Source: Trichoderma breve (lineage: Eukaryota; Ascomycota; Sordariomycetes; Hypocreales; Hypocreaceae). Taken from it: a stretch of DNA of 64,000 nucleotides. A program made the position numbers and the translations under genes. Of this stretch, positions 1 through 64,000 are shown piece after piece. Under the pieces are notes generated by a model, which saw only the letters and a list, made by a program, of their open reading frames with translations, was not told where the DNA came from and ran no database searches. The stretch is taken from the NCBI RefSeq assembly GCF_028502605.1, contig NC_079237.1, positions 3,658,001 to 3,722,000 on the forward strand. Direction: 5' to 3'. The number at the start of each line of letters is the position of its first letter. Position 1 is the stretch's first letter.

Positions 1-16
1 ATAAGTGACTTTTACT

Positions 17-1143
17 CTACTGGCGCAGCTTCAGCAAGCTGTTGACCATGTCCACAATAGTCTCCTGCAGGGGTCTGAACTTGAGGCCCAGCTCAGTAAC
101 AGCCTTGGTAGTATCGAGGCGGTAAGCGGGAGGAAGAGGAGCGCCAGTGTTGCCCTTGGGTGTCAGATCCTTCTGCTCGGGGAACTTTTCTCGGATAATG
201 TCGCAAATCTGCTGGTAGCTGTAGGCAGAGTTGGCAACGAGGTATCGCTGTCCAGCTGCCTCTGGCTTCTCAAAGGCCAAGACGTGGGCTTCGGCAACTG
301 TAAGATTTCATGGTTAGTAATTGCGAGAGATGTCAAGATTGGATGTTTGGAAAGCTTACGATCGCGGACATCGGCAAATGCGTGGAAGGAAGTGTCAGGA
401 ACATCCTTCTCCGAGCCATCGATGAGGCGGTTGATGTCGCCGGAAGAAGTGTTGAGCGACTTGACATCGCTAACACTGTGAACAATTGGTCCGTAGACCA
501 TGGGAGGGCACAGAGTAGCCACGGTGAAATTTGGCTTGTTTGCCTCGACGTAGTCAAAGACGGCTCGCTCAGCGAATGTCTTTGAGGCGAGATATGCCAT
601 GACGGGGTTGCTGTTGGCTTGCTCAACGGTGATGGGGTTCCAGTCCGCCTCCTTGTAGACGTATCCGGGGCGCTGGCCTTGCATCGGGTCCAGAACAGAC
701 GCAAAAGACGAAGTGACGACGACTCTGGAGATGGAAGGGTTGTACTTCTGGGCAGCCTCCAGGATGGACGTGGTGCCCCGGATAGCGGGCTTAAGGAGCT
801 CCTTTTCGAAGTCGGTGGCATTCAGGATAAAAGGTGAGGCAGTATGGATGATCTGTATGTTGATGCGCATTAGTAATTTTATCATTTACTAATATTTTGT
901 GTATCTACTTACACCATCGACTCCCTTGACGGCCTCGTCGAAAGCATTGGCAGCAGCCATATCGGTAACAATAGCAAAGCTAAGCTGCTCGGCATACTTT
1001 GAGTGCGTCTTGCGCACTTCTTCGGCCGTCTTCTCTGAGCGCACAGTTCCGCGAACGTTGTAGCCCTTCTTGAGGAAGGCTTCCACGACGTGAGCTGCAA
1101 TGAAGCCGGAGGCACCGGTGACGAGGACAGTTTGGGCGGCCAT
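17..1143 (-). CDS. NAD(P)-dependent ketoreductase, extended SDR (Gre2 / cinnamoyl-CoA-reductase-like)
   Basis: Three exons on the minus strand, 1143-913, 852-360 and 297-17, encode about 334 residues. The introns 912-853 and 359-298 start GTAAGT/GTAAGC and end CAG, and both joins keep frame (VDG|IIH and VRD|LAEAH). The protein starts with the dinucleotide-binding strand and Gly-rich turn VTGASGFIA. It then has a SxxV/TSSFASV region and the catalytic YxxxK as YLASK, followed by CPPMVYGP, typical of the dihydroflavonol-reductase-like branch of extended SDRs. Members reduce ketones or aldehydes with NADPH in the cytosol; yeast Gre2 reduces methylglyoxal and isovaleraldehyde. The substrate here cannot be told. 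Length is normal. It stands alone, with no neighbouring pathway gene on the same strand. Confidence 0.88.
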
Positions 1144-2648
1144 TTTAATGTATAATGAGACTTCTTGTTGGAAGAAGTTGTGATGTTGGACTTAGAATCC
1201 TTAGAAGAAGATGGAATGTTAAAAACAAAAAGTGAATTGTTTGTGATGTCTGTTGTTTATATGTCTTTGAACTGTGTTGTTGTTGGTGTGGACGAAAATA
1301 TCTTCCTCGTCGACGATGTCCACCTTTTATACATCTCCCTACGCCTCATGATGCCAACTCGTACGCCCATACTAAATCGCAATATCTTAGTATTGAAGAT
1401 TTTTTAGCATCGCGATGAACAATCCCATCTCCCCTTGATGTTGTATCATGTAATCTCGGAGGGTTCATCGCCGTGGCTGATAAAGCTAACCATGTCATCG
1501 ATGGGGGTCAAATAATGCCATTCAGAGCATCCATCTGGGCTATGAAAGAGAAGAGGAAAAATGAAATGGATATGAAAAAAGGATTATCAATGGAAGGGTC
1601 ATTTGTAAGCCTCCCATGAAGCAACTCTACTCATCGTGATTCCCTGGAACGAAAGGCAACCCAGCCGCGGAGATGCATCGTTCGCACGAACTCGGCAACG
1701 ATGCCGTGCGACTCACGCGTATGAGGGCTCTCGATCAGGGTTAGTTATAGAGCCAATGGCGATAAAGAATGGGGATCAGGAAGTTGCAGGTTGCTCAAAG
1801 CGTTGACCAGGTTTGCAAAGAGAAGCTGATCCGGAGTTTCGCGAGTCAAGCGACCTTTGCGAGCGACGCCCGAGCGAGACCCGTTAAAGCTGCGGCACAC
1901 TAACGAATGAGCCAGTGATCTTGATTCATTCCTGCTTCTTAGAAACGGCATCACATTTAGGCCATGAGAGCGAATTAAGAGAACTCAACTATTAGGCAAT
2001 TTGATATAGTTACATGTACATGTCCGTGCCTTGAGTCTTCACAACACAGCAAAAGTAGCAATCATCTCAAGATGTCTTCTTAATTAGAACAACAACCAAA
2101 GTCTTCTTGAAGTCCCTGTAAACCGACGTCATCATCTAGCGTGTCCATGGAATATTTTACTCGATATGGTCTAGCATCCGGCTCTGCACTACCGAGATGC
2201 ATGGGATCGTTGCATCTAGGAGCCGGCACACTCCGTCCTCAAGAGTCAGTTGAAGATGCTATTTCTGAATTAGACCTTTTCTATTCGATGCGCTAGCGAT
2301 AACTCGCGGGTTGTCACCTGACGAGAGCCAAACAAATGAAGCTCCTGTTATAACTCGCCGTCCCTCGTGGCTGAACCCCCCACAGAGATCTGGTTTCCTA
2401 CAGAGCTTCTCTTTGCATTTGTCATGGGTTGGTAATTATGTCGACTGAAGCATCTCCGGTTCTCACTTGGAGATGTTCGAGTTGAAGTTAACATCTATGA
2501 CATGCACTATTATCGTTTGAATCATTAAATATCCTCCAGAGTGAATGCTCTACTTCCCTCAAGACATTGAATCACAGCACATTGGAACACTCCAGAGCGC
2601 CTTATTACATCTTCCCTATTAAAAATTTAACCACTACGCTTATTCAAA
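1144..2648. other. Intergenic region, divergent promoters
   Basis: About 1.5 kb between the divergently transcribed SDR and alpha/beta-hydrolase genes. I see no reading frame with family resemblance. It contains one TACATGTA palindrome at 2011-2018. The short open frames here have no recognisable features. Confidence 0.5.
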
Positions 2649-3484
2649 ATGCCCATTGATGAATACTCTCACTTCTTTTCTAATGGAGGCGTCAAGATCC
2701 ATTACCACCTTTACGGACAAGGCCCAGCCTTGGTGTTTGTCCATGGCCATCCAGACAACGAAATGACCTTTTCCAAGCAAATCGACGAGTTTTCCAAAGA
2801 CCACACTGTCATTCTTCCTACGCTTCGAGGATATCCCCCAAGCGATGTGCCGCTGGACCCAGATGCCTACGATGGCAATGTTATGGCGGGCGACTTGGTG
2901 GCCCTTCTGGATCACTTGAAGATTGAAGGGGCAATCTTCGCAGGAGGAGATGTTGGAGGTATTACAGTGCAAAAGCTCGCCTTTCTACACCCTGAAAGGT
3001 TATTGGGTCTGGTCATCTTCAATACACCATGATGCATCTCATCCACCATGATAAGGAACAACAGGAGCTGTCCAAGTATTCACTCAAGTACATCAAGCAC
3101 AATCCCGGCGACGAGTACGACTTGGATCACGTCGTCCGCACCATCACGGACCCCGAGTATCGTGCCGGGATTAAAGAGTACCTCAAGAACTCTCCAGAAG
3201 GTGGCATGTTTTACTTTTTTCGCAAGAACTTTCCCGCGCCGCCATATGGTCAAAACATTGACACTTCGGGGATGCACTACAAGATGCCCTGTGTGGTGAT
3301 CTGGGGAATGCAGGAGCCGTACTTTTCGGACAAGATGCTGGATGGATTCTATAAATGGTTTGATCAATCGGTCCGAGTGGTTACACTGCCTCAGGCTGGA
3401 CACTGGCCTTGGAGAGAAGATGCACCAAAAGTGAACCGAGAGCTGCGGTCGTGGATTAATGCGCTGGAAAACGGACAGCTTTGA
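2649..3484 (+). pseudogene. alpha/beta hydrolase (epoxide hydrolase / haloacid dehalogenase-like), frame broken
   Basis: Two consecutive frames together make one alpha/beta hydrolase of about 278 residues. The first (2649-3032) has the strand-turn VFVHGHP with the oxyanion HGHP (residues 32-35) and the nucleophile elbow GGDVGG with Asp101. An Asp nucleophile is typical of epoxide hydrolases and fluoroacetate dehalogenases rather than Ser esterases. The second (3029-3484) has the cap helices and the C-terminal catalytic His in QAGHW. The frames meet at an ATGA overlap at 3029-3032: the first stops TGA just after FNTP while the second continues MMHLIHHDKE. The shift is -1. No GT-AG intron with good signals explains it, so this is either a real frameshift/small deletion or an assembly error. 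The start at 2649 lies directly before the conserved N-terminus. Confidence 0.75.
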
Positions 3485-3963
3485 TAGAAGGAGATGCGGA
3501 TAATGAATGTCGTAAAATAATTGGGATCGTTATGAACATGAAGATACGAGAGTATTTTGAGAGAAAAGCACATCTTTGCGAAGAATATATGGCAAAATGA
3601 TTTAGGTTCTTATATATAGCTACATCAAATGACTATAATCATAATGATTGCTTTTTTTCTAGGTTGTAATGCTCGTTTGGTGTCTTTTTGTGTACGTGAA
3701 GGCACTTTCTTGAAGCACCACATGTTGCTACGAGTTATCACGCGAAAGAGAACGAAGATGTAAAAGAATAAAAGTCTTGTAAATGAATACCGCATGACTC
3801 TAAAATGCTATCGAACCCGCTGTGCCTTTTCCCATGATATAATTCCCCGCTGTGCGCCCAGAGTTCCATGTACGCTTCACTCTCTGCATCCTCATTGTTG
3901 TTTTGCCAACCAAAATGCTCCCTACAGTCACTGCATGCTTTCTATTCCGATCTCTGAGACTCT
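3485..3963. other. Convergent intergenic region
   Basis: 479 bases between the 3' ends of the hydrolase and the thioredoxin gene. It is AT-rich and consistent with two 3' UTRs. Nothing else is seen. Confidence 0.5.
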
Positions 3964-4350
3964 TTAAGCAGATGTGGCCTCCTCGATTCTCTTCTGAGCC
4001 AACCCACCCAGCTTCTCAGCAGCGGCACCCAAGCTCCTGGGGTCAGCGCCCTGGATCATGGCCTTGCCGTTGACAGCAACCTGCTGGCCGTCCTTGAAGA
4101 ACAAGAATGTGGGCATGGCGGTGATGCCATATCGGGCAGCGACGTCTTGGACGTGGTCAACGTTGACCTTTCCAAAGGCGAGGTACTTGTCGGCGCTGTG
4201 CTTGTCGGCAAGGGTCTGGTAGATGGGGGCGATGGCCTTGCAAGGGGGACACCAGTCGGCGTAGAAGTCGAGGGCGACGTAGGTGTTTGAGGCGAGGAGA
4301 GAGTCGAGCTGCTCGGAGGACTCGATGTGGTGGAGGTTCTCGGCACCCAT
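3964..4350 (-). CDS. Thioredoxin
   Basis: A single-exon gene of 128 residues. It has the thioredoxin fold signature with active site WCPPC (Cys34, Cys37) after the strand YVALDFYAD, the cis-Pro loop AMPTFLFF, and the Gly-rich DGQQV turn. The active site is CPPC rather than the classical CGPC; CPPC occurs in some fungal thioredoxins and tunes redox potential. There is no signal peptide or membrane segment, so it is probably a cytosolic disulfide reductase fed by thioredoxin reductase. It is about 20 residues longer than the minimal domain because of an Ala/Glu-rich C-terminal helix. The start is the first ATG and gives the standard N-terminus. Confidence 0.92.
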   Translation of the reverse strand: MGAENLHHIESSEQLDSLLASNTYVALDFYADWCPPCKAIAPIYQTLADKHSADKYLAFGKVNVDHVQDVAARYGITAMPTFLFFKDGQQVAVNGKAMIQGADPRSLGAAAEKLGGLAQKRIEEATSA

Positions 4351-6519
4351 TGTGAAGTTGTTGTGTGGTTGTTGGTGTTTTGAGTTTATTGTTTGTGTTG
4401 TCTTAACGACTCGTCAAGTCTATTGAGAAAGACTCTTGATGTAGGCTGATTTGATATATAAAATCAAGTACTGTAAAGATGGATGAAGAAGATGAAGAGG
4501 GCAGAAGGCGACTTTAAAAGTTGGAGTTGTTTTTGTCAGCGGTTACCCGGATGGTGCAATGCTGATGAGGGGCGCAATTAAAGAGGCGTTGGCGGGGTTC
4601 AGAGAGAGCGGGCCGCAATTATCCGCAATATGCCGCAAATGGGATTTTCTGTGTTACTTGTTTGCCTTGTTGCGTATTTAAGAGTGTTGGTGAGTTGTTT
4701 GCTGTTTGCTCCTATTGTTGTTGAAGGTGTTGTTATTATTGTGCTGTTGTTGTTTGTTTGTTTGGATTGAATGAAGATGAGAAAATCTGGATAGAGGCAG
4801 ATGGATGCAAATATATAGATGGAATGAGGCCTAACATACTAGGTATGCTTCGACGGATCTGTAATGCTCTGTAATAATTCGGGCGCCTGTATGACAATTT
4901 ACGTGCGAATACGTGCGAGTACGAGCGAGCTGGTGTGGAATACTCATACTCTGTAATACAGGTGCGACAAATTGAGGAATTTACAGCGAGGTAAGCGGGA
5001 TCTCCGTGCCGCAACTTGTATCGCCGCTAGTCTTTTACTATGGGAGAGTACATCGGGTCCATGCAACCGCTGTAACACCGCCTGTCTGACCGCCCGAAGT
5101 CGCTGGAAACATCAGGATTCTTTGTGGCTGATTTGGAATCTAGAGGTGACGTCATGTGGCTCGTGCTGTGGCTCATGCTGCTTTTGTCAACCAAATTGTT
5201 AGAAGAGAAGCTCCTTGCACAGCCACATCTCTGACTCTCATTATGTCATCATATTCTGCGGCTTAGTTCATCAGACAAAAGCTTACAACTCTCGCAATCA
5301 GCTGCCGAAATGGTGCAGGATGAACAGAAGGATCAAAGATGTAAATGAGCTGACTTTAGGTTTTATATCATCTGGCACCTGCTGACCAAGTCAAAACTAA
5401 CGGATTTTTTAAAAGGAGTTTTCATAAATACTACACAGGCTGCACTCTTAACAATGATTTGTCTTAACTCGCCATCTATTTACCATTATTAATCCATTGA
5501 TTCACCTACTCGCCTCGCATTGATTTACCCTGCAATTCTCAACACCGAGCGTTACAGCTGCGGAAAGAGTCTGCGAACCCGCTTCACAGCTTGGAGCCTC
5601 AACCAACTAGCTTCCGCAGCCTTGAATCAACCTTGAATCGACCAGCAATGACTTGCCGAATCTCTTAACCCCTGGCCTTGACCTAGTTAGTTGAGCCAAC
5701 TGACTCTCCTCACAGCAGTTCTTTGCGCGCGCATCTCCAACATGAAGCATCAGCATGATACAATTTCATTCTCGTTTCCTCCTGCAAACCTCGAGAACAT
5801 GCAATTAATTTCTCATCAATACTCTGCTTAGAAAGCAACTTGTCTTTCAAATCCATCACCGCCATTAATTATCTCTCAACTAGCAACACTTTGCGACTCC
5901 TCCGAAATATTGCCATTGGATGCTTGTCTCAGTTGCTCCATCTCAAACGTTGACACCGATCTAAACCTACGGGCTCTCGGCTCTCGAAACAGGCAACTTG
6001 GTGACTCCTTCGCGGGCTGTCGCATCTCTTACACGGCTGAGAATCGCGGCGTTTTTCTTTGACACTGTTCGGGTTTCTAATCATCCCGCTTCGATCGCGG
6101 ACTACTGCACCTCTTTTGACCGTAGCGCTCCATCTCAGTGGCTGTAGACGGAAGAGCTTCCCCGCAGTGAGGCTGCATTGCGACACATTTTCAATGAATT
6201 GCGAATTTTTTAACTTGATGAGGATAGCAGTGCCCTTGTCAAAGTTTCCAATATTGTGAGATTCATATCGAGTGTGGGGGCAGGCAGGCCAGGCCGAGAT
6301 GATGCTGGAGATGCGCCTTGTTTAGATCTACCTGTTTTGAGACGTCATGGGGGCTGCATCATGAGCACTTATATCTTATCTGCTGGGAGAATACATGTAT
6401 AAAAGGGAACCGTTTGCTCCAAGTGAGGTTCTCTTCATCTACAAGCCATATCAGAATAGTCTTCAAGACATTGCATTTCTCCTTCTATCACCTTATTCAG
6501 CAAAAGCACACTATCGAAA
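4351..6519. other. Long intergenic region
   Basis: About 2.2 kb between the thioredoxin and carbonic anhydrase genes. There is no convincing coding region on either strand; the short frames are Ser/Arg/Cys-rich and lack codon bias. The stretch nearest 6520 is a TATA-containing promoter with a TACATGTA palindrome at 6392-6399. Confidence 0.5.
6398..6405 (+). promoter_or_regulatory. TATA box of the carbonic anhydrase gene
   Basis: TATAAAAG lies about 115 bases before the ATG at 6520. It directly overlaps the end of a TACATGTA palindrome, so the two signals are fused. Confidence 0.5.
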
Positions 6520-7180
6520 ATGACCGTCGCCAGCGAGTTTGAAGTTGCCAACCAGCAATATGTTGCTACGTTTGACAAGGCCGACCTGCCTATGCCTCCG
6601 GGCCGGTGCGTTTCGACCCAGCTTCATTGTTCTCTACAGCAACCCATCTTTTCTACACAGCAATTTTAGGATTCTCATGAGTTGCTAATATGAGATGAGA
6701 TATTTAGAAAGGTTTTTGTTCTGACTTGCATGGACGCTCGTCTGGACCCAGCCAAGTTCCTCGGCCTGGAAGAAGGCCACGCCCACGTTTACCGCAATGC
6801 TGGAGGACGAGCTGCCGAGGCACTGCGCTCTTTGATCATTTCTCAGCAAGCTCTGGGGACCGAAGAAGTCGTTGTTATCCACCACGTATGAATTGTCCTT
6901 CTCGAAGCTTTGATGCAGATAGAATTGGCTAGCTGACAAATTATTCTATAAGACCGACTGCGGCATGCTTCTCATCCACGAGGAGGAATTCCGCAACACT
7001 GTCAAGAAGAACACTGGCGAGGACGTCAGCCACGTTGCATTCTTGACCATCCAAGACCTGCAGAAGAGCGTCAAGACCGATGTTGAGCTTTTGAGGAAGA
7101 ATGCTGCGATCAAGAACGTGCCTATTTCGGGCTACATTTTTGATGTCAAGACGGGCAAGATTAACAAGGTTGATATTTAA
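6520..7180 (+). CDS. Beta-class carbonic anhydrase
   Basis: Three exons, 6520-6605, 6708-6885 and 6953-7180, encode 163 residues. The introns are GTGCGT..TAG and GTATGA..AAG, and both joins keep frame. Zinc and active-site residues of the beta class are all present: CMDAR (Cys36, Asp38, Arg40), the [10 protein letters not shown] strand, and HHTDCG (His88, Cys91). Beta carbonic anhydrases interconvert CO2 and bicarbonate, supplying carboxylases and pH control. At 163 residues it is a short form without N-terminal targeting extension, so probably cytosolic. The short first exon is the reason a simple ORF scan starts too late. Confidence 0.93.
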
Positions 7181-7531
7181 ACGCATGTACGTGTAGAGGC
7201 AAATTATATGTAGATTAATACCTACCACCAGTATATCTCAGTGTTTTCTTTTCGAGTTTTCCCCTTTTTGATGCATCACCAAGGCTGTTGATCAATATAC
7301 CCTTTGATGTCGCTTGAGAAGTGCATACATGTGCACTTGACATGGGCTGTAATACTCTTCAATGGCGCTTGCAATTTAAACTCAGAGTGACATAAGTAAC
7401 TCCCGTCTGTTGCTACATGCCATCTTGCAGCATCGCGATTCCCTCATCTAGAATCTGTCCACGTCATGTGTTTTGCCTCGCGCTCAAACCACCAGACGCA
7501 AGACAGAACACAACAAATCACAATCGTAAAG
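7181..7531. other. Intergenic region
   Basis: 351 bases of 3' UTR of the carbonic anhydrase gene and flank of the first zinc-finger copy. Nothing recognisable. Confidence 0.4.
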
Positions 7532-8271
7532 ATGTCTGGCTCCCAATTCTAGTTCTGTTATACTTGCCGCATATCTTTCGATTCTGAAGAAGACTACAAG
7601 TGGCATATTTCTGAATTTCCTCATTCTCACTTTAGCTGCATTTCTTGCTCTCCTTCAGGCGCCTTTCTCACGCACGATCAACTCCATGCTCACTTGGAAC
7701 AGAACCATGCCACGTGCTCGTTATGCCATTTAGGCTTCATAAACCGCGAAGACCTCGAAAAGCATGAAGTATACGTCCATCAGAAGTGTTTGGAATGTGG
7801 CAAATCCTTTAGTTGTAACTTGGATCTGTTGGACGTCTGTTCCACCCCCCGAACAAAACTCGCTACCCGGATGAAAGGACTGACATCGAGTAGCATCAGG
7901 CCACACATGACGAGCCATCCTGCGATTGCGTCTTGTGCGATCGAGAGTTTACCACAAACTCCGCCTGGGTGCTGCATCTGGAGCGCCGTCAGTGCCCGTC
8001 AGGCATCCACCGCGGAAACGTCAACGGGTGGGCAAAGGACTGCGACCAATCTGAGGCATATCTTGGCAAACAATTCAGCTACAAATGTCCCACTTGCGAC
8101 TAGGAGTTCCAAACCATGGGGACTCTTTTAGAGCACGTGGAGGGCGACGAGTGTGCGGAGGACTTGGACGACAAGGAGAGGCCTTTGGCTATGTTTCTTT
8201 GCTTCATGAGGAGAGGGCTCATTAATATTCTTAACCAGGAGCGCATTGCTCTACGACGCTCCGAAAACTGA
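7532..8271 (+). pseudogene. C2H2 zinc-finger protein, tandem copy 1, interrupted by TAG codons
   Basis: Reading from ATG 7532 gives MSGSQF, then TAG at 7550-7552, then an uninterrupted frame with CxxC/H pairs. This includes a perfect C2H2 finger, CSLC-x12-H-x4-H, near 7713-7780. From about 7890 the protein continues in another frame with CDCVLCDREF and KCPTCD, then a second TAG at 8101-8103, then EFQTMGTLLEHV, ending TGA 8269-8271. The frame change falls where copy 2 (8788-10030) has its intron, and a TAG acceptor at the matching place could restore it, so only the two TAGs are clear lesions. It is homologous to the next gene domain by domain. Function is unknown; multiple fingers suggest nucleic-acid or protein binding. 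Probably decaying. Confidence 0.6.
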
Positions 8272-8787
8272 ATCGGTTACTTATTGGCAGCCAACATGAC
8301 TATGGAGAGAATAAGCTATAATAATATTTGGCATTGCGCAGACACCAAAGGTTCAATAGTAACAAAGAGACCTTTGAAAAGCGAGATTGTGGGATATTCT
8401 CTTTCATCATCGTCACCAAATGTGAACTCAAACATTGAAGCGTGTTTCTCTAGGCAGTTGGGTATGCATCCACTGCTCCTACTTGAGACTTCATTACAAT
8501 CTTGTACAGTCACACTTGCTTCAGCTGTGGTAAACATAAATATAGCACACGCCTCTTTCTACGTTTGTCGTAAACCATGCAAGTGCGCCGCCTGGATATA
8601 TACACATGTTCATCATATTGACACTTACGTTTTTGATCTTTGCATGCATCATGATTATTTCGTCGCCGCTCGTTACGTGTACCCGACTTCAGCGATCCTA
8701 TCCGACGCCAACACTGCATATCTCTCTCGTCTGAATAGATAGCTTTACCCTTCGATCCTTTAAAGCACAGCACATAGACAGCCAACA
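8272..8787. other. Spacer between tandem zinc-finger copies
   Basis: 516 bases. A 152-codon open frame at 8284-8742 has no family features and no codon bias. I treat it as non-coding flank. Confidence 0.4.
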
Positions 8788-8799
8788 ATGGCACAACCA

Positions 8800-8945
8800 C
8801 CAAACATGGAACAAAATCCACCGGTGCTTTACAGCATGGCACATAGACCGTCACCGATGGCTCAACAACAACAACTGAACATGGAACAAGGTGAACGGAT
8901 CCTTTACAGCATGGCACATAGGCAACCACCGGTGGCTCAGCAACA
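8800..8945 (+). repeat. Direct duplication of about 75 bases
   Basis: Two adjacent copies start with ACATGGAACAA and run to a CAACAACAAC tract. They code for repeated NMEQ..LYSMAHR..AQQQQ and suggest recent slippage or unequal exchange in the N-terminal region. Confidence 0.6.
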
Positions 8946-9097
8946 ACAACAGCGAGGACAGAGACTGGCCATAAGACGACATCAGCCGGTGAGGGCGGAA
9001 CGACAAAGTCAACCACTATATGAGGACCAGGATCAATTGACAGACTTCTTGCAAGAAAGCCTTCCAGCAAACGCAGAAGAGACTCAGGCAACAGACG

Positions 9098-9240
9098 CAG
9101 AGCAAAGCCAACCGGCGAATGTGGAACAAAGTCAGCCGGCCAACGTGGAAGAAAGTCAACCGCCAACCGTAGAACAAAGCCAGCCAACAAACGAGGAACA
9201 AAGTCAACTGCCTACCGTAAGGCAAAGACAACCACGAAAC
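9098..9240 (+). repeat. 24-base minisatellite coding for EQSQPxxV units
   Basis: Roughly six in-frame units of 24 bases, consensus GTGGAACAAAGTCAGCC plus AACC-like ends, give an acidic Gln/Pro-rich repeat. The units differ from each other by several bases, so the array is not brand new. Confidence 0.65.
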
Positions 9241-10197
9241 GAAAATAACCATCGTTGCGACCGCTGTCAAATAAACTTCCCTTCTGGAGTAAAGCTGACA
9301 CATCATGTTTGGATGTCAAGGGTGCACTTTGTGTGCAAGCCTTGCGCTGTAGCTGGACGTACGGCCGATTTGCAGTCGCCCGATTTGTGGGATCGTCATT
9401 TATCGGACGCGCATCACTTTTGCAACACCTGCAGGACGCGCATGCTCTAGGGGTTCGAGCACAACTGCTGTTTCCATTGCGGGAGGCATCTTCCGGATGA
9501 AAATGCCCTGAAAAGACATAAATTGGAAGAGCATCACAAGTGTTTTGATTGCGAAGAATGTCATAAGAGTGCTGAGCTTCTGAGAAATGTGCGTTGACCT
9601 CTGGAACATATGTGTTGTGAGAGTGAGAAAAGGAAATGTGTAGACACATATAACTGACTTGATGGTGTCTATAATCTAGCACTGGTGCACAGAGATATAC
9701 AAGGAAAAAACGGTCCCCTGCTTTGGATGTTCCGATAAATTTCCCAGCGTCTCCAGGATGATGATGCACTTACATATCGGGAGATGTCGATCCGGAGACT
9801 ACCACCAAAGGGTCGAGCTTTACGCAAGGTGCTGGAAGCCTGGATTTGGCATCTATATTGAACAGGACCGGACGTATATGTGCCCAACTTGTGGCTACAA
9901 GGATCACGCTTTGAGTCCTCTTTTTAGACATGTTGAAAGCCGCGTCTGTAGCGAGAGTTCAAGTACGCGCAGCAACTCGGTCAACTCATTTCTCGCAGAC
10001 CTGAAATCTCATATGAGCCGGTGGGTTTGACTATATGTGCTTGGAAGCATAGGTTGATCTTTGGATATTGTTCAGCGATGCTCATACTTGGCTAACATTG
10101 AGCGAAATATCACGTATAAAGAAGATATTAAAGCATAGCTAATCTAATACCAGCGATCCATTACATAGCACTACATTTCCTGTTGCCAGTGCTTCAA

Positions 10198-11457
10198 CTA
10201 TCTGTACATGTAGGTAGACGTGGACTTTTCCCCAATCAATGCGATCATCAACTCCCTGTAGTCTCCGGAGAGAGACCCATTCAAGTTATCCAGCAGCCTC
10301 ATGCCGTAAGTCTTCTTGTACGCAGCGTGAACTTCCTGGAGCCTCTCAGTGCCGCCCCAGTACAACCGAAGAGCCCTGTATATAAAGATGCTATCATCCT
10401 TTGTCGACGGTCTCAGCACATTCCACAAGCCATCCGCGTCCGATTTCCCGCGATCTGTTGCGTAATCGAGGATCTGCAGCAGGGCATCTTCCATACTACT
10501 GCCGCAGAATTTCCGTGCAATGCCATGGTCTAGTTTTCGTTGATACTTATTCTCGTAAGCGCTGCTCATGGCTCGCAGTCCGGCGTCATTGGCACTCGCA
10601 AGTATGTCGATGATGGGAGTGAGGTCGGTGGTGGGAGAACCCTCAATCAGACGCTGGATCTCTGCCACTTTAACGTCAATCTCAGTCATATCGAGGACTG
10701 CATCTTCGCCTCTGGCGCCGGAGAGGATCACGTTGTAGAGACGGAAGAGATCTTCGTCGACCTTGCTTCTGATGAGCTGGACCAAGTCCCTGCCTGGAGT
10801 ACTATTGTACTTCCTTACGATGCCGCGGATATTGGCGTTGGAACGGCAGAGGAGAACATCGTTCAGTGCCCTTTTATCTGCGTCTTCACCGGAGAGGGCT
10901 TTCTCTAGAGTATAAACGTCATGATCGAGGGGTCCCTTAAGGAGGGCCATCAGGGCGACTCGGAAGAAGCCCTGGGTTTTTTGCTCGATTTGCTCGGCTA
11001 GGTTAAGCGTGGTTTGACTGTCGTAGTCGTATGTAAACTGGTGAAGAGTTTGCGGATCCTGGAATTTGGAATCGGTCAGAACGCTGATGAAGGTACTATT
11101 ATCGCAGCCCACTCCTGTCATCGCTTCTTGAAGCTTATCAATGGCTTGAGTGATTTCGATGTTTTGACGTTCATCGTGTCCTGGAGAAGCCAGCGTCAAA
11201 TGTATATTGATTTTGGATCGTTGTAGGTCCTGGACTGGAGTGTGTCTAGACAGTTGTTGGTTCGGATTCGGGTTCAGTGGGCTCTTATGCCACTGCTGGC
11301 TTTGGTGGCCAGTTGTATGGCCAAATTGCCTGATAGGAACTCTCATGGTAAATGAAGGAATGAATTTGTTAGATGAAGAAGAAGTAGTTGCCTCGCGCTG
11401 TGAAGGGGCAAGTCTGGGAATCCAAGGCCCGGAGTACTGTAATAGCTCTCCCAGCAC
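10198..11457 (-). CDS. Annexin
   Basis: A single-exon frame of 419 residues with annexin repeats from about residue 100. Seen repeats include ITQAIDKLQEAM..GVGCDNSTFISVLTD, the GFFRVALMALL helix, and DKRALNDVLLCRSNANIRGIVRKY..GRDLVQLIRSKV, then more diverged ones at the C-terminus. Annexins bind acidic membranes with calcium through GxGT-38-[DE] loops. Here the loops are only partly kept, so calcium dependence is uncertain. The first 90 residues are low-complexity, Ser/Gln/Pro-rich; a second Met at residue 38 is an alternative start. Repeat number and length fit fungal annexins. Likely cytosolic and membrane-associated; role in the fungus unknown. Confidence 0.88.
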   Translation of the reverse strand: MLGELLQYSGPWIPRLAPSQREATTSSSSNKFIPSFTMRVPIRQFGHTTGHQSQQWHKSPLNPNPNQQLSRHTPVQDLQRSKINIHLTLASPGHDERQNIEITQAIDKLQEAMTGVGCDNSTFISVLTDSKFQDPQTLHQFTYDYDSQTTLNLAEQIEQKTQGFFRVALMALLKGPLDHDVYTLEKALSGEDADKRALNDVLLCRSNANIRGIVRKYNSTPGRDLVQLIRSKVDEDLFRLYNVILSGARGEDAVLDMTEIDVKVAEIQRLIEGSPTTDLTPIIDILASANDAGLRAMSSAYENKYQRKLDHGIARKFCGSSMEDALLQILDYATDRGKSDADGLWNVLRPSTKDDSIFIYRALRLYWGGTERLQEVHAAYKKTYGMRLLDNLNGSLSGDYRELMIALIGEKSTSTYMYR

Positions 11458-12161
11458 GGTGGAGGTCGTTAGGTTACACTTGATCTTTTTATAGACAAAA
11501 TAACGCCCAATTAAAAAGAAAACAGATAGATTACATGTACTTTGTAGACCCCCAGGGTCAGTCTTGGGCCTTTCATGGAGCAGTGTAATTTGAGTGGCGC
11601 CGCGATTTGAGTGTAGCCTCTTTGTTAGATGTAACCAAAAACTCTGAACAAACGTTTGAACAGAGCAGCTGAGCTTGTCTCAAGGCATCCAATAATGTCA
11701 TAGTGTCCACCAAAACAATGAAATTTGTTATTAGGCGCCCGTCAGCTGACGTTTATCCCTGATATTGCTGCCTTTGTTGAGAGGAATCTGGCGAACCGCA
11801 CGAACAAAGGATTTATCCAGATATAGAAAGGCTTTGCCACGCTACGGTTTCGGAAACATACGTCTTCCAGTAAAATAACACGATGGGAATGCTGTGCAAC
11901 TGGACGCAGTGTAATATTGGTTCATCGCGAGCGCTGCCTGTCGTATCGCTCGACTTCCATCATGGTGTTGTGAAAAAATGTGCTATATGCACACGCGCAT
12001 ACACAAATACATACATATATATATATATAGATTTGACGGAGCGCATCACTCATTACCATTTCCACCTGATATCCATTCAACATTCCACATACCAAGACTA
12101 CTGCCAGTAGGGACTTGATAGACTATCACCGCCATCAGCGGCCTACGCAATTTGCCCAAAT
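11458..12161. other. Divergent intergenic region
   Basis: 704 bases between the annexin and the C2H2 gene. It holds a TACATGTA palindrome at 11532-11539 and a short CATA/TATA microsatellite near 12000-12030. No coding region is seen. Confidence 0.5.
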
Positions 12162-13997
12162 ATGGACCTAGACTCGGAAAAGCCTTCACAAAGCATTTCG
12201 AATGCTTCACAGAAATGTTCGGATTTATTTGAGTCATGTATTTTGCAAAAACCAGATTCTGTGGCCGAGTTCGAGGTAACAACCAGGCTGTTTACGGCTT
12301 GGACAAATAGGTTGAGTGTGTTCAGCCAGAGTGCCAGCCTAGATGAGAGGCTACGTGCCGAGAAATATGATGAGATCCGTCAAATAGTTATGAATCTTCT
12401 AAACGCTCTAAACGTACTCCTATTTCATGGTACGCAGCTTGTTATAACGCAGTTTCTTGGGTTTGTCTTAGCTGACCTTACCTATGTATAGCACACAGAT
12501 TAGTCTCTTCATCTCAAAACGAGCATCTTGTTAAGCAAACCCTTGAAGACTTCCTACTCGGCATCCATGATGCTTTGAGAATTTTGGACAAGACCGCCGC
12601 CGCCATCCTGCTTCTAACATCCCAAGGTACGTATCGCTTGATCATGAGGACTATCGTCTTCGCAAAGAAGCATGACGACTTTCAGAGGCTTGTCAGAACC
12701 TTTTCCAAGGTAATCCTCTCTCGACACCGAGGGCTAGCACCAAATCATAAGCCCCTGGAAATCTTAGAAGACCTCATACCTACCAAGGAGAAGATTCTAG
12801 AGCAACGTCCGGAGAGCTTATTTCTAGCTCTCGTTAGGACTTCCATCGTCCGACACTTTAGAATACTATATGAGTGCGATATAAGAGACAGAGAGAAAAG
12901 GGGACTATTAACGCCAGACATGAGATCGTCGACACCGCAAGGTGCCAATTCAGCTGATGGCGATACTATCACTGGGCAGTGCAAATCTCCCCAGTCGAAT
13001 AAATCAGCACCCGGCGAGGCAAACCAGACAGCCGAACGAGACGGCGAGGCACGATCAGAGAACCAACTAACGGTGCTATCGATTGATGTGAATCGCTACA
13101 ATACGGAAATTGCTGGGATCGACTCTGCCAGTCCTACTTCTGACGAGAAATCCGCGCCCCCTATCTCTGAGGCTGGCATGATGTCATTTCCTAGGGCACC
13201 CAAAATTCCAAATGGACAGGAAAAAGGCATTTGTCCAATATGCAAGCAGGAATTCCCCGCAGAAGAGTTGCAGGGCGATAAGTGGATGTGAGTTCCCACC
13301 TGGCAGAGATCAACAATGGGAATTTTATGCTGACTTCAACAGAGTTCACGCTACCAAAGATATTAAGCCTTATGTCTGCATACATAAGGACTGCATGTCG
13401 GACATTCAGTTCTTCGAGCACCGTAGAGATTGGATTGACCATATGCATAAATTTCACATGCCTTATTGGATACTATGCCTGTACAATACATTGAGGTGGA
13501 AGTGCTCTCTGTGTTGTTCAGACTCTGCTGCGGAATTTATTTCTGAAGAAGAGGTGAAAATGAGCTTTATGGAGCATCTTGAGCAGTTGCATCCTGACAC
13601 CAAAACGGAGAAGCGGCAAAAATTGGCCAATTGGTGTGAGGTGCGTCAGCTCAGGTCCTTGAAACATTGTCCAATTTGTGGAGTTCGCCCCAAACCACGG
13701 TCTATATTACGTACGTCTCAATCAAAAGTCACGAAGGGAGATACCAGAGCTGGACCTCAAGTACTAGAGGCCGGGGAAATCAAGGACGGTTCCAATTCCG
13801 AAGCTAAGCATACCGTGAGGTTTGCTGATCCTGAATCCTCGCACGAGAACTGCCACTCAGAACCAGTAACAGATTACGAGAGAGCCGAACACTGCGTTGC
13901 TGAGCATCTAAGAGCACTAGCCCTTAATTTCTCAGCCTTTCTTATGGATGATGATGATACCGATGACCAACGACGCTCCGATGTACCACTAGATTGA
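12162..13997 (+). CDS. Fungal C2H2 zinc-finger domain protein (NLR/ankyrin-associated type), probably truncated
   Basis: Three exons, 12162-12429, 12492-13287 and 13343-13997, encode about 572 residues. Introns are GTACGC..TAG and GTGAGT..CAG, in frame. Residues 1-200 are helical and resemble the N-terminal regions of fungal proteins with helical signalling domains, without a clear family. From residue 337 comes a cysteine/histidine array: CPICKQEF, then KPYVCIHKDC, WIDHMHKFH, CSLCC, MEHLEQLH, CPICG. This layout (CxxC, then DLxPYVC..C, then HxxxxH) is common in fungal proteins that also carry ankyrin or NACHT modules. The C-terminal tail contains CVAEHLRALALNF, a motif usually found after the last finger. 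The tail is homologous to 20640-20970, and that homology runs past this gene's TGA, so the protein is probably cut short. Ligand and role unknown. Confidence 0.75.
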
Positions 13998-14760
13998 AGT
14001 TCAGATAGCGACTAATTGGTTCAGCCTTTAAGACATGACGTGGCAACGGGTTTGGAAGTAAAAACTTAATACAGCTTGGCAAAAAACAGGATGTGATTAC
14101 TCTGCATAATATACTCTCATTCATCTGATCCAAAAACATTAATTAAGATATCAGGCACAAGATTGCTATTGCCAGCCAACTGGGAAATTATAATAGCGAT
14201 GATTAAAAATGACAACGGATACGAGCACTTCTGCGCAAGTTATTACTGCAGAGCTCCCGGATGCGGTCAAGAGGCGACTTCAATCATGACGCTGTGAAAA
14301 CATATACATGTACCTAACGGAGGATATTACCCACCTCAACCGTTTCCACATTACCAAGACTTTGGCTAGTATGAGTTTGACAGACTCTCGCCACCGTCAA
14401 CGGCTGATGCAAGTAGCTATCAGGCCTTTTTTCCCTTCCTGCTCACTCGAACTTATTGTTAAATTGGGTTTCAGATTTATGCTTCTGTGGCGAAACGTGG
14501 ATCTCAATGCACTTATGCCCAAGAAATAAACCGTCGAGGCCCTCAGAACAGTTCAAATTTAGGTTGGTGGATAGGATAAGCTGCATAGGTAGCTGGGAAA
14601 TATTTTTATTACACAATTGATACAAGGTATAAAATGGCTTCAACCTGAACTTCAGGTTTATAACTGGCTCTCTAACCATTCTAAACGAGCGTGTAGAAGT
14701 GTATATGAGATGCGACCTTCTCTCCACGATAAACACTAATATTGCTACGAAGCCCTCAAG
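13998..14760. other. Convergent intergenic region with homology tail
   Basis: 763 bases. The first 40 or so still align codon by codon with the subtilase-kinase locus at about 20930-20955. A TACATGTA palindrome lies at 14305-14312. No independent gene is seen. Confidence 0.5.
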
Positions 14761-16260
14761 CTAGAGGGCACTGAGGATGCTATCCAGCGGATCTAGTATG
14801 GCCTGTGCGAAGTCTGCATCTGTTATGTTCTGGTCTCTCGATACAGAAAGGCACCATTCCACTATTCCCTGGTACGTTGCACCCATCCTCCGTCCAATAT
14901 CAGGAGTTATCTTCATCAGCTCTCTTCCCCACTCGGCCGGGTTCGTCTTATGCAAGTGATGCGCAACTTGCTTCAAAGGCTTCCACAAACCAATCTCCAG
15001 AAGCACGACCCCCAAGCTGTAAATATCGTAGGATTGAATGTATCTCGGACTCTTTGCTCCCTGCAACCTGTCTGGATGCTGGAAAACATCATTGTCCCAC
15101 ATAGATTGAACCGTTGAAAAAGCCTTGTGTCTGGTAAATGTCCCTTGCTGGTATGTTGCTGCTTCTTCCCCGCGGATCAGATCAAAACCCATGAGATACA
15201 CTTCATCATTGTCATCACGGGATAACACTTCCCCTTGGTGTGCATTCTGTGAACGGACAATCACAACGCTTGAAGAAGTGATATTCTTATGAAGAAATCT
15301 CGCGGTGTGGAGAAAAAAGACGGCTTCCGCGATTTTGTAGCTAATTTTGAAGCAGTGGTTAAGAGAATATGATATGGCGGGGAAAGGATCCAGTTCGATT
15401 GACTTTGCCAATGTCATCATCGAGAAGATGTAGTCTGGCGACACATGTGCAAACAGGAAACGATGGAGTCTTGGATCGTAGAAGTAGTATTTTACGCCCA
15501 GAAGAGAAACATCGGTGATCGCTGGATTGAGGCAGCTTAATGCAGCAGACAGCTCGCCCATTTCAGTCTGCATAGCTTCAAATTCCGGTGTTCCTACAAG
15601 AACGTCGTCGGGGACCTTTCTGCTTGAAAAGATGAGCTGTTCATCGTTATGCTGTAGAGGTAGAGTAGACACATCTCCTGCGGCTTCAATCTCATAGAGG
15701 AGATCACCCGGAGCCTCAAGCAACAGCTGACCAGCTCGAATCTCCTTGGCAGCCGTATTAAGTGCCAGGAAGCTTTGGAGCCTACTACTGGATTCGACTA
15801 CTGGAGGCGCCCCCTGGGCCTGCTCAAGGTCAGACTGAATGAGTGGTATCACTTCCTTGGGAAGGCCTAGATAGCGCACTCCGAATCTTTCCGTCCAATG
15901 GAAAATTTCCCTTTCCATTTCTTCTATGTCAGATCGTCTGGACACCCACAAGGCCATGTTGACCGTACTTCCTAGAAAGCCGTTCCTCTCCATCTTTCGA
16001 AGGCTCCGCTGCGCTTTAACTGCAAGGCAGTCGAGATAGCTGGAAGTTCGGTCCAACAATTGTTGATCATATTCAGCCAAGCCATCGTCGCCGTTATGTA
16101 ACTTTCGCGAGTGGAAGTATTCCTGGACATTTGCTAACACTCTCAAATCCCATTCTAAACGAGTCCTCAAGGACTTTGCATTGCTCGAAAAGGCGCTGCA
16201 GGCCTCTAGGAATTTAACAATGGCGCCTCCTGCAGAAAGGGTTTGGTTGAAAATGTCCAT
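14761..16260 (-). CDS. Helical-bundle N-terminus plus kinase-like (pseudokinase) domain protein
   Basis: A single exon, 499 residues. Residues 1-150 are predicted helical with a HeLo/MLKL-type look: an initial small hydrophobic helix, then amphipathic helices with Leu/Trp. Residues about 245-490 follow a protein-kinase C-lobe. FLHTARFLHKNITSSS (315-330) stands where HRDLKPxN is expected, but the catalytic Asp is replaced by Asn326. GFD (358-360) stands in place of DFG, and YDIYSLGVVLLEIG (411-424) matches the conserved DxxSLGVxLxE helix. No Gly-rich loop or VAIK motif is visible. The kinase is therefore most likely dead and regulatory. The architecture parallels MLKL and fungal HeLo-type cell-death proteins, where the N-terminal bundle permeabilises membranes; that parallel is my inference. 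No signal peptide. Confidence 0.72.
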   Translation of the reverse strand: MDIFNQTLSAGGAIVKFLEACSAFSSNAKSLRTRLEWDLRVLANVQEYFHSRKLHNGDDGLAEYDQQLLDRTSSYLDCLAVKAQRSLRKMERNGFLGSTVNMALWVSRRSDIEEMEREIFHWTERFGVRYLGLPKEVIPLIQSDLEQAQGAPPVVESSSRLQSFLALNTAAKEIRAGQLLLEAPGDLLYEIEAAGDVSTLPLQHNDEQLIFSSRKVPDDVLVGTPEFEAMQTEMGELSAALSCLNPAITDVSLLGVKYYFYDPRLHRFLFAHVSPDYIFSMMTLAKSIELDPFPAISYSLNHCFKISYKIAEAVFFLHTARFLHKNITSSSVVIVRSQNAHQGEVLSRDDNDEVYLMGFDLIRGEEAATYQQGTFTRHKAFSTVQSMWDNDVFQHPDRLQGAKSPRYIQSYDIYSLGVVLLEIGLWKPLKQVAHHLHKTNPAEWGRELMKITPDIGRRMGATYQGIVEWCLSVSRDQNITDADFAQAILDPLDSILSAL

Positions 16261-17070
16261 GGCAGCTCTCCGCTTCCTAGAAGCTGTTGTTTAATGCTTG
16301 ATCAGGTGAATGATGATAAAGATTGGTATACGGCCTTTTCTTCAATACGAAATGATGCCACTGAGATTAGAACACGCTTCTTTGTCGTTTGACAGAAAAA
16401 GTATTGTTCTTCCTGGGACGCGGGGTTACAAGCCACAGGGCAAGGAGCGCGTCTGTTGGACGTATCTCAAATAATAAAAGTATTGTTTTCCTTGATTTGA
16501 GGACGTACAGGCTGCTACTATCCGCGTTGTAAATTACTGACTCAAAGTTCGGCGACAATCTAGCCACTCAGCAGCAAGTTCGGAAGATAATACACTGCCA
16601 CGTCAATCAAGCATTGCATGGGTGTTAATAGTGCATACATGTACCCGATGAGCGTGATGAGACCGTGCTCGCCAATAGATTTGATTAGAGTGTCGGGTAA
16701 ATGTTGCAAGTATATAAACTGTGTAACGACGTGAAACCTCCCGTAGTTTTCTTGACCGCCTTGTTGCTTGGCTTTTGGGGCCCTCACCGTTGTGTAGAGA
16801 TGGAAGTTGCCTGTTTCAACTAGTTTGCTAGAGCTCACAGCTGTATCAATATGGAAGCCATTCAACTAGATCACAGCTATAATCTCAGAATATGGCAGTG
16901 GCGCATATGGAGTAGCAAGTCGGCCAAAGAGCGATTGCTTAATGAAACCTCAATAGTTGGGTAGGTAGCTACTAAACTCAAAGTGAGAATGGCAGATGAG
17001 TTTATGCGGGTAGTTATAGATAACCGAGACCACTTTATAATGCTGCCAGTGCTTGCTGTGTAGAAGATCA
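16261..17070. other. Intergenic region
   Basis: 810 bases upstream of the pseudokinase gene and downstream of the minus-strand relic. A TACATGTA palindrome is at 16636-16643. Short frames here are unconvincing. Confidence 0.45.
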
Positions 17071-17852
17071 CTATCCCTTGGGAGCCACGTAGGTAATTTG
17101 GGTACTTCTTTTGTTAGTCTCTATCATCCTCTCGTGACCCTTCGGCTCATTTCCCTTGCTATCAATCTCTTCAACTTTGTCAAAAGCGATCTCCAGTTCC
17201 TCTTCATCTTGCTTTTTGCCTTACACGCCAATCCAATTTTCGCCCTTATAGTGTAGAAGATAGGAGCAATACTTCAATCACTTGAAGAGGATCTATACTT
17301 TTTCAGCTTGGTGAGCATCGTTGTAGTCCTTCTGTGTGGATTTAAACTAGAGAGTGTCAATGACGCCGAAGTTATATTTCCGACATTGCTGCGTTTGCTT
17401 TCCACCTTACCTTCGCCCCTAATGCCTTTAAGAGTGGCAACCTTGAATTCAATATCGACATCCCCTTTAAACTCATTATCTTTAGTAGTTTTGAAATTGG
17501 TATCATGCTAGTAGTGATCGAGACGTTTCTCGCTAGGCGTGGGTTCTTTTCGGGATGGAGCCTGGCCAACATTTGGATACTAGTGATAATCTTCCCGAGC
17601 CGCTGTTGCATTGCAGCAGTGGTTTGGTTGTGTGTTTACCACCGACTCATCATTGGTTCTCGCTATCTGTGCCTAGATACTCTGCACCTTGTCACACAGG
17701 CGCGTAAATATCCTTTTGCTAAAAGGGTAATAAAAACGACTACGACTCCCAACACCAGGAATCCTCCCGCCCAAGCCAGCTCAATTATTCTTCTGATTGA
17801 GTCTTTGCTCTCCCTGATACCCTGAATCACCTAAAACGGTGTATTGTCTAGC
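17071..17852 (-). pseudogene. Relic of a single-pass membrane protein gene
   Basis: On the minus strand, stretches with strong purine-first codon bias line up in one direction. From 17830 comes a hydrophobic segment (GGFLVLGVVVVFITLL) preceded by IRESKDSIRRII, which looks like a membrane helix. Next is a hydrophilic region (SRKEPTPSEKRLDHY, then DTNFKTTKDNEFKGDVDIEF), then KDYNDAHQAEK. It ends as an acidic tail (DEEELEIAFDKVEEID) and stop TAG at 17071-17073. Several TAG codons interrupt (complement of 17831-17833, 17673-17675, 17580-17582, 17508-17510), and one frame shift separates the membrane segment from the rest. Each TAG is preceded by a pyrimidine, so some may be intron ends, but no set of good donors rescues the whole frame. 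It lies head-to-head with the DUF7580/subtilase locus. Family unrecognised. Confidence 0.4.
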
Positions 17853-17869
17853 CATTAACGCTTTTCACC

Positions 17870-19386
17870 ATGCCCAAACTCTCAAAGCTCTTTTCTGGTC
17901 TCCGGACGTCTCTCACTAATAGTACCTCAGAACTGAGGGGACATTCTCAATCAGATCTTGAATCGGCGCAAGAAGGCGCTCTTCAACCAGGTCCCCAACG
18001 TCTAGGCTACGATGATGTTATACGTGCATCGGCCAAATCATTCGCGAACATGAAATTGAATTCTCAATTGGCCAGACGCTATCACGAGGAAGTCAACGAT
18101 AAAGGTCCATCTGAGTTGTTACAACCAGAACTTTCAATCAACGACCTGTTTGAGTATAGGCTAAACGCCGGAGAGCTGTCAACACAACGGACTCGACAGT
18201 GCATAGAGGCCATGTTTACGACTCTCGCTTCACAGCTGAGCTGTTGCAACGGGGATCATATCATGCGGCTAAAATTAACAGGATTTGTGCGTCAGTGGGA
18301 TCATGAAGGGAGACCTTTCTTTGATCTGTACCTATCAAATGGAGATGATGGGGCGCGATCTTACTGGGCAGAGAGTAAATGCACCTTTACAAGGTTCGTA
18401 TGTTATTGTGCCCGTAATATGGCGTTTTGGTTGACGGATTGAATAGGAGACTAACTTATAGAGAAGAGATGGGTTGCAATGTTATCAATAATTCCATACT
18501 TGCTGGGAAGAAAGCGAGTGTTCTTCTCATAGAGCCCCCTTATCAAGATCTCGAGACGCAGAAAAACACACAGGAGAGCTTACGCCCCATACAATTTGGT
18601 ATTTCTGACGAACGCGGTTCCTCGGCTATGCCAATAACATCAGTAACAAGCGTAACAAGCCTGATAAAACAAGACGAGTCTACCTATGATATCCGACGTG
18701 TCTCGAACGCCGGGAAGTTCTCGACAGAGGATAGGGACTGGCTTTGCCTAAACTTGGCTCTGTCGCTGCTTCATATGTCTGGTCGCCTTTGGAATAGGGC
18801 GATATGGTACTCTGACAATCCCAACACGGAAAACGGGATATTCTTTCTCAGGGATCCCATAACCCAGGAGATTGTAGATAAAAGACGCCCATATATGTCA
18901 TGGCGCCTCCAAGAAGAGTCGGATATTCAAAAGCCTACCAAAAAACTACGCCATGATACCCAGCTTTTGAGCTTCGCTAGGCTGCTGATTGAGATACACA
19001 AATGGGAAAGGCTTCATCTTACGCCCGAGCCTGAGTCTGAAGAAGAACTCCGCTCCCGTCTCCTGGGGTATATCGATGTCAACTTCAATTCGGAGCGGGA
19101 ATTGGAATTCATTTCCGCTCTGAGAGGTTGCCTGGTTCATGCTGGGTACGTCGAACCTGGTGCGGAGAACAGATCGGAACGACTTCAGGCTTATATTTTC
19201 GAAAACATCGTGAAACCATTGCATAGTTATCTTGGCAATCCCCCATTGCCAAAATCGACATGGGAGGCAATGCCCTCGTATTATCAGGCTGTCTTGGACG
19301 GATTAAATTATCCAAATCACTTCACCTCGTTACACGACGCATTTATTTACAGCGGAAAACATGAAGAAAAAAGATCAGTCTTATAG
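17870..19386 (+). CDS. DUF7580-like domain, N-terminal part of a subtilase locus
   Basis: Exon 1 is 17870-18393; the intron 18394-18461 has a GTTCGT donor, a CTAAC branch site and a TAG acceptor; exon 2 starts at 18462. The reading frame runs to TAG 19384. Residues give a helical region, then RDWLCLNLALSLLHMSGRLW and later FARLLIEIHKWE, the pattern of the fungal DUF7580 domain that often precedes a peptidase S8 domain. Directly downstream lies the catalytic Asp of a subtilase, in the same frame. Removing 19329-19442 (multiple of three, weak GTTACA donor, good branch region) would join FTS to LHEKKFW and fuse the two parts. I consider it one locus with 19443-22834. If unspliced, the product is about 480 residues on its own. 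Confidence 0.65.
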
Positions 19387-19442
19387 TTGTCAATCCCCTC
19401 ATTGAATAAAAATTTAATGTAGAATTACTGATACTTAGTTAG

Positions 19443-22400
19443 TCTACACGAGAAGAAATTTTGGAAAGACATGCAGATATTCACTGAGAAATACATCAGT
19501 CCCCTGGCACCCTCAGATGATGTCAAACCATGGCCTGGACAGAAAGTCCGGGTAGCAATTATTGATACTGGTGTCAGAAAGGAAGACGCAGAGATCGCGG
19601 CAGCAGAGGTTACTCAACGTATTCGAGGCTATCGGAATTTCACATCTTCGGATCTTAACGACTGAAGATAAGGCCAAACACGGGACTATGGTCGCCCGCC
19701 TCTTTCTTACTGTAGCACCGCAAGCTGAGCTCTACATTGCAAAGGTAGCAGATAAGCAGGAAATGCTAGACAATCAGTTACATCGCATTACTGAGGTATG
19801 ACTCCGTGCCCTTTATTTTATGTCAAGGATTCCCAAGTTCAGCGAGCCTGCAAGTGGCTGTAAGCACAAAACAAACAGCATGGCGATGTATCGGTGGAAT
19901 AATGGGAAAATGCTGGCTATTTATGAACAGCCAATTCTCAAATCCCTTCTGGAAATTTTGCTAATTAAAAAGCAGGCTATAAAATGGGCCGTACTAGAGT
20001 GTGATGTTGATATTATCTCAATGTCTCTACTACTCCCTAGGGAGCATTCTGGTATTGATAAAGAGCTCACTGAGACACTTTCACCTTCGTCCCAGGATGC
20101 AAAGCGGAAGCTTGTCTTCGCTGCCGCTGGGAACTTTGGGCTTTTTAAACAACGAGCATTTCCGGCCAGAAAAGAAGGAGTCATCGCCGTTCATGCCGCA
20201 GATGGGAGCGGCGATGAGCCGAGGTTCGTTCCGAACCCCGAGAGTAAACCAGATCCCGAGAGTGAACTAAATCTCTCGACTCTTGGCGAAAATATCAAGA
20301 TGCGATGGCCGGATTCCGACAACCCTGGTGAAATGAAAGACATCTACATATCTGGCTCGTCATACGCAACACCAATTGCAGCCGGGATTGCTGCAAATGT
20401 TCTTGAATTTGCGCGGCATAGGTTGAAAATGAATGAGTGGATGAAAGACGAGATTTACTCGCATCATGGTATGGCGAAGATTCTGAAGGCAATGTCTTGT
20501 CGTAGGGGAGGGTGTGACTTCGTGCATCCGTTGGCTTTTTGGGAACGCGCGTTTCACGGTGGCATTTGGGAGACGCAGATGTTACCGCACGATAACCCCT
20601 TGAACTCTATACTTTTTGATCAACCATGGGCTATCTCACTCGAGCCCCAGTCAGATTTTACGAAGGGGGATATCAGGGCTGGAACTGGGGGTCTAAGGAC
20701 CGGGGCAACCAAGCGTACACCTAAAGTGGATATGATAACGGATGACGAATACGAAGCAGAGACTTCATCGTCAAACCCGTCGAACTTGTGCTCGACCCAA
20801 GCAACAGAGGACTACAGAGCCGAAAATTGCATTGCCAAGCACCCAAGAGAACTACCCCTCCATGTTGCCTTTCGTATAACTGATGATGATGATCACCAAC
20901 AGGGCTGCGATGTACCACCAAGTCGATGCTCAGACCGTGATCGGTTCGAACACGAAGATCTTCCAAAATTAGGCTTAGAAGAACTTGAATATTTTGAGGT
21001 CAAAACCACCGCCGAGCTTCCCTTCGAGATCCCCAAGAGTTCACAATATGAAAGACCAACTATACCAACTATCGTGCCTGTTAAGGCAAAATCTCAAAAT
21101 ACAAGGCGTCAATTCGTTATGGAAAAATTTAATCTTGAGTCAGAGCTCGGAGAAGGTGCAGATGAGAGAATGAAAAGACTTTGCCTTAAAGAAGCTATGA
21201 CACTCTGGCATGCCCGTCACCAGCATGTTATTGAAGTTGCCATGGCATTTACCTTTGAAGGCGACGATACTGATGACGTGGAAGGGCCATATTTTGGTAT
21301 CATCATGGAACTTGCTGAACAGGGTGACATTAGCAGGCATCTCGCATGCCAAAGACCGCCTGCTGAAAGGGCAAAGATCTCAACGTGGTTTGCATGTCTT
21401 ACAAATGCTATAGCCTATATCCATAGCATTGGAATTAGGCGCCGAGACATCAAACCAGGCAATATTCTTCTGAAAAAAGATGGAAGTGTCAAGCTCGCCG
21501 ATTTTGGAATCTCCAAGATGCGCCTTGGGAGAACATCGTCAACGACCACACCGGAGGGCCCCAGAGCCAACACACCGAGATATGCTGCACCTGAGGTTGG
21601 CGAGGGAGGAACTCGCGGTCGTCAAGCTGATATCTTCGCTTTGGGAGCAGTCTTTCTCGAGATGCTAATCGCGCATTCGTTTAAGCATCTCCGTCCGCAG
21701 TTGTCAGAAAAACTTAAGCCAAGCAGACTTGGTGCACGTTTCGGCCGTGATGTCTCAGGTCCAGCATACGCTCCTTCTTTACGTAAGATACACGATTGGA
21801 TCAATGAAATACAAGCAGATCTGACATGTGGCGAGGAACATTGGCATCGCACTATTCTCAGCCTTTGCCTCAGAATGACGAGCGAAATTAGAGAGGCGCG
21901 CCCATCAGCTGAGGAAGTGTACTCCATTATATCGGGATCAGAATCATTAAAAAACGAAGCACACGAAGCAGGCTCAAGTTGCAACTGTGATGTGGCTAGT
22001 GTCCAGACAGAGAATCAAAAGTTGATCGAGGCTTGCCAGAGGCTGGATGGGTATGATGAAGTGGTATCCCTTCTCGAAAATGAAAACAACTTGCAAACCA
22101 AAGGGGCGATACAACAGGCAGCGTCACATGGCCGCTTGAGCGTTGTGCAACAATTTCTTGCTCGAGGAGCAGATGTCAATCAGCTTGATTACTGTAACCA
22201 GACAGCGCTCCATTGCGCAGCTGCGTGTGGACATGCTGATGTCGCCAAGCTCCTCCTTGAACACGGTGCGAAGATTGACATCAAGGATGAAGAAGAACAA
22301 CTTCCGCTTCACTGTGCATCTGGCCAAGGACAACTTGAGGTGGTCGAGACGCTTTTGGCGCATGATATAACCGGCGCTACCTCGTTGAGTACAGATTGTT

Positions 22401-22834
22401 ATGAGCAGATGCCGCTTCACTGCGCGGCTAAACGAGGTTTTACGAACGTCGTACGTTTTCTGATTGGTAGAATGAACAACAACAGCAGTAACGACGATGC
22501 AGTCGTGAAGACTGACGCCCGACAACGGACGGCTCTTCACCTAGCAGCTGGATATGGATCGGAAGCGGTGGTACGCCTGCTTTTAGACAAGGTCACTGAT
22601 AAAGGCTTCGTCGATTCTCTTGATGAGATCGGGATGACTGCACTTCACTGGGCCACTATTGGAAGGCAGCGCAATGGCAGTTATACCAAAGTTATGGAAG
22701 TGTTGCTGGAAAGAGGCGCGGATGTGAATATCCGGGGTGGTGCAGGTTATAAGACGGCGATTGATCATGCACGCGATAATCGAGATGAGGAACGAATTGC
22801 TGTCTTGTTGCGTGCCGATAAAATAGCACGATGA
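19443..22834 (+). pseudogene. Subtilisin-like (S8) protease - protein kinase - ankyrin repeat protein, frameshifted
   Basis: The S8 triad is complete: Asp in VAIIDTGV (codon 19564), His in KHGTMV (19679), Ser in SGSSYATP (20360). The Asp part and the His part are in different frames: a single extra T at 19663 makes TGA; skipping it gives NDEDKAKHGT, the expected spacing. An intron (19796-19975, GTATGA donor, CTAAT branch, CAG) then joins TE to AIKWAV. After the protease comes a tail with CIAKHPRELPLHV and DDDD, a kinase domain (RRDIKPGN near 21440, DFG at 21500, YAAPEV), and about six ankyrin repeats to the stop at 22834. The kinase has RRD instead of HRD and no visible Gly-rich loop. No stop separates these modules. 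The fusion of protease, kinase and ankyrins suggests a sensor/effector in self-recognition or immunity; the frameshift may inactivate it. Confidence 0.7.
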
Positions 22835-25600
22835 GAGCCAAGCGCACCGCTGATTTGCAGATTCGGTACATGTATCTGCCATCTGATTGATGGCAGATAC
22901 GCTTCTCCAGAAAATTGAGTATTTTGGCAATTATGTCGATCTTGATGTAAGAAAAAGATGGAAAGCTTTTGGAACTTTATGGTAGCCATTAGTTAGGTAC
23001 TAGGTAATCTAATTTACTAAAGTCTTCATGATATTGCGCAGTACTCAAGTTCGCAAGGAGGCTCCTCTGAACCCATGTATTCAATGAATATTTTGAATGC
23101 TGTTCTGAATACATGTATTCTACGAATATTTAAGGTTGAAGTCTCGAGATTCATCATCTGCATGACCTGTCAGAACAAATCGATTTGGAAAAAGCCCTAT
23201 CACGTTCACTTTGCCAAAAAGATGAAAAAAAGAAAGGCTCTTCGGTGCCCAGAAGATATAATTGCGATCCTCTCGTGTCTCTGCGTTGAGTATAAGGGGT
23301 TTGAATATGTCTGGTACTTTGAGTACATATAGCGACAGCCCTACCTGTTCACGCATTGCACGTTACCATGCACAGCAGCGGCTGAGTAATGCTGTCACAA
23401 GGAGACTGAAACCCATCCATATCAATCTCTGGTTTCCTGACAGACGGCTTTTCCGGCCGGTCTGAGGGCCGTTTCTGGAGAATACTTGAAACACGCTCTC
23501 CTTCTCCTGGTACCCGCATTTGGGGGGGCTGCCCCAGTTCTGGCGCCAACAGACTGGGTAAAGAAGAGAAAAAGGGATCCATGGCGGGAAAAAGTAAAAA
23601 AAAAAAGAAATTCTAGAAGCTGACGACGATTGATTGACTCGTGATGGGGGAAGAAGCTGCACTGTGGCTGTGTTGTATGTGCATTTGATTACATCTAAAT
23701 TGGTACATATGCTGGTTGATGTTGCTGCAGAATAAATGACCTGCACTGCCTGAACTGTACATGTACGCAGATATATTTGGTGAAGACACGTAAGATTTTA
23801 CGAGTTACCTACCTTACGATACTAATTCTAATTCAACAGCTTCCATTTAAACACTCTATTTATGACAAGCTTACCGGCCCGGCACGGGTCTGCGGCAGCC
23901 TCACAGACACGTACCTACATGTACGGGGTTGCACTCATCAAATCTTGCCGCCACACCTGACGCACGCACTTGGCATCTACCCTTTGCCCCGGGCACCGAA
24001 ATTGCGCTGGGCAGTACAGTAGAGGCGTAGGACAGTACGATACGCATGTGCTAGGGAATAAGTTAGTATCTCGTCTGCAGATCAAACCGAGATCGCCAAG
24101 ACGCGACGGACTGAAGATTGAAGGGCAAGAAAAAAAGGAGAGCCCCAGCCAGCCTGGAGACTCGGAGAGTGCCAGTCAGTGTCCATCAAATGCCATGAGG
24201 AGGCAAGGAAGACTGGAGCGACGAGAGGGGAAGGTGGAGGAGGATGGGGGGATGATCGCTGACGATCTGCAATACGAGGGTTTGTGACAGTCTCTGGATC
24301 AATGATTGATGCTTTGCATCTTGAATTACGGAATAGTGATTCAAGCATTGAAAAACAAAGGCCATTCTTTGTCTATGTTGTACTAGAGATCATATGGATA
24401 CGATTTGATGCGAACAAAAAGTATAAAAACCTAAACACTCTAATTGGCACGCTCGTCCGTCATTGGTTTCAAAAGATGCTCCTGATGGACGAATCGAAAT
24501 CCCTGAACGGTGGCCCCCAGACGTCATGTTTCAACCCTCGTATTCTTGTCCGCGATTCGTATCAACGCATGGAAAGCAAAAAAGACGCGCAACACACTGG
24601 ACCCTCCGTCCATCCATTCCGTTTGCCACTCCAGTCCAGTTCCAGCATCTTTTTATAGTGCCTGATCCAATCCAATCCATTAGTGCCCTTTCTTAGCGGG
24701 CCCCAGGTAGCCCTGAAGGTGGTAGGGCAGCTGGAGCCCCAGAGCGGCCCAGAAAGCCCCAACAGCCCCAACAGCCCCTGAACGAGCGACTCTCCGCACT
24801 GAATCCGGCCCGCCAATTGGCAGTGGCGCAAGGGGCGGTACGACGCCAGAGACTGGATGGAACCTGGAACCGGCGACCCCTGGCTCAAGTTTCGCGCCTA
24901 AACGGGCGGCATCACGCCTTTGGGGACTTGGGGGAGGTCACTGCCAGATGATTGAATGCAAAAGTGCACGCTTTTCCCGCCACCTCAACAAAGTTCCAGT
25001 CTTTTTTCATCTGGTGTGCTTTTGAATCCTTTGTTTTCTTTCAAAAAGCTTCTCATTCCCTGCTCCCCAGCTTTTCTGTCGTTTCCATCTGATATCTTTG
25101 CCATCGTATCGCGCTGTTCTTTTTTGGACTATACATCACTCGTTTTTGTCACTTTGGGCTGGCCCTGCTCCAAACATTGAACATTGCAAGTCTCTCGTTT
25201 TTCCGCCTCGACTTACAGATTTGGATCCCCCATTCGGCGATTTCGAAAATATCCATCTAGTATTGGAAACCTCCACATTCGAACGCGCTCCGTTCTCGCA
25301 ACTACTGCAACTAGATCCAGGACTAGGACCAGGACCAGGACCTAGCGACTTTTACCATCTATCTTCGGAATAGGTGCTGCCATTTAGCCAGGGGCCGGTC
25401 CAATCCATCCCGCTGCTGTTGGCACAAAGTGATTCGTATAAGCAGCACATCCAAAGCTCACGTGTTGCGTTCGATTCTCGACTCATTTTGCGTGGCTACT
25501 TTATTTTACTCATTCGCTGTTACTGTCTCTTCGCGACTGAGTATTGAGCATTCCTCATTTTTTGGACGCATTAGGTAGAATTAAGTTCACGACAACAACC
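22835..25600. other. Long intergenic region
   Basis: 2.8 kb between the ankyrin locus and the BAR gene. It holds TACATGTA palindromes at 22867, 23110 (inside the perfect 14-base palindrome GAATACATGTATTC), 23758 and 23916. It also has an A-rich run near 23590-23610 and a GC-rich CAGCCCC-repeat stretch at 24740-24780. The last 600 bases are pyrimidine-rich, as expected for a strong fungal promoter and 5' UTR. No gene is recognised. Confidence 0.5.
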
Positions 25601-26952
25601 ATGAACTTTACGCGCAAAATCGACCGCGCCATGCAGTGGGCTGGCGAGAAGATGGGCGCCGAGGCAAAGGCCACTCACACCGACGAGTTCAAAGAGCTCG
25701 AGTCCGAGATGGACATTAGACACGAAGGTTTGTCTTGCCCTCGTTTCCAGCGACTCAATTGGCTTCGCTAACCGCCTCGCAGGCATGGAGCGTCTCCTCA
25801 AATCCATGAACATCTACACCAGGTGGCTCTCGCGCCATTGCGATGCCCTCGAGGACAGAAACCGCAGCATGCCGCTTGCTCACCTTGGCCGGACCATGTC
25901 TGCTCATGCGGCAGAGTTGCCGGATACCGAGTACAGTCGCCGTCTCGCCTCCATGGGCAATGCCAACGAGCAGCTCGCCGAGCTTCAAACCACATATCTG
26001 GACTGTGCCAATGCCACCTGGCAGACGCACATCGAGCAGAACCTGAGCATGATGAAGGAATATCAGGTAAGAGATTTGAGTTGCCAGTCATGCTTTGGGC
26101 AAATTACTTACATCGCTTCTCCAACAGACCGCTCGCAAGAAGCTTGAAAGCCGCCGACTCGCCTACGATGCCACAATGGGCAAGATACAAAAGGCCAAGA
26201 AGGACGACGTTCGCCTTGAAGAAGAGCTGCGCGTCAACAAGACCAAGTTTGATGACAGCACCGAAGACGTTTTCCAGCGCATGTCGGACATCCGAGAGGC
26301 CGAGCAAGACACAATCGGTGCCCTGACGTCGTTTCTCGATGCCGAGCTGGAATATCACGAACGAGCTGCCAATGAGCTGCGCCGCATCCGAAAGGCGTGG
26401 GCGGCTGGTGGTTCCGAGCCCAGCTATTCGCCTACGCAGAGAGGAGGACCTGATCTGGACCGCCTCTACACCAACATGCCAGTCCGGTCTCAGTCTGTCC
26501 GACACAGCGTCATCAACGAGGCATACGAGGGCGCCCAACCACAGCCTGTTGCCAGACTCACTCGCACCATGACCTCGCGAGAGCCTCCTCCACCTCCACC
26601 TCCGCCTCCCCCGGCGTCAAGCAGACCTCCCATGTTGAGATCGGCCACATTTGATTCCAGACAGCCGCCCGTGATTCGCGCCAGAGCTGCATCGACTTCA
26701 TTTTCTAGACAGCCGACGCCCAGCGTTGCTGAAAGCAGAAGCGAAGACATCTTTGACGATAACTCCATCTACAGCGGGAATAACACACCCAGCTGGGGAG
26801 AGCGCAGCGTCAGCCCGGCCACGAGCTACGGCAGCTTCAACGTGAACCAGATGCCGATAGAGTCCAAGAAAGCACCGCCTCCTCCTGTTAACCGAGCCAA
26901 GAAGCCTCCGCCTCCCCCTATCCCCAGAAAGATGTCCACCCCTGGATATTGA
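25601..26952 (+). CDS. BAR-domain protein with proline-rich C-terminus
   Basis: Three exons, 25601-25727, 25783-26066 and 26128-26952, encode 411 residues. Introns are GTTTGT..CAG and GTAAGA..CAG, in frame. Residues 1-240 form a BAR domain: the amphipathic start MNFTRKIDRAMQWAGEKMG, then long coiled helices with DFxELE, ELQTTYLDC and KKLESRRLAYDAT. BAR dimers bind and bend membranes in endocytosis and septin/actin organisation. The tail has a run of about ten prolines (SREPPPPP..) and two PPPPP motifs near the end, which are SH3 or profilin ligands. The protein has no SH3 domain of its own, unlike Rvs167. The start at 25601 is preferred over an upstream in-frame ATG at 25544, because it gives the conserved N-terminal helix and a good Kozak context. 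Confidence 0.9.
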
Positions 26953-27619
26953 GGGCGGGCTCAGCCATCATAAGCGATGCTTTTTCTTTTTTTGTATTCA
27001 TTCCGGATTTGGGATAACTGGCGTTGGTGTTTTTGCTCGAAGCAACCTTGTAACGAAATGAAATGACGGGAGTGAGAATTTTTTATATTTTCTTGGCTTG
27101 ATACGGGCTAGGTTTCATTGGTAGCGTCATTGTTTGGAGATGAGATGCCCTCAAATTGGCTTGGGAAAGCAGGATGAAAAAGAAGGAAAACCTAGACTGG
27201 GGTGGTGATGCATTGCGTTTTGGTGTATATATACGCATTCACAGCCGAGGAGCGATGCACAGGCCAAGGTGTTGTTTGAGCATACAGAAATTGACAGCAA
27301 TAAGAGTCGATTGCCATGAATTTGTGTAGATTGTTATCGTGAGATTTGTGTGAAGGCTGGGGAATGCAGTTGAAGCTTGAGATGGTACCTGAGCATACAG
27401 TATGAATAATCCCAGATACACACCGTATTGCACGTGCTGCAGCCTGCCTAAGCTTTATCTCTAATCTGTAGCTTCGTGATAGGAATTGAACCTTTTGCTA
27501 TTCACAATTCACAAGCCACATCCCCGTTTGGGCATCTCACGTCTGTCCAGATAAGAGGCTCCTTTTCTCTTTTTCTTTCTTGATACTATTGCGCATACTC
27601 TATTCGTCTCCTCACCAAA
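26953..27619. other. Intergenic region
   Basis: 667 bases of 3' flank of the BAR gene and promoter of the cyclin gene. Nothing else is seen. Confidence 0.45.
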
Positions 27620-28737
27620 ATGGCGACCGAGGACGAGAGATACCGGCAGTCGAGCCAGTTCCGCCTCTGGTCCTTTTCGCCAACCAGCCTGCGAGAGCTT
27701 CGCGTCAAGACAAACGACCTCGCCAAGCAGCAAATCTCGCCGCGATTTGCAGCAGATGCCCAGCCCGAGTTCCTGACGCCCGCCGAGGAAACAATGCTTG
27801 TGCAATTCTTCACCACGGAGCTGATCCGCGCCGCCCAGTTCTGCGAGCTCCCGACCGAGATTCGATCCACGGCCGCCGTCTTCTTTCGCAGATTCTACAT
27901 TACAAACTCCGTCATGACGTATCCTCCCACAGAGCTGCTCAAGACGTCGCTGTTTTTCGGGTGCAAGGCGGAGGGATACTACATTAGGCTGGCCAAGCTG
28001 GCGGAGATGTTTCCCAACACGACGAGCGAGCAGATTCTGGCGGGCGAGTTCTTGCTCTGCCAGGGCATTCGATTCGCGTTTGACGTGCGACATCCGTTTA
28101 GGGCGCTGGAGGGAGCCATATTGGAGCTGAGGAAGCGTCTCCCAGAAGAAGAGGGCAGGGTGGCCAAGGCTCATGCGATGGCTCGAGACATTCTCAAGTT
28201 CAGCCCCTTGCTTACCGACGCCTACTTCCACTACACGCCAAGTCAAATCATGATGGCAGCTCTTTTGATGGTGGACAAGGAGCTAGTTGACCTGCTCATT
28301 CCTGTGGCTCCGCCTGGAGACGATGGCCAGCATGAGGCGTCACATGCGGAAATGCGAGAAAAGATTTTCAAGACGATTGAGAGCTGCCGCTCCATGCTGG
28401 AAAAGGAACCTCCACAGAGAATGAAGGACCACTGGGAAACGGTAAGTGCTGATCTGGCTACCCTTTTTTCGTCACCATCGCAACAATCTAACAAGTAAAA
28501 CAGCCCGAACTCGTCAAGTCTATGAAGCCCCTTCGGAAGAAGCTGCAAAAGTGCAGAGATACCGACAGAGCAGATCTAGTAGCCCTCCAGCGAGCAAGAC
28601 GCGAACAAGCCACAACAAAAGTCAAGAAGCCTACACCACAGAGCGACGGAGCAGTCTTTGGAGATGCTACCGAAGCAAGGGACCCGAAGCGGAGAAAGTT
28701 GGAGGCTGCCAACGATCTGTTTGGCCCAGCGCTATGA
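27620..28737 (+). CDS. ccl1: Cyclin H (TFIIH / CDK-activating kinase subunit)
   Basis: Two exons, 27620-28441 and 28504-28737, encode 351 residues. The intron is GTAAGT..CAG with clean phase. The N-terminus YRQSSQFRLWSFSPTSLRELR is the hallmark of cyclin H/Ccl1/Mcs2. Two cyclin boxes follow: LVQFFTTELIRAAQFCELPTEIRSTAAVFFRRFYI, TSLFFGCKAEGY, and a second fold from about residue 160. The C-terminus is basic. Cyclin H activates Cdk7 (Kin28) in the nucleus, phosphorylating the RNA polymerase II CTD and other CDKs. Length and order match the family. A single-copy housekeeping gene, expected to be constitutive. Confidence 0.92.
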
Positions 28738-31700
28738 GCAGCATGAGACTGGATATCTACGATATGCAATATTTACGACACTGCCAGAGTGCGCTTTGCA
28801 TCAAAGCGAGGTTGCCCCCAGATCCCAGCACGCTGTTTGAAACCGAAAAGAAAGAGGGAAATGGTGGAGAGCTACCCAGGCCATAATCACGCTTGGCAAT
28901 GATGGGTAGCATCTCCCCCGAAAATGTGATTTATGCAACTCTAATGAGGATGGTGCCCTTGTTAGTGCGCAACGTTCCACTTTGTCGGAGGGTTGAGATG
29001 CACCCCAGATGCGTTGTCAAGGCTGGAGCCGCACGACGGAAAGCTGGCAGTGTCGGCACGGAAAATGGTATCCTGGCGTACCATCCGTGAGGCAGCGTTA
29101 GCATGCAGTTCAGCATGCAGCTTGAGTTATCAGATGGGCAACGACCCGGCCAACTTTGAGCATCATCAATGCGAGCCAACCCGGATCTGGTCTCAGCACC
29201 GCGAGACTGTGTCTGTCATGGCATGTCTTGGTGCTGGCATCGTGGTGTAATGATCGTATAAGTAATCAACAGCTCTTTGGAATTCGGGCCTTTCTCTTAC
29301 AAGCTCGAGATCTAAACCGAACTTGACATCTTGGGAGCCTAGGTTGCGTCATGAATCATCAATCCCACTTGCCCGAGCTATTCGAAGACTGAGGTTGAGG
29401 AGGGCGTGGGACACTTTCGGAGGATTAACGGCACACGCCATACAACGCATCTGTACGAGCGGCAATTCGCTCTTGGCAGATTTCTCACTTCATCAGATCA
29501 TAATTGTTGGGCATACGGCCATATTGATGGAGCGACTCTATACGAGGCGGGCGCTCGGCGGACAAAGCGGCACAGCTTGGATTGCTAATTGACCGCTTTT
29601 GTGGATGGAGGAACAGTGAACTGCAAGTTAGAGAAGCTTACAAAGAGACGGTCAGTTATAGAAACTCTCAATCCAGGGCGTCGGTGCCAGCCGTGATCCC
29701 CGGAAGTGTGGCGGCTGGTGGTGCATGGAAATGTGGTTTTCCACTTAGCTCTCTAGCTGATAATGGTAAGCTTGACCGAGGAATCCGTGGGGAAAAAGAA
29801 GACTAGAAGCCGTGGCAGGTATCGAATAGATTGTTCGGCAGGTAAGTTTGTCCGCCAGTGGGAGTTGAGCTCGGCATCCGTGGTTGTGAGAAGAGTGCAT
29901 GTATGTTTGAGTCTTGAAGGATTTCGTATGATCATACATGTCGGATGCTGTAAGCGGCATTGACTTGTTTGACAAAGTCTTTTACAACATGTTGCAGGGC
30001 CGGCCGAGAATAGATCGTCGACGGCTAGTATTTTCAAGCCATCACTGAGGTCTTCAGACTAGGGGAGTCTCGGCAATTCGCGCTTGGAGAAGGGCAATGT
30101 TTTTCCATGGACGAGTGGTGGATTTGTGGGGATGTTTTGCCGAAACAAGAAGGTGAAGAAGAAAGGTTTTCTGGATGGGGGAAATGCAGGGCTGGTCACT
30201 ATTTTGATTGCTGAGATTTTGGAATTGATTTGAATCGAAGTTGTACGAGTTGCTGTATTTGAAAGCGACTTATACGAGGGCTCTGTTTCTTGATTTGATA
30301 GGAGTTGCAGGGAGTATGGGAAGGATACGGAGTAGTATTGAAGCCTAGAACGGGTAAACAATTGTCGAAAGGTTGCATTCCGTTAATAGGTTCTACTGGA
30401 AAGTCTTGGGGGGCAAGGGGGGCAATCAACAGTGATGGATTATACTCGGTATGCTTTGTTCTATGCTTGTTTGGACGCTTAATTCAACGCTAGACAGGGC
30501 TAGCTTTTAGCTTGAGAGGTGCAAAGAGTCGTGGCATCTCGTCGAGCTTCCCGTCTGGCAGATCGGTGGGCGGAATCGTCGCATCCGAGGCCGCTTGGGC
30601 GCTGGCGTATGGTTCCATTTTCGATGCTTGGACACCTTGTCGGATGACGGCGAGATGGAGAGGGTCGGATATCTGGGCGGATAGAGTGAGCGATGTGTCT
30701 GCCCATCAGGGAACACGAACGAACTATGATGAAAGGTCTACGTGGGGAAGAGAGAGCGGAGGTGGAGATGGTTTGGGGCGGACAGTTCCGCTTGTTTTTC
30801 CTTTAGTGGTGATTTTTTGAGTCTTTGGATCTGGGTTGACGATGTAACTCTGGGATAGGTGGTGTGGTGTTTTTGGGTTGCTTTCACTGACCGAGAGAGG
30901 AGCATGTCCTTGTCCTCGCTCATACAAGTAAGCATACCGTAACAATGTGATTTCCAACACGCCAGAACAACGCCCAAAATCAATGCGTACTGCTTGTAGA
31001 AAATTCCCCAAAGAGGTGCTTGTCAGCACCACATGGTGCCATCCATCTAGGCCCTTCGAATAGACTCCGCTTTGGTGCACTGCTCTCCACGGGCCCAAAT
31101 AGGCAAGTTGTTTGAAACGGCAGCTGTGAAAGACTTCATGGACTCTTGGCAACACCGCCTCCGAAGATGTGATTCGCCTCGCTGGGACGGTTTTTTGAGG
31201 GTCGCTTATGGGCGTTGTTGAGGATACACGTGATGGCTATGAGAGGAGGGAGCATGATTTTGGCGCCGTCTTACTGGAATTGTTTTTTGCTGGGGGCTTT
31301 TTTAGGCAAGAGTAGATTTCCTTGCTTGTGGGAGTGACGGGATTTAGTTGCTTGGCTTTTTAGTTTGTGTTGCCATGGCTTGATTTGAGGAAAAGGTAGA
31401 GAGACTATGACGATGACTACATGTACATGTAAAGAGTTGACGTGGGAGAGAGTCTGCAGACTAAGAATTGGCGGTGTTGAAAGCTTGACGCTTGCCTCCG
31501 CCTGATGGCCTCCAGAGATCGTCACGGGCCACCCGGTTACGGTATGGTTCGGCCGGCCTCCAGAACGGCAGCGGGAGCCGGAGTGCTGAGATAGGGCCGA
31601 TTGAGCTGCTTGGCCTGTCCTGGTAAACTCGTGCTTTGTACCTGGATACGGTTCGAGGCCTCAATGTCAGGCTCTCCTGCTTGTAAATGGCCAGAGCTGA

Positions 31701-32011
31701 GCAGGTCTACTAGGACTAATGCAACTAAGCTTATTGAGAATGTTAAGTAAGGTGTGATTCTGTCTTGCTAGCTTGCTGCCTAAGGGGGGAAGGGCATGGA
31801 GTGATGGGGATGGATGAATCGGGAATGAAGTGATGGATATTCGTGTTCCATTGAGTGGGTTCAGTTGACAAGTTCCGGAAACTGGTTGAGAGAGAGAGAC
31901 AAAGACTCTTGACCTGGGTGAATATAAGGAGACGACGATCCCTCTTTACAACCAACTTTCTTCCCCAGCTCTCTCCTCAGTGTTTGACAACTCAATCCCT
32001 CTTCCATCAAC
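28738..32011. other. Long gene-poor region
   Basis: 3.3 kb without a supportable gene. The longest frames (for example minus 30724-31155) lack codon bias or family motifs. Two overlapping TACATGTA palindromes lie at 31418-31431. The last part is the promoter of the glucanase gene, with an ATATAAGG near 31920. Confidence 0.5.
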
Positions 32012-33510
32012 ATGTTGCTGATCTCCGTTCTCACCACCGTTGCGGCCGTTGGCGGCGTCAACGCCGCCTCGTCGTTTGCTTCCTCGCAAGACGGCCGCTA
32101 CCAGTTCACTGCCGCCCAGGCTCCTGTCCTGGGTGCTGGTAACCCTGGCATCCAAGACTGGCAGTTGTTCATCAAGGAGAAGTCCGGACGCAAGCAGACC
32201 GTCAAGGGTTTTGGTGCTGCCATCACCGATGCCACCGTCGCTGCCTTCAACAAGCTCAACGCAAACTCTCGCACGCAGCTGTTCAACGACCTGATGACCC
32301 CTTCGGGTCTTAACTTCAACCTGCTGCGTCACACCGTCGCCAGCTCGGATCTCTCTGCTGATCCGGCTTACACTTACGACGACGCCGGCGGCAATGTCGA
32401 CACTGGCCTCAACAGCTTTGGCCTGGGTGATCGTGGAAATGCCATGATCAGCATGCTGGCCAACTTCCGCAGGCTGCAGCCCCAGCTGACCATTGTCGGC
32501 TCGCCTTGGTCTGCACCGGGATGGATGAAGGTCAAGGGCAAGCTGATTGGCGGCGGTACCGGCAACAACAAGCTCAACCACGCCTACGAGAACGCCTACG
32601 CCCAGTACTTTGTCAAGTACCTCCAGGCGTACGAGGCTGGTGGCGCTCACATTGACGCCATCACCCTGCAGAACGAGCCCCTGAACAACAAGGACGATAT
32701 GCCCACCATGCAGATCGAGGCGGCGGAGTCTGGTGCTCTGATCCGCGACAAGGTTGGCCCTGCTCTGCGCAATGCCGGCCTCAACACCCAGATCTGGGCT
32801 TGGGACCACAACCAGGGTGAGTTTTGTTGATTCTATCACATGCTGACTTAAGCTTGACTAACACGCGTTGCTCTTTAGACGTCTACTCTTACCCCCAGAC
32901 TGTCATGAACACAGCCAGCCAGTACGTCCAGGCCGCTGCTTGGCACTGCTATGCCGGCAACGCCCCTGAGAACTGGACTCCCCTCACCCAGTTCCACAAC
33001 GAGTTCCCCGGCAAGGAGCAGTACATGACCGAGTGCTGGACCTCCGTTCTCTCCGGCGGCACCGACTGGGTCCACAGCTCCAGCTTCGCCCTGTTCCCCC
33101 TGCAGAACTGGGCCAACGGCATCATCGCCTGGACTCTGGGTACCTTCACCGGCGGTGGCCCTGCCCTGTCCGGCGGCGGCAACTGCCACAGCTGCACTGG
33201 TCTTGTTACCGTCAGCGCTGATGGCAGTGGTTATAAGAAGGAGATTGACTACTACATGCTGGGCCAGTTCTCGCGCTACATTCCCAAGGGCGCTGTTGTT
33301 GTCGATGGTACTGGTAGCTGGCTGTTTGACCCCAACACTGGTGTTGAGTCTGTTGCTACTGTTAACCCTGATGGCACCCGCACGGTCGTCATCCAGAACC
33401 GATACAACAATGATATCTGGGTTCGTTTGGCTACGGAGTCTGAGAGCCAGACCTGGAACGCTCGTGTCCCTGCCCGGGCTGTTACCACCTGGATCCTGCC
33501 TAAGGCTTAA
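32012..33510 (+). CDS. Secreted GH30 endo-beta-1,6-glucanase
   Basis: Two exons, 32012-32816 and 32879-33510 (GTGAGT..TAG intron), encode 478 residues. A signal peptide is visible (MLLISVLTTVAAVGGVNA, cut near residue 18). The mature protein has GH30 motifs: VKGFGAAITDA, RHTVASSDLS, VGSPWSAPGWMK, LQNEP with acid/base Glu222, and the nucleophile Glu320 in MTECWT. The C-terminal beta-sandwich ends in TTWILPKA. The pattern fits the fungal beta-1,6-glucanase subfamily (Neg1-like), which cleaves beta-1,6-glucan of fungal cell walls. Such enzymes are induced in mycoparasitism and wall remodelling. Codon use is biased to C-ending codons, unlike most neighbours, suggesting high expression. Confidence 0.93.
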
Positions 33511-33937
33511 GCGGAGAAAATAGTATGTGATGAAATGATGAATGCGAAATGAAGATGGGATGGGAGTGGTGGAAGCACTGTATATATCTACCTAGCTTCG
33601 TCTGTATATAGACAACTTGAGTACATGTAACTGTCTGAATGAATATACATGTATAAATGGTACTCCTTGAAAATCCAAACGGTGTAAGTGCCTATATTAT
33701 TGGATGCTTATATCCTGAAAGTTCTTTAAATAGAGGGCTGCAATCTCGAAATACCTGTATATTACTTCCATATATATGTAAATAGGCGCTTTTGTCAAGT
33801 GTAAGCCACTTGATCTGTTTTGCATGTAAACATTTGTCTGAACGCCTACTCTGAGTCATGTACATGTACAGGATCTTTATTCGTTGTCGAGTATTCTATC
33901 TACCTCTCATCACGAATCACTTATATCATACACGTAT
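33511..33937. other. Convergent intergenic region
   Basis: 427 bases between two 3' ends, with three TACATGTA palindromes (33622, 33646, 33861). AT-rich; no gene. Confidence 0.5.
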
Positions 33938-35272
33938 CTAAGCCTTTGGAAAGAAGCGATTCTCCGGCCTCGGCAGGCCAAAGTGTTCACGCAGAGTGCT
34001 CCCCGTATAGTCTGTCCTAAAGATACCGCGACGCTGCAGCTCCGGCACCAGCTTCTCCACAACATCGTCGAGTCCCTGCGGCAAAAAGGGGAAGCAAACA
34101 GTGAAACCATCGGAAGCCTCTTCCTTGAGCCACTTCTCCCACTCGTCTGCAATGCTCTCAACCGTTCCTACAAAGCCAAAGCCGGCGTATCCTCCGAAAC
34201 GCTGCGCAAGTTGCCTCACAGTCAGCCCTTCTTCCCTTGCGAGCCTCAAGACGCCCTCTCGGCTTGTCTTGCTAGCGTTGGTCTCTGGTAAATCGGTGGG
34301 TAGAGGGCCGTCTGGGTCAAACTTCGAGGCGTCTGCGCCGAGAGCGATTGACAAGCTTGCGATAGAGCTCTCGTAGTTGACGAGGCTGTCGAGCTTGAGT
34401 CGCTTCTCCTTGGCCTCTTGAATGGTGTCGCCAACAATGACCAAAGCTGCAGGGAGTATGTTGATGTGCTCCTTCTTTCTGCCCGCGGCGACGGCTCGTC
34501 CCTTGATGTCTGCATATAGTGCCTTGGCGCTGTCAATGTTTCCTGGCGAACAAAAGACTACTTCGGCTGTTTCTCCAGCCAGCTGTCGTCCTGGATCTGA
34601 TTGTCCGGCCTGCACAATGACGGGCCAGCCCTGGACGGGTCGGGCAATGTTCAAGGGTCCCTTGACCTTGAGCTCGTCTCCCTCGTGGTTGAGCGTGTGC
34701 ATCTTCTCGGGGTCCAGGAAGATGCCCGTCTCCTGGTTCCGGATAAAGGCGTCATCCGCAAAGCTATCCCACAGTCCCGTCACGACATCGTAAAACTCTC
34801 TGGCACGCTTATACCGATCTGAGTGATCCATGTGCTCGTCTCTGCCAAAGTTCTTTGCGCTATCCGGATTGGCCGTCGTCACAATGTTCCAAGCTGCACG
34901 ACCACCGCTGAGATGGTCCAACGAGGCAAAGCGCCGGGCAATGTGGTAGGGCTCATCATATGTTGTAGAAGCAGTAGCGGCTAGGCCAATCTTCTCTGTG
35001 ACCTGGGACAGAGCTGAGAGTAGTGTAAAGGGCTCAAATGATGTGACAGTCTGACTGCGTCTGAGGGCTTCGATGGGCATGTTGAGGACCGCTAGGTGGT
35101 CGGCCATGAAGAAGGCATCGAATTTGGCAGCCTCGAGCTTTCGGATAAAGGACTTGAGATGGGTCAAGTTGAAGTTGGCATCGGCGTATGATCCAGGGTA
35201 TCGCCAGGCTCCAGTGTGAAGACTGACTGGCCGCATGAATGCGGTAAGATGGAGTTGTCTGGGATTCGACAT
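33938..35272 (-). CDS. FMN-dependent monooxygenase, NtaA/SnaA/DszA family
   Basis: A single exon of 444 residues with the bacterial-luciferase fold. Seen motifs are the N-terminal LHTGAWRYPG, FDAFFMADHLAVL, TEKIGLAATASTTYDEPYHIARRFASLDHLSGGRAAWNIVTT, and the flavin-contacting VIVQAGQSDPGRQLAGETAEVVF. Members use reduced FMN supplied by a partner reductase to oxidise nitrilotriacetate, dibenzothiophene sulfone or similar compounds. No partner flavin reductase lies next to it, so a general reductase would be needed. The gene has no intron and the family is abundant in bacteria, so transfer at some point is plausible but not shown. Substrate unknown. Confidence 0.9.
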   Translation of the reverse strand: MSNPRQLHLTAFMRPVSLHTGAWRYPGSYADANFNLTHLKSFIRKLEAAKFDAFFMADHLAVLNMPIEALRRSQTVTSFEPFTLLSALSQVTEKIGLAATASTTYDEPYHIARRFASLDHLSGGRAAWNIVTTANPDSAKNFGRDEHMDHSDRYKRAREFYDVVTGLWDSFADDAFIRNQETGIFLDPEKMHTLNHEGDELKVKGPLNIARPVQGWPVIVQAGQSDPGRQLAGETAEVVFCSPGNIDSAKALYADIKGRAVAAGRKKEHINILPAALVIVGDTIQEAKEKRLKLDSLVNYESSIASLSIALGADASKFDPDGPLPTDLPETNASKTSREGVLRLAREEGLTVRQLAQRFGGYAGFGFVGTVESIADEWEKWLKEEASDGFTVCFPFLPQGLDDVVEKLVPELQRRGIFRTDYTGSTLREHFGLPRPENRFFPKA

Positions 35273-36311
35273 TGTGAATTACTTGGTTATGAGCAGATGT
35301 AACGATTTATTTTACGGCTACTATCTCAAGAGCTTCCTAGTTTCTATACTGGTGACTACGGCTATATATGAAAAATATGAGGGACATGTGGGCATTATCG
35401 ATGATATGGTAGGATTCATGTGTAAGCAAAGTGAGTGTGCTTGGCGCTTGGAATCACGACATCGACGAGATGCGGGGGTGCGGATCAACCGGCTTATCAG
35501 CATTTTCCGGGTCTGGTATAAGCAAAAAGGTTGTATTATCGAGCAAGCGAATGCGAACAGCCGGGTATGAGAATGTTATCAAAATGATTCATATTCCTCT
35601 GCGGCCACGGATGTGGAAGGTGGAAGCAGACGGAGACTTTTTGGACTCTGCTAGACATTGATGCCTTGCATTGCACGAGGAACTCTGTGGGGTTTTAAGG
35701 TTAATCATTTCTCAAACATCGTCTCACATATAGATGAAGGTATCTCGATAAATGAAAGAATGTCATGTGCTATCATCTTCGCTCGCCAGTGTCAAATCGC
35801 CGTCGTTGAGTGGGGAGTTGAGCGGAGATAATTTTGGATTGATAAGCAGCAAAGGTTACGACGACCGGCGATGGCACGAGTTTGGAGATCTTGGCTCCGA
35901 TAGGTTTGCATCCTGTAAGCAAAGGATATGCTACATGTGGAAACTACTCTGTATCTGCATATATATGGTGTGACTGCAACAGCCCGATCAGAGTCCACCT
36001 ATGCAGGATTTGGCTTCTCTTGCAGATAGCTTCGGGAGGATCCGAGTGGGAGCGGCAAAATCGCACTTCCAGACCCCGATATCTCGGCTCAGATCACTTA
36101 GCGCATAGTAAGCAGCTCGATTGTGTCAAAGGATTCTTAGGGATTTCCTGATCAAGTAACGTTTTGCTTGGCATTATCGCGATCAACTGTAGTTTCGCAA
36201 GAACATTTTCATTGTTTTATTTCTCTAAATAGTAAAGCAGCGCCAATTGCTGAAACAAGCAAGTCTCCTATATAGAGCCTAGATGATATCTTAAATCTCT
36301 TTGCCACAGCC
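35273..36311. other. Intergenic region
   Basis: About 1.0 kb upstream of the monooxygenase and downstream of the aldo/keto reductase. No supportable gene. Confidence 0.45.
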
Positions 36312-37433
36312 TCAGGTGTTGACTGGTGCATGTTCCGGGTATCTGGTGCCAGCGGTCTCAAAGCCCGTGACAAGGTTGGTCAGAGTCTCAATCTCCTCCT
36401 TGGTAAACTCAACAACCCTTGCATTCTCTTCTACACGCGGGACCGTCGAAGAACCGGGAATCGGAATCACAAGAGGCAGCTCCGGGTTGTTGGACATGTT
36501 CCTCACCCAGTTGATGGCGACCTGCGCAGGAGAGCACGACTTTTGGTTGGCAAACTGCTCGACTTGTTCAACCAGCTTGAGGTTGTGCTCGAGCTGCTCC
36601 TGTTGGAAGCGAGGGAAAGAAGCAACTGCTCCAAGCTTCTTGACGTCCTCCACGTTTTTATACCCGCCGGTGAGTAGCTACATGTACATTATATCGTCAG
36701 CTTATAGCTAGAGCATGGTAACTTTTTCTACTACTTACACCCTTTCCGATTGGCGAATATGCAATGATGGGAATATCGTGTTTTTTGCACGCAGCAGCAA
36801 TTCCATTGTTCAAGACGTCCGGTGAAAACATGCTGAGCTCGATTTCAGCGGCAGCAATCTTGGTCACCGCGGCAGCTTCATTAATGGTGTCAACACCGCA
36901 CTCGGAGAGTGCAATAGCACCAATCTTGCCGGTGTCGATATACTCCTTCTGGATCACTCCAAAAGTAACAGAGAGGGGATACTCCGGGTCTCGTCTGGCG
37001 CAGTTGAAGGCGTCGACCTTCTTGACGCCGCCAATCTGCTTTAGAATGTTATCGAGCGACCGGCGAATACCTTCGGGCGATCCATCAGGCTTGCGGGCCT
37101 CGAAATCAATACCACCCTTCATCACCAAGACGACCTTTTCAGCATCTTCGGGGTACTTTGTGAAGTAGGCCTTGATGATGGTCATGGAGTTGTACTCAGG
37201 AGTTCCATAGAACTCGCCGCCGTTCCACATGGTGAGGCCATTGTCGACGGCGGCTTTCATGACGGCGATTGCATCTTCCAAAGGAGGAGGATCCTGGCGC
37301 CATGTCAGGCCTTGGGTGTCTGATTAGCTATTGGAGATAATGAAAGCAGCAGCCATTTGATGTGTATGTTTGTATACTCACCCATGAGGCCAAAGCCAAT
37401 AGGACCAATTTCTTTGCCGAGATACTGAACCAT
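36312..37433 (-). CDS. Aldo/keto reductase (pyridoxal reductase-like)
   Basis: Three exons on the minus strand, 37433-37382, 37310-36739 and 36677-36312, encode 329 residues. Introns are GTGAGT..AAG and GTAAGT..TAG; the tiny first exon codes for MVQYLGKEIGPIGFGLMG. The TIM-barrel AKR signature is present: catalytic Tyr52 in GGEFYG, VVLVMKGG (Lys), KVDAFNCARRDP, IGAIALSECG, IAYSPIGKG, and the C-terminal NADPH site IPIPGSSTVPRVEEN. It is closest in pattern to the yeast/fungal pyridoxal reductase and YakC group, which reduce pyridoxal or small aldehydes with NADPH. Upstream (37469-37499) is a TGATGT microsatellite in the 5' UTR. The second intron contains a TACATGTA palindrome. Confidence 0.9.
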
Positions 37434-38800
37434 GGTGTTGGAGTATGCGATGATCTGAGAGAAGCCGATTGCTGTTGATGTTGATGTTGATGTTGATGTT
37501 CTGTTACTGTGGCGAGTACTGAATTGCAGTGATTCAAGACAGATTTTGCAACGGAATCCCCACGACTCTTATATCTTTGATCCGCCTCCTGTCTGCTGTT
37601 AGTGTAGTTCCTCCACGGAGACGACTACCGGAGTTTACTTTTATCGGTACGCCAGCTAACCCCGAGGCCCGTGAGTTGAGATGAGTCGATGATGCTTCGA
37701 GAGATGGTTACGCAAGGGAGAATAATTATGCTAGTATACGACAGCCTGGCTGCTCCCTTTCCCACGAAATCTGCTATCGCCTCGTTAACCCCGCCCGCAT
37801 TTCCCCACCATCCACGGCATTATCCTCGACATAGGCTATGACTATAAAGACTTGTGCGTACTTTTTCAAGCCCTATTCTCGGAGCTGGAATGCGAAACTC
37901 CGGTAGACGCCATGGAAGGTTTCACATGGTGGCCTTTGCTGGTTGATTTGCTCGGCATTTGCCTCCTAATCGTTGATTACTTGACGCAGTCCGGAACGCT
38001 AACCTTGTTGGGATCTCGACTAATTTTGACAATTCCGCTTCTTAAATTCCGTTCAATGGATACAGGTACAGAGGTATAGAAGAGACAAGTGTCCGTCTTT
38101 CACTCAGACATGGGGCGCTTTGTCGCTCTCAAGCGCCGTTCTGCATCGGACTGCTGTTTGCATATATACGGACTGTATCATCATGCATGTATATGTGTTT
38201 GGGCAAACAATAGCCAATCAGCTAAACAAGCTGCTTACTCGTGGAGCCAAGCTCCCTTCCCCTTTCGTCTACTATGCTTTGATGAAGACCCTCCTCTGTT
38301 CATCCGTAAAGCAATTAGTCTACTGCGTCTCTTCTGGCCTTCAGAATGAAGATATATTCCCGGCAATAGGTATTCACAAAGGAGGATAAATGCCACTGGA
38401 AGCGGCACGAGTAATCTCAGTGTCCCGGTCCATGTACATTTACCCTGCAGCTGTGTTAGTTGTAGAAAAGCCTCGCTTTTGTGGGTTCAATACCAAAAGC
38501 CTTTAGTATACCAGTTGAAGTCACCACTTTACGCTCCTTTAATAGCTGCTGCACACAGCTTTGTAGGATACATGAGCATGGCGCGTAGACAAATGCTTCC
38601 ATTGGTCAAGTCATGTCCCAACTCTCGAAAGTCCTCATGCCACAACCCTATGGCAGATCACATGCCGTCTCCCTCAATCCATCAAAGGGATTATCATCAA
38701 AAAGATTATTTATAATTTGTTAGGCATCGCCCAATCAATTATTTTAATGGCATTTTGCCTCTTTTCCTCTCGTCTAATCATCAACCAATCGTTGGCCGGA
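37434..38800. other. Intergenic region
   Basis: About 1.4 kb upstream of the aldo/keto reductase. No gene is supported; short frames have no family features. Confidence 0.4.
37469..37499 (+). repeat. Hexanucleotide microsatellite (TTGATG)n
   Basis: About four tandem TTGATG units lie just upstream of the aldo/keto reductase start, in its likely 5' UTR. Short tracts like this are prone to length variation. Confidence 0.7.
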
Positions 38801-39080
38801 TTCTTTGATGTCGTTTCAGCAATCTCTGCCAAGGACGAAGCACTTGCTGAGACCCTCAGGTTCAACAAAACGTTTTGTTTGCACCATTCACTGTAAATTC
38901 CTCTCCAAATACGCATGGCTGAATTTTAATTATCATCCAAAGGCCCAGGAGCTGCTGGAGATTAAAGCAGTGATCCATTCACCGAGTGCTCTTTCACAAA
39001 ACTAGGGGACTTTAGGTGATCCTAGGGCATCTGACCAGCAGCGATAAGTTTGCTCACTTAAGAAGTACTTAATGATAAGT

Positions 39081-39088
39081 ATAAATAC
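39081..39088 (+). promoter_or_regulatory. TATA box, module 1 of the tandem duplication
   Basis: TATAAATA with the same flanking order as TATAAAA at 40147: GAAGT/TTCACT-rich upstream and a CTCTCCAATCC-like downstream segment. Confidence 0.45.
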
Positions 39089-39301
39089 ATGCATCAGCCT
39101 CTTCTTATACAATTGCATCTTATTGCGAACTCTCCAATCCAGTACCAAAGCACAGCCAACCGCTTGGTGAATTCTTTTTTCTCTAGACCATCGTTTACCC
39201 TGTAATTGCCAGTTGGTGAGTTACACCACTTATAGTATTTATACTCCAAACCGCATATATGCTATATGGTATCCTCCAGTTCTCTCATTGACCTCTAAGA
39301 G

Positions 39302-39676
39302 AAGCATAACGCCATAAAATGGATATCGAAAGCGTCCAAGAATTTGACTGCTTCAATCATATGCAATACAAAAGACGAAAGAAAAAAGCTCTCGAAAAAG
39401 CTGAAGTGGTTTGAAGGATACACAATTCGGGATCAGAAAGAAGAATGGATTGATGTGGCCTTAATTAAGTCAGACGGTACGCAGACACCACCACCAGAGT
39501 ACATGTCACTTGACAATTTTCTTGTCGAAAGTGGATTCGTGGAGGTATTTTCGAATGGGGCTGCACGACGATATGTCAAATCGTCAGGATGGAATGCGTC
39601 AAGATGGAATACTCTAACGGTAACAACAACCGTGGTGGTTTTAGTATTGATGTTCATAATGATGTTCAATCATTAG
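39302..39676 (+). CDS. Small unknown protein with C-terminal membrane segment, tandem module 1
   Basis: The open frame reads through EKHNAIKWISKASKNLTA and continues as CNTKDERKKLSKKLKWFEGYTIRD, EEWIDVALI, PPPEYMSLDNFLVESGFVEVF, and ends with a hydrophobic helix, TVVVLVLMFIMMF, before the stop at 39676. It is a paralogue of the gene at 40216-40948. There is no ATG in this frame: the ATG at 39319 is in another frame and closes quickly, and the position matching the start of module 2 reads ACA instead of ATG. A first exon may be spliced upstream through the GTGAGT at about 39214 and AAG near 39300. The protein family is unknown to me. The C-terminal segment suggests tail anchoring. It may be a decaying copy. 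Confidence 0.45.
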   Translation, partial: KHNAIKWISKASKNLTASIICNTKDERKKLSKKLKWFEGYTIRDQKEEWIDVALIKSDGTQTPPPEYMSLDNFLVESGFVEVFSNGAARRYVKSSGWNASRWNTLTVTTTVVVLVLMFIMMFNH

Positions 39677-40146
39677 ATCGCTGGGATACTTTAGTTTAGA
39701 GCAGACAACCTTCCTACTAGATGTGGAACACTAATGCAATATTGCACCTTTTCATATCAACACTTCAAGGACGAAGCGCTTGCTGAGAAGCCAGGTTCAA
39801 CAAGACATTTTCTTTGTGCTGTTCAATACGTGATCCCTGACAAACACGCGTGATTCCCCCTATTGATTCTAGACCACTTAGACTTTGCTCTACTTCGCCC
39901 GTGTGCGCTTAGCAGCCTTCATATCGTGGTACAATCAAGAAGCTTCCTGCTCTGTCTCATTATCTATGCTTTTTCTTTGTACCATATTCAAGCTTTGGGT
40001 GGATTTCTTTGATGCAGATGCGAATGCCAAGGCCAAAGAGCCGCCATAGATCAAAACTGTCAGTCATTCACTGAACATCCTTTCACAAAACTGGGCGGCT
40101 GCAGCCGATCAAATCCTGTTCACTTGTGAAGTGGGCATCCAACAAG

Positions 40147-40153
40147 TATAAAA
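40147..40153 (+). promoter_or_regulatory. TATA box, module 2 of the tandem duplication
   Basis: TATAAAA about 70 bases before the ATG at 40216. It is homologous in context to the TATA box at 39081. Confidence 0.45.
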
Positions 40154-40215
40154 CCCGGTCTCTGTCTCTCTACAATTGCTTCGTTCTCCAATTTCTTCAA
40201 TCCAATACCAAAAGC

Positions 40216-40948
40216 ATGGGGGAAAAAAAAATGAAACTTCGTAAGTGCATTTATCGCTAGAATTTTTTGTATATGATTTATTGCCATCTTGAAGACGTTC
40301 TGACCTGAAGAAGTAATACGCCAGATCTTGGGTTCTTTAAACCCCAGCCCATTTAGCTGCGACATTTACTGTGAGATAGAGGACGAACTAAAGAAGATTC
40401 TCAGTGAGCTGAAAAGATTTAAAGGATATAAATTTCGGGAGGGCAAAAAAGAAGAGGGTGAGAACGAATGGGTTGGCGCGACTTTCACTGGGTCACATAA
40501 AGAGGATGCGACTTGGAAAGAGTTGAACGGTGGGAAGATGGTGCCGCCACAGTGCATGGATCTTCACAATTTTCTTGTCGAGCATCAATTTGTGATGAGT
40601 ATTTCGGCTACGGGTTCACTAGCATATAAAAGGTCAGCCGACCGTTTCAGCGATTCGAGCTGCATGATCCTCTGCGGCACGAAAGATAAACGAACAGAAC
40701 TCGTGGTATATCTGGAGCGCTCTGAAAAGCCATACATAATTACAAATCTGACAGGTCAACGTGTTCAAGTGGATTTTATAAATGTGGAAAGGCCTGAGAC
40801 AGAGCCGCCACTGTATACGTTTCTTTGCGACGTTCTTCGCCTGCATGAATTTAAGCCGCGCTTTTCGCACCCCTACCCACGGGAATTTACATATATACAG
40901 TCAGGAAGCAGCTGGACGGAAAAACGGATACGCGTCACCATCTCTTGA
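40216..40948 (+). CDS. Small unknown protein, tandem module 2
   Basis: The proposed exons are 40216-40240 (MGEKKMKL) and 40311-40948. The intron is GTAAGT with branch CTGAC and acceptor AAG. The product is about 220 residues. Residues 25-115 match module 1 (DELKKILSELKRFKGYKFRE, PPQCMDLHNFLVEHQFVM). A second, weaker copy of the same fold may follow, since CGTKDKRTELVVYLERSEKP echoes CNTKDERKKLSKKLKWFEG. This suggests two repeats inside the protein. Unlike module 1 it has no membrane segment. No known domain is recognised. The 5' flank is duplicated too (see findings). Start and first intron are inferred from splice signals only; without them the frame opens at TTG 40328. Confidence 0.55.
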
Positions 40949-41045
40949 TCACACTAATGCTTTAAATTGGAGCCATTATCATGGTATATCTAGATAAAAA
41001 TCACAAATACAATACTACCCCCGTTCATATCAATGTTTCGCATAT

Positions 41046-42536
41046 CTACGCTGATGTAAGATGTAGCAACACGCTGTCACCCTCGTTGAGCTGTGCAGAA
41101 ACTTGATCGCCAACGACACCCAAGCTCTGATTGTTCCAGATATCCTGCACGTTGAACTGTCCAGAGAGCCCCAAATCTTGCCACGTTGCGGTGACTGTCT
41201 GAACTCCGCTGGTTTGCGTCCCGAAGCCGCCCTGGCCGTTATCTGGACCAAGGTTCACAAGAACAACGACGGCTTCGCCAGATGGAGATGGGCCAGCAAT
41301 CCACGCCTGGAGCTGTGTCGCGTCTTGACCTCCTGAGCCGGGATTGCGAGGCTGCATAGGGTATTGAGCCGTAAAAGCCGCGACTTGCAATGCTTGGGCA
41401 TTGGTGAGAAGATTCGTTCCGAGATCATCCAACTGAGTCATATCATTGCCGGTAATGAGGTTGGCGCCAGCTCCAATCCAGTGCGTCATGACTGTGGTAC
41501 GCTGTCCATCGCTAAGCCCAGAAATGCTCTCTGGACTGCCCACTGCCAAGTTATCCATATCCGGGTAAATGTTCAACTCGTCAAAGAACTGTAGACCAGC
41601 AATAATCCATTGGCGATAGTTGTCAATGGCGCGCTGTACAGTACCCCAGCTTACCAATGTACTTGATCCAGAGTTGTTGAGATCCTGGTCAGTCCGCATA
41701 GAGTCGGCGTTGCTGTTCCAAATGTCAAAGTATGTTTGAGTGCGGTCCAGCTTCCAGGAGATGTCTAAGCGCATCTGTCTGCCGCTGTTCTTAATGGCGT
41801 TGTGCCAGGCAATTACAGAGCCGCTCTGGTCGGCAGGCAGGCTTTGGCCGTTGTCGGGAGAGCCTGGCGTGACAAAGTCCAGCTTGACAAAGTCAACACC
41901 CCTTTGAGGCGCTATTAGTACATGTTCGTGATGATTGCTCTTGCTTCTCTCTTATATGGAATAAACATACCATGACGCGAATTGGTCAACTACAGAGTTG
42001 TGCCAGGTTTGTGTCTCCGACCGCGTATAGTCGAAGATGCAGCGAAGTAAACCCTCATTTCCAGTGCACACTTCACCGATGGTAGTTTCGGTTCCAAGGA
42101 TTGTCTTATTCGCGTCACTAATGAAGGCGCCCGGAACGACGTAGACTCCCATTTTGAGGCCTTGGCTGTGCAGGGAACTAGCCAAGGAGGGAATGTCGAA
42201 AATAGAGTCATCATAGATCAGTCGACCATTGTCGTCGCCGTGGTCACCCACTGACCAGCCAGAATCCAAGCTGCAGGTGTCGTATTGGCCTTTAAAGGAG
42301 CCCGACGCCAACATACTGCATTGAGTCAAAACATGTGATTGGTCGAACTGGAAATCAGGAGCTGTGTTGGGATTTGCCTGCAGAGCAAAAGAATTCCAGC
42401 CTCTCGCTGGGCCCTGGAAGCCATTGGGAGTCTGGGCAAAGCTGATGACTTTGAGGGGTGTTGCAGCGGAAGCAGTTGGAGCTGCTGTGACGCCGGCGAT
42501 GCCGAGTCCAAGATAGACGAGCTCAAGACGAGGCAT
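41046..42536 (-). CDS. Secreted GH27 alpha-galactosidase
   Basis: Two exons on the minus strand, 42536-41971 and 41901-41046 (GTATGT..AAG intron), encode 473 residues. A signal peptide is present (MPRLELVYLGLGIAGVTAAP). GH27 landmarks are GWNSFALQ, CSLDSGWSVGDHGDDNGRLIYD, GLKMGVYVVPG, the nucleophile Asp197 in VKLDF, and the acid/base Asp260 in RTDQD. The C-terminal part forms the beta-sandwich. These enzymes remove alpha-1,6-galactosyl residues from galactomannan and raffinose-type sugars. A TATATATA tract lies about 60 bases upstream of the start. Together with the GH30 and GH95 genes it marks a carbohydrate-degrading lifestyle, though the genes are scattered and not a cluster. Confidence 0.88.
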
Positions 42537-45500
42537 GATTGACTTGATGGCGGAGGAATGAAGAGGAACCTATGGCTATCATGATGGGATACAGCAAGTC
42601 TATATATATGCTGATATCCACGCCTATATGCATCTTCGTCTTCCCGGCGGGTTAATGACAGTGGAAAGTCTTTCGGGATATTGCCAAGGCGTTTATTTCC
42701 TCCTGATGATCATATGAGATGCTACAAGCATCAAACTTGTTGCCGCTCAACCGCCAGTTGCTTCAATTGCGCGGTCCACGTAATATTGCCCAGCTTTTGT
42801 AAGCCCCGTCACAACACGAATTCAGGCCCTCTCCCCGCAGGTAACCCCCGAGAGTGTTTCCGGTCCAATCCAGACAGACGGATCGACACAGTTCTTCCAG
42901 TTGCGGCAATGCCAATATCCTGGTAACGGGGCGGCTCTTCCACCTCGTGGGCGTTCTTTGACGGACGCTTTGCAAATCGTGGCTAGTCGCAAACGCAGCC
43001 CATGCAAATGCGGAGTACCCCATATTACAGAAACGGAGAAATGTGATGATATAAAGAGATTCCATCGTATGAATCCATTTGCGCGGATTCTTTTTCCGGT
43101 CACAGCTTCATCAAGATGACGACATTGCTGGGGCATTTTCTCTTTTGGTTCGCATCTTGGCGGAAGAATTATTTTCAGCTTCCTGTAACGCTATAGCGGC
43201 ATTTTTTACTGCTTCACGGGCATCTAGCCCTGGGACACGAAACTTGGCATCTTGGCCGACGTATAATTTCTCTCTTGGTACTTAGACTATCTTGGTCTGA
43301 AGTACGGATATGCATTTACCGAGCCAATTATGCGGAAAAATACCTTGGTTTTATGTAGTTGGAATTCCCCAGCAATCGCATCACGTAACTGTAACTGTCT
43401 TTGTTGTTTTCGCTTTTGTTTGGATCCGATCTCTCATAACTTCAGTAGTTCCTTACTTTCCCCACACAAATGTCCTGCGATGCGATCAGAATTGTTAACT
43501 GAGGCACTCAGCTGAAGCCTTTTCTTGTCCCTTTATATGGGGTTCTCGCATGGATTTTGAGTCCCGGGCGTTTAGCTATTATCTCGCAGGTGGTAGTCTG
43601 CCTCCCGACGACAAGTATTCATGGCTGAACAGTCACCATCGCCGCTACTGTCGCACAAGCTGAATCTCTCCGAGCTACCCTTTGACAAAACATTATTGAG
43701 TAGTGTGCCGGTGCCGCCTGTGATGAGGCATATTAAAAGCATGCCTTGCAGTTAGACACCGAAACGTAAGAACCCATGCGTCAATTAACCTACAGAAACA
43801 ATATACACAAGCGAACATATCACGGGATTCAACCTCAAGCCGCAACCTCTATCAGGTTGCTGTGGCAAGCAACAAGGTCAACAATGTTAGCCAGTCTTTC
43901 TAATTCTCAGCGCCATGTTCAACAGACTCTCGAATCAGATCTTGCAAAAGTCGCCATAAAAGACTTGGTAATGAAACTACAGACACCCCCCAGGAGTTTT
44001 CCATAAGATACCCGCGTGCTAGATACAGGTACCGACAGAGACCATCAATACCGCAACAGGCAGGGTAAAGTGTGGATTACACGAAGTATCTATCCTAACA
44101 AAGAGCCAGCAACTCAACGCAGAGTCTAGCTGAAGGGGGAATGGTGCTCTATGAGCTTAATTGACCTCATAGAACTCCGAATGATAGCAAATAGAGTAGC
44201 AGTGGTCTCTCCCAATACGTATAAATGTATTGGATGCTTTTTAATCTTATAATCTACAGGGTGGATACGGAAATGCGCCCATCATAGCTTTCTATATCTG
44301 ACTTGCGATCCAGTCCAATGCTGCGAGTCTGTATGATCCTAAAAATAAATAGAGATGATGGACTTGGAACTTGCACATTCCATGATGATGGGTCACATAA
44401 AGGTGGCTAAAATGCTTAATAAAGAATTGCTAGTGTAGATAAACACCTTACTCATTGCCTTTTGTGATCAATTTGCCCGAGTTCCTTGAGTTGACTGAGC
44501 GTACATAATAGAAAACAGGTTTCTTTGCAAATCGAAGTAATAAAAAGAGTTTAGTGCTGAGAGACCTTTCCCGTCTTTTCAGAATAACAGTTAGAAAACG
44601 ACAATTGACGCTCACAGCTGGATATCTCATATTTATTTATCGAATCGCGCTGATTAAGAAACAAAAGTGTTTGCAACTCGTAAGCAGGAAGCATGGCATG
44701 GATGCCCTACTCCCTCGAGGGATACAATTAGGTCTCAAAAAAAGAAATTGGGGACTAGAGAGAACAGCTAGTTATTTATCATAGCTTCGCCCCTGATGAT
44801 CTACGGCTATAGCCGGGATTTAGTTTGTCGGAAATATATTCACGTCGATCATCCGTTCTCGGGATGTCGGATGGACTCAGGCGGACTCATTTCGGATCGC
44901 ATCGCCTCACTTAAGATACGTCCCGCATTGGTAAGCGGAAGTTTTCCTCAAGGCAGCTCGGTCCTTTGACACGCAGTCCCTGAATCTGGAGCCTTGGCAG
45001 TTTTGTGACAAATGTAATAGTTAACCAAAATTATTACACGCGGCCAAATGAGATCAAAGAGCAGATGCGAGAGGACCAAAGGAAGCTTAAACATGCCGTG
45101 CTATGGCTTAAGCAAAGAGTGACGACTGAATATCGCTACAATGGCTCCACGACTTTTCTTTCATCTGATCTTTACTCGCCGCTTTGGTAATCCATTGAAA
45201 GAACCTCCTTGAACACGATGTTGCATTTGTGCGGGTCGTGCATGAAGAGCGAGTTTAAAGCGAGTTAAGAGCGAGCTGACCCCCGCAAAGATTCGGTGGC
45301 TTATTGCCTTATACGGGATATAATTACGAGGCTTGGATACCTGTGTAGTCTTCCAAGTTCTTAATTCCGATTCCCATGACCAACCACTTCTAAGCGTAAA
45401 TACTTCTGGGTTTGTTATGGCGGACGAATCATTGAGCAAAAATAGAAGTCCGAGAATTTATCAGCACCATCATCACTGACCTTAGTTTTAAGCGCGAGAA

Positions 45501-46334
45501 TATGAGGAAAGAAGATCACCAATAATGTTCATGATTCATAAACTTCTGTTGTGGCCCTTATCTAGCAATGGTGCCTGTTATTCTATCATTTGATAGTGGT
45601 ATTCAATGAAAGCTCATTACCATAACCACATCTATTTTTGACATAAAATAATGACTCTTAGCTTCTGGGTAGCTGTTGACACTGGTCAAATAAGGAAATG
45701 CTCGACGCTTTAAGGTTGAGATTGAAGATTGTGGACCATCCACTCTATTTTCCCTTGAACTCAGCAATTCATCGCATCCAATCCCTTTATATTCCCACAT
45801 CTCCATAATAGCACCCCCCTGTAAACATCAGATGAAGTCTTTCACTCAAACCCTTCTTATGACCGTTATTCTCGGGCTCGAAAGGGTTCTTACGCGATGA
45901 TTAACATATGATGACTGATGCTAAGTGATACGGACGGCTCCAAGCATGGTTACCTTGTGGATGGAGGTGACTAGGACTGTGTGTAACCCTTCGGATATAC
46001 GGGAATTTCGATTATTGGTTCAGAACAGCCTTTCGAAACGAGTATGCCCCTTTTGACAGCGATGTCTGTGAACCGGGTGAAGCGAGAGTTACATGGAAAT
46101 GCTACAGATATCTTGTATGGTAGACAATATGTATATAAGCTCTTCGGTATAACTTCAAGAACTCTTAATTGCAGCTCATGCGTTCACTCATATCACACCC
46201 TGTCCATACCATTACGCCTCTATAAGCTAGTCGGCAGAAATATTTCTCAGTTGCAAATATGATTAGCAAAACAGCAAGTCTTTACCAAATACTGATTAGA
46301 AGAAGAAAAGTTCCCTAACATACGGAATAACCAG
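42537..46334. other. Long gene-poor region
   Basis: 3.8 kb without a gene I can support. Two overlapping short frames, 43550-43663 (starting MDFESRAFSYYLAGG, after a CTTTATATG box) and 43621-43755 (starting MAEQSPSPLL), look somewhat protein-like but end quickly and match nothing I recognise. A 61-codon frame at 45005-45190 is also unassigned. The region is AT-richer than the surrounding genes and could be decayed coding DNA. Confidence 0.4.
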
Positions 46335-46339
46335 GTTAT

Positions 46340-48338
46340 TTACCACGAAACGCCAGTACTGGTAGTTGGCGGAGGCCCGGCCGGCTTGATTGTGGCCCTC
46401 CAACTCGCCCGTCATGACATAAACTGTATGCTAGTTGAGCGCAACCTGGATACCACAAAATGGCCGAAAATGGATCTCACCAACTGCCGTACCATGGAAC
46501 TATTTCGCCGGATTGGAATATCTGAAGGATTGCGAGAGATTGGTGAGCTTTTCTAACTATCATCCCGCAGCCTTGTAAATCCTTACCGATCCCAGGTGTC
46601 CCACCACAATACTCGTTTGATGTGCTTCTTAGCACCGGTTATTCAGAAGGCGAAGAAGAGATAGCCAGATGGGTGAGTTAAGAGTCAAGAATCCGGGAGA
46701 TACAAGGGAGAAGGCTTGAACTGATTTGGACCGATCGTTTAGAAGCTTGATTCTGTTGATGCTTGGTGGCAGCGTATTAAATCTCAGAATGATGGGTCGC
46801 TTCCCCGAGAACCCTACCAGCGCTGTTCCCAAGCTGTCCTAGAGGCATGGCTCAAGCCCAGAATTCAAGCTGAGAAGCTCATTGATGGCCATTTTGGTCT
46901 CAAGTTTGAGTCTCTTACAGAGACGGACGATGGAGTGGAATCTCAACTCACAGATGTTGTCACTGGCGAACAACACATTATCCGGAGCAAATACGTTGTG
47001 GGATGCGATGGAGCTGGTAGCCGTGTCCGCAAATCGATTGGGATCAATCTCCTTGGTGGGCCTGTGTAAGTTGCGGGAGTCCTTCATCCTTGCTCCTAGT
47101 TCGTTTCACTGATGGCCTTTAAAAACGAGTACAGTCCTGCCGCAATGATGTTAATCCATTTCAAATCACGAGATCTCTCAAGGTTGCAGACGCAGGGTCA
47201 ATTTTGGCACATTTCGTTCGCATCTGGCGCTTTCATCATTGCTCAAGATGAAGTCGACACTTGGACTCTACATACCAAGATTCCAATCGACACTGATTGG
47301 GAGAAAATGGATCCTGAAGAGACCATCTATAATGCATTTGGAGGCCCATTAGCGCCATTCCCCATCAAGATTGACGAAATTCTAGTCAAAAGCACCTGGC
47401 GACCGAATATTTGCATCGCTGAGAGCTACATATCTCCAGGCGGACGTGTCTTCCTCGCAGGTGATTCAGCGCATCAGAATATTCCTACCGGAGGTTATGG
47501 AATGAACACTGCCGTTGGCGATAGCTTCGATATCGGCTGGAAACTTGCGGCTACTTTGAAACAGTACGGCGGTAAAGACCTCTTGAAATCGTATGAGCTG
47601 GAACGGCTGCCCATTGCGGTACGGAATATTAACCAATCAGGCACCTTTTGGAAAGTTTGGGCTACTATCTGGTCCCGTGTTGCCGAAATAAGAACTGATA
47701 CTCTTCTATCTAAACCCGAAGAATTAAAAGCTATCAAAGCCAATACAGCAGAGTTCTTTATCACCAATGATGCTGAGAATAAAAGCCATGGCATCGAGCT
47801 TGGCTACCGATACAACGCATCACCGATTGTCATTCCAGATGCAGAGGCTACGGAGCCTGAATGGAACATTTTGCATTACATCCCATCAACCTGGCCAGGA
47901 GCCAGAGCACCACACGTCTTCCTCTCTGATGGGGAGACAAGCGTGTTTGACTTGTTTGGGCAGGACTACACGATTGTCGACTTTTCTGAAGAGGGTAAAT
48001 GGGCGCAGTCCTTTACTGAGGCTGCGAAACGCCTCGGGATTCCTGTCAAGGCAGTTCATTTGCCAGAGGAGAAACACGTACACAACATCTGGGAGCGGGC
48101 CGCAGTCCTGATCCGACCTGATGATCATGTCGCGTGGAGATCACCTCTAGATGAAGCGACATTTGAGGGAGATGTAGACGGGATCTTGAAGATTGCGGTA
48201 GGCCAGGCATCAAACACGGAGGCTGGAGTTTTAAACAAAGAGCGAGTGTTGGCTGAGGTTCGGGAGAAGGGGTTTGCGGGCACAGTCGGAAATGTCAACC
48301 AAGACAAGGTGGCGATGAAGGCTGCGTTTCAGGTTTGA
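46340..48338 (+). CDS. FAD-dependent aromatic hydroxylase-like monooxygenase
   Basis: Four exons are seen: from about 46340 to 46542, 46596-46672, 46743-47065 and 47135-48338. Introns are GTGAGC..CAG, GTGAGT..TAG and GTAAGT..CAG. All FAD_binding_3 motifs are present: VLVVGGGPAGL near the start, GCDGAGSRVR (DG motif) and GRVFLAGDSAHQNIPTGGYGMN (GD motif). A thioredoxin-like C-terminal domain follows (SVFDLFGQDYTIVDF, RAAVLIRPDDHVAWR), as in phenol 2-monooxygenase and MhpA/TfdB enzymes. It should hydroxylate a phenolic compound with NAD(P)H and O2. The start is unresolved: an in-frame TGA lies upstream of VLVVGG with no ATG between. A CTAAC branch and CAG acceptor before GTT at about 46335 suggest a missing short first exon. 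Confidence 0.82.
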
Positions 48339-48755
48339 GAAGAGGAGGAATAGCTACTACAGCGACGCGGAATGTGTAGAATATACTTAGATGCTAAAAT
48401 ACGAATATTTTCTTTATGAAGAATATGCATGGATCAATAGACTGTGACAGTACGAGGCTTTACAACTCGACTCGGCAATGCAGGAAGAATTGATCCGACG
48501 AACGATAAAAGATTGCAACAATCCTCGAGTACGAATCAAGATGCTAGAATGTCAAGCGTATGAAACACTTCTGTCTGTATTGTTTTGCTAATGCGGAACT
48601 TTTGCGACGCGGAGAAATTTGGAGTAAGTGAGTCACTCGGTAAAGTTATTGACATATACAAATGCCATCTCTTCTGCAAGACTATCGAACACGGCTCACA
48701 TTCATCACCATCACATCCTCACAGTAAATAGTACTAAGTCGTACTCTCATCCATC
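48339..48755. other. Intergenic region
   Basis: 417 bases: 3' flank of the monooxygenase and promoter of the acetyltransferase. Nothing else is seen. Confidence 0.4.
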
Positions 48756-49571
48756 ATGTCCAGCGACTCCAACTTCGCCACAATAGTCACTCCATCTCAG
48801 CTTACCACCTCATTCAAACATCTCTTTTCTAACATTCCCTCATCCGATCCAACTATTCTCGTACATTCCTCTCTTCGATCCGTCGGCTTCATCCCTGGGT
48901 TCTCTCCTTCAGTCATCCAGTCTCTTCTCTCTGCCCTCGGTCCTTCTGGCACCATCGTTGTTCCAACTCATACAGGTGACAACTCGGATCCCGCTGCGTG
49001 GCAGGCGCCCCCAGTGCCAGAATCATGGTGGCAGCCAATTAGAGACTCTATACCAGCGTTTGATCCAGCCACAACTATCACCAGAGTCGTTGGTGTAGTT
49101 CCTGAGACACTGCGAACATGGCCTGGCGCACTACGTTCAGCTCACCCACAGACATCCTTTGCGGCGTTAGGTCCCAAAGCAGAGCGCATTACAGAGGGAC
49201 ATGCACCGAGTTGCCGCTTAGGTGAATCAAGTCCACTGGCCAAACTTGAAGCCGTGGGCGCTTGGGTTTTGCTCCTCGGGGTTGGTTGGGACAAATGTAC
49301 AGCTTTCCATCTCGCCGAATATCGTATCCAGAATCCTCGTCTGGAAGACAACTCATTTGCCATAAATATAGACGGCCAACGGCAGTGGGTTACAGTGCAA
49401 GACGTGGCTATCACTGATGAAGATTTTGAGCGACTCGGGGCTGATTTTGAGAGAGATTGCAAGGTCATACATGGAACTGTTGGAGCAGCTGACTGCCGGC
49501 TGTTTTCTTTGCGAGAAGCAGTCGAGTATGCAACAAGATGGATGGATAGGAATAGAAAGAAACAAGATTGA
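48756..49571 (+). CDS. AAC(3)-like N-acetyltransferase (antibiotic_NAT family)
   Basis: A single exon of 271 residues covering the whole aminoglycoside 3-N-acetyltransferase family fold. Seen are ILVHSSLRSVGFI, ALGPSGTIVVPTHTGDNSDPAAW, TITRVVGVVPETLRTWPGALRSAHPQTSFAALGPKA, and SPLAKLEAVGAWVLLLGVGWDKCTAFHLAE. The histidine and glycine positions of the catalytic cleft are kept. The family transfers acetyl from acetyl-CoA to amino groups. Whether this fungal protein acts on aminoglycosides or on another amine is unknown, and resistance should not be assumed. No intron; it could be of bacterial ancestry, but that needs a tree. Confidence 0.88.
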   Translation: MSSDSNFATIVTPSQLTTSFKHLFSNIPSSDPTILVHSSLRSVGFIPGFSPSVIQSLLSALGPSGTIVVPTHTGDNSDPAAWQAPPVPESWWQPIRDSIPAFDPATTITRVVGVVPETLRTWPGALRSAHPQTSFAALGPKAERITEGHAPSCRLGESSPLAKLEAVGAWVLLLGVGWDKCTAFHLAEYRIQNPRLEDNSFAINIDGQRQWVTVQDVAITDEDFERLGADFERDCKVIHGTVGAADCRLFSLREAVEYATRWMDRNRKKQD

Positions 49572-49993
49572 TGATACAGAGATGCAGGGTTACTCATACA
49601 GTCACAGAGATTTGGTGGAGAGAGCTGGGGAAGAAATGATATTATTTTGGTTGGATGATGTATACCTTGATGCTTCATGATACAAGACCGGCTCGCTTCG
49701 TATCTGATTTTGAACAAGAGAGCTAATACAAGCCCGTTTCTCACGAGATGGAGCACCTCGAGATGGTGTGCGGCTTCATCTGATAGACAGCCAACTCTGT
49801 GCATATACCTCGCCTACTTTTCTCTCCTTCTCGAGTCTTCAAACATTCCCCGTTCTTTATAACGCCATGCCAATTCGTAAAGTATCACTGCCACCAACGC
49901 CCTTGAACTCCGAAATGTACTGTGATCGACGCCCGCAAAAAGGCCATGCCATGGACCCAGCTTTTCCCACCTCACAACCGTACCGGCTCTCCT
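49572..49993. other. Convergent intergenic region
   Basis: 422 bases between the acetyltransferase and NIP7 3' ends. Open frames here are shadows or chance. Confidence 0.4.
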
Positions 49994-50614
49994 CTAGCCA
50001 GACTGGAACAGGGTATCTTCGTCACGCAGGTACTCGCCGCAGTCGGCTTGTCTGAAGCAAACAACTCCAGTGGGGTCGAGCCTCCTGCTCTCGGCGGTGC
50101 TGCGAGCGCTGACTCCGAATCCCAGAGGAACATCGTCCATAGTGTAGACAACCAGGCCTTGGTGCTCGGGGCAGTCTTCTGAGTAACGACCAACGTGCGC
50201 CTTGACAACGTTTCCGCCGTAGAGGAATGGCATGACTCCGTTGGGGCGAATCCAGAGTTTGTGTCGCGCGTGCTCGGCGAGAATGGGGAGGGCAGTGATG
50301 TGGATTCGGAATTTGCCAGACTTTGTGAATTTACCTATTCGTAGAATTCAATGTTAGTTTGCGCTCAGGCACAGGTGGGAAGAAGAACAGCGCATACCCA
50401 AGCAGGTTCCTAGAGAAAGGAGATTGTCCCGAGAGATTGAAGTTGCCAGATTGGCCATGGAGAGGCGGACAAGATAGACTCGGTTCTGCGACAGGCGAAA
50501 GACGTTTCGATCGCCATCCTCTTGGGGCGCGATGATGTTCTTGAGCGATGCGCCGGTGTATTCAGCGAGCTTCTTGAAGACGGCCTGCGTCTCTTCTTCG
50601 GTGAGAGGACGCAT
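49994..50614 (-). CDS. nip7: 60S ribosome biogenesis factor NIP7
   Basis: Two exons on the minus strand, 50614-50398 and 50334-49994 (GTATGC..TAG intron), encode 185 residues, close to the 181 of yeast Nip7. The N-terminus MRPLTEEETQAVFKKLAEYTG and the NRVYLVRLSMANLATSISRDNL strand-helix are diagnostic. The C-terminal half is a PUA domain: KFTKSGKFRIHITAL, HKLWIRPNGVMPFLYGGNVVKAHVGR, GVVVYTMDDVPLGFGV. Nip7 binds pre-rRNA and is needed for 27S processing and 60S subunit export in the nucleolus. Essential in yeast. Confidence 0.95.
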
Positions 50615-51283
50615 TGTGAATTTATTTGTGTTTTTGATATACGGGAGACGAGGATTGGTAAAGTTCGATTAATGGCAAAGATTTAAAGGCTGGATCCAGG
50701 AACAAAATGTTTGACCCAGAAGTTTTTCAGAACGATAAGAAATTTCCGATAAGAGGTACACAATTGGCTGTGGGGCTAGTCGACGTTAGATACAGAGGTA
50801 CCACTTCACTCATGGTTTGCGCTGTGGGAACCTCAACACTAAACTCTATCGGCGCTATGCTCTATGAGGTAATTGGGTGGGAAGATGTTGGAGGCAATGA
50901 AGAGTCGAGTTGGATTTTACATTCAAAAAATATTATGAGTGCTCAATGGATGAATGAATCCAATTGTGTTGATTGAATGGAGTTGCAGAAATATACGTAA
51001 ATGAATAAGTTTCATATACATCTTGAAATAGAGCTTCAAATCATACCCTATGTTGCATCAAGACAACTCAAATGCTAGTGCTTGTAAGTGGTGTATACAG
51101 GTACCACAGTTTGGCTTCACGCCGAGTTTAGATGTATAATACTGCACAGGATGCTTTGAGGCATTTCTCTTATTGAATCTCTATATTATCTTGAATCTCA
51201 TTGGATCCAATTCTAAAGCTACTCATCGCGGACAAACAGTAAACATGATATTCTCAACACTCTTCATATATTCGCATAAATCA
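50615..51283. other. Intergenic region
   Basis: 669 bases containing the NIP7 promoter and the 3' flank of the SDR gene. Nothing recognisable. Confidence 0.4.
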
Positions 51284-52255
51284 TCAATGCTGAGAGGCAA
51301 AAGCAGCCGCATACAAATCCATGTCGGCAACAAACCCGTTGGTTCGTGTCGGCTTCCATCCAAGCAACTGTTTGGCGCGCGATGAAGATCCGCGCAGAGT
51401 TGTGCTCATGGCTTCGGCAAACAAATTATCGCCAAACCCAACCAGCTTGCATTCTCCCTTATAGCCCCAAGCAGAGGCCATGGCGTTGAAGATTTCAGAC
51501 ATGGACTCCTGGCTAGTGAGCAGATCGAATACCGGGTACACAGAGCCGCTGTTGATCAGGGACAGATTCTCAATCGCCTTTTGGAAGCCGGTAGCCACAT
51601 CGTCAACATGAATGAGCGCCGGCCTGGCATCAGCTTGCAGAGGAACGTTGACAGGTTCCGAGGAGCCACTTCGGGCTGCTTGAAGGAGGGGGAGGATAAA
51701 AGAGGTCCAAATAGTGTTTTCATAGCCGTAGATCAATGCCGGTCTCAGGACAGCAACGTCCAAGACATCGGAAGATGCCAAGATAGAGTTCTCGAGGCCA
51801 ACTCTCCACGCGACAAGAGCTCTTGGAGGAGTGACACCGCTAGGGCCAGCAATGCTGAGATCGTTGACTGCTTTATCACTAGATCCATGGACCCAAGTGC
51901 CCGAGCAATAGATGAACCCAAGCTTGGGGCCCTTGATGCCAGAAGCGGCATAGCTGTTCAGTCGCTCTTGGCTGATCTCCTTGGCATGGCTGAGGAACTT
52001 GGCTGACTCTTGATTGGCACCAGCAATGTCAACAATAACGTCGATGTGGTAGTCGCGGACAGCCTTCATGTAGGCTTCGGGTTCATTCACTGGATCAGCG
52101 CAGATGATGGGTGTGACTTCTGCGAGAGCCAATGTTTTGGCCTTGGCCTCAGATCGAGCAATGCCGTATACTTGGTGTTGGCCGCTTCGAACTAAAGTCT
52201 CGGCTAGTCGCTTGCCGACATAACCAGTAGCGCCAAGGATGAGGACTTTGGTCAT
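51284..52255 (-). CDS. Atypical NAD(P)-binding epimerase/dehydratase-like SDR
   Basis: A single exon of 323 residues. The Rossmann start KVLILGATGYVGKRLAETL (residues 3-21) is intact, followed by VIVDIAGANQ, LGFIYCSGTWVHGS and LRPALIYGYE. At the place where active SDRs have YxxxK, the protein reads VAWRVGLE, so the catalytic Tyr/Lys pair appears to be lost. It also has a substrate-domain PALIHVDDVATGF. The most likely role is an NAD(P)-dependent reductase with a different mechanism or a sensor, as in other atypical SDRs. Substrate unknown. Solo gene with a 1.3 kb upstream region. Confidence 0.85.
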   Translation of the reverse strand: MTKVLILGATGYVGKRLAETLVRSGQHQVYGIARSEAKAKTLALAEVTPIICADPVNEPEAYMKAVRDYHIDVIVDIAGANQESAKFLSHAKEISQERLNSYAASGIKGPKLGFIYCSGTWVHGSSDKAVNDLSIAGPSGVTPPRALVAWRVGLENSILASSDVLDVAVLRPALIYGYENTIWTSFILPLLQAARSGSSEPVNVPLQADARPALIHVDDVATGFQKAIENLSLINSGSVYPVFDLLTSQESMSEIFNAMASAWGYKGECKLVGFGDNLFAEAMSTTLRGSSSRAKQLLGWKPTRTNGFVADMDLYAAAFASQH

Positions 52256-53600
52256 TTTGATTGGATGTTTCTTTTAAAGGTAGTATATAAGTGGGATGTG
52301 ATTGAAGAGATCGTGTTGGGGTGTAAGTCGATGTGTTTTGCTGTTGCTTTTTTCTTTCGGATGAGAGTGATTGGAACCATCTTGAAGAGTTAGAATCAAA
52401 GACGATCGATATATATATATTCTTGTACGTCTATGTCTTTTGCAAGTAGTTTATGATGACATTTGTGAAATCGCCTCTCCGTGACGACCTTGGCGCTTTT
52501 CGGAGACAAGACTTGAAGCCGCCGAAGCTGTACAATCCCAGATTACCCAATTCAGTAATTCATTGTCCGCTTCTCTCCGGGACTTCTCAGCTATTCAGTG
52601 GTCAGTAATGAGAGAAGCTCCGGAGACCAGCGTTGCCGTTCCTGGATTAGGCTGTCCGCCAAAGCCGAAATGCCGGACACACACAGAGAGACGGATATTG
52701 GTTGCACGCCAGGCTCTTTAATTCCGGTATATGCACTGGTCCGACAGTTCCAAAGCCGTAGTCGTACGAATTTATGGCGAGATATAAGACCGAACAGTTA
52801 CAGCTTCTGCACAACCCAACTCTAGGTTGCAGCTGTAGCTCACAACAAACTACCCTGCATCTAGTCGTGAAGAACTTTTGCCACTTATAGCTAATTCAAT
52901 GACGATTTTTGTGCACAACTAGCTCAATAGTGAGATGTCGCGATAGGGTGTTCGACAAATTAATTCGTTCAGACAAATTAATTCACCAAGTCACGGAAGG
53001 TGAGGTTTGTACCTTCATACATAGGTTGTCTCCAACACGGCTTGAATACCTATTCTATAACGGTATGAACTTTAGCTATGTCCAAAATATCCCCTTTTAA
53101 GAAAATCACTCATTTATTGACCTGCACAACTTATAGTAGGGAGATAAGAGGACAATTAAGGTTGCTTGCAACTACAACGAAATGGCAATCGTGCCGAAGA
53201 ATGAGAAGAAACCCCCAAACAAGCAACTAAAGCGCAGGCAGCCGCACGTGACTCCGCGATTAATGTCTGAGTCATACTCGCGTCGTCTAAAAAACCGGTC
53301 GCTTGCATTGCCTCGCCTGTCTCGTTTGTTAGTAAGGCTCTATCTTCGCCTAATGACGTTGTTGAGTTGTAGAGTAAGGGCGTGAATAATGCGCCCTCTG
53401 ACAACTCTATGATCTAGAACATTGAAAGTTCTGAAAGAGACAAAGTATTTAAACTGTTTCTTCATCAGTGATTATTCTTCATTTCCCTCCAACTTTTTAT
53501 GATCAGATTTTTCTTGTGTCTGAAACGCCGTCTCAAAGTCTCTTTGTCTTCCTACTAGAATTGTTACATCATCTCCACTTTCACAGCTCAACTCAACACC
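52256..53600. other. Divergent intergenic region
   Basis: 1.3 kb between two divergent genes. A TATATATA tract near 52412 and a TATTTAAA near 53445 are likely promoter elements. No coding region is supported. Confidence 0.45.
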
Positions 53601-54887
53601 ATGTCTCTCTCTGATCGAGCCACAAAGTCTGAAAAGCACGGCCAAGATTTGCTGATATGGAAAGTTTTACTGGACCTATGGGATCAAGAGACCAATCCCT
53701 CTGGAATTGTTAGCCTGGGCGTCGCCGAAAACAGGCTGATGCATGACACTCTCTCAAAGCATATCCACGACAATCTGACACTGTCCAACCATGCATTTAC
53801 TTATGGCGATGGCGCGGGAGGGTCCAACCATATAAAGAAGGCCATGTCTCGATTTCTCACCAAGCACCTCAAGCCTGTAACGCCAATTGTTCCAGCTCAC
53901 ATCTCTGTCACAAATGGATGCAGCTCTGTGATTGAGCATCTTTCATGGGCATTTGCCAATCCCGGCGATGGTTTTTTGCTAGGACAGCCATATTATGGCA
54001 CTTTTATCGAGGATTTGTCTGCACGAACTGGCGCAAAGGTTGTCCGAGTGCCTTTTCACGATGTCGATCCTTTGGGCGAAAATGCAGTCGCTAAGTATGA
54101 GGAGGCGCTGAAGCAAGCAGAAACCAGCGGGACGAAAGTGGCTGGATTAGTTCTTTGCAACCCCCATAACCCTCTTGGGCGCTGCTATAGCCGAGATACT
54201 ATCGTCGGGCTTTTGAAGCTCTGCGAGAAGTACCAGATCCACTTCATCAGCGATGAGATTTATGCCCTGTCCGTTTGGGAAAACACAGTCGATACCGACG
54301 TTCCAGTTCAGCCTTTTACATCTTGCCTCAGCATCGATCCCGCCGGTATTATCGATCCTTCTCGGGTCCATGTCATCTGGGGCATGTCCAAGGATTTCGG
54401 AGCCAACGGCATTCGAGTGGGCGCCCTCATCTCACAGGCCAACCCGTCATTGCACGCTGCGCTGATTCCCGTCAACCTCTATAGTTCCGTGTCATCCGTC
54501 TCGGATCATGTCACGGCCAACATTCTTGAGGATGATGCTTGGGTTGAGGCTTACATTGCCGAGAACAGGAGAAGGCTTGCAGAGCAGTACAGGGCAGTTA
54601 CCTCGTGGGCCAAAGAGAACAACATCACCTATCGACCCGGTGTTAACGCTGCTTTCTTCCTGTGGGTGGACCTGGGAAGTAAATATAAATCACTGCATCC
54701 CAATGCTGAGACGGACGACTTGAACAAGACCATAGCCACTGCGCTGCTTAAGCACAAGATATTTCTGGCGTCTGGGACAGCGTTTGGCTCAGAAGAACCC
54801 GGCTGGTTCCGAATTGTGTTTTCGCACCCAGGATACTATCTGCAGGAAGGCCTGAAGAGAGTAAGCCAAGCGCTGGCTGAGCTATGA
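53601..54887 (+). CDS. PLP-dependent aminotransferase, ACC-synthase-like
   Basis: A single exon of 428 residues, fold-type I. The N-terminal SLGVAENRL is the ACC-synthase-type signature. Then come FTYGDGAGGSNHIKKAMSRFL, TNGCSSVIEHLSWAFANPGDGFLLGQPYYG, LCNPHNPLGRCYSRDTI, FISDEIYALSVW, and the PLP lysine Lys264 in WGMSKDFGANGIRVG. All cofactor residues are kept. Fungal members are called 1-aminocyclopropane-1-carboxylate synthase-like; some make ethylene precursors, others act in secondary-metabolite pathways as transaminases or lyases. The reaction here is not determined. Intronless; no obvious biosynthetic partner beside it. Confidence 0.9.
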   Translation: MSLSDRATKSEKHGQDLLIWKVLLDLWDQETNPSGIVSLGVAENRLMHDTLSKHIHDNLTLSNHAFTYGDGAGGSNHIKKAMSRFLTKHLKPVTPIVPAHISVTNGCSSVIEHLSWAFANPGDGFLLGQPYYGTFIEDLSARTGAKVVRVPFHDVDPLGENAVAKYEEALKQAETSGTKVAGLVLCNPHNPLGRCYSRDTIVGLLKLCEKYQIHFISDEIYALSVWENTVDTDVPVQPFTSCLSIDPAGIIDPSRVHVIWGMSKDFGANGIRVGALISQANPSLHAALIPVNLYSSVSSVSDHVTANILEDDAWVEAYIAENRRRLAEQYRAVTSWAKENNITYRPGVNAAFFLWVDLGSKYKSLHPNAETDDLNKTIATALLKHKIFLASGTAFGSEEPGWFRIVFSHPGYYLQEGLKRVSQALAEL

Positions 54888-56027
54888 TTGGTCCCAAGGG
54901 TGAACATGGGTTTCAGGAAACTTTTAAGCAGCGAAAGGAGTTAATGAATAAATAATGTTTTTGAATGACACATTGGTTGAGACTTCACTTGGACCTATTT
55001 CCCAATTAATACATGACTATCTGTGAAATCACCGATTTCGGCATCCTGCATTTGGCCTTTGCCTATAATCCTTGCGGTCCATGGTCGGCCGACTCTGGTC
55101 AGTTTAGCTTGAGCTCGGTGACATTTGGTAACCTTTCTTTCAAGAAATGTAAGTCATGATAAAGAGCAGGCGGTTTTGGTATAGTGGATTTGCAAGCCGT
55201 GAACTTCTGTGAGGGGAAAGTGGGGATGTCAAATCAAGACCCGTAACTCGCGCCCTCTGTAAGCTTCGAGGTGTGGGAAACAGAGACAAGGGCGGGCGGT
55301 AGTTAAGGTGTGGCTTACGGTAGATGAGGCCCGGTGATAGCAAGTCGAGTATATATGCTAATATTCAATAATTCTTAGCTAAGCTGCAGGAACAATGTAT
55401 GAAACATGTCAAAAGTTTCTACGGATAGTCAAATTGGCGACTGGAGTGTCAGTATGAGTTGGGCAATTTCCTCGAGCCGATCTCATTAGCAATCGGATTG
55501 CAACCCCGACCACCCGAGCTTTATCTGCTCTAGCTCAGACAGGAAGGCCAAGATAAGAATGCATATGGATGATCCAGACGTCATGAACAAATGGTTCTTC
55601 TTGACTCGCGGCTTCCATGGGCTCTAGCCTTCATGGGGACTATATTTCTCCTCCATTTGAAGAACCAGCGTGCGCATTTTCTAATCTCGGAAACATCCTT
55701 GCTTCAATTCCCCCGCAGAGTCAACATGTTTCGAGCGCCGTTTGTCGGTTGCCCCTTGCAAGAATTGATAGGCATCTTTAGTCACGCCTCCACCGTTATC
55801 CCATTACACGTCTGGGCTAATAGTGTCTATCTAGTGAATCGGCGAGTTGACCAACAGCAACTCGGCATTGGCTCTAAAGGATGTGGTGTGTTGCACGGAA
55901 GAGAAGGATGAAGAGAGGGGTTGGCAGAGGTCAGAGTATATAAGGCTGGCTTGATTCTCTTCCTGGAAGAATTGACGAGCGTTCTCTCTCATAAGGCATA
56001 TCTGGGGCCCTTGAACTTTGACGCAAA
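54888..56027. other. Intergenic region
   Basis: 1.1 kb. It ends in the gamma-glutamyltransferase promoter. No gene is supported. Confidence 0.45.
55937..55944 (+). promoter_or_regulatory. TATA box of the gamma-glutamyltransferase gene
   Basis: TATATAAG 91 bases before the ATG at 56028, at the spacing typical for fungal core promoters. Confidence 0.5.
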
Positions 56028-57812
56028 ATGACCCAACTCCGTCTGAGATCGGTTATAAAGCCGCTGACGCTCTTGCTGTCGGTGCTGCCTTATAGCAAAG
56101 CGTCTCCAACACCACCATGCAGCACGCCGCCCGGTGTTCACATTCCCAAGCAGGGTGCTGTAGCTTCTCAAAGCACGGTATGCAGTGAGATCGGTATTCG
56201 GCTGCTAAAAGACGGAGGAAATGCTGTCGACGCCCTCGTGGGCACAGTCTTCTGCGTCGGTGTCGTTGGAATGTATCACAGTGGCATTGGTGGTGGTGGC
56301 TTCCTACTGTTGAGGACGAGTGATGGCAAATACGAGTTTGTCGATCTGCGCGAGACCGCCCCGGCTGCAGCAACTCAAGATATGTACAATGATAACGAGG
56401 ATCTGAGTATTTACGGTGGCATGGCAAGGTAATCGCTCAATAAAGCGGCGTGGTCTTGAAGATTAACATGAATGACTGACTGACATCTCTATAGCGGTGT
56501 TCCTGGTGAGCTTCGAGGGACAGAATATATCCACAACAAATACGGCGCTCTGCCGTGGGCTCATGTCATCAAGCCATCAATCGAAGTTGCGAGAAACGGA
56601 TTTAAAGTGACGGAGGACTTGATCAGCACTATCAAGTCGACATCTCCTAACAACTTTCTCACAGAGGACCCAGCTTGGGCCATCGACTTTGCTCCCAAGG
56701 GACGCATTGTCCGGTTGGGCGAGACGATGACTCGAAAAAGATATGCTGATACTCTCGAATCCATCGCTCTCCACGGCGCTGATGCTTTTTACACTGGTCC
56801 TATCGCAAATGCTACGATTCGCGCCTTGAAAGCAGCGGGCGGAATCATGACGCTGGAGGATCTGAAGAACTACACCGTTGCTATCAGAGAACCCTTGCAG
56901 ATCAACTATCGCGGTTACAAGCTCACGAGCACAAGTGCTCCGTCAAGTGGTGCCGTTGTACTCAGCGCTCTCAATACTGTTAGTGGCTATGAAAATTTTG
57001 GCCATCCTTCTGAGGTGAACCTGACGACACATCGACTGGATGAAGCCATCCGATTTGCATACGGCCAGCGCACCGAGCTGGGAGACCCATCTTTTGTTGA
57101 AGGCCTTGACAAGTACTCAAAAGAAATGATTGCTCCTGCAACAGGAGCCGAGATTCGCTCCAAAATCTCAGACTTCAAGACTCAAAACGTCTCGTACTAT
57201 GACCCCAAAGGCCTGGAGTCCCTTGAAACTCCTGGAACTTCCCATATTGTTGCTGCAGATGCCAGTGGAATGGCCGTCTCGATGACTACAACGATCAATT
57301 TGCTCTTTGGTTCAACGCTGATTGTCCCAGAGACGGGAGTCATAATGAACAACGAAATGAACGACTTTAGTATCCCGGGAGTAAGCAACAGTTTTGGCTA
57401 CATTCCCAGCCCGGCCAACTATATCCGCCCAGGAAAGCGGCCTTTGTCTTCCATTTCTCCCATTATAGCGGAGACGGCGGACGGGAAGCTTTATCTCGCT
57501 CTCGGTGCTGCGGGTGGTAGTCGCATTATCACAGCCAACATCCAGAACACGATTCACGTTCTGGATTCGAATATGACCACCCATGAAGCATTAGCAAGCC
57601 CGCGTTTGCATGACCAGCTTGTCCCAGATCAGACGAGCTTTGAGTATGCATATGATAATCGCACGGTGGCATTCATGAAGTCGCTTGGTCACAATGTTAC
57701 TTGGGTTGCACCGGGACAGAGTGCTGCACAGGCTGTAAGACTGCTGCCGAACGGTACATTTGAGGCAGCTGGTGAGCCTAGACAAGTGACGTCTGGTGGA
57801 TTCGCTATTTAA
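56028..57812 (+). CDS. Gamma-glutamyltransferase (gamma-glutamyl transpeptidase)
   Basis: Two exons, 56028-56428 and 56495-57812 (GTAATC..TAG intron), encode 572 residues. It opens with a signal/anchor sequence (LRSVIKPLTLLLSVLPYSKA). The large-subunit motifs GAVASQSTVCSEIGIRLLKDGGNAVDA and GIGGGGFLLLR follow. The autocleavage site and nucleophile is Thr382 in TPGTSHIVAADASG, and the small subunit has GSTLIVPETGVIMNNEMNDFS, RPLSSISPII and GAAGGSRII. The enzyme cleaves itself before Thr382 and hydrolyses or transfers the gamma-glutamyl group of glutathione outside the plasma membrane or in the vacuole. Length and all motifs are standard. Confidence 0.94.
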
Positions 57813-58256
57813 ATGCAAGTTAATGAGCTATGTATATTTGATAGGTTGAGTGAGTGGTGCTTTAGGCTCCTAGTACAGTGAGAGGCCTAGCAGGATGACA
57901 TTTATCTCCCCGAATACTTAATAGTAAAGATACTACATATATTCTCATTTAAAAGGGCCTTTTTCTTTTGGCCCAGAAGCAGTTAATTACTTCTAATATT
58001 ATAGTACGATGTATAAGATGATAGTGGCATTGCCTTCTCATTACCATTACAAGAAACGCCTTGCATCTATCGAATTCATCAAGATTTGCTAGCTCTGCAC
58101 TTCAAATCGTTGTATATAATATTTTTTATTTGGTATATTGTAGATAGCGCAATCTTGAGTGTAGCGATTGACTGTATATTTCAATATGTAAGCCGTCTTC
58201 TATGCCCAGCTTTCTCGCACTCTAGCCAACTTTCAACAACTTTCCAAAGACATCGC
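57813..58256. other. Convergent intergenic region
   Basis: 444 AT-rich bases between two 3' ends. Nothing seen. Confidence 0.4.
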
Positions 58257-59255
58257 TTAGTTTGCTCGCTTTTTAATGTCATTCTCCCACGAGGTGAGGA
58301 AATCCATGATTGAAACAGAGTTAGTCCAGCTTGGTGATGGTCTTGGGGCCTCCTTGAGACCCTGTGCGATGCAATCCTCCACACGCTTCACCTGGTGTCC
58401 AAAGGCATCCATCTGGGCTGAAACAACAATCTCTTCTGTCGCTCCACCATAAGTCTTAATCTCGATAATGTTGTCGCCCGCTAGTGGGAGCCAGGGGTTT
58501 GTCTTGAATCGCAAAACGCCCTTGTCGCCCTGGATAGAAAAGGAAAAGTCGTTGCCAAAGCTATCAGTTGACTGAATAGTGGCTAATACGCCATTGTCGA
58601 ACCGAACATTGAGAGAGGCATCACGGGCATGCAGACTGCCCTCGTTGGACAGATTGCCCATGCCAGTAAGCTGTCTCTTCTCAAACGCCTCGGGTCCAAA
58701 CGCCGTCTCCATGATGAAGTGCACCAGGGAAACTGGGTAGCATCCCAGGTTGTAAATGGTGCCCATGCCCAGAGGGTTGGCCTTCTTCCAGATGTTGGCG
58801 GCGTAGTAGCCTGACATGCCCTTGATCGAGCCGAGAACACCAGATCGCACAATGGAGGCAACCTTCTCCATCAAAGGGTGAGAGAGATACATGAGTCCCT
58901 CGAGGAAGAAAACGTTGGCCTCCTTGACAGCTGCAATCATAGCATGCGAGTCCTCCATGGTTGTTGCCAGGGACTTCTCCGAGAGAATGGCCTTACCCCT
59001 CTTCGCGGCAGCAATCACAGCGGAAGAGTGCATATGGCTAGGCAAGCCGACATAGACGACATCGACCTCGGCATCGTCAATCAGAGCTTCCAGGTCCTGG
59101 TACTTGGTGGCGATGTTGTACTTTGCAGCAAAAGCGTCGAGACGGGCCTCGTTGCGTCCAAAGACGGCCGTGATGCGTGAACCGGGGCTGGCGAGGATCG
59201 ACTTGACCACCGTGTCGGAGATGAAGCTGGTACCAAGAATTCCCCAGCGCAACAT
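58257..59255 (-). CDS. Gfo/Idh/MocA family oxidoreductase
   Basis: A single exon of 332 residues. The N-terminal Rossmann fold reads LRWGILGTSFISDTVVKSI and VDVVYVGLPSHMHSSAVIAAAKRGKAILSEKSLA, with the catalytic lysine of the EKP-type motif at Lys94. The C-terminal substrate domain has YYAANIWKKANPLGMGTIYNLGCYPVSLVHF, the family's Gly-x-x-x-Asp/His helix. The pattern is closest to the trans-1,2-dihydrobenzene-1,2-diol dehydrogenase / D-xylose 1-dehydrogenase type, which oxidises sugars or dihydrodiols with NAD(P). The exact substrate cannot be deduced. Intronless. Confidence 0.9.
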   Translation of the reverse strand: MLRWGILGTSFISDTVVKSILASPGSRITAVFGRNEARLDAFAAKYNIATKYQDLEALIDDAEVDVVYVGLPSHMHSSAVIAAAKRGKAILSEKSLATTMEDSHAMIAAVKEANVFFLEGLMYLSHPLMEKVASIVRSGVLGSIKGMSGYYAANIWKKANPLGMGTIYNLGCYPVSLVHFIMETAFGPEAFEKRQLTGMGNLSNEGSLHARDASLNVRFDNGVLATIQSTDSFGNDFSFSIQGDKGVLRFKTNPWLPLAGDNIIEIKTYGGATEEIVVSAQMDAFGHQVKRVEDCIAQGLKEAPRPSPSWTNSVSIMDFLTSWENDIKKRAN

Positions 59256-59889
59256 TTTGAACTTTGTTTTCTTCTAGATTCTTATAATTGGGTTGGAAAA
59301 GGGTGAATTGGAGGGAGAAGAGGTCGAATAAGGTGAAATGAATTTACAAGTTTTAACGGCCAGGAACAGTAGCAAGCCGCGGCTTGATGCCAATTTTCAA
59401 GCTTAAAAGCGGACGCACTAATGAGATGGATGGAGATTTTTCTCTTGCGGAGCACGGCGGCCGCCGGATTCGCCGATGGGAGCCGATACTATTGCGGAGT
59501 CCTGGGGCCAAATTGGTTGTAATAATAATGAGATTATGGGTGAAGCGTGAATATTATTGGTGCCCAGCAATTGACTCCATTTGTGTTGGGTTCTGCATGT
59601 GGGGGAATGAGGAGAGTCTTTTCACAGAATCCGTGGGAGGTGATGCGGAACGCCTAATATCTATGGAAACCCTTTCGGGGAGAAAGGTTGTGCATTCTAA
59701 AATTACATATACATAGGTATGGATGTTTTAAATTATGCTTGAAAAGATAAGACAGAAACAGATTGAACAGAAGTGAAGAGAGTGTCACCAATTATATCGG
59801 TATATGTGTGGCAGTGCCTATCAGGGAGCGATTCGAAACCATATCGCCCTCAAGTCTGTATACCAACTCCCTAACCATAGTAGCCAAGT
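59256..59889. other. Intergenic region
   Basis: 634 bases: promoter of the Gfo/Idh/MocA gene and 3' flank of the anoctamin gene. Nothing recognisable. Confidence 0.4.
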
Positions 59890-62348
59890 CTACTGTTTCT
59901 TCTTGATCTCCCCATTCGACTCTTCCCATTTTCTCGCCAGCGTAATCAGCTTCATCCCAGCTGCCGCACTCGCCCCGTCTTCCAACTGCTTTGTCCAGAA
60001 ACTCTCATTGCCCGCAATTAGCAGTGATTTTCTGCGCTCTCGCTCTCTCGGACCAATGTGCTCTCCGTCACGCTTATGCTCCTCAATCTCCTCCAAGATG
60101 GACAGTCTTCTTGCGTACTGCTCGCTCCTCTCTCTGCGTAGCTCCTTGGAGCCAAAACGCTGGAAAATGACGCGAGCCACTGCCGTTAAAGCGAGGAGAA
60201 TATGCTCACTGATGAAGATAGTCAGCGGCAGAGTCGACCAGCCCCCGCTCAAAACTCCATCCGTGCTGAACAAATGAACAATCGATGCGGATGTGATACT
60301 CCCTAGCCACACGAGAATTTCCAGAGACACGATCCAAGGCCCAATACCATCTGCCCGGACTGGTGCAGGTCTCTGGTGCTCGATGCTAATCTTTGCAAAA
60401 TCGGATCGAAGCTCGACCCAATTGTTGATGAGGAAGCCCAGTGGAATAAGCGGCCAGGCAGACGAAAACAGGGCCAGGTATCCAAACTGAAGAACAAGCT
60501 CTGCAATGTCATCCTGAACATTATAGTGCTCTAATGTTGCTTCGTTGCGGCGCTTTTCCAAGAACTCGGCCTCGTCCTGATCGTCGGTAACCATGGAGAT
60601 GAGAATCGTATCCTTTGTATAAGCGCGGCGGTATTCTCGATACCAGCCGCTCATTTTATGCTTGATCAATGGCAAGATGTTTTCCTCGAAAAAGCTGGAC
60701 AGTTGTCCAGTAACAGTCAACGTAATGACCTCGTGGCGCAGACGGTCAGAGTCCAGTCGGAAAGGTATTTCGGTGAGATGGTGGCCGATACTGGGCGCGA
60801 ACCGAACAATGTGGCCCTCGAGCCAAGGGAATATTTGGTCGCCAAAGGGCACATAGACAAAGGCAGTGAGTAGGATGGGCAAATAGTTTGTGATGATGCT
60901 GAGAACGAAAATCTTTTGTGTGAGAGACATTTCGTGGTTATCCGCCGTTCGGTGGTTCTCATAGTTTGTTAACCACTTGGCCACTGTTTCAAGGTATGAA
61001 CTGATATAGGGAATCAGAACAGCCAGTAACACCGTAGGTAAATAATCCTGTGGTTTCGCATCAGTCAGGTGCTCTTTCATTGCTCTGCTCCATTAATCTG
61101 GCGGAAAGGCGACTCACAAGGTAGAAATTATTCGGACCATCATATGAATCGGATATCAGAATCTCAACGGCGAATACTGCACTAATCAGAATGCCGAGCG
61201 CTACAGTAGCGATGGCCATGAAAGGCACCTGGAGAAGCTGCCGTGAAATCTGTTTCCACTTGGGACTGTAGTGAATAGTTCGACCGTATTGGTCCACAAT
61301 GACCTTCTCATATTTGTATTCTGGTCGATTTGTCTTTGTTTTGTTTACGCCTCTCACCTGCCAACGAACACTCAGGTCGACTTCTCGGACTTTCCAGTAC
61401 TCTAGGAAGACGGTGCACCAAACAACAGTTAGGATTGTATAAACGATGGAGTACTTGGGAAGCCATAGCCAGGTGAAGAGGCCGGTAATGGCGGGGAAGA
61501 TGAGAAAAGCCGAATATGATTGACCAAATGCAAAGTAAAATGATACCTATGACGTGAAAGCAGATAATTAGCAATTATTTCTAGAAATAGTTGTACAGCT
61601 GCTGTGAATTCACATACTTTTGAACCGAAAAGGTCTCGAATCTTGTCCAAGTCTTCGATACCAAGGAGCAGCTTCTTACTGAGACCCCGTAGGAGTGCCT
61701 GGTTGACTTTATCATTGTGCATAGGGTAAATAGCCTTGACATTCTTCCATTGACCGATGCCTGGAGTGATGCCCGCTCCTCCCATGGATTGTGGCCAGTT
61801 GACCAAATGGTCCATGGACAAAATATCTTCAGCCTCGTACCATGCTCGCACGATGGTATACTTATTGCCCGGTGGCCGCGTTTGAGTGACGCCATATAGC
61901 CAATCCCTCACTCTGCCTCACACCATATTAGCTTCATTCTTTTGACAAAGCAAAGCTTTGTATAAAGAGAGAGAAAAAAAAGAAAATTCGTGCGAAAGTA
62001 CATACCTCAATTTGTAAACTCTGTTCCCGAGAAGCGCGCTTGGCGCCTTTACAAAGAGCAGGATTGTTTGCTCATATCCCGGTCTTACTTCAACATGGAG
62101 GCCAGTAGCCTCCAGGTTTTTGAGCAGGGCAGTGAATTCATTTGTGGCTGTCTCGTAGTCTAACGTGATTTTTAGATGCAGCTCGTTTGTAGATGACGAT
62201 GATCATAGCAAGAAATACCTGTATCACTAAAGTCATAAACGACAACGTATTTGTCGTTGTATGTTACATGAGCGCGTGATGGAGGTGGTGAGGGTGATCG
62301 GCGAAGCTCCGGATCTTTGACCGGCGGTACTTCCAAATGACGAGGCAT
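59890..62348 (-). CDS. Anoctamin (TMEM16) family membrane protein
   Basis: Five exons on the minus strand, 62348-62219, 62159-62006, 61912-61618, 61546-61118 and 61047-59890, encode 721 residues, near the 735 of the Aspergillus afTMEM16. Introns are GTATTT..TAG, GTATGT..CAG, GTATGT..TAG and GTGAGT..CAG, all in frame. The cytosolic N-terminal domain (MPRHLEVPPVKDPEL.., YVVVYDFSD) is followed by about ten membrane segments, starting VSFYFAFGQSYSAFLIFPAITGLFTWLWLP and including PFMAIATVALGILISAVFAVEILI, LPTVLLAVLIPYISSYLE and FGYLALFSSAWPLIPLGFLINNWVELRSDF. The last has the acidic residues of the calcium site. Fungal anoctamins are calcium-dependent lipid scramblases or, like yeast Ist2, ER-plasma-membrane tethers; the basic Arg/Glu-rich tail near the C-terminus is compatible with the latter. 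Confidence 0.92.
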
Positions 62349-63730
62349 CGCGACAGAGTGGTGCCGGCATATACAGATGACCAGCCTTTTCCTCTACCTG
62401 CTCGAAATGGGGGAGCCTCGGAGCACTCTCGGGGATGGTTCTGGTGTGCCTGCTATTGGAGGCCAAACTATCCGACTATCTGTCCGCGGACACGATATTA
62501 GGAGGGGCCGAAGCTCCGGGAATTTCTTCTTGGATAGAGCCGAAGGCTGTCCTCCGAGTGGTTGAGAGAGAACGGAGGCCTGTGAATAGCGAAAGGCGAT
62601 ATTTCACTCCAGAAAAACTAACCGACGGGCAAAGCAGTCACACAAGAAGCAGATACAAACACAAAGAACGTAAAGAAAGACGAAGCTCCTGTCCCAGAGG
62701 TGCAAAAGAGCTTTGACCGCGGGACATGTGTACAGTGGGTAGGGCTGCAAGGAATCCGTCAGAATCGAGATGCTTCATTGGCTGCCCATCTTAGCTTTCT
62801 CGGCTCTGGGTGCCGGTGCTGAAAGGACTGATTCACGCTTAGCTTAGGGGTAAAATCTTAGCAGGGGAATCAAGTAATTGACAGCCTGTCTTATAGCCAG
62901 CTGCTCCACCCGCCGCCAAATTACGCCACGACGAGTGAAAGAAACTGGTCCAGGAGACTTTGCTTTGTGAATCTTGAGCATCAATAGCTATGAATTGATA
63001 TGATAACTAGGTAGGTTAAGCAATGTGGTTCAGCCTGGGAATTGTTTGTTAGACAGTCAAATACCCCACCGACATACCCGTGAGAACAGACTGTTCAGTA
63101 TTCAGCTAATTTCGTGGCACCTATCATGACCTATGGCACATAAGCCACATTGCGGTATCCCCGCTACGCCAAAGCCAAGTAATATGGATGCTCGCAACAT
63201 TACGTAGCCGTCGCAGATCGTACAGAAGATTAATGGATTGAGCTCCTGTCAAGCCGCCCCTTTATCTGTTACTGGCGTAGATGCTGCAGCCAAAAGCATA
63301 AACATCATGACCAAGCCTGATGAACGTATTATTTGCCAATAATGTCTACTCAGTTAGTCAATTGTTATAGAAAACAATCCGACCCAAGCTTATGCCTTAC
63401 GCGTCAGATTAGCGTGTGAATGCATACCCAAGATCATGTTCATCCTTGTATGAAGGCGGGGTACCTGTAGGTAGCTGATCATTTTTCACAAGGCAGCTGC
63501 ATGCTTTCAATGAGTTGTTCAAATAATCACTAAACACGCGAATCTGTCAATCAATAGTTAACCCTATAACTGCAGTGAATAGTAGTTGTCGGGGTTCATG
63601 GTCTCAGCATACTTCAATCTCACTCAAAACGTCAAGAGTTGATATAGAGGCAGCTTTTCAAGGAATCTCATCATTTGCAGCATTTCTACTGAGCTTACAT
63701 AACTAATACAAAACAATACTCATCCCTCCT
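62349..63730. other. Intergenic region
   Basis: 1.4 kb with no supportable gene, separating the anoctamin promoter from the 3' end of the fucosidase gene. Confidence 0.45.
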
Positions 63731-64000
63731 CTACTTGTGAAGCAAAACCTTGCTATTCACATCGACAATCTTAATCGGCGCCTTGTGGTTATGCAGCGTC
63801 ACCTTGTTCACCAAGCCGCTGTTATCCCACGAAAAGTCCACAGATCCGCCGCCTCTAATGCGCATGCCTTGAACAGAACCGCCCTTCCATTCCGATGGAA
63901 TAGCTGGACCCAAGATAACCGTGTGAATGGCATTGGATGCAGATGGAACAGGCAGATCAGTGATCAGCATGGCCAACACGGCGGCACTATATCCGAAATT
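63731..64000 (-). CDS. GH95 alpha-L-fucosidase, C-terminal fragment
   Basis: The frame is open to the window edge and ends at 63731. The visible 90 residues begin NFGYSAAVLAMLI and continue ILGPAIPSEWKGGSVQGMRIRGGGSVDFSWDNSG. This is the standard C-terminus of GH95 (NxG..AEML, then LPALPxxWxxGxVxGLRARGGFxVDxxW). GH95 enzymes remove terminal alpha-1,2-fucose; fungal ones are secreted. The catalytic domain lies outside the window, so activity cannot be judged. Confidence 0.85.
   Translation of the reverse strand, partial: NFGYSAAVLAMLITDLPVPSASNAIHTVILGPAIPSEWKGGSVQGMRIRGGGSVDFSWDNSGLVNKVTLHNHKAPIKIVDVNSKVLLHK

Follow-up and report, generated by a model that had tools for sequence, protein, structure and literature searches.

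The window analysed here is a 64-kb stretch of the Trichoderma breve genome (38.5 Mb in nine contigs) on a contig of 4,070,011 bases, and it contains three neighboring genes: a C2H2-like gene, a gene for a helical protein with a pseudokinase (P1), and a gene joining DUF7580, an S8 peptidase, a linker, a kinase, and ankyrin repeats (P2) (Table 1). P1 lies between the other two and is arranged head-to-head with P2, with ∼1.6 kb between the P1 start and the P2 start codon, in agreement with the spacing given in the first-pass annotation of this DNA. The public T. breve protein models are P0002 for P1 and P0121 for P2, both on the same 4,070,011-base contig. The first-pass annotation overlooked the N-terminal DUF7580 domain of P2, as well as the C2H2-like gene, which has a linker segment in common with P2 and belongs to the same family as genes at five other loci in the genome where DUF7580 adjoins an S8 peptidase. 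This gene has no Pfam match above cut-off, and its label reflects a pattern of Cys and His residues recognized by eye.

Table 1. Coordinates of the features of the locus, numbered from the first base of the window.
Feature	Position	Strand	Remarks
C2H2-like gene	12162..13997	+	zinc-finger pattern recognized by eye
P1, helical head and pseudokinase, 499 aa, single exon	14761..16260	-	ORF 14764-16260, 499 codons; stop codon 14761-14763 included
P1 residues 200-499, pseudokinase, DUF7580 homologue	14764..15663	-	HKN for HRD, MGF for DFG
P1 residues 1-130, head with four predicted helices, a candidate for the HeLo superfamily, divergent	15871..16260	-	from models and profile comparison
P2 gene, DUF7580 - S8 - linker - kinase - ankyrin repeats	17870..22834	+	
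P2 exon 1, start of DUF7580	17870..18393	+	by-eye placement of the start codon and of the intron, which runs to 18446 or 18461
P2 exon 2, bulk of DUF7580	18462..19383	+	E 9.9e-31
S8 Asp motif (∼19552) and His motif (HGT, ∼19679)	19552..19681	+	different reading frames
P2 intron separating the S8 His and Ser parts	19796..19975	+	junction matches protein P0121
S8 C-terminal half, catalytic Ser motif GSSYATP	19976..20605	+	Ser codon at 20360
Linker segment in common with the C2H2-like gene	20621..20917	+	
P2 kinase domain	21062..21916	+	DFG kept; RRD for HRD; Glu for the first Lys of MKK
P2 ankyrin repeats	22100..22816	+	

The C-terminal part of P1 has a kinase fold without HRD (Asn326 stands at the Asp position) and DFG, as first annotated, and the catalytic residues are gone across the 52 aligned members of the P1 family: the position of the HRD Asp is occupied by Asn (49/52) or Ser (3/52), and the DFG region by Met (46/52), Gly (48/52), and Phe (47/52). 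Position 214, which by our own assignment corresponds to the beta-3 Lys, is Arg in 48 and Lys in two of these 52 sequences. P1 thus has a pseudokinase without catalytic residues behind a predicted helical bundle, the arrangement that characterizes MLKL, but its kinase similarity is not specific to MLKL, which (best E 5.5e-4) ranks below EIF2AK1, EIF2AK3, TYK2, and IRAK4. The P1 pseudokinase is homologous to DUF7580 (PF24476), a domain for which no papers were found in the open-access literature. P1 itself scores 18.8 bits against this family, under the curated cut-off of 27, and 38 of the 52 P1 family members match it at E ≤ 0.1. Compared with a profile of the DUF7580 domains of the S8 proteins, the P1 pseudokinase gives a clear match (93.5%, E 2.2e-7, score 59; at most 23 in 50 shuffles), so that the protease and the candidate executioner bear homologous dead-kinase modules. 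Between the S8-type DUF7580 and the kinase of P2 itself there is no match (0.2%).

At its other end, P1 is modeled with long helices at residues 3-21, 26-55, 63-91, and 98-130, followed by shorter helices and then the kinase fold (mean pLDDT 76.3), and the 499-residue protein with a helical N-terminus described in the first-pass annotation is therefore borne out by both the reading frame and these four predicted helices. The Pfam HeLo family (PF14479) is matched by 0/52 P1 family members at E ≤ 0.1, a difference from the fungal HeLo/HELL proteins. The nearest paralogues, in contrast, are of that kind: the three other matches to P1 in the genome combine HeLo (E 1.7e-5, 7e-34, and 8e-10) with DUF7580. 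The full-length P1 profile aligns from residue 1 with a set of 16 proteins of this HeLo-DUF7580 type (13 of them have E ≤ 1 to HeLo), with an E of 1.2e-52 that is dominated by the kinase part. The head alone, compared with 15 of the 16 rows, matches at 86% (E 5.1e-6, score 40.8). In the controls, 100 column shuffles stayed at or below 15.6, the reversed profile scored 13.9, and the comparison of the head with the kinase part scored 23.8. When the set is split (P0097 left out as too short), the head matches the six HeLo-only rows weakly (18.6%, E 0.0013, score 27.0; at most 18.8 in 60 shuffles) and the nine other rows at 89%; these nine include P0108, which is labeled HeLo although its N-terminus is short. 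The nine-row and six-row subsets match each other at 97.7%, and the other controls of the split comparison score 8.9-14.3. No match was obtained between the head profile and the N-terminal portion of the S8 proteins.

Structure searches with the whole of P1 were filled by kinases, and the head was for this reason modeled separately. The head-only search places MLKL and plant CC domains amid unrelated helical bundles whose Z is as high or higher, and HET-S does not appear in the matches listed. In the whole-P1 Foldseek search, AtMLKL3 appears at rank 8 with a loose fit (TM 0.35, rmsd 16.1). Across the family, the first helix of the head is conserved and has a hydrophobic character with many small residues, though the 19-mer of highest hydrophobicity in the window's P1 falls outside it. 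The head is best regarded as a divergent candidate for the HeLo superfamily rather than a member, with remote homology of mixed strength. Of the resemblance to HeLo, HELL, and MLKL bundles proposed in the first-pass annotation, remote HeLo-type profile homology is indicated, with the Pfam and HeLo-only comparisons and the unspecific structure matches weighing against it.

The DUF7580 domain of P2 is distributed over two exons (28.3 bits in exon 1 and 108 bits in exon 2), and exon 3 matches Peptidase_S8 (E 2.6e-11), Pkinase (E 5e-28), and ankyrin (E 3e-51), in line with the kinase and ankyrin repeats reported at the outset. The complete S8 triad reported with them is not confirmed, as the reading frame of the Asp motif differs from that of the His motif. 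The frame change between these motifs is revealed by T. simmonsii P0126 and other relatives, which are collinear with P2, and the public model P0121 starts just after HGT. Splicing at either of two GT-AG pairs (49 and 64 nt) could in formal terms connect the frames, but would delete residues conserved in relatives. Because the S8 Asp and His occur in one frame, with no stop between them, at all five of the other DUF7580-S8 loci, the S8 frame of P2 is probably broken and the protease likely inactive in this strain. The kinase Lys (MKK) and HRD His, lost in the window, are kept in P0122, P0123, and P0125, while P0124 lacks the Lys and has NFG. Together, the frame break and the lost kinase residues suggest decay of P2 in this strain, although the frame break may instead stem from a sequencing error.

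The linker common to the C2H2-like gene and P2 is 34% alike across 106 columns (E 6e-11 when the two are compared one to one; 70% at the DNA level), and the modules of the two genes are joined in various ways in other proteins. P0124, a Logan protein, consists of a C2H2-like part, kinase, and ankyrins, and P0125 of T. asperellum consists of a C2H2-like part, the kinase-ankyrin module, and a fungal lectin, both without S8 and both with the C2H2-like part assigned by eye. The T. harzianum gene model P0128 joins DUF7580-S8 to a C2H2-like protein (again by eye), and possibly represents two merged genes. Given the shared linker and these varied joins, P2 looks like a protease fused to the sensor end of its C2H2-like partner.

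The five other loci of this architecture in the T. breve genome provide the closest comparison. DUF7580 adjoins S8 at six loci, among 21 DUF7580 and 43 S8 matches listed (minimum counts, as for all families in this genome). Each of the five outside the window has a gasdermin-like frame downstream of the protease, with its start or its end 178-317 bases from that of S8: C5 1.04 Mb, C1 6.93 Mb, C6 0.85 Mb, C3 0.10 Mb (tail-to-tail), and C7 2.89 Mb (same strand); the probability of a gasdermin falling within 1 kb of one protease locus by chance is ∼0.002. The C5 gasdermin matches RCD-1-2 (solved structure 8jyz, E 7e-5), and at C1 the first exon search found no gasdermin and the second exon matches the other gasdermins. 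Relatives of the window's C2H2-like gene are also present at all five loci (tblastn E 4e-11 to 4e-4), with ankyrin repeats at C6 and with both ankyrin and WD40 repeats at C7. In the 64-kb window, no gasdermin was found by tblastn or by an unfiltered three-sequence HMM over 1326 frames (best E 1.9), and the same HMM recovers non-seed gasdermins at C1 (E 8.9e-31) and C7 (E 4.5e-12). The clustering with a fungal gasdermin that marks a HET-Q2-like gene is thus found at the five other loci and not at P2.

In Podospora, the subtilisin-like protease HET-Q2 cleaves its neighbor, the gasdermin-like HET-Q1. MLKL combines a helical killer bundle with a pseudokinase and is activated by RIPK3. According to the review PMC10197012, ∼63% of gasdermin genes in fungi lie in clusters with S8 proteases, which often bear ankyrin, TPR, or WD40 repeats, and S8 sensor proteases are discussed there as gasdermin activators. 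A second review, PMC12881547, mentions fusions of protease domains to kinase-like domains and the presence of HELL domains in some kinases or pseudokinases, and describes clusters of two or three genes as frequent in such pathways. The HeLo effectors described in PMC9815663 and PMC10197012 pair with NLRs through amyloid motifs, unlike P1, which sits beside an S8 protease. No S8 cluster with a HeLo-type pseudokinase executioner is named in the open-access titles and abstract openings listed.

The reading that we favor, with a probability of roughly 0.4, is that the three genes form a cluster in which P1 acts as a membrane-killing executioner that is activated by P2 and replaces the gasdermin. 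P1 would be a substitute executioner because the protease of each of the five other such loci found is accompanied by a gasdermin. In the proposed mechanism, the ankyrin and C2H2-like parts would sense a trigger, and the S8 protease would then cut the weakly modeled linker of P1 (residues ∼128-150), as HET-Q2 cuts HET-Q1. The released head would then penetrate the plasma membrane with its first helix and kill the cell. The shared DUF7580 fold could serve as a docking surface between protease and executioner. A bolder version, which we hold to be less likely than not, is that a pyroptosis-type protease cluster has exchanged its gasdermin for an MLKL-type executioner, with a HeLo-like bundle on a dead kinase, that is docked on the protease through the DUF7580 pseudokinase fold and switched on by the protease or its fused kinase. 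One locus would then combine the logic of pyroptosis (a protease trigger) with that of necroptosis (a kinase/pseudokinase pair and a helical-bundle killer). As P2 is probably inactivated in this strain, P1 would here be an executioner without a working trigger.

The locus resembles HET-Q1/HET-Q2 and the Q2-like clusters in that an S8 protease with sensor-type repeats adjoins a candidate membrane executioner, and gasdermins accompany the five DUF7580-S8 loci elsewhere in this genome. It differs from them in lacking a gasdermin within the window, in having a helical-bundle pseudokinase as the candidate executioner, and in the fused kinase and broken frame of its protease. With MLKL and the plant MLKLs, P1 shares the predicted order of N-terminal helical bundle, short helices, and C-terminal pseudokinase, whereas the match of its bundle lies among those of unrelated bundles. 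The protease/executioner analogue with a HeLo/MLKL-like killer, as put forward in the first-pass annotation, is partly supported, and neither of the two refuting outcomes named there (absence of helical-bundle similarity, absence of linkage in every related genome) was observed. It gains from the remote HeLo homology, the probable linkage in a second assembly (described below), and the gasdermins at the five other loci; it loses from the lack of further linkage, the failure of all 52 family members to match Pfam HeLo, the weak HeLo-only comparison, the place of P1 away from the gasdermin position, and the apparently broken P2.

An alternative only slightly less probable than the favored reading is that P1 and P2 are neighbors by chance. 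P1 would then be a HeLo-like pseudokinase in its own right, and P2 a protease gene in decay that has lost its gasdermin. The signs of decay in the S8 frame and kinase residues agree with this, as does the position of P1, which lies 1.6 kb upstream of P2 and head-to-head, on the opposite side of the protease from the gasdermins (0.2-0.3 kb downstream of S8), and which is thus in the same cluster but outside the gasdermins' position. One neighbor of this kind can come about by chance, at 0.65% in a rough, after-the-fact estimate. Set against the chance reading are the DUF7580 fold common to P1 and the protease and the placement of P1 between the other two cluster genes. The occurrence of the two genes in other genomes bears on both sides. 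Relatives of P1 are present in many fungi, and linkage was assessed indirectly through shared contig sizes, comparing 120 listed P1 relatives with the first 49 of 114 S8 relatives plus one more, where each relative stands for one 90% cluster and is given with one contig size. A second assembly (Logan) yields P0001 (96% to P1) and P0122 (71% to P2 exon 3), each on a contig of 47,086 bases; the equal size makes it very likely that they share one contig, and P1-P2 linkage is therefore probably kept there despite a strongly diverged P2, which speaks against a chance association. Beyond T. breve and this contig, no contig size is shared between the listed P1 and S8 relatives, none of the three HeLo-DUF7580 paralogues is close to any of the 43 listed S8 matches, and a scan of viral contigs gave no relative. 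The linkage in related genomes raised by the first-pass annotation is thus probable in one second assembly and is not seen elsewhere among the listed relatives.

Compared with cleavage by the protease, it seems unlikely that the kinase of P2 is the switch, phosphorylating the P1 pseudokinase to free the head as RIPK3 does for MLKL. Among the six loci, only that in the window has a kinase after S8 in the same frame (the other five have no space for one, since a gasdermin starts within 178-317 bases), the second assembly's P2 keeps MKK, HRD, and DFG, and residues 363-384 of P1, where an activation loop would be expected, are disordered in the model. These observations make the P2 kinase a candidate counterpart of RIPK3, yet the window's kinase has lost its Lys and HRD His, and the kinase-ankyrin module is also joined to C2H2-like proteins without S8 (P0125 and P0124) and is thus not specific to P1. 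We consider it highly improbable that P1 is a regulator of the protease (a decoy or inhibitor acting through its DUF7580-like pseudokinase) and not a killer: the homology of the two DUF7580 modules and the remoteness of the HeLo assignment are compatible with such a role, but the paralogues of P1 have a clear HeLo domain and the conserved first helix of the head is hydrophobic with many small residues, notwithstanding the displaced hydrophobic maximum in the window's own P1.

If the favored reading of P1 as a protease-activated executioner is true, the protease sensor would be a general trigger with an exchangeable executioner, and proteolysis would be added to the ways in which MLKL-like proteins are activated. 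How kinase-pseudokinase death switches originated would become testable in a fungus, for which the five gasdermin clusters of the same genome are ready-made controls.

Between the window and the second assembly, the parts of P2 have diverged to different degrees, with identities of 241/275 (88%) for the ankyrin repeats, 229/277 (83%) for the kinase, 127/193 (66%) for S8, and 60/123 (49%) for the linker. The S8 piece of the second strain is closer to that of T. simmonsii (69%) than to the window's (63%), and the window's is 75% alike to that of T. simmonsii. This uneven divergence, seen in one pair compared without flanking genes, would fit recognition-type selection or exchange.

The T. breve genome holds at least nine gasdermin-like genes, among them three, on contigs C2, C3 and C7 (table below), that are additional to those at the five other DUF7580-S8 loci. 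On contig C6, a gasdermin-like frame directly follows a DUF7580 frame, and the two may represent either a DUF7580-gasdermin fusion or a pair of genes; no S8 occurs near these frames among the S8 matches listed for the genome.

Features in the window and elsewhere in the T. breve genome.
Feature	Position	Strand	Remarks
DUF7580 frame and gasdermin-like frame	L011:1459-3171 (C6, about 1.411-1.413 Mb)	both on same strand	DUF7580, E 2.8e-30
Gasdermin-like gene	C3, 3.989 Mb		adjoining WD40-like repeats (by eye)
Gasdermin-like gene	C2, 0.256 Mb		
Gasdermin-like gene	C7, 0.810 Mb		S8 match beside gene
Annexin-repeat frame, 493 aa	window 10201-11679	-	just upstream of C2H2-like gene
Aminoglycoside N-acetyltransferase-family protein	window 48738-49568	+	Antibiotic_NAT, E 5e-90

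The public T. breve models for both the helical-head pseudokinase protein P1 (P0002) and the DUF7580-S8-kinase-ankyrin gene P2 (P0121) disagree with the sequence: P0002 is 450 aa long with pieces absent, and in P0121 the start is placed after the S8 His. The kinase-ankyrin module of P2 is also carried by two T. asperellum proteins, P0123 and P0125. In P0125 the module is joined with two other parts, one of them C2H2-like and the other a fungal fucose-specific lectin. Elsewhere in the window, this fungal genome encodes an Antibiotic_NAT-family protein.
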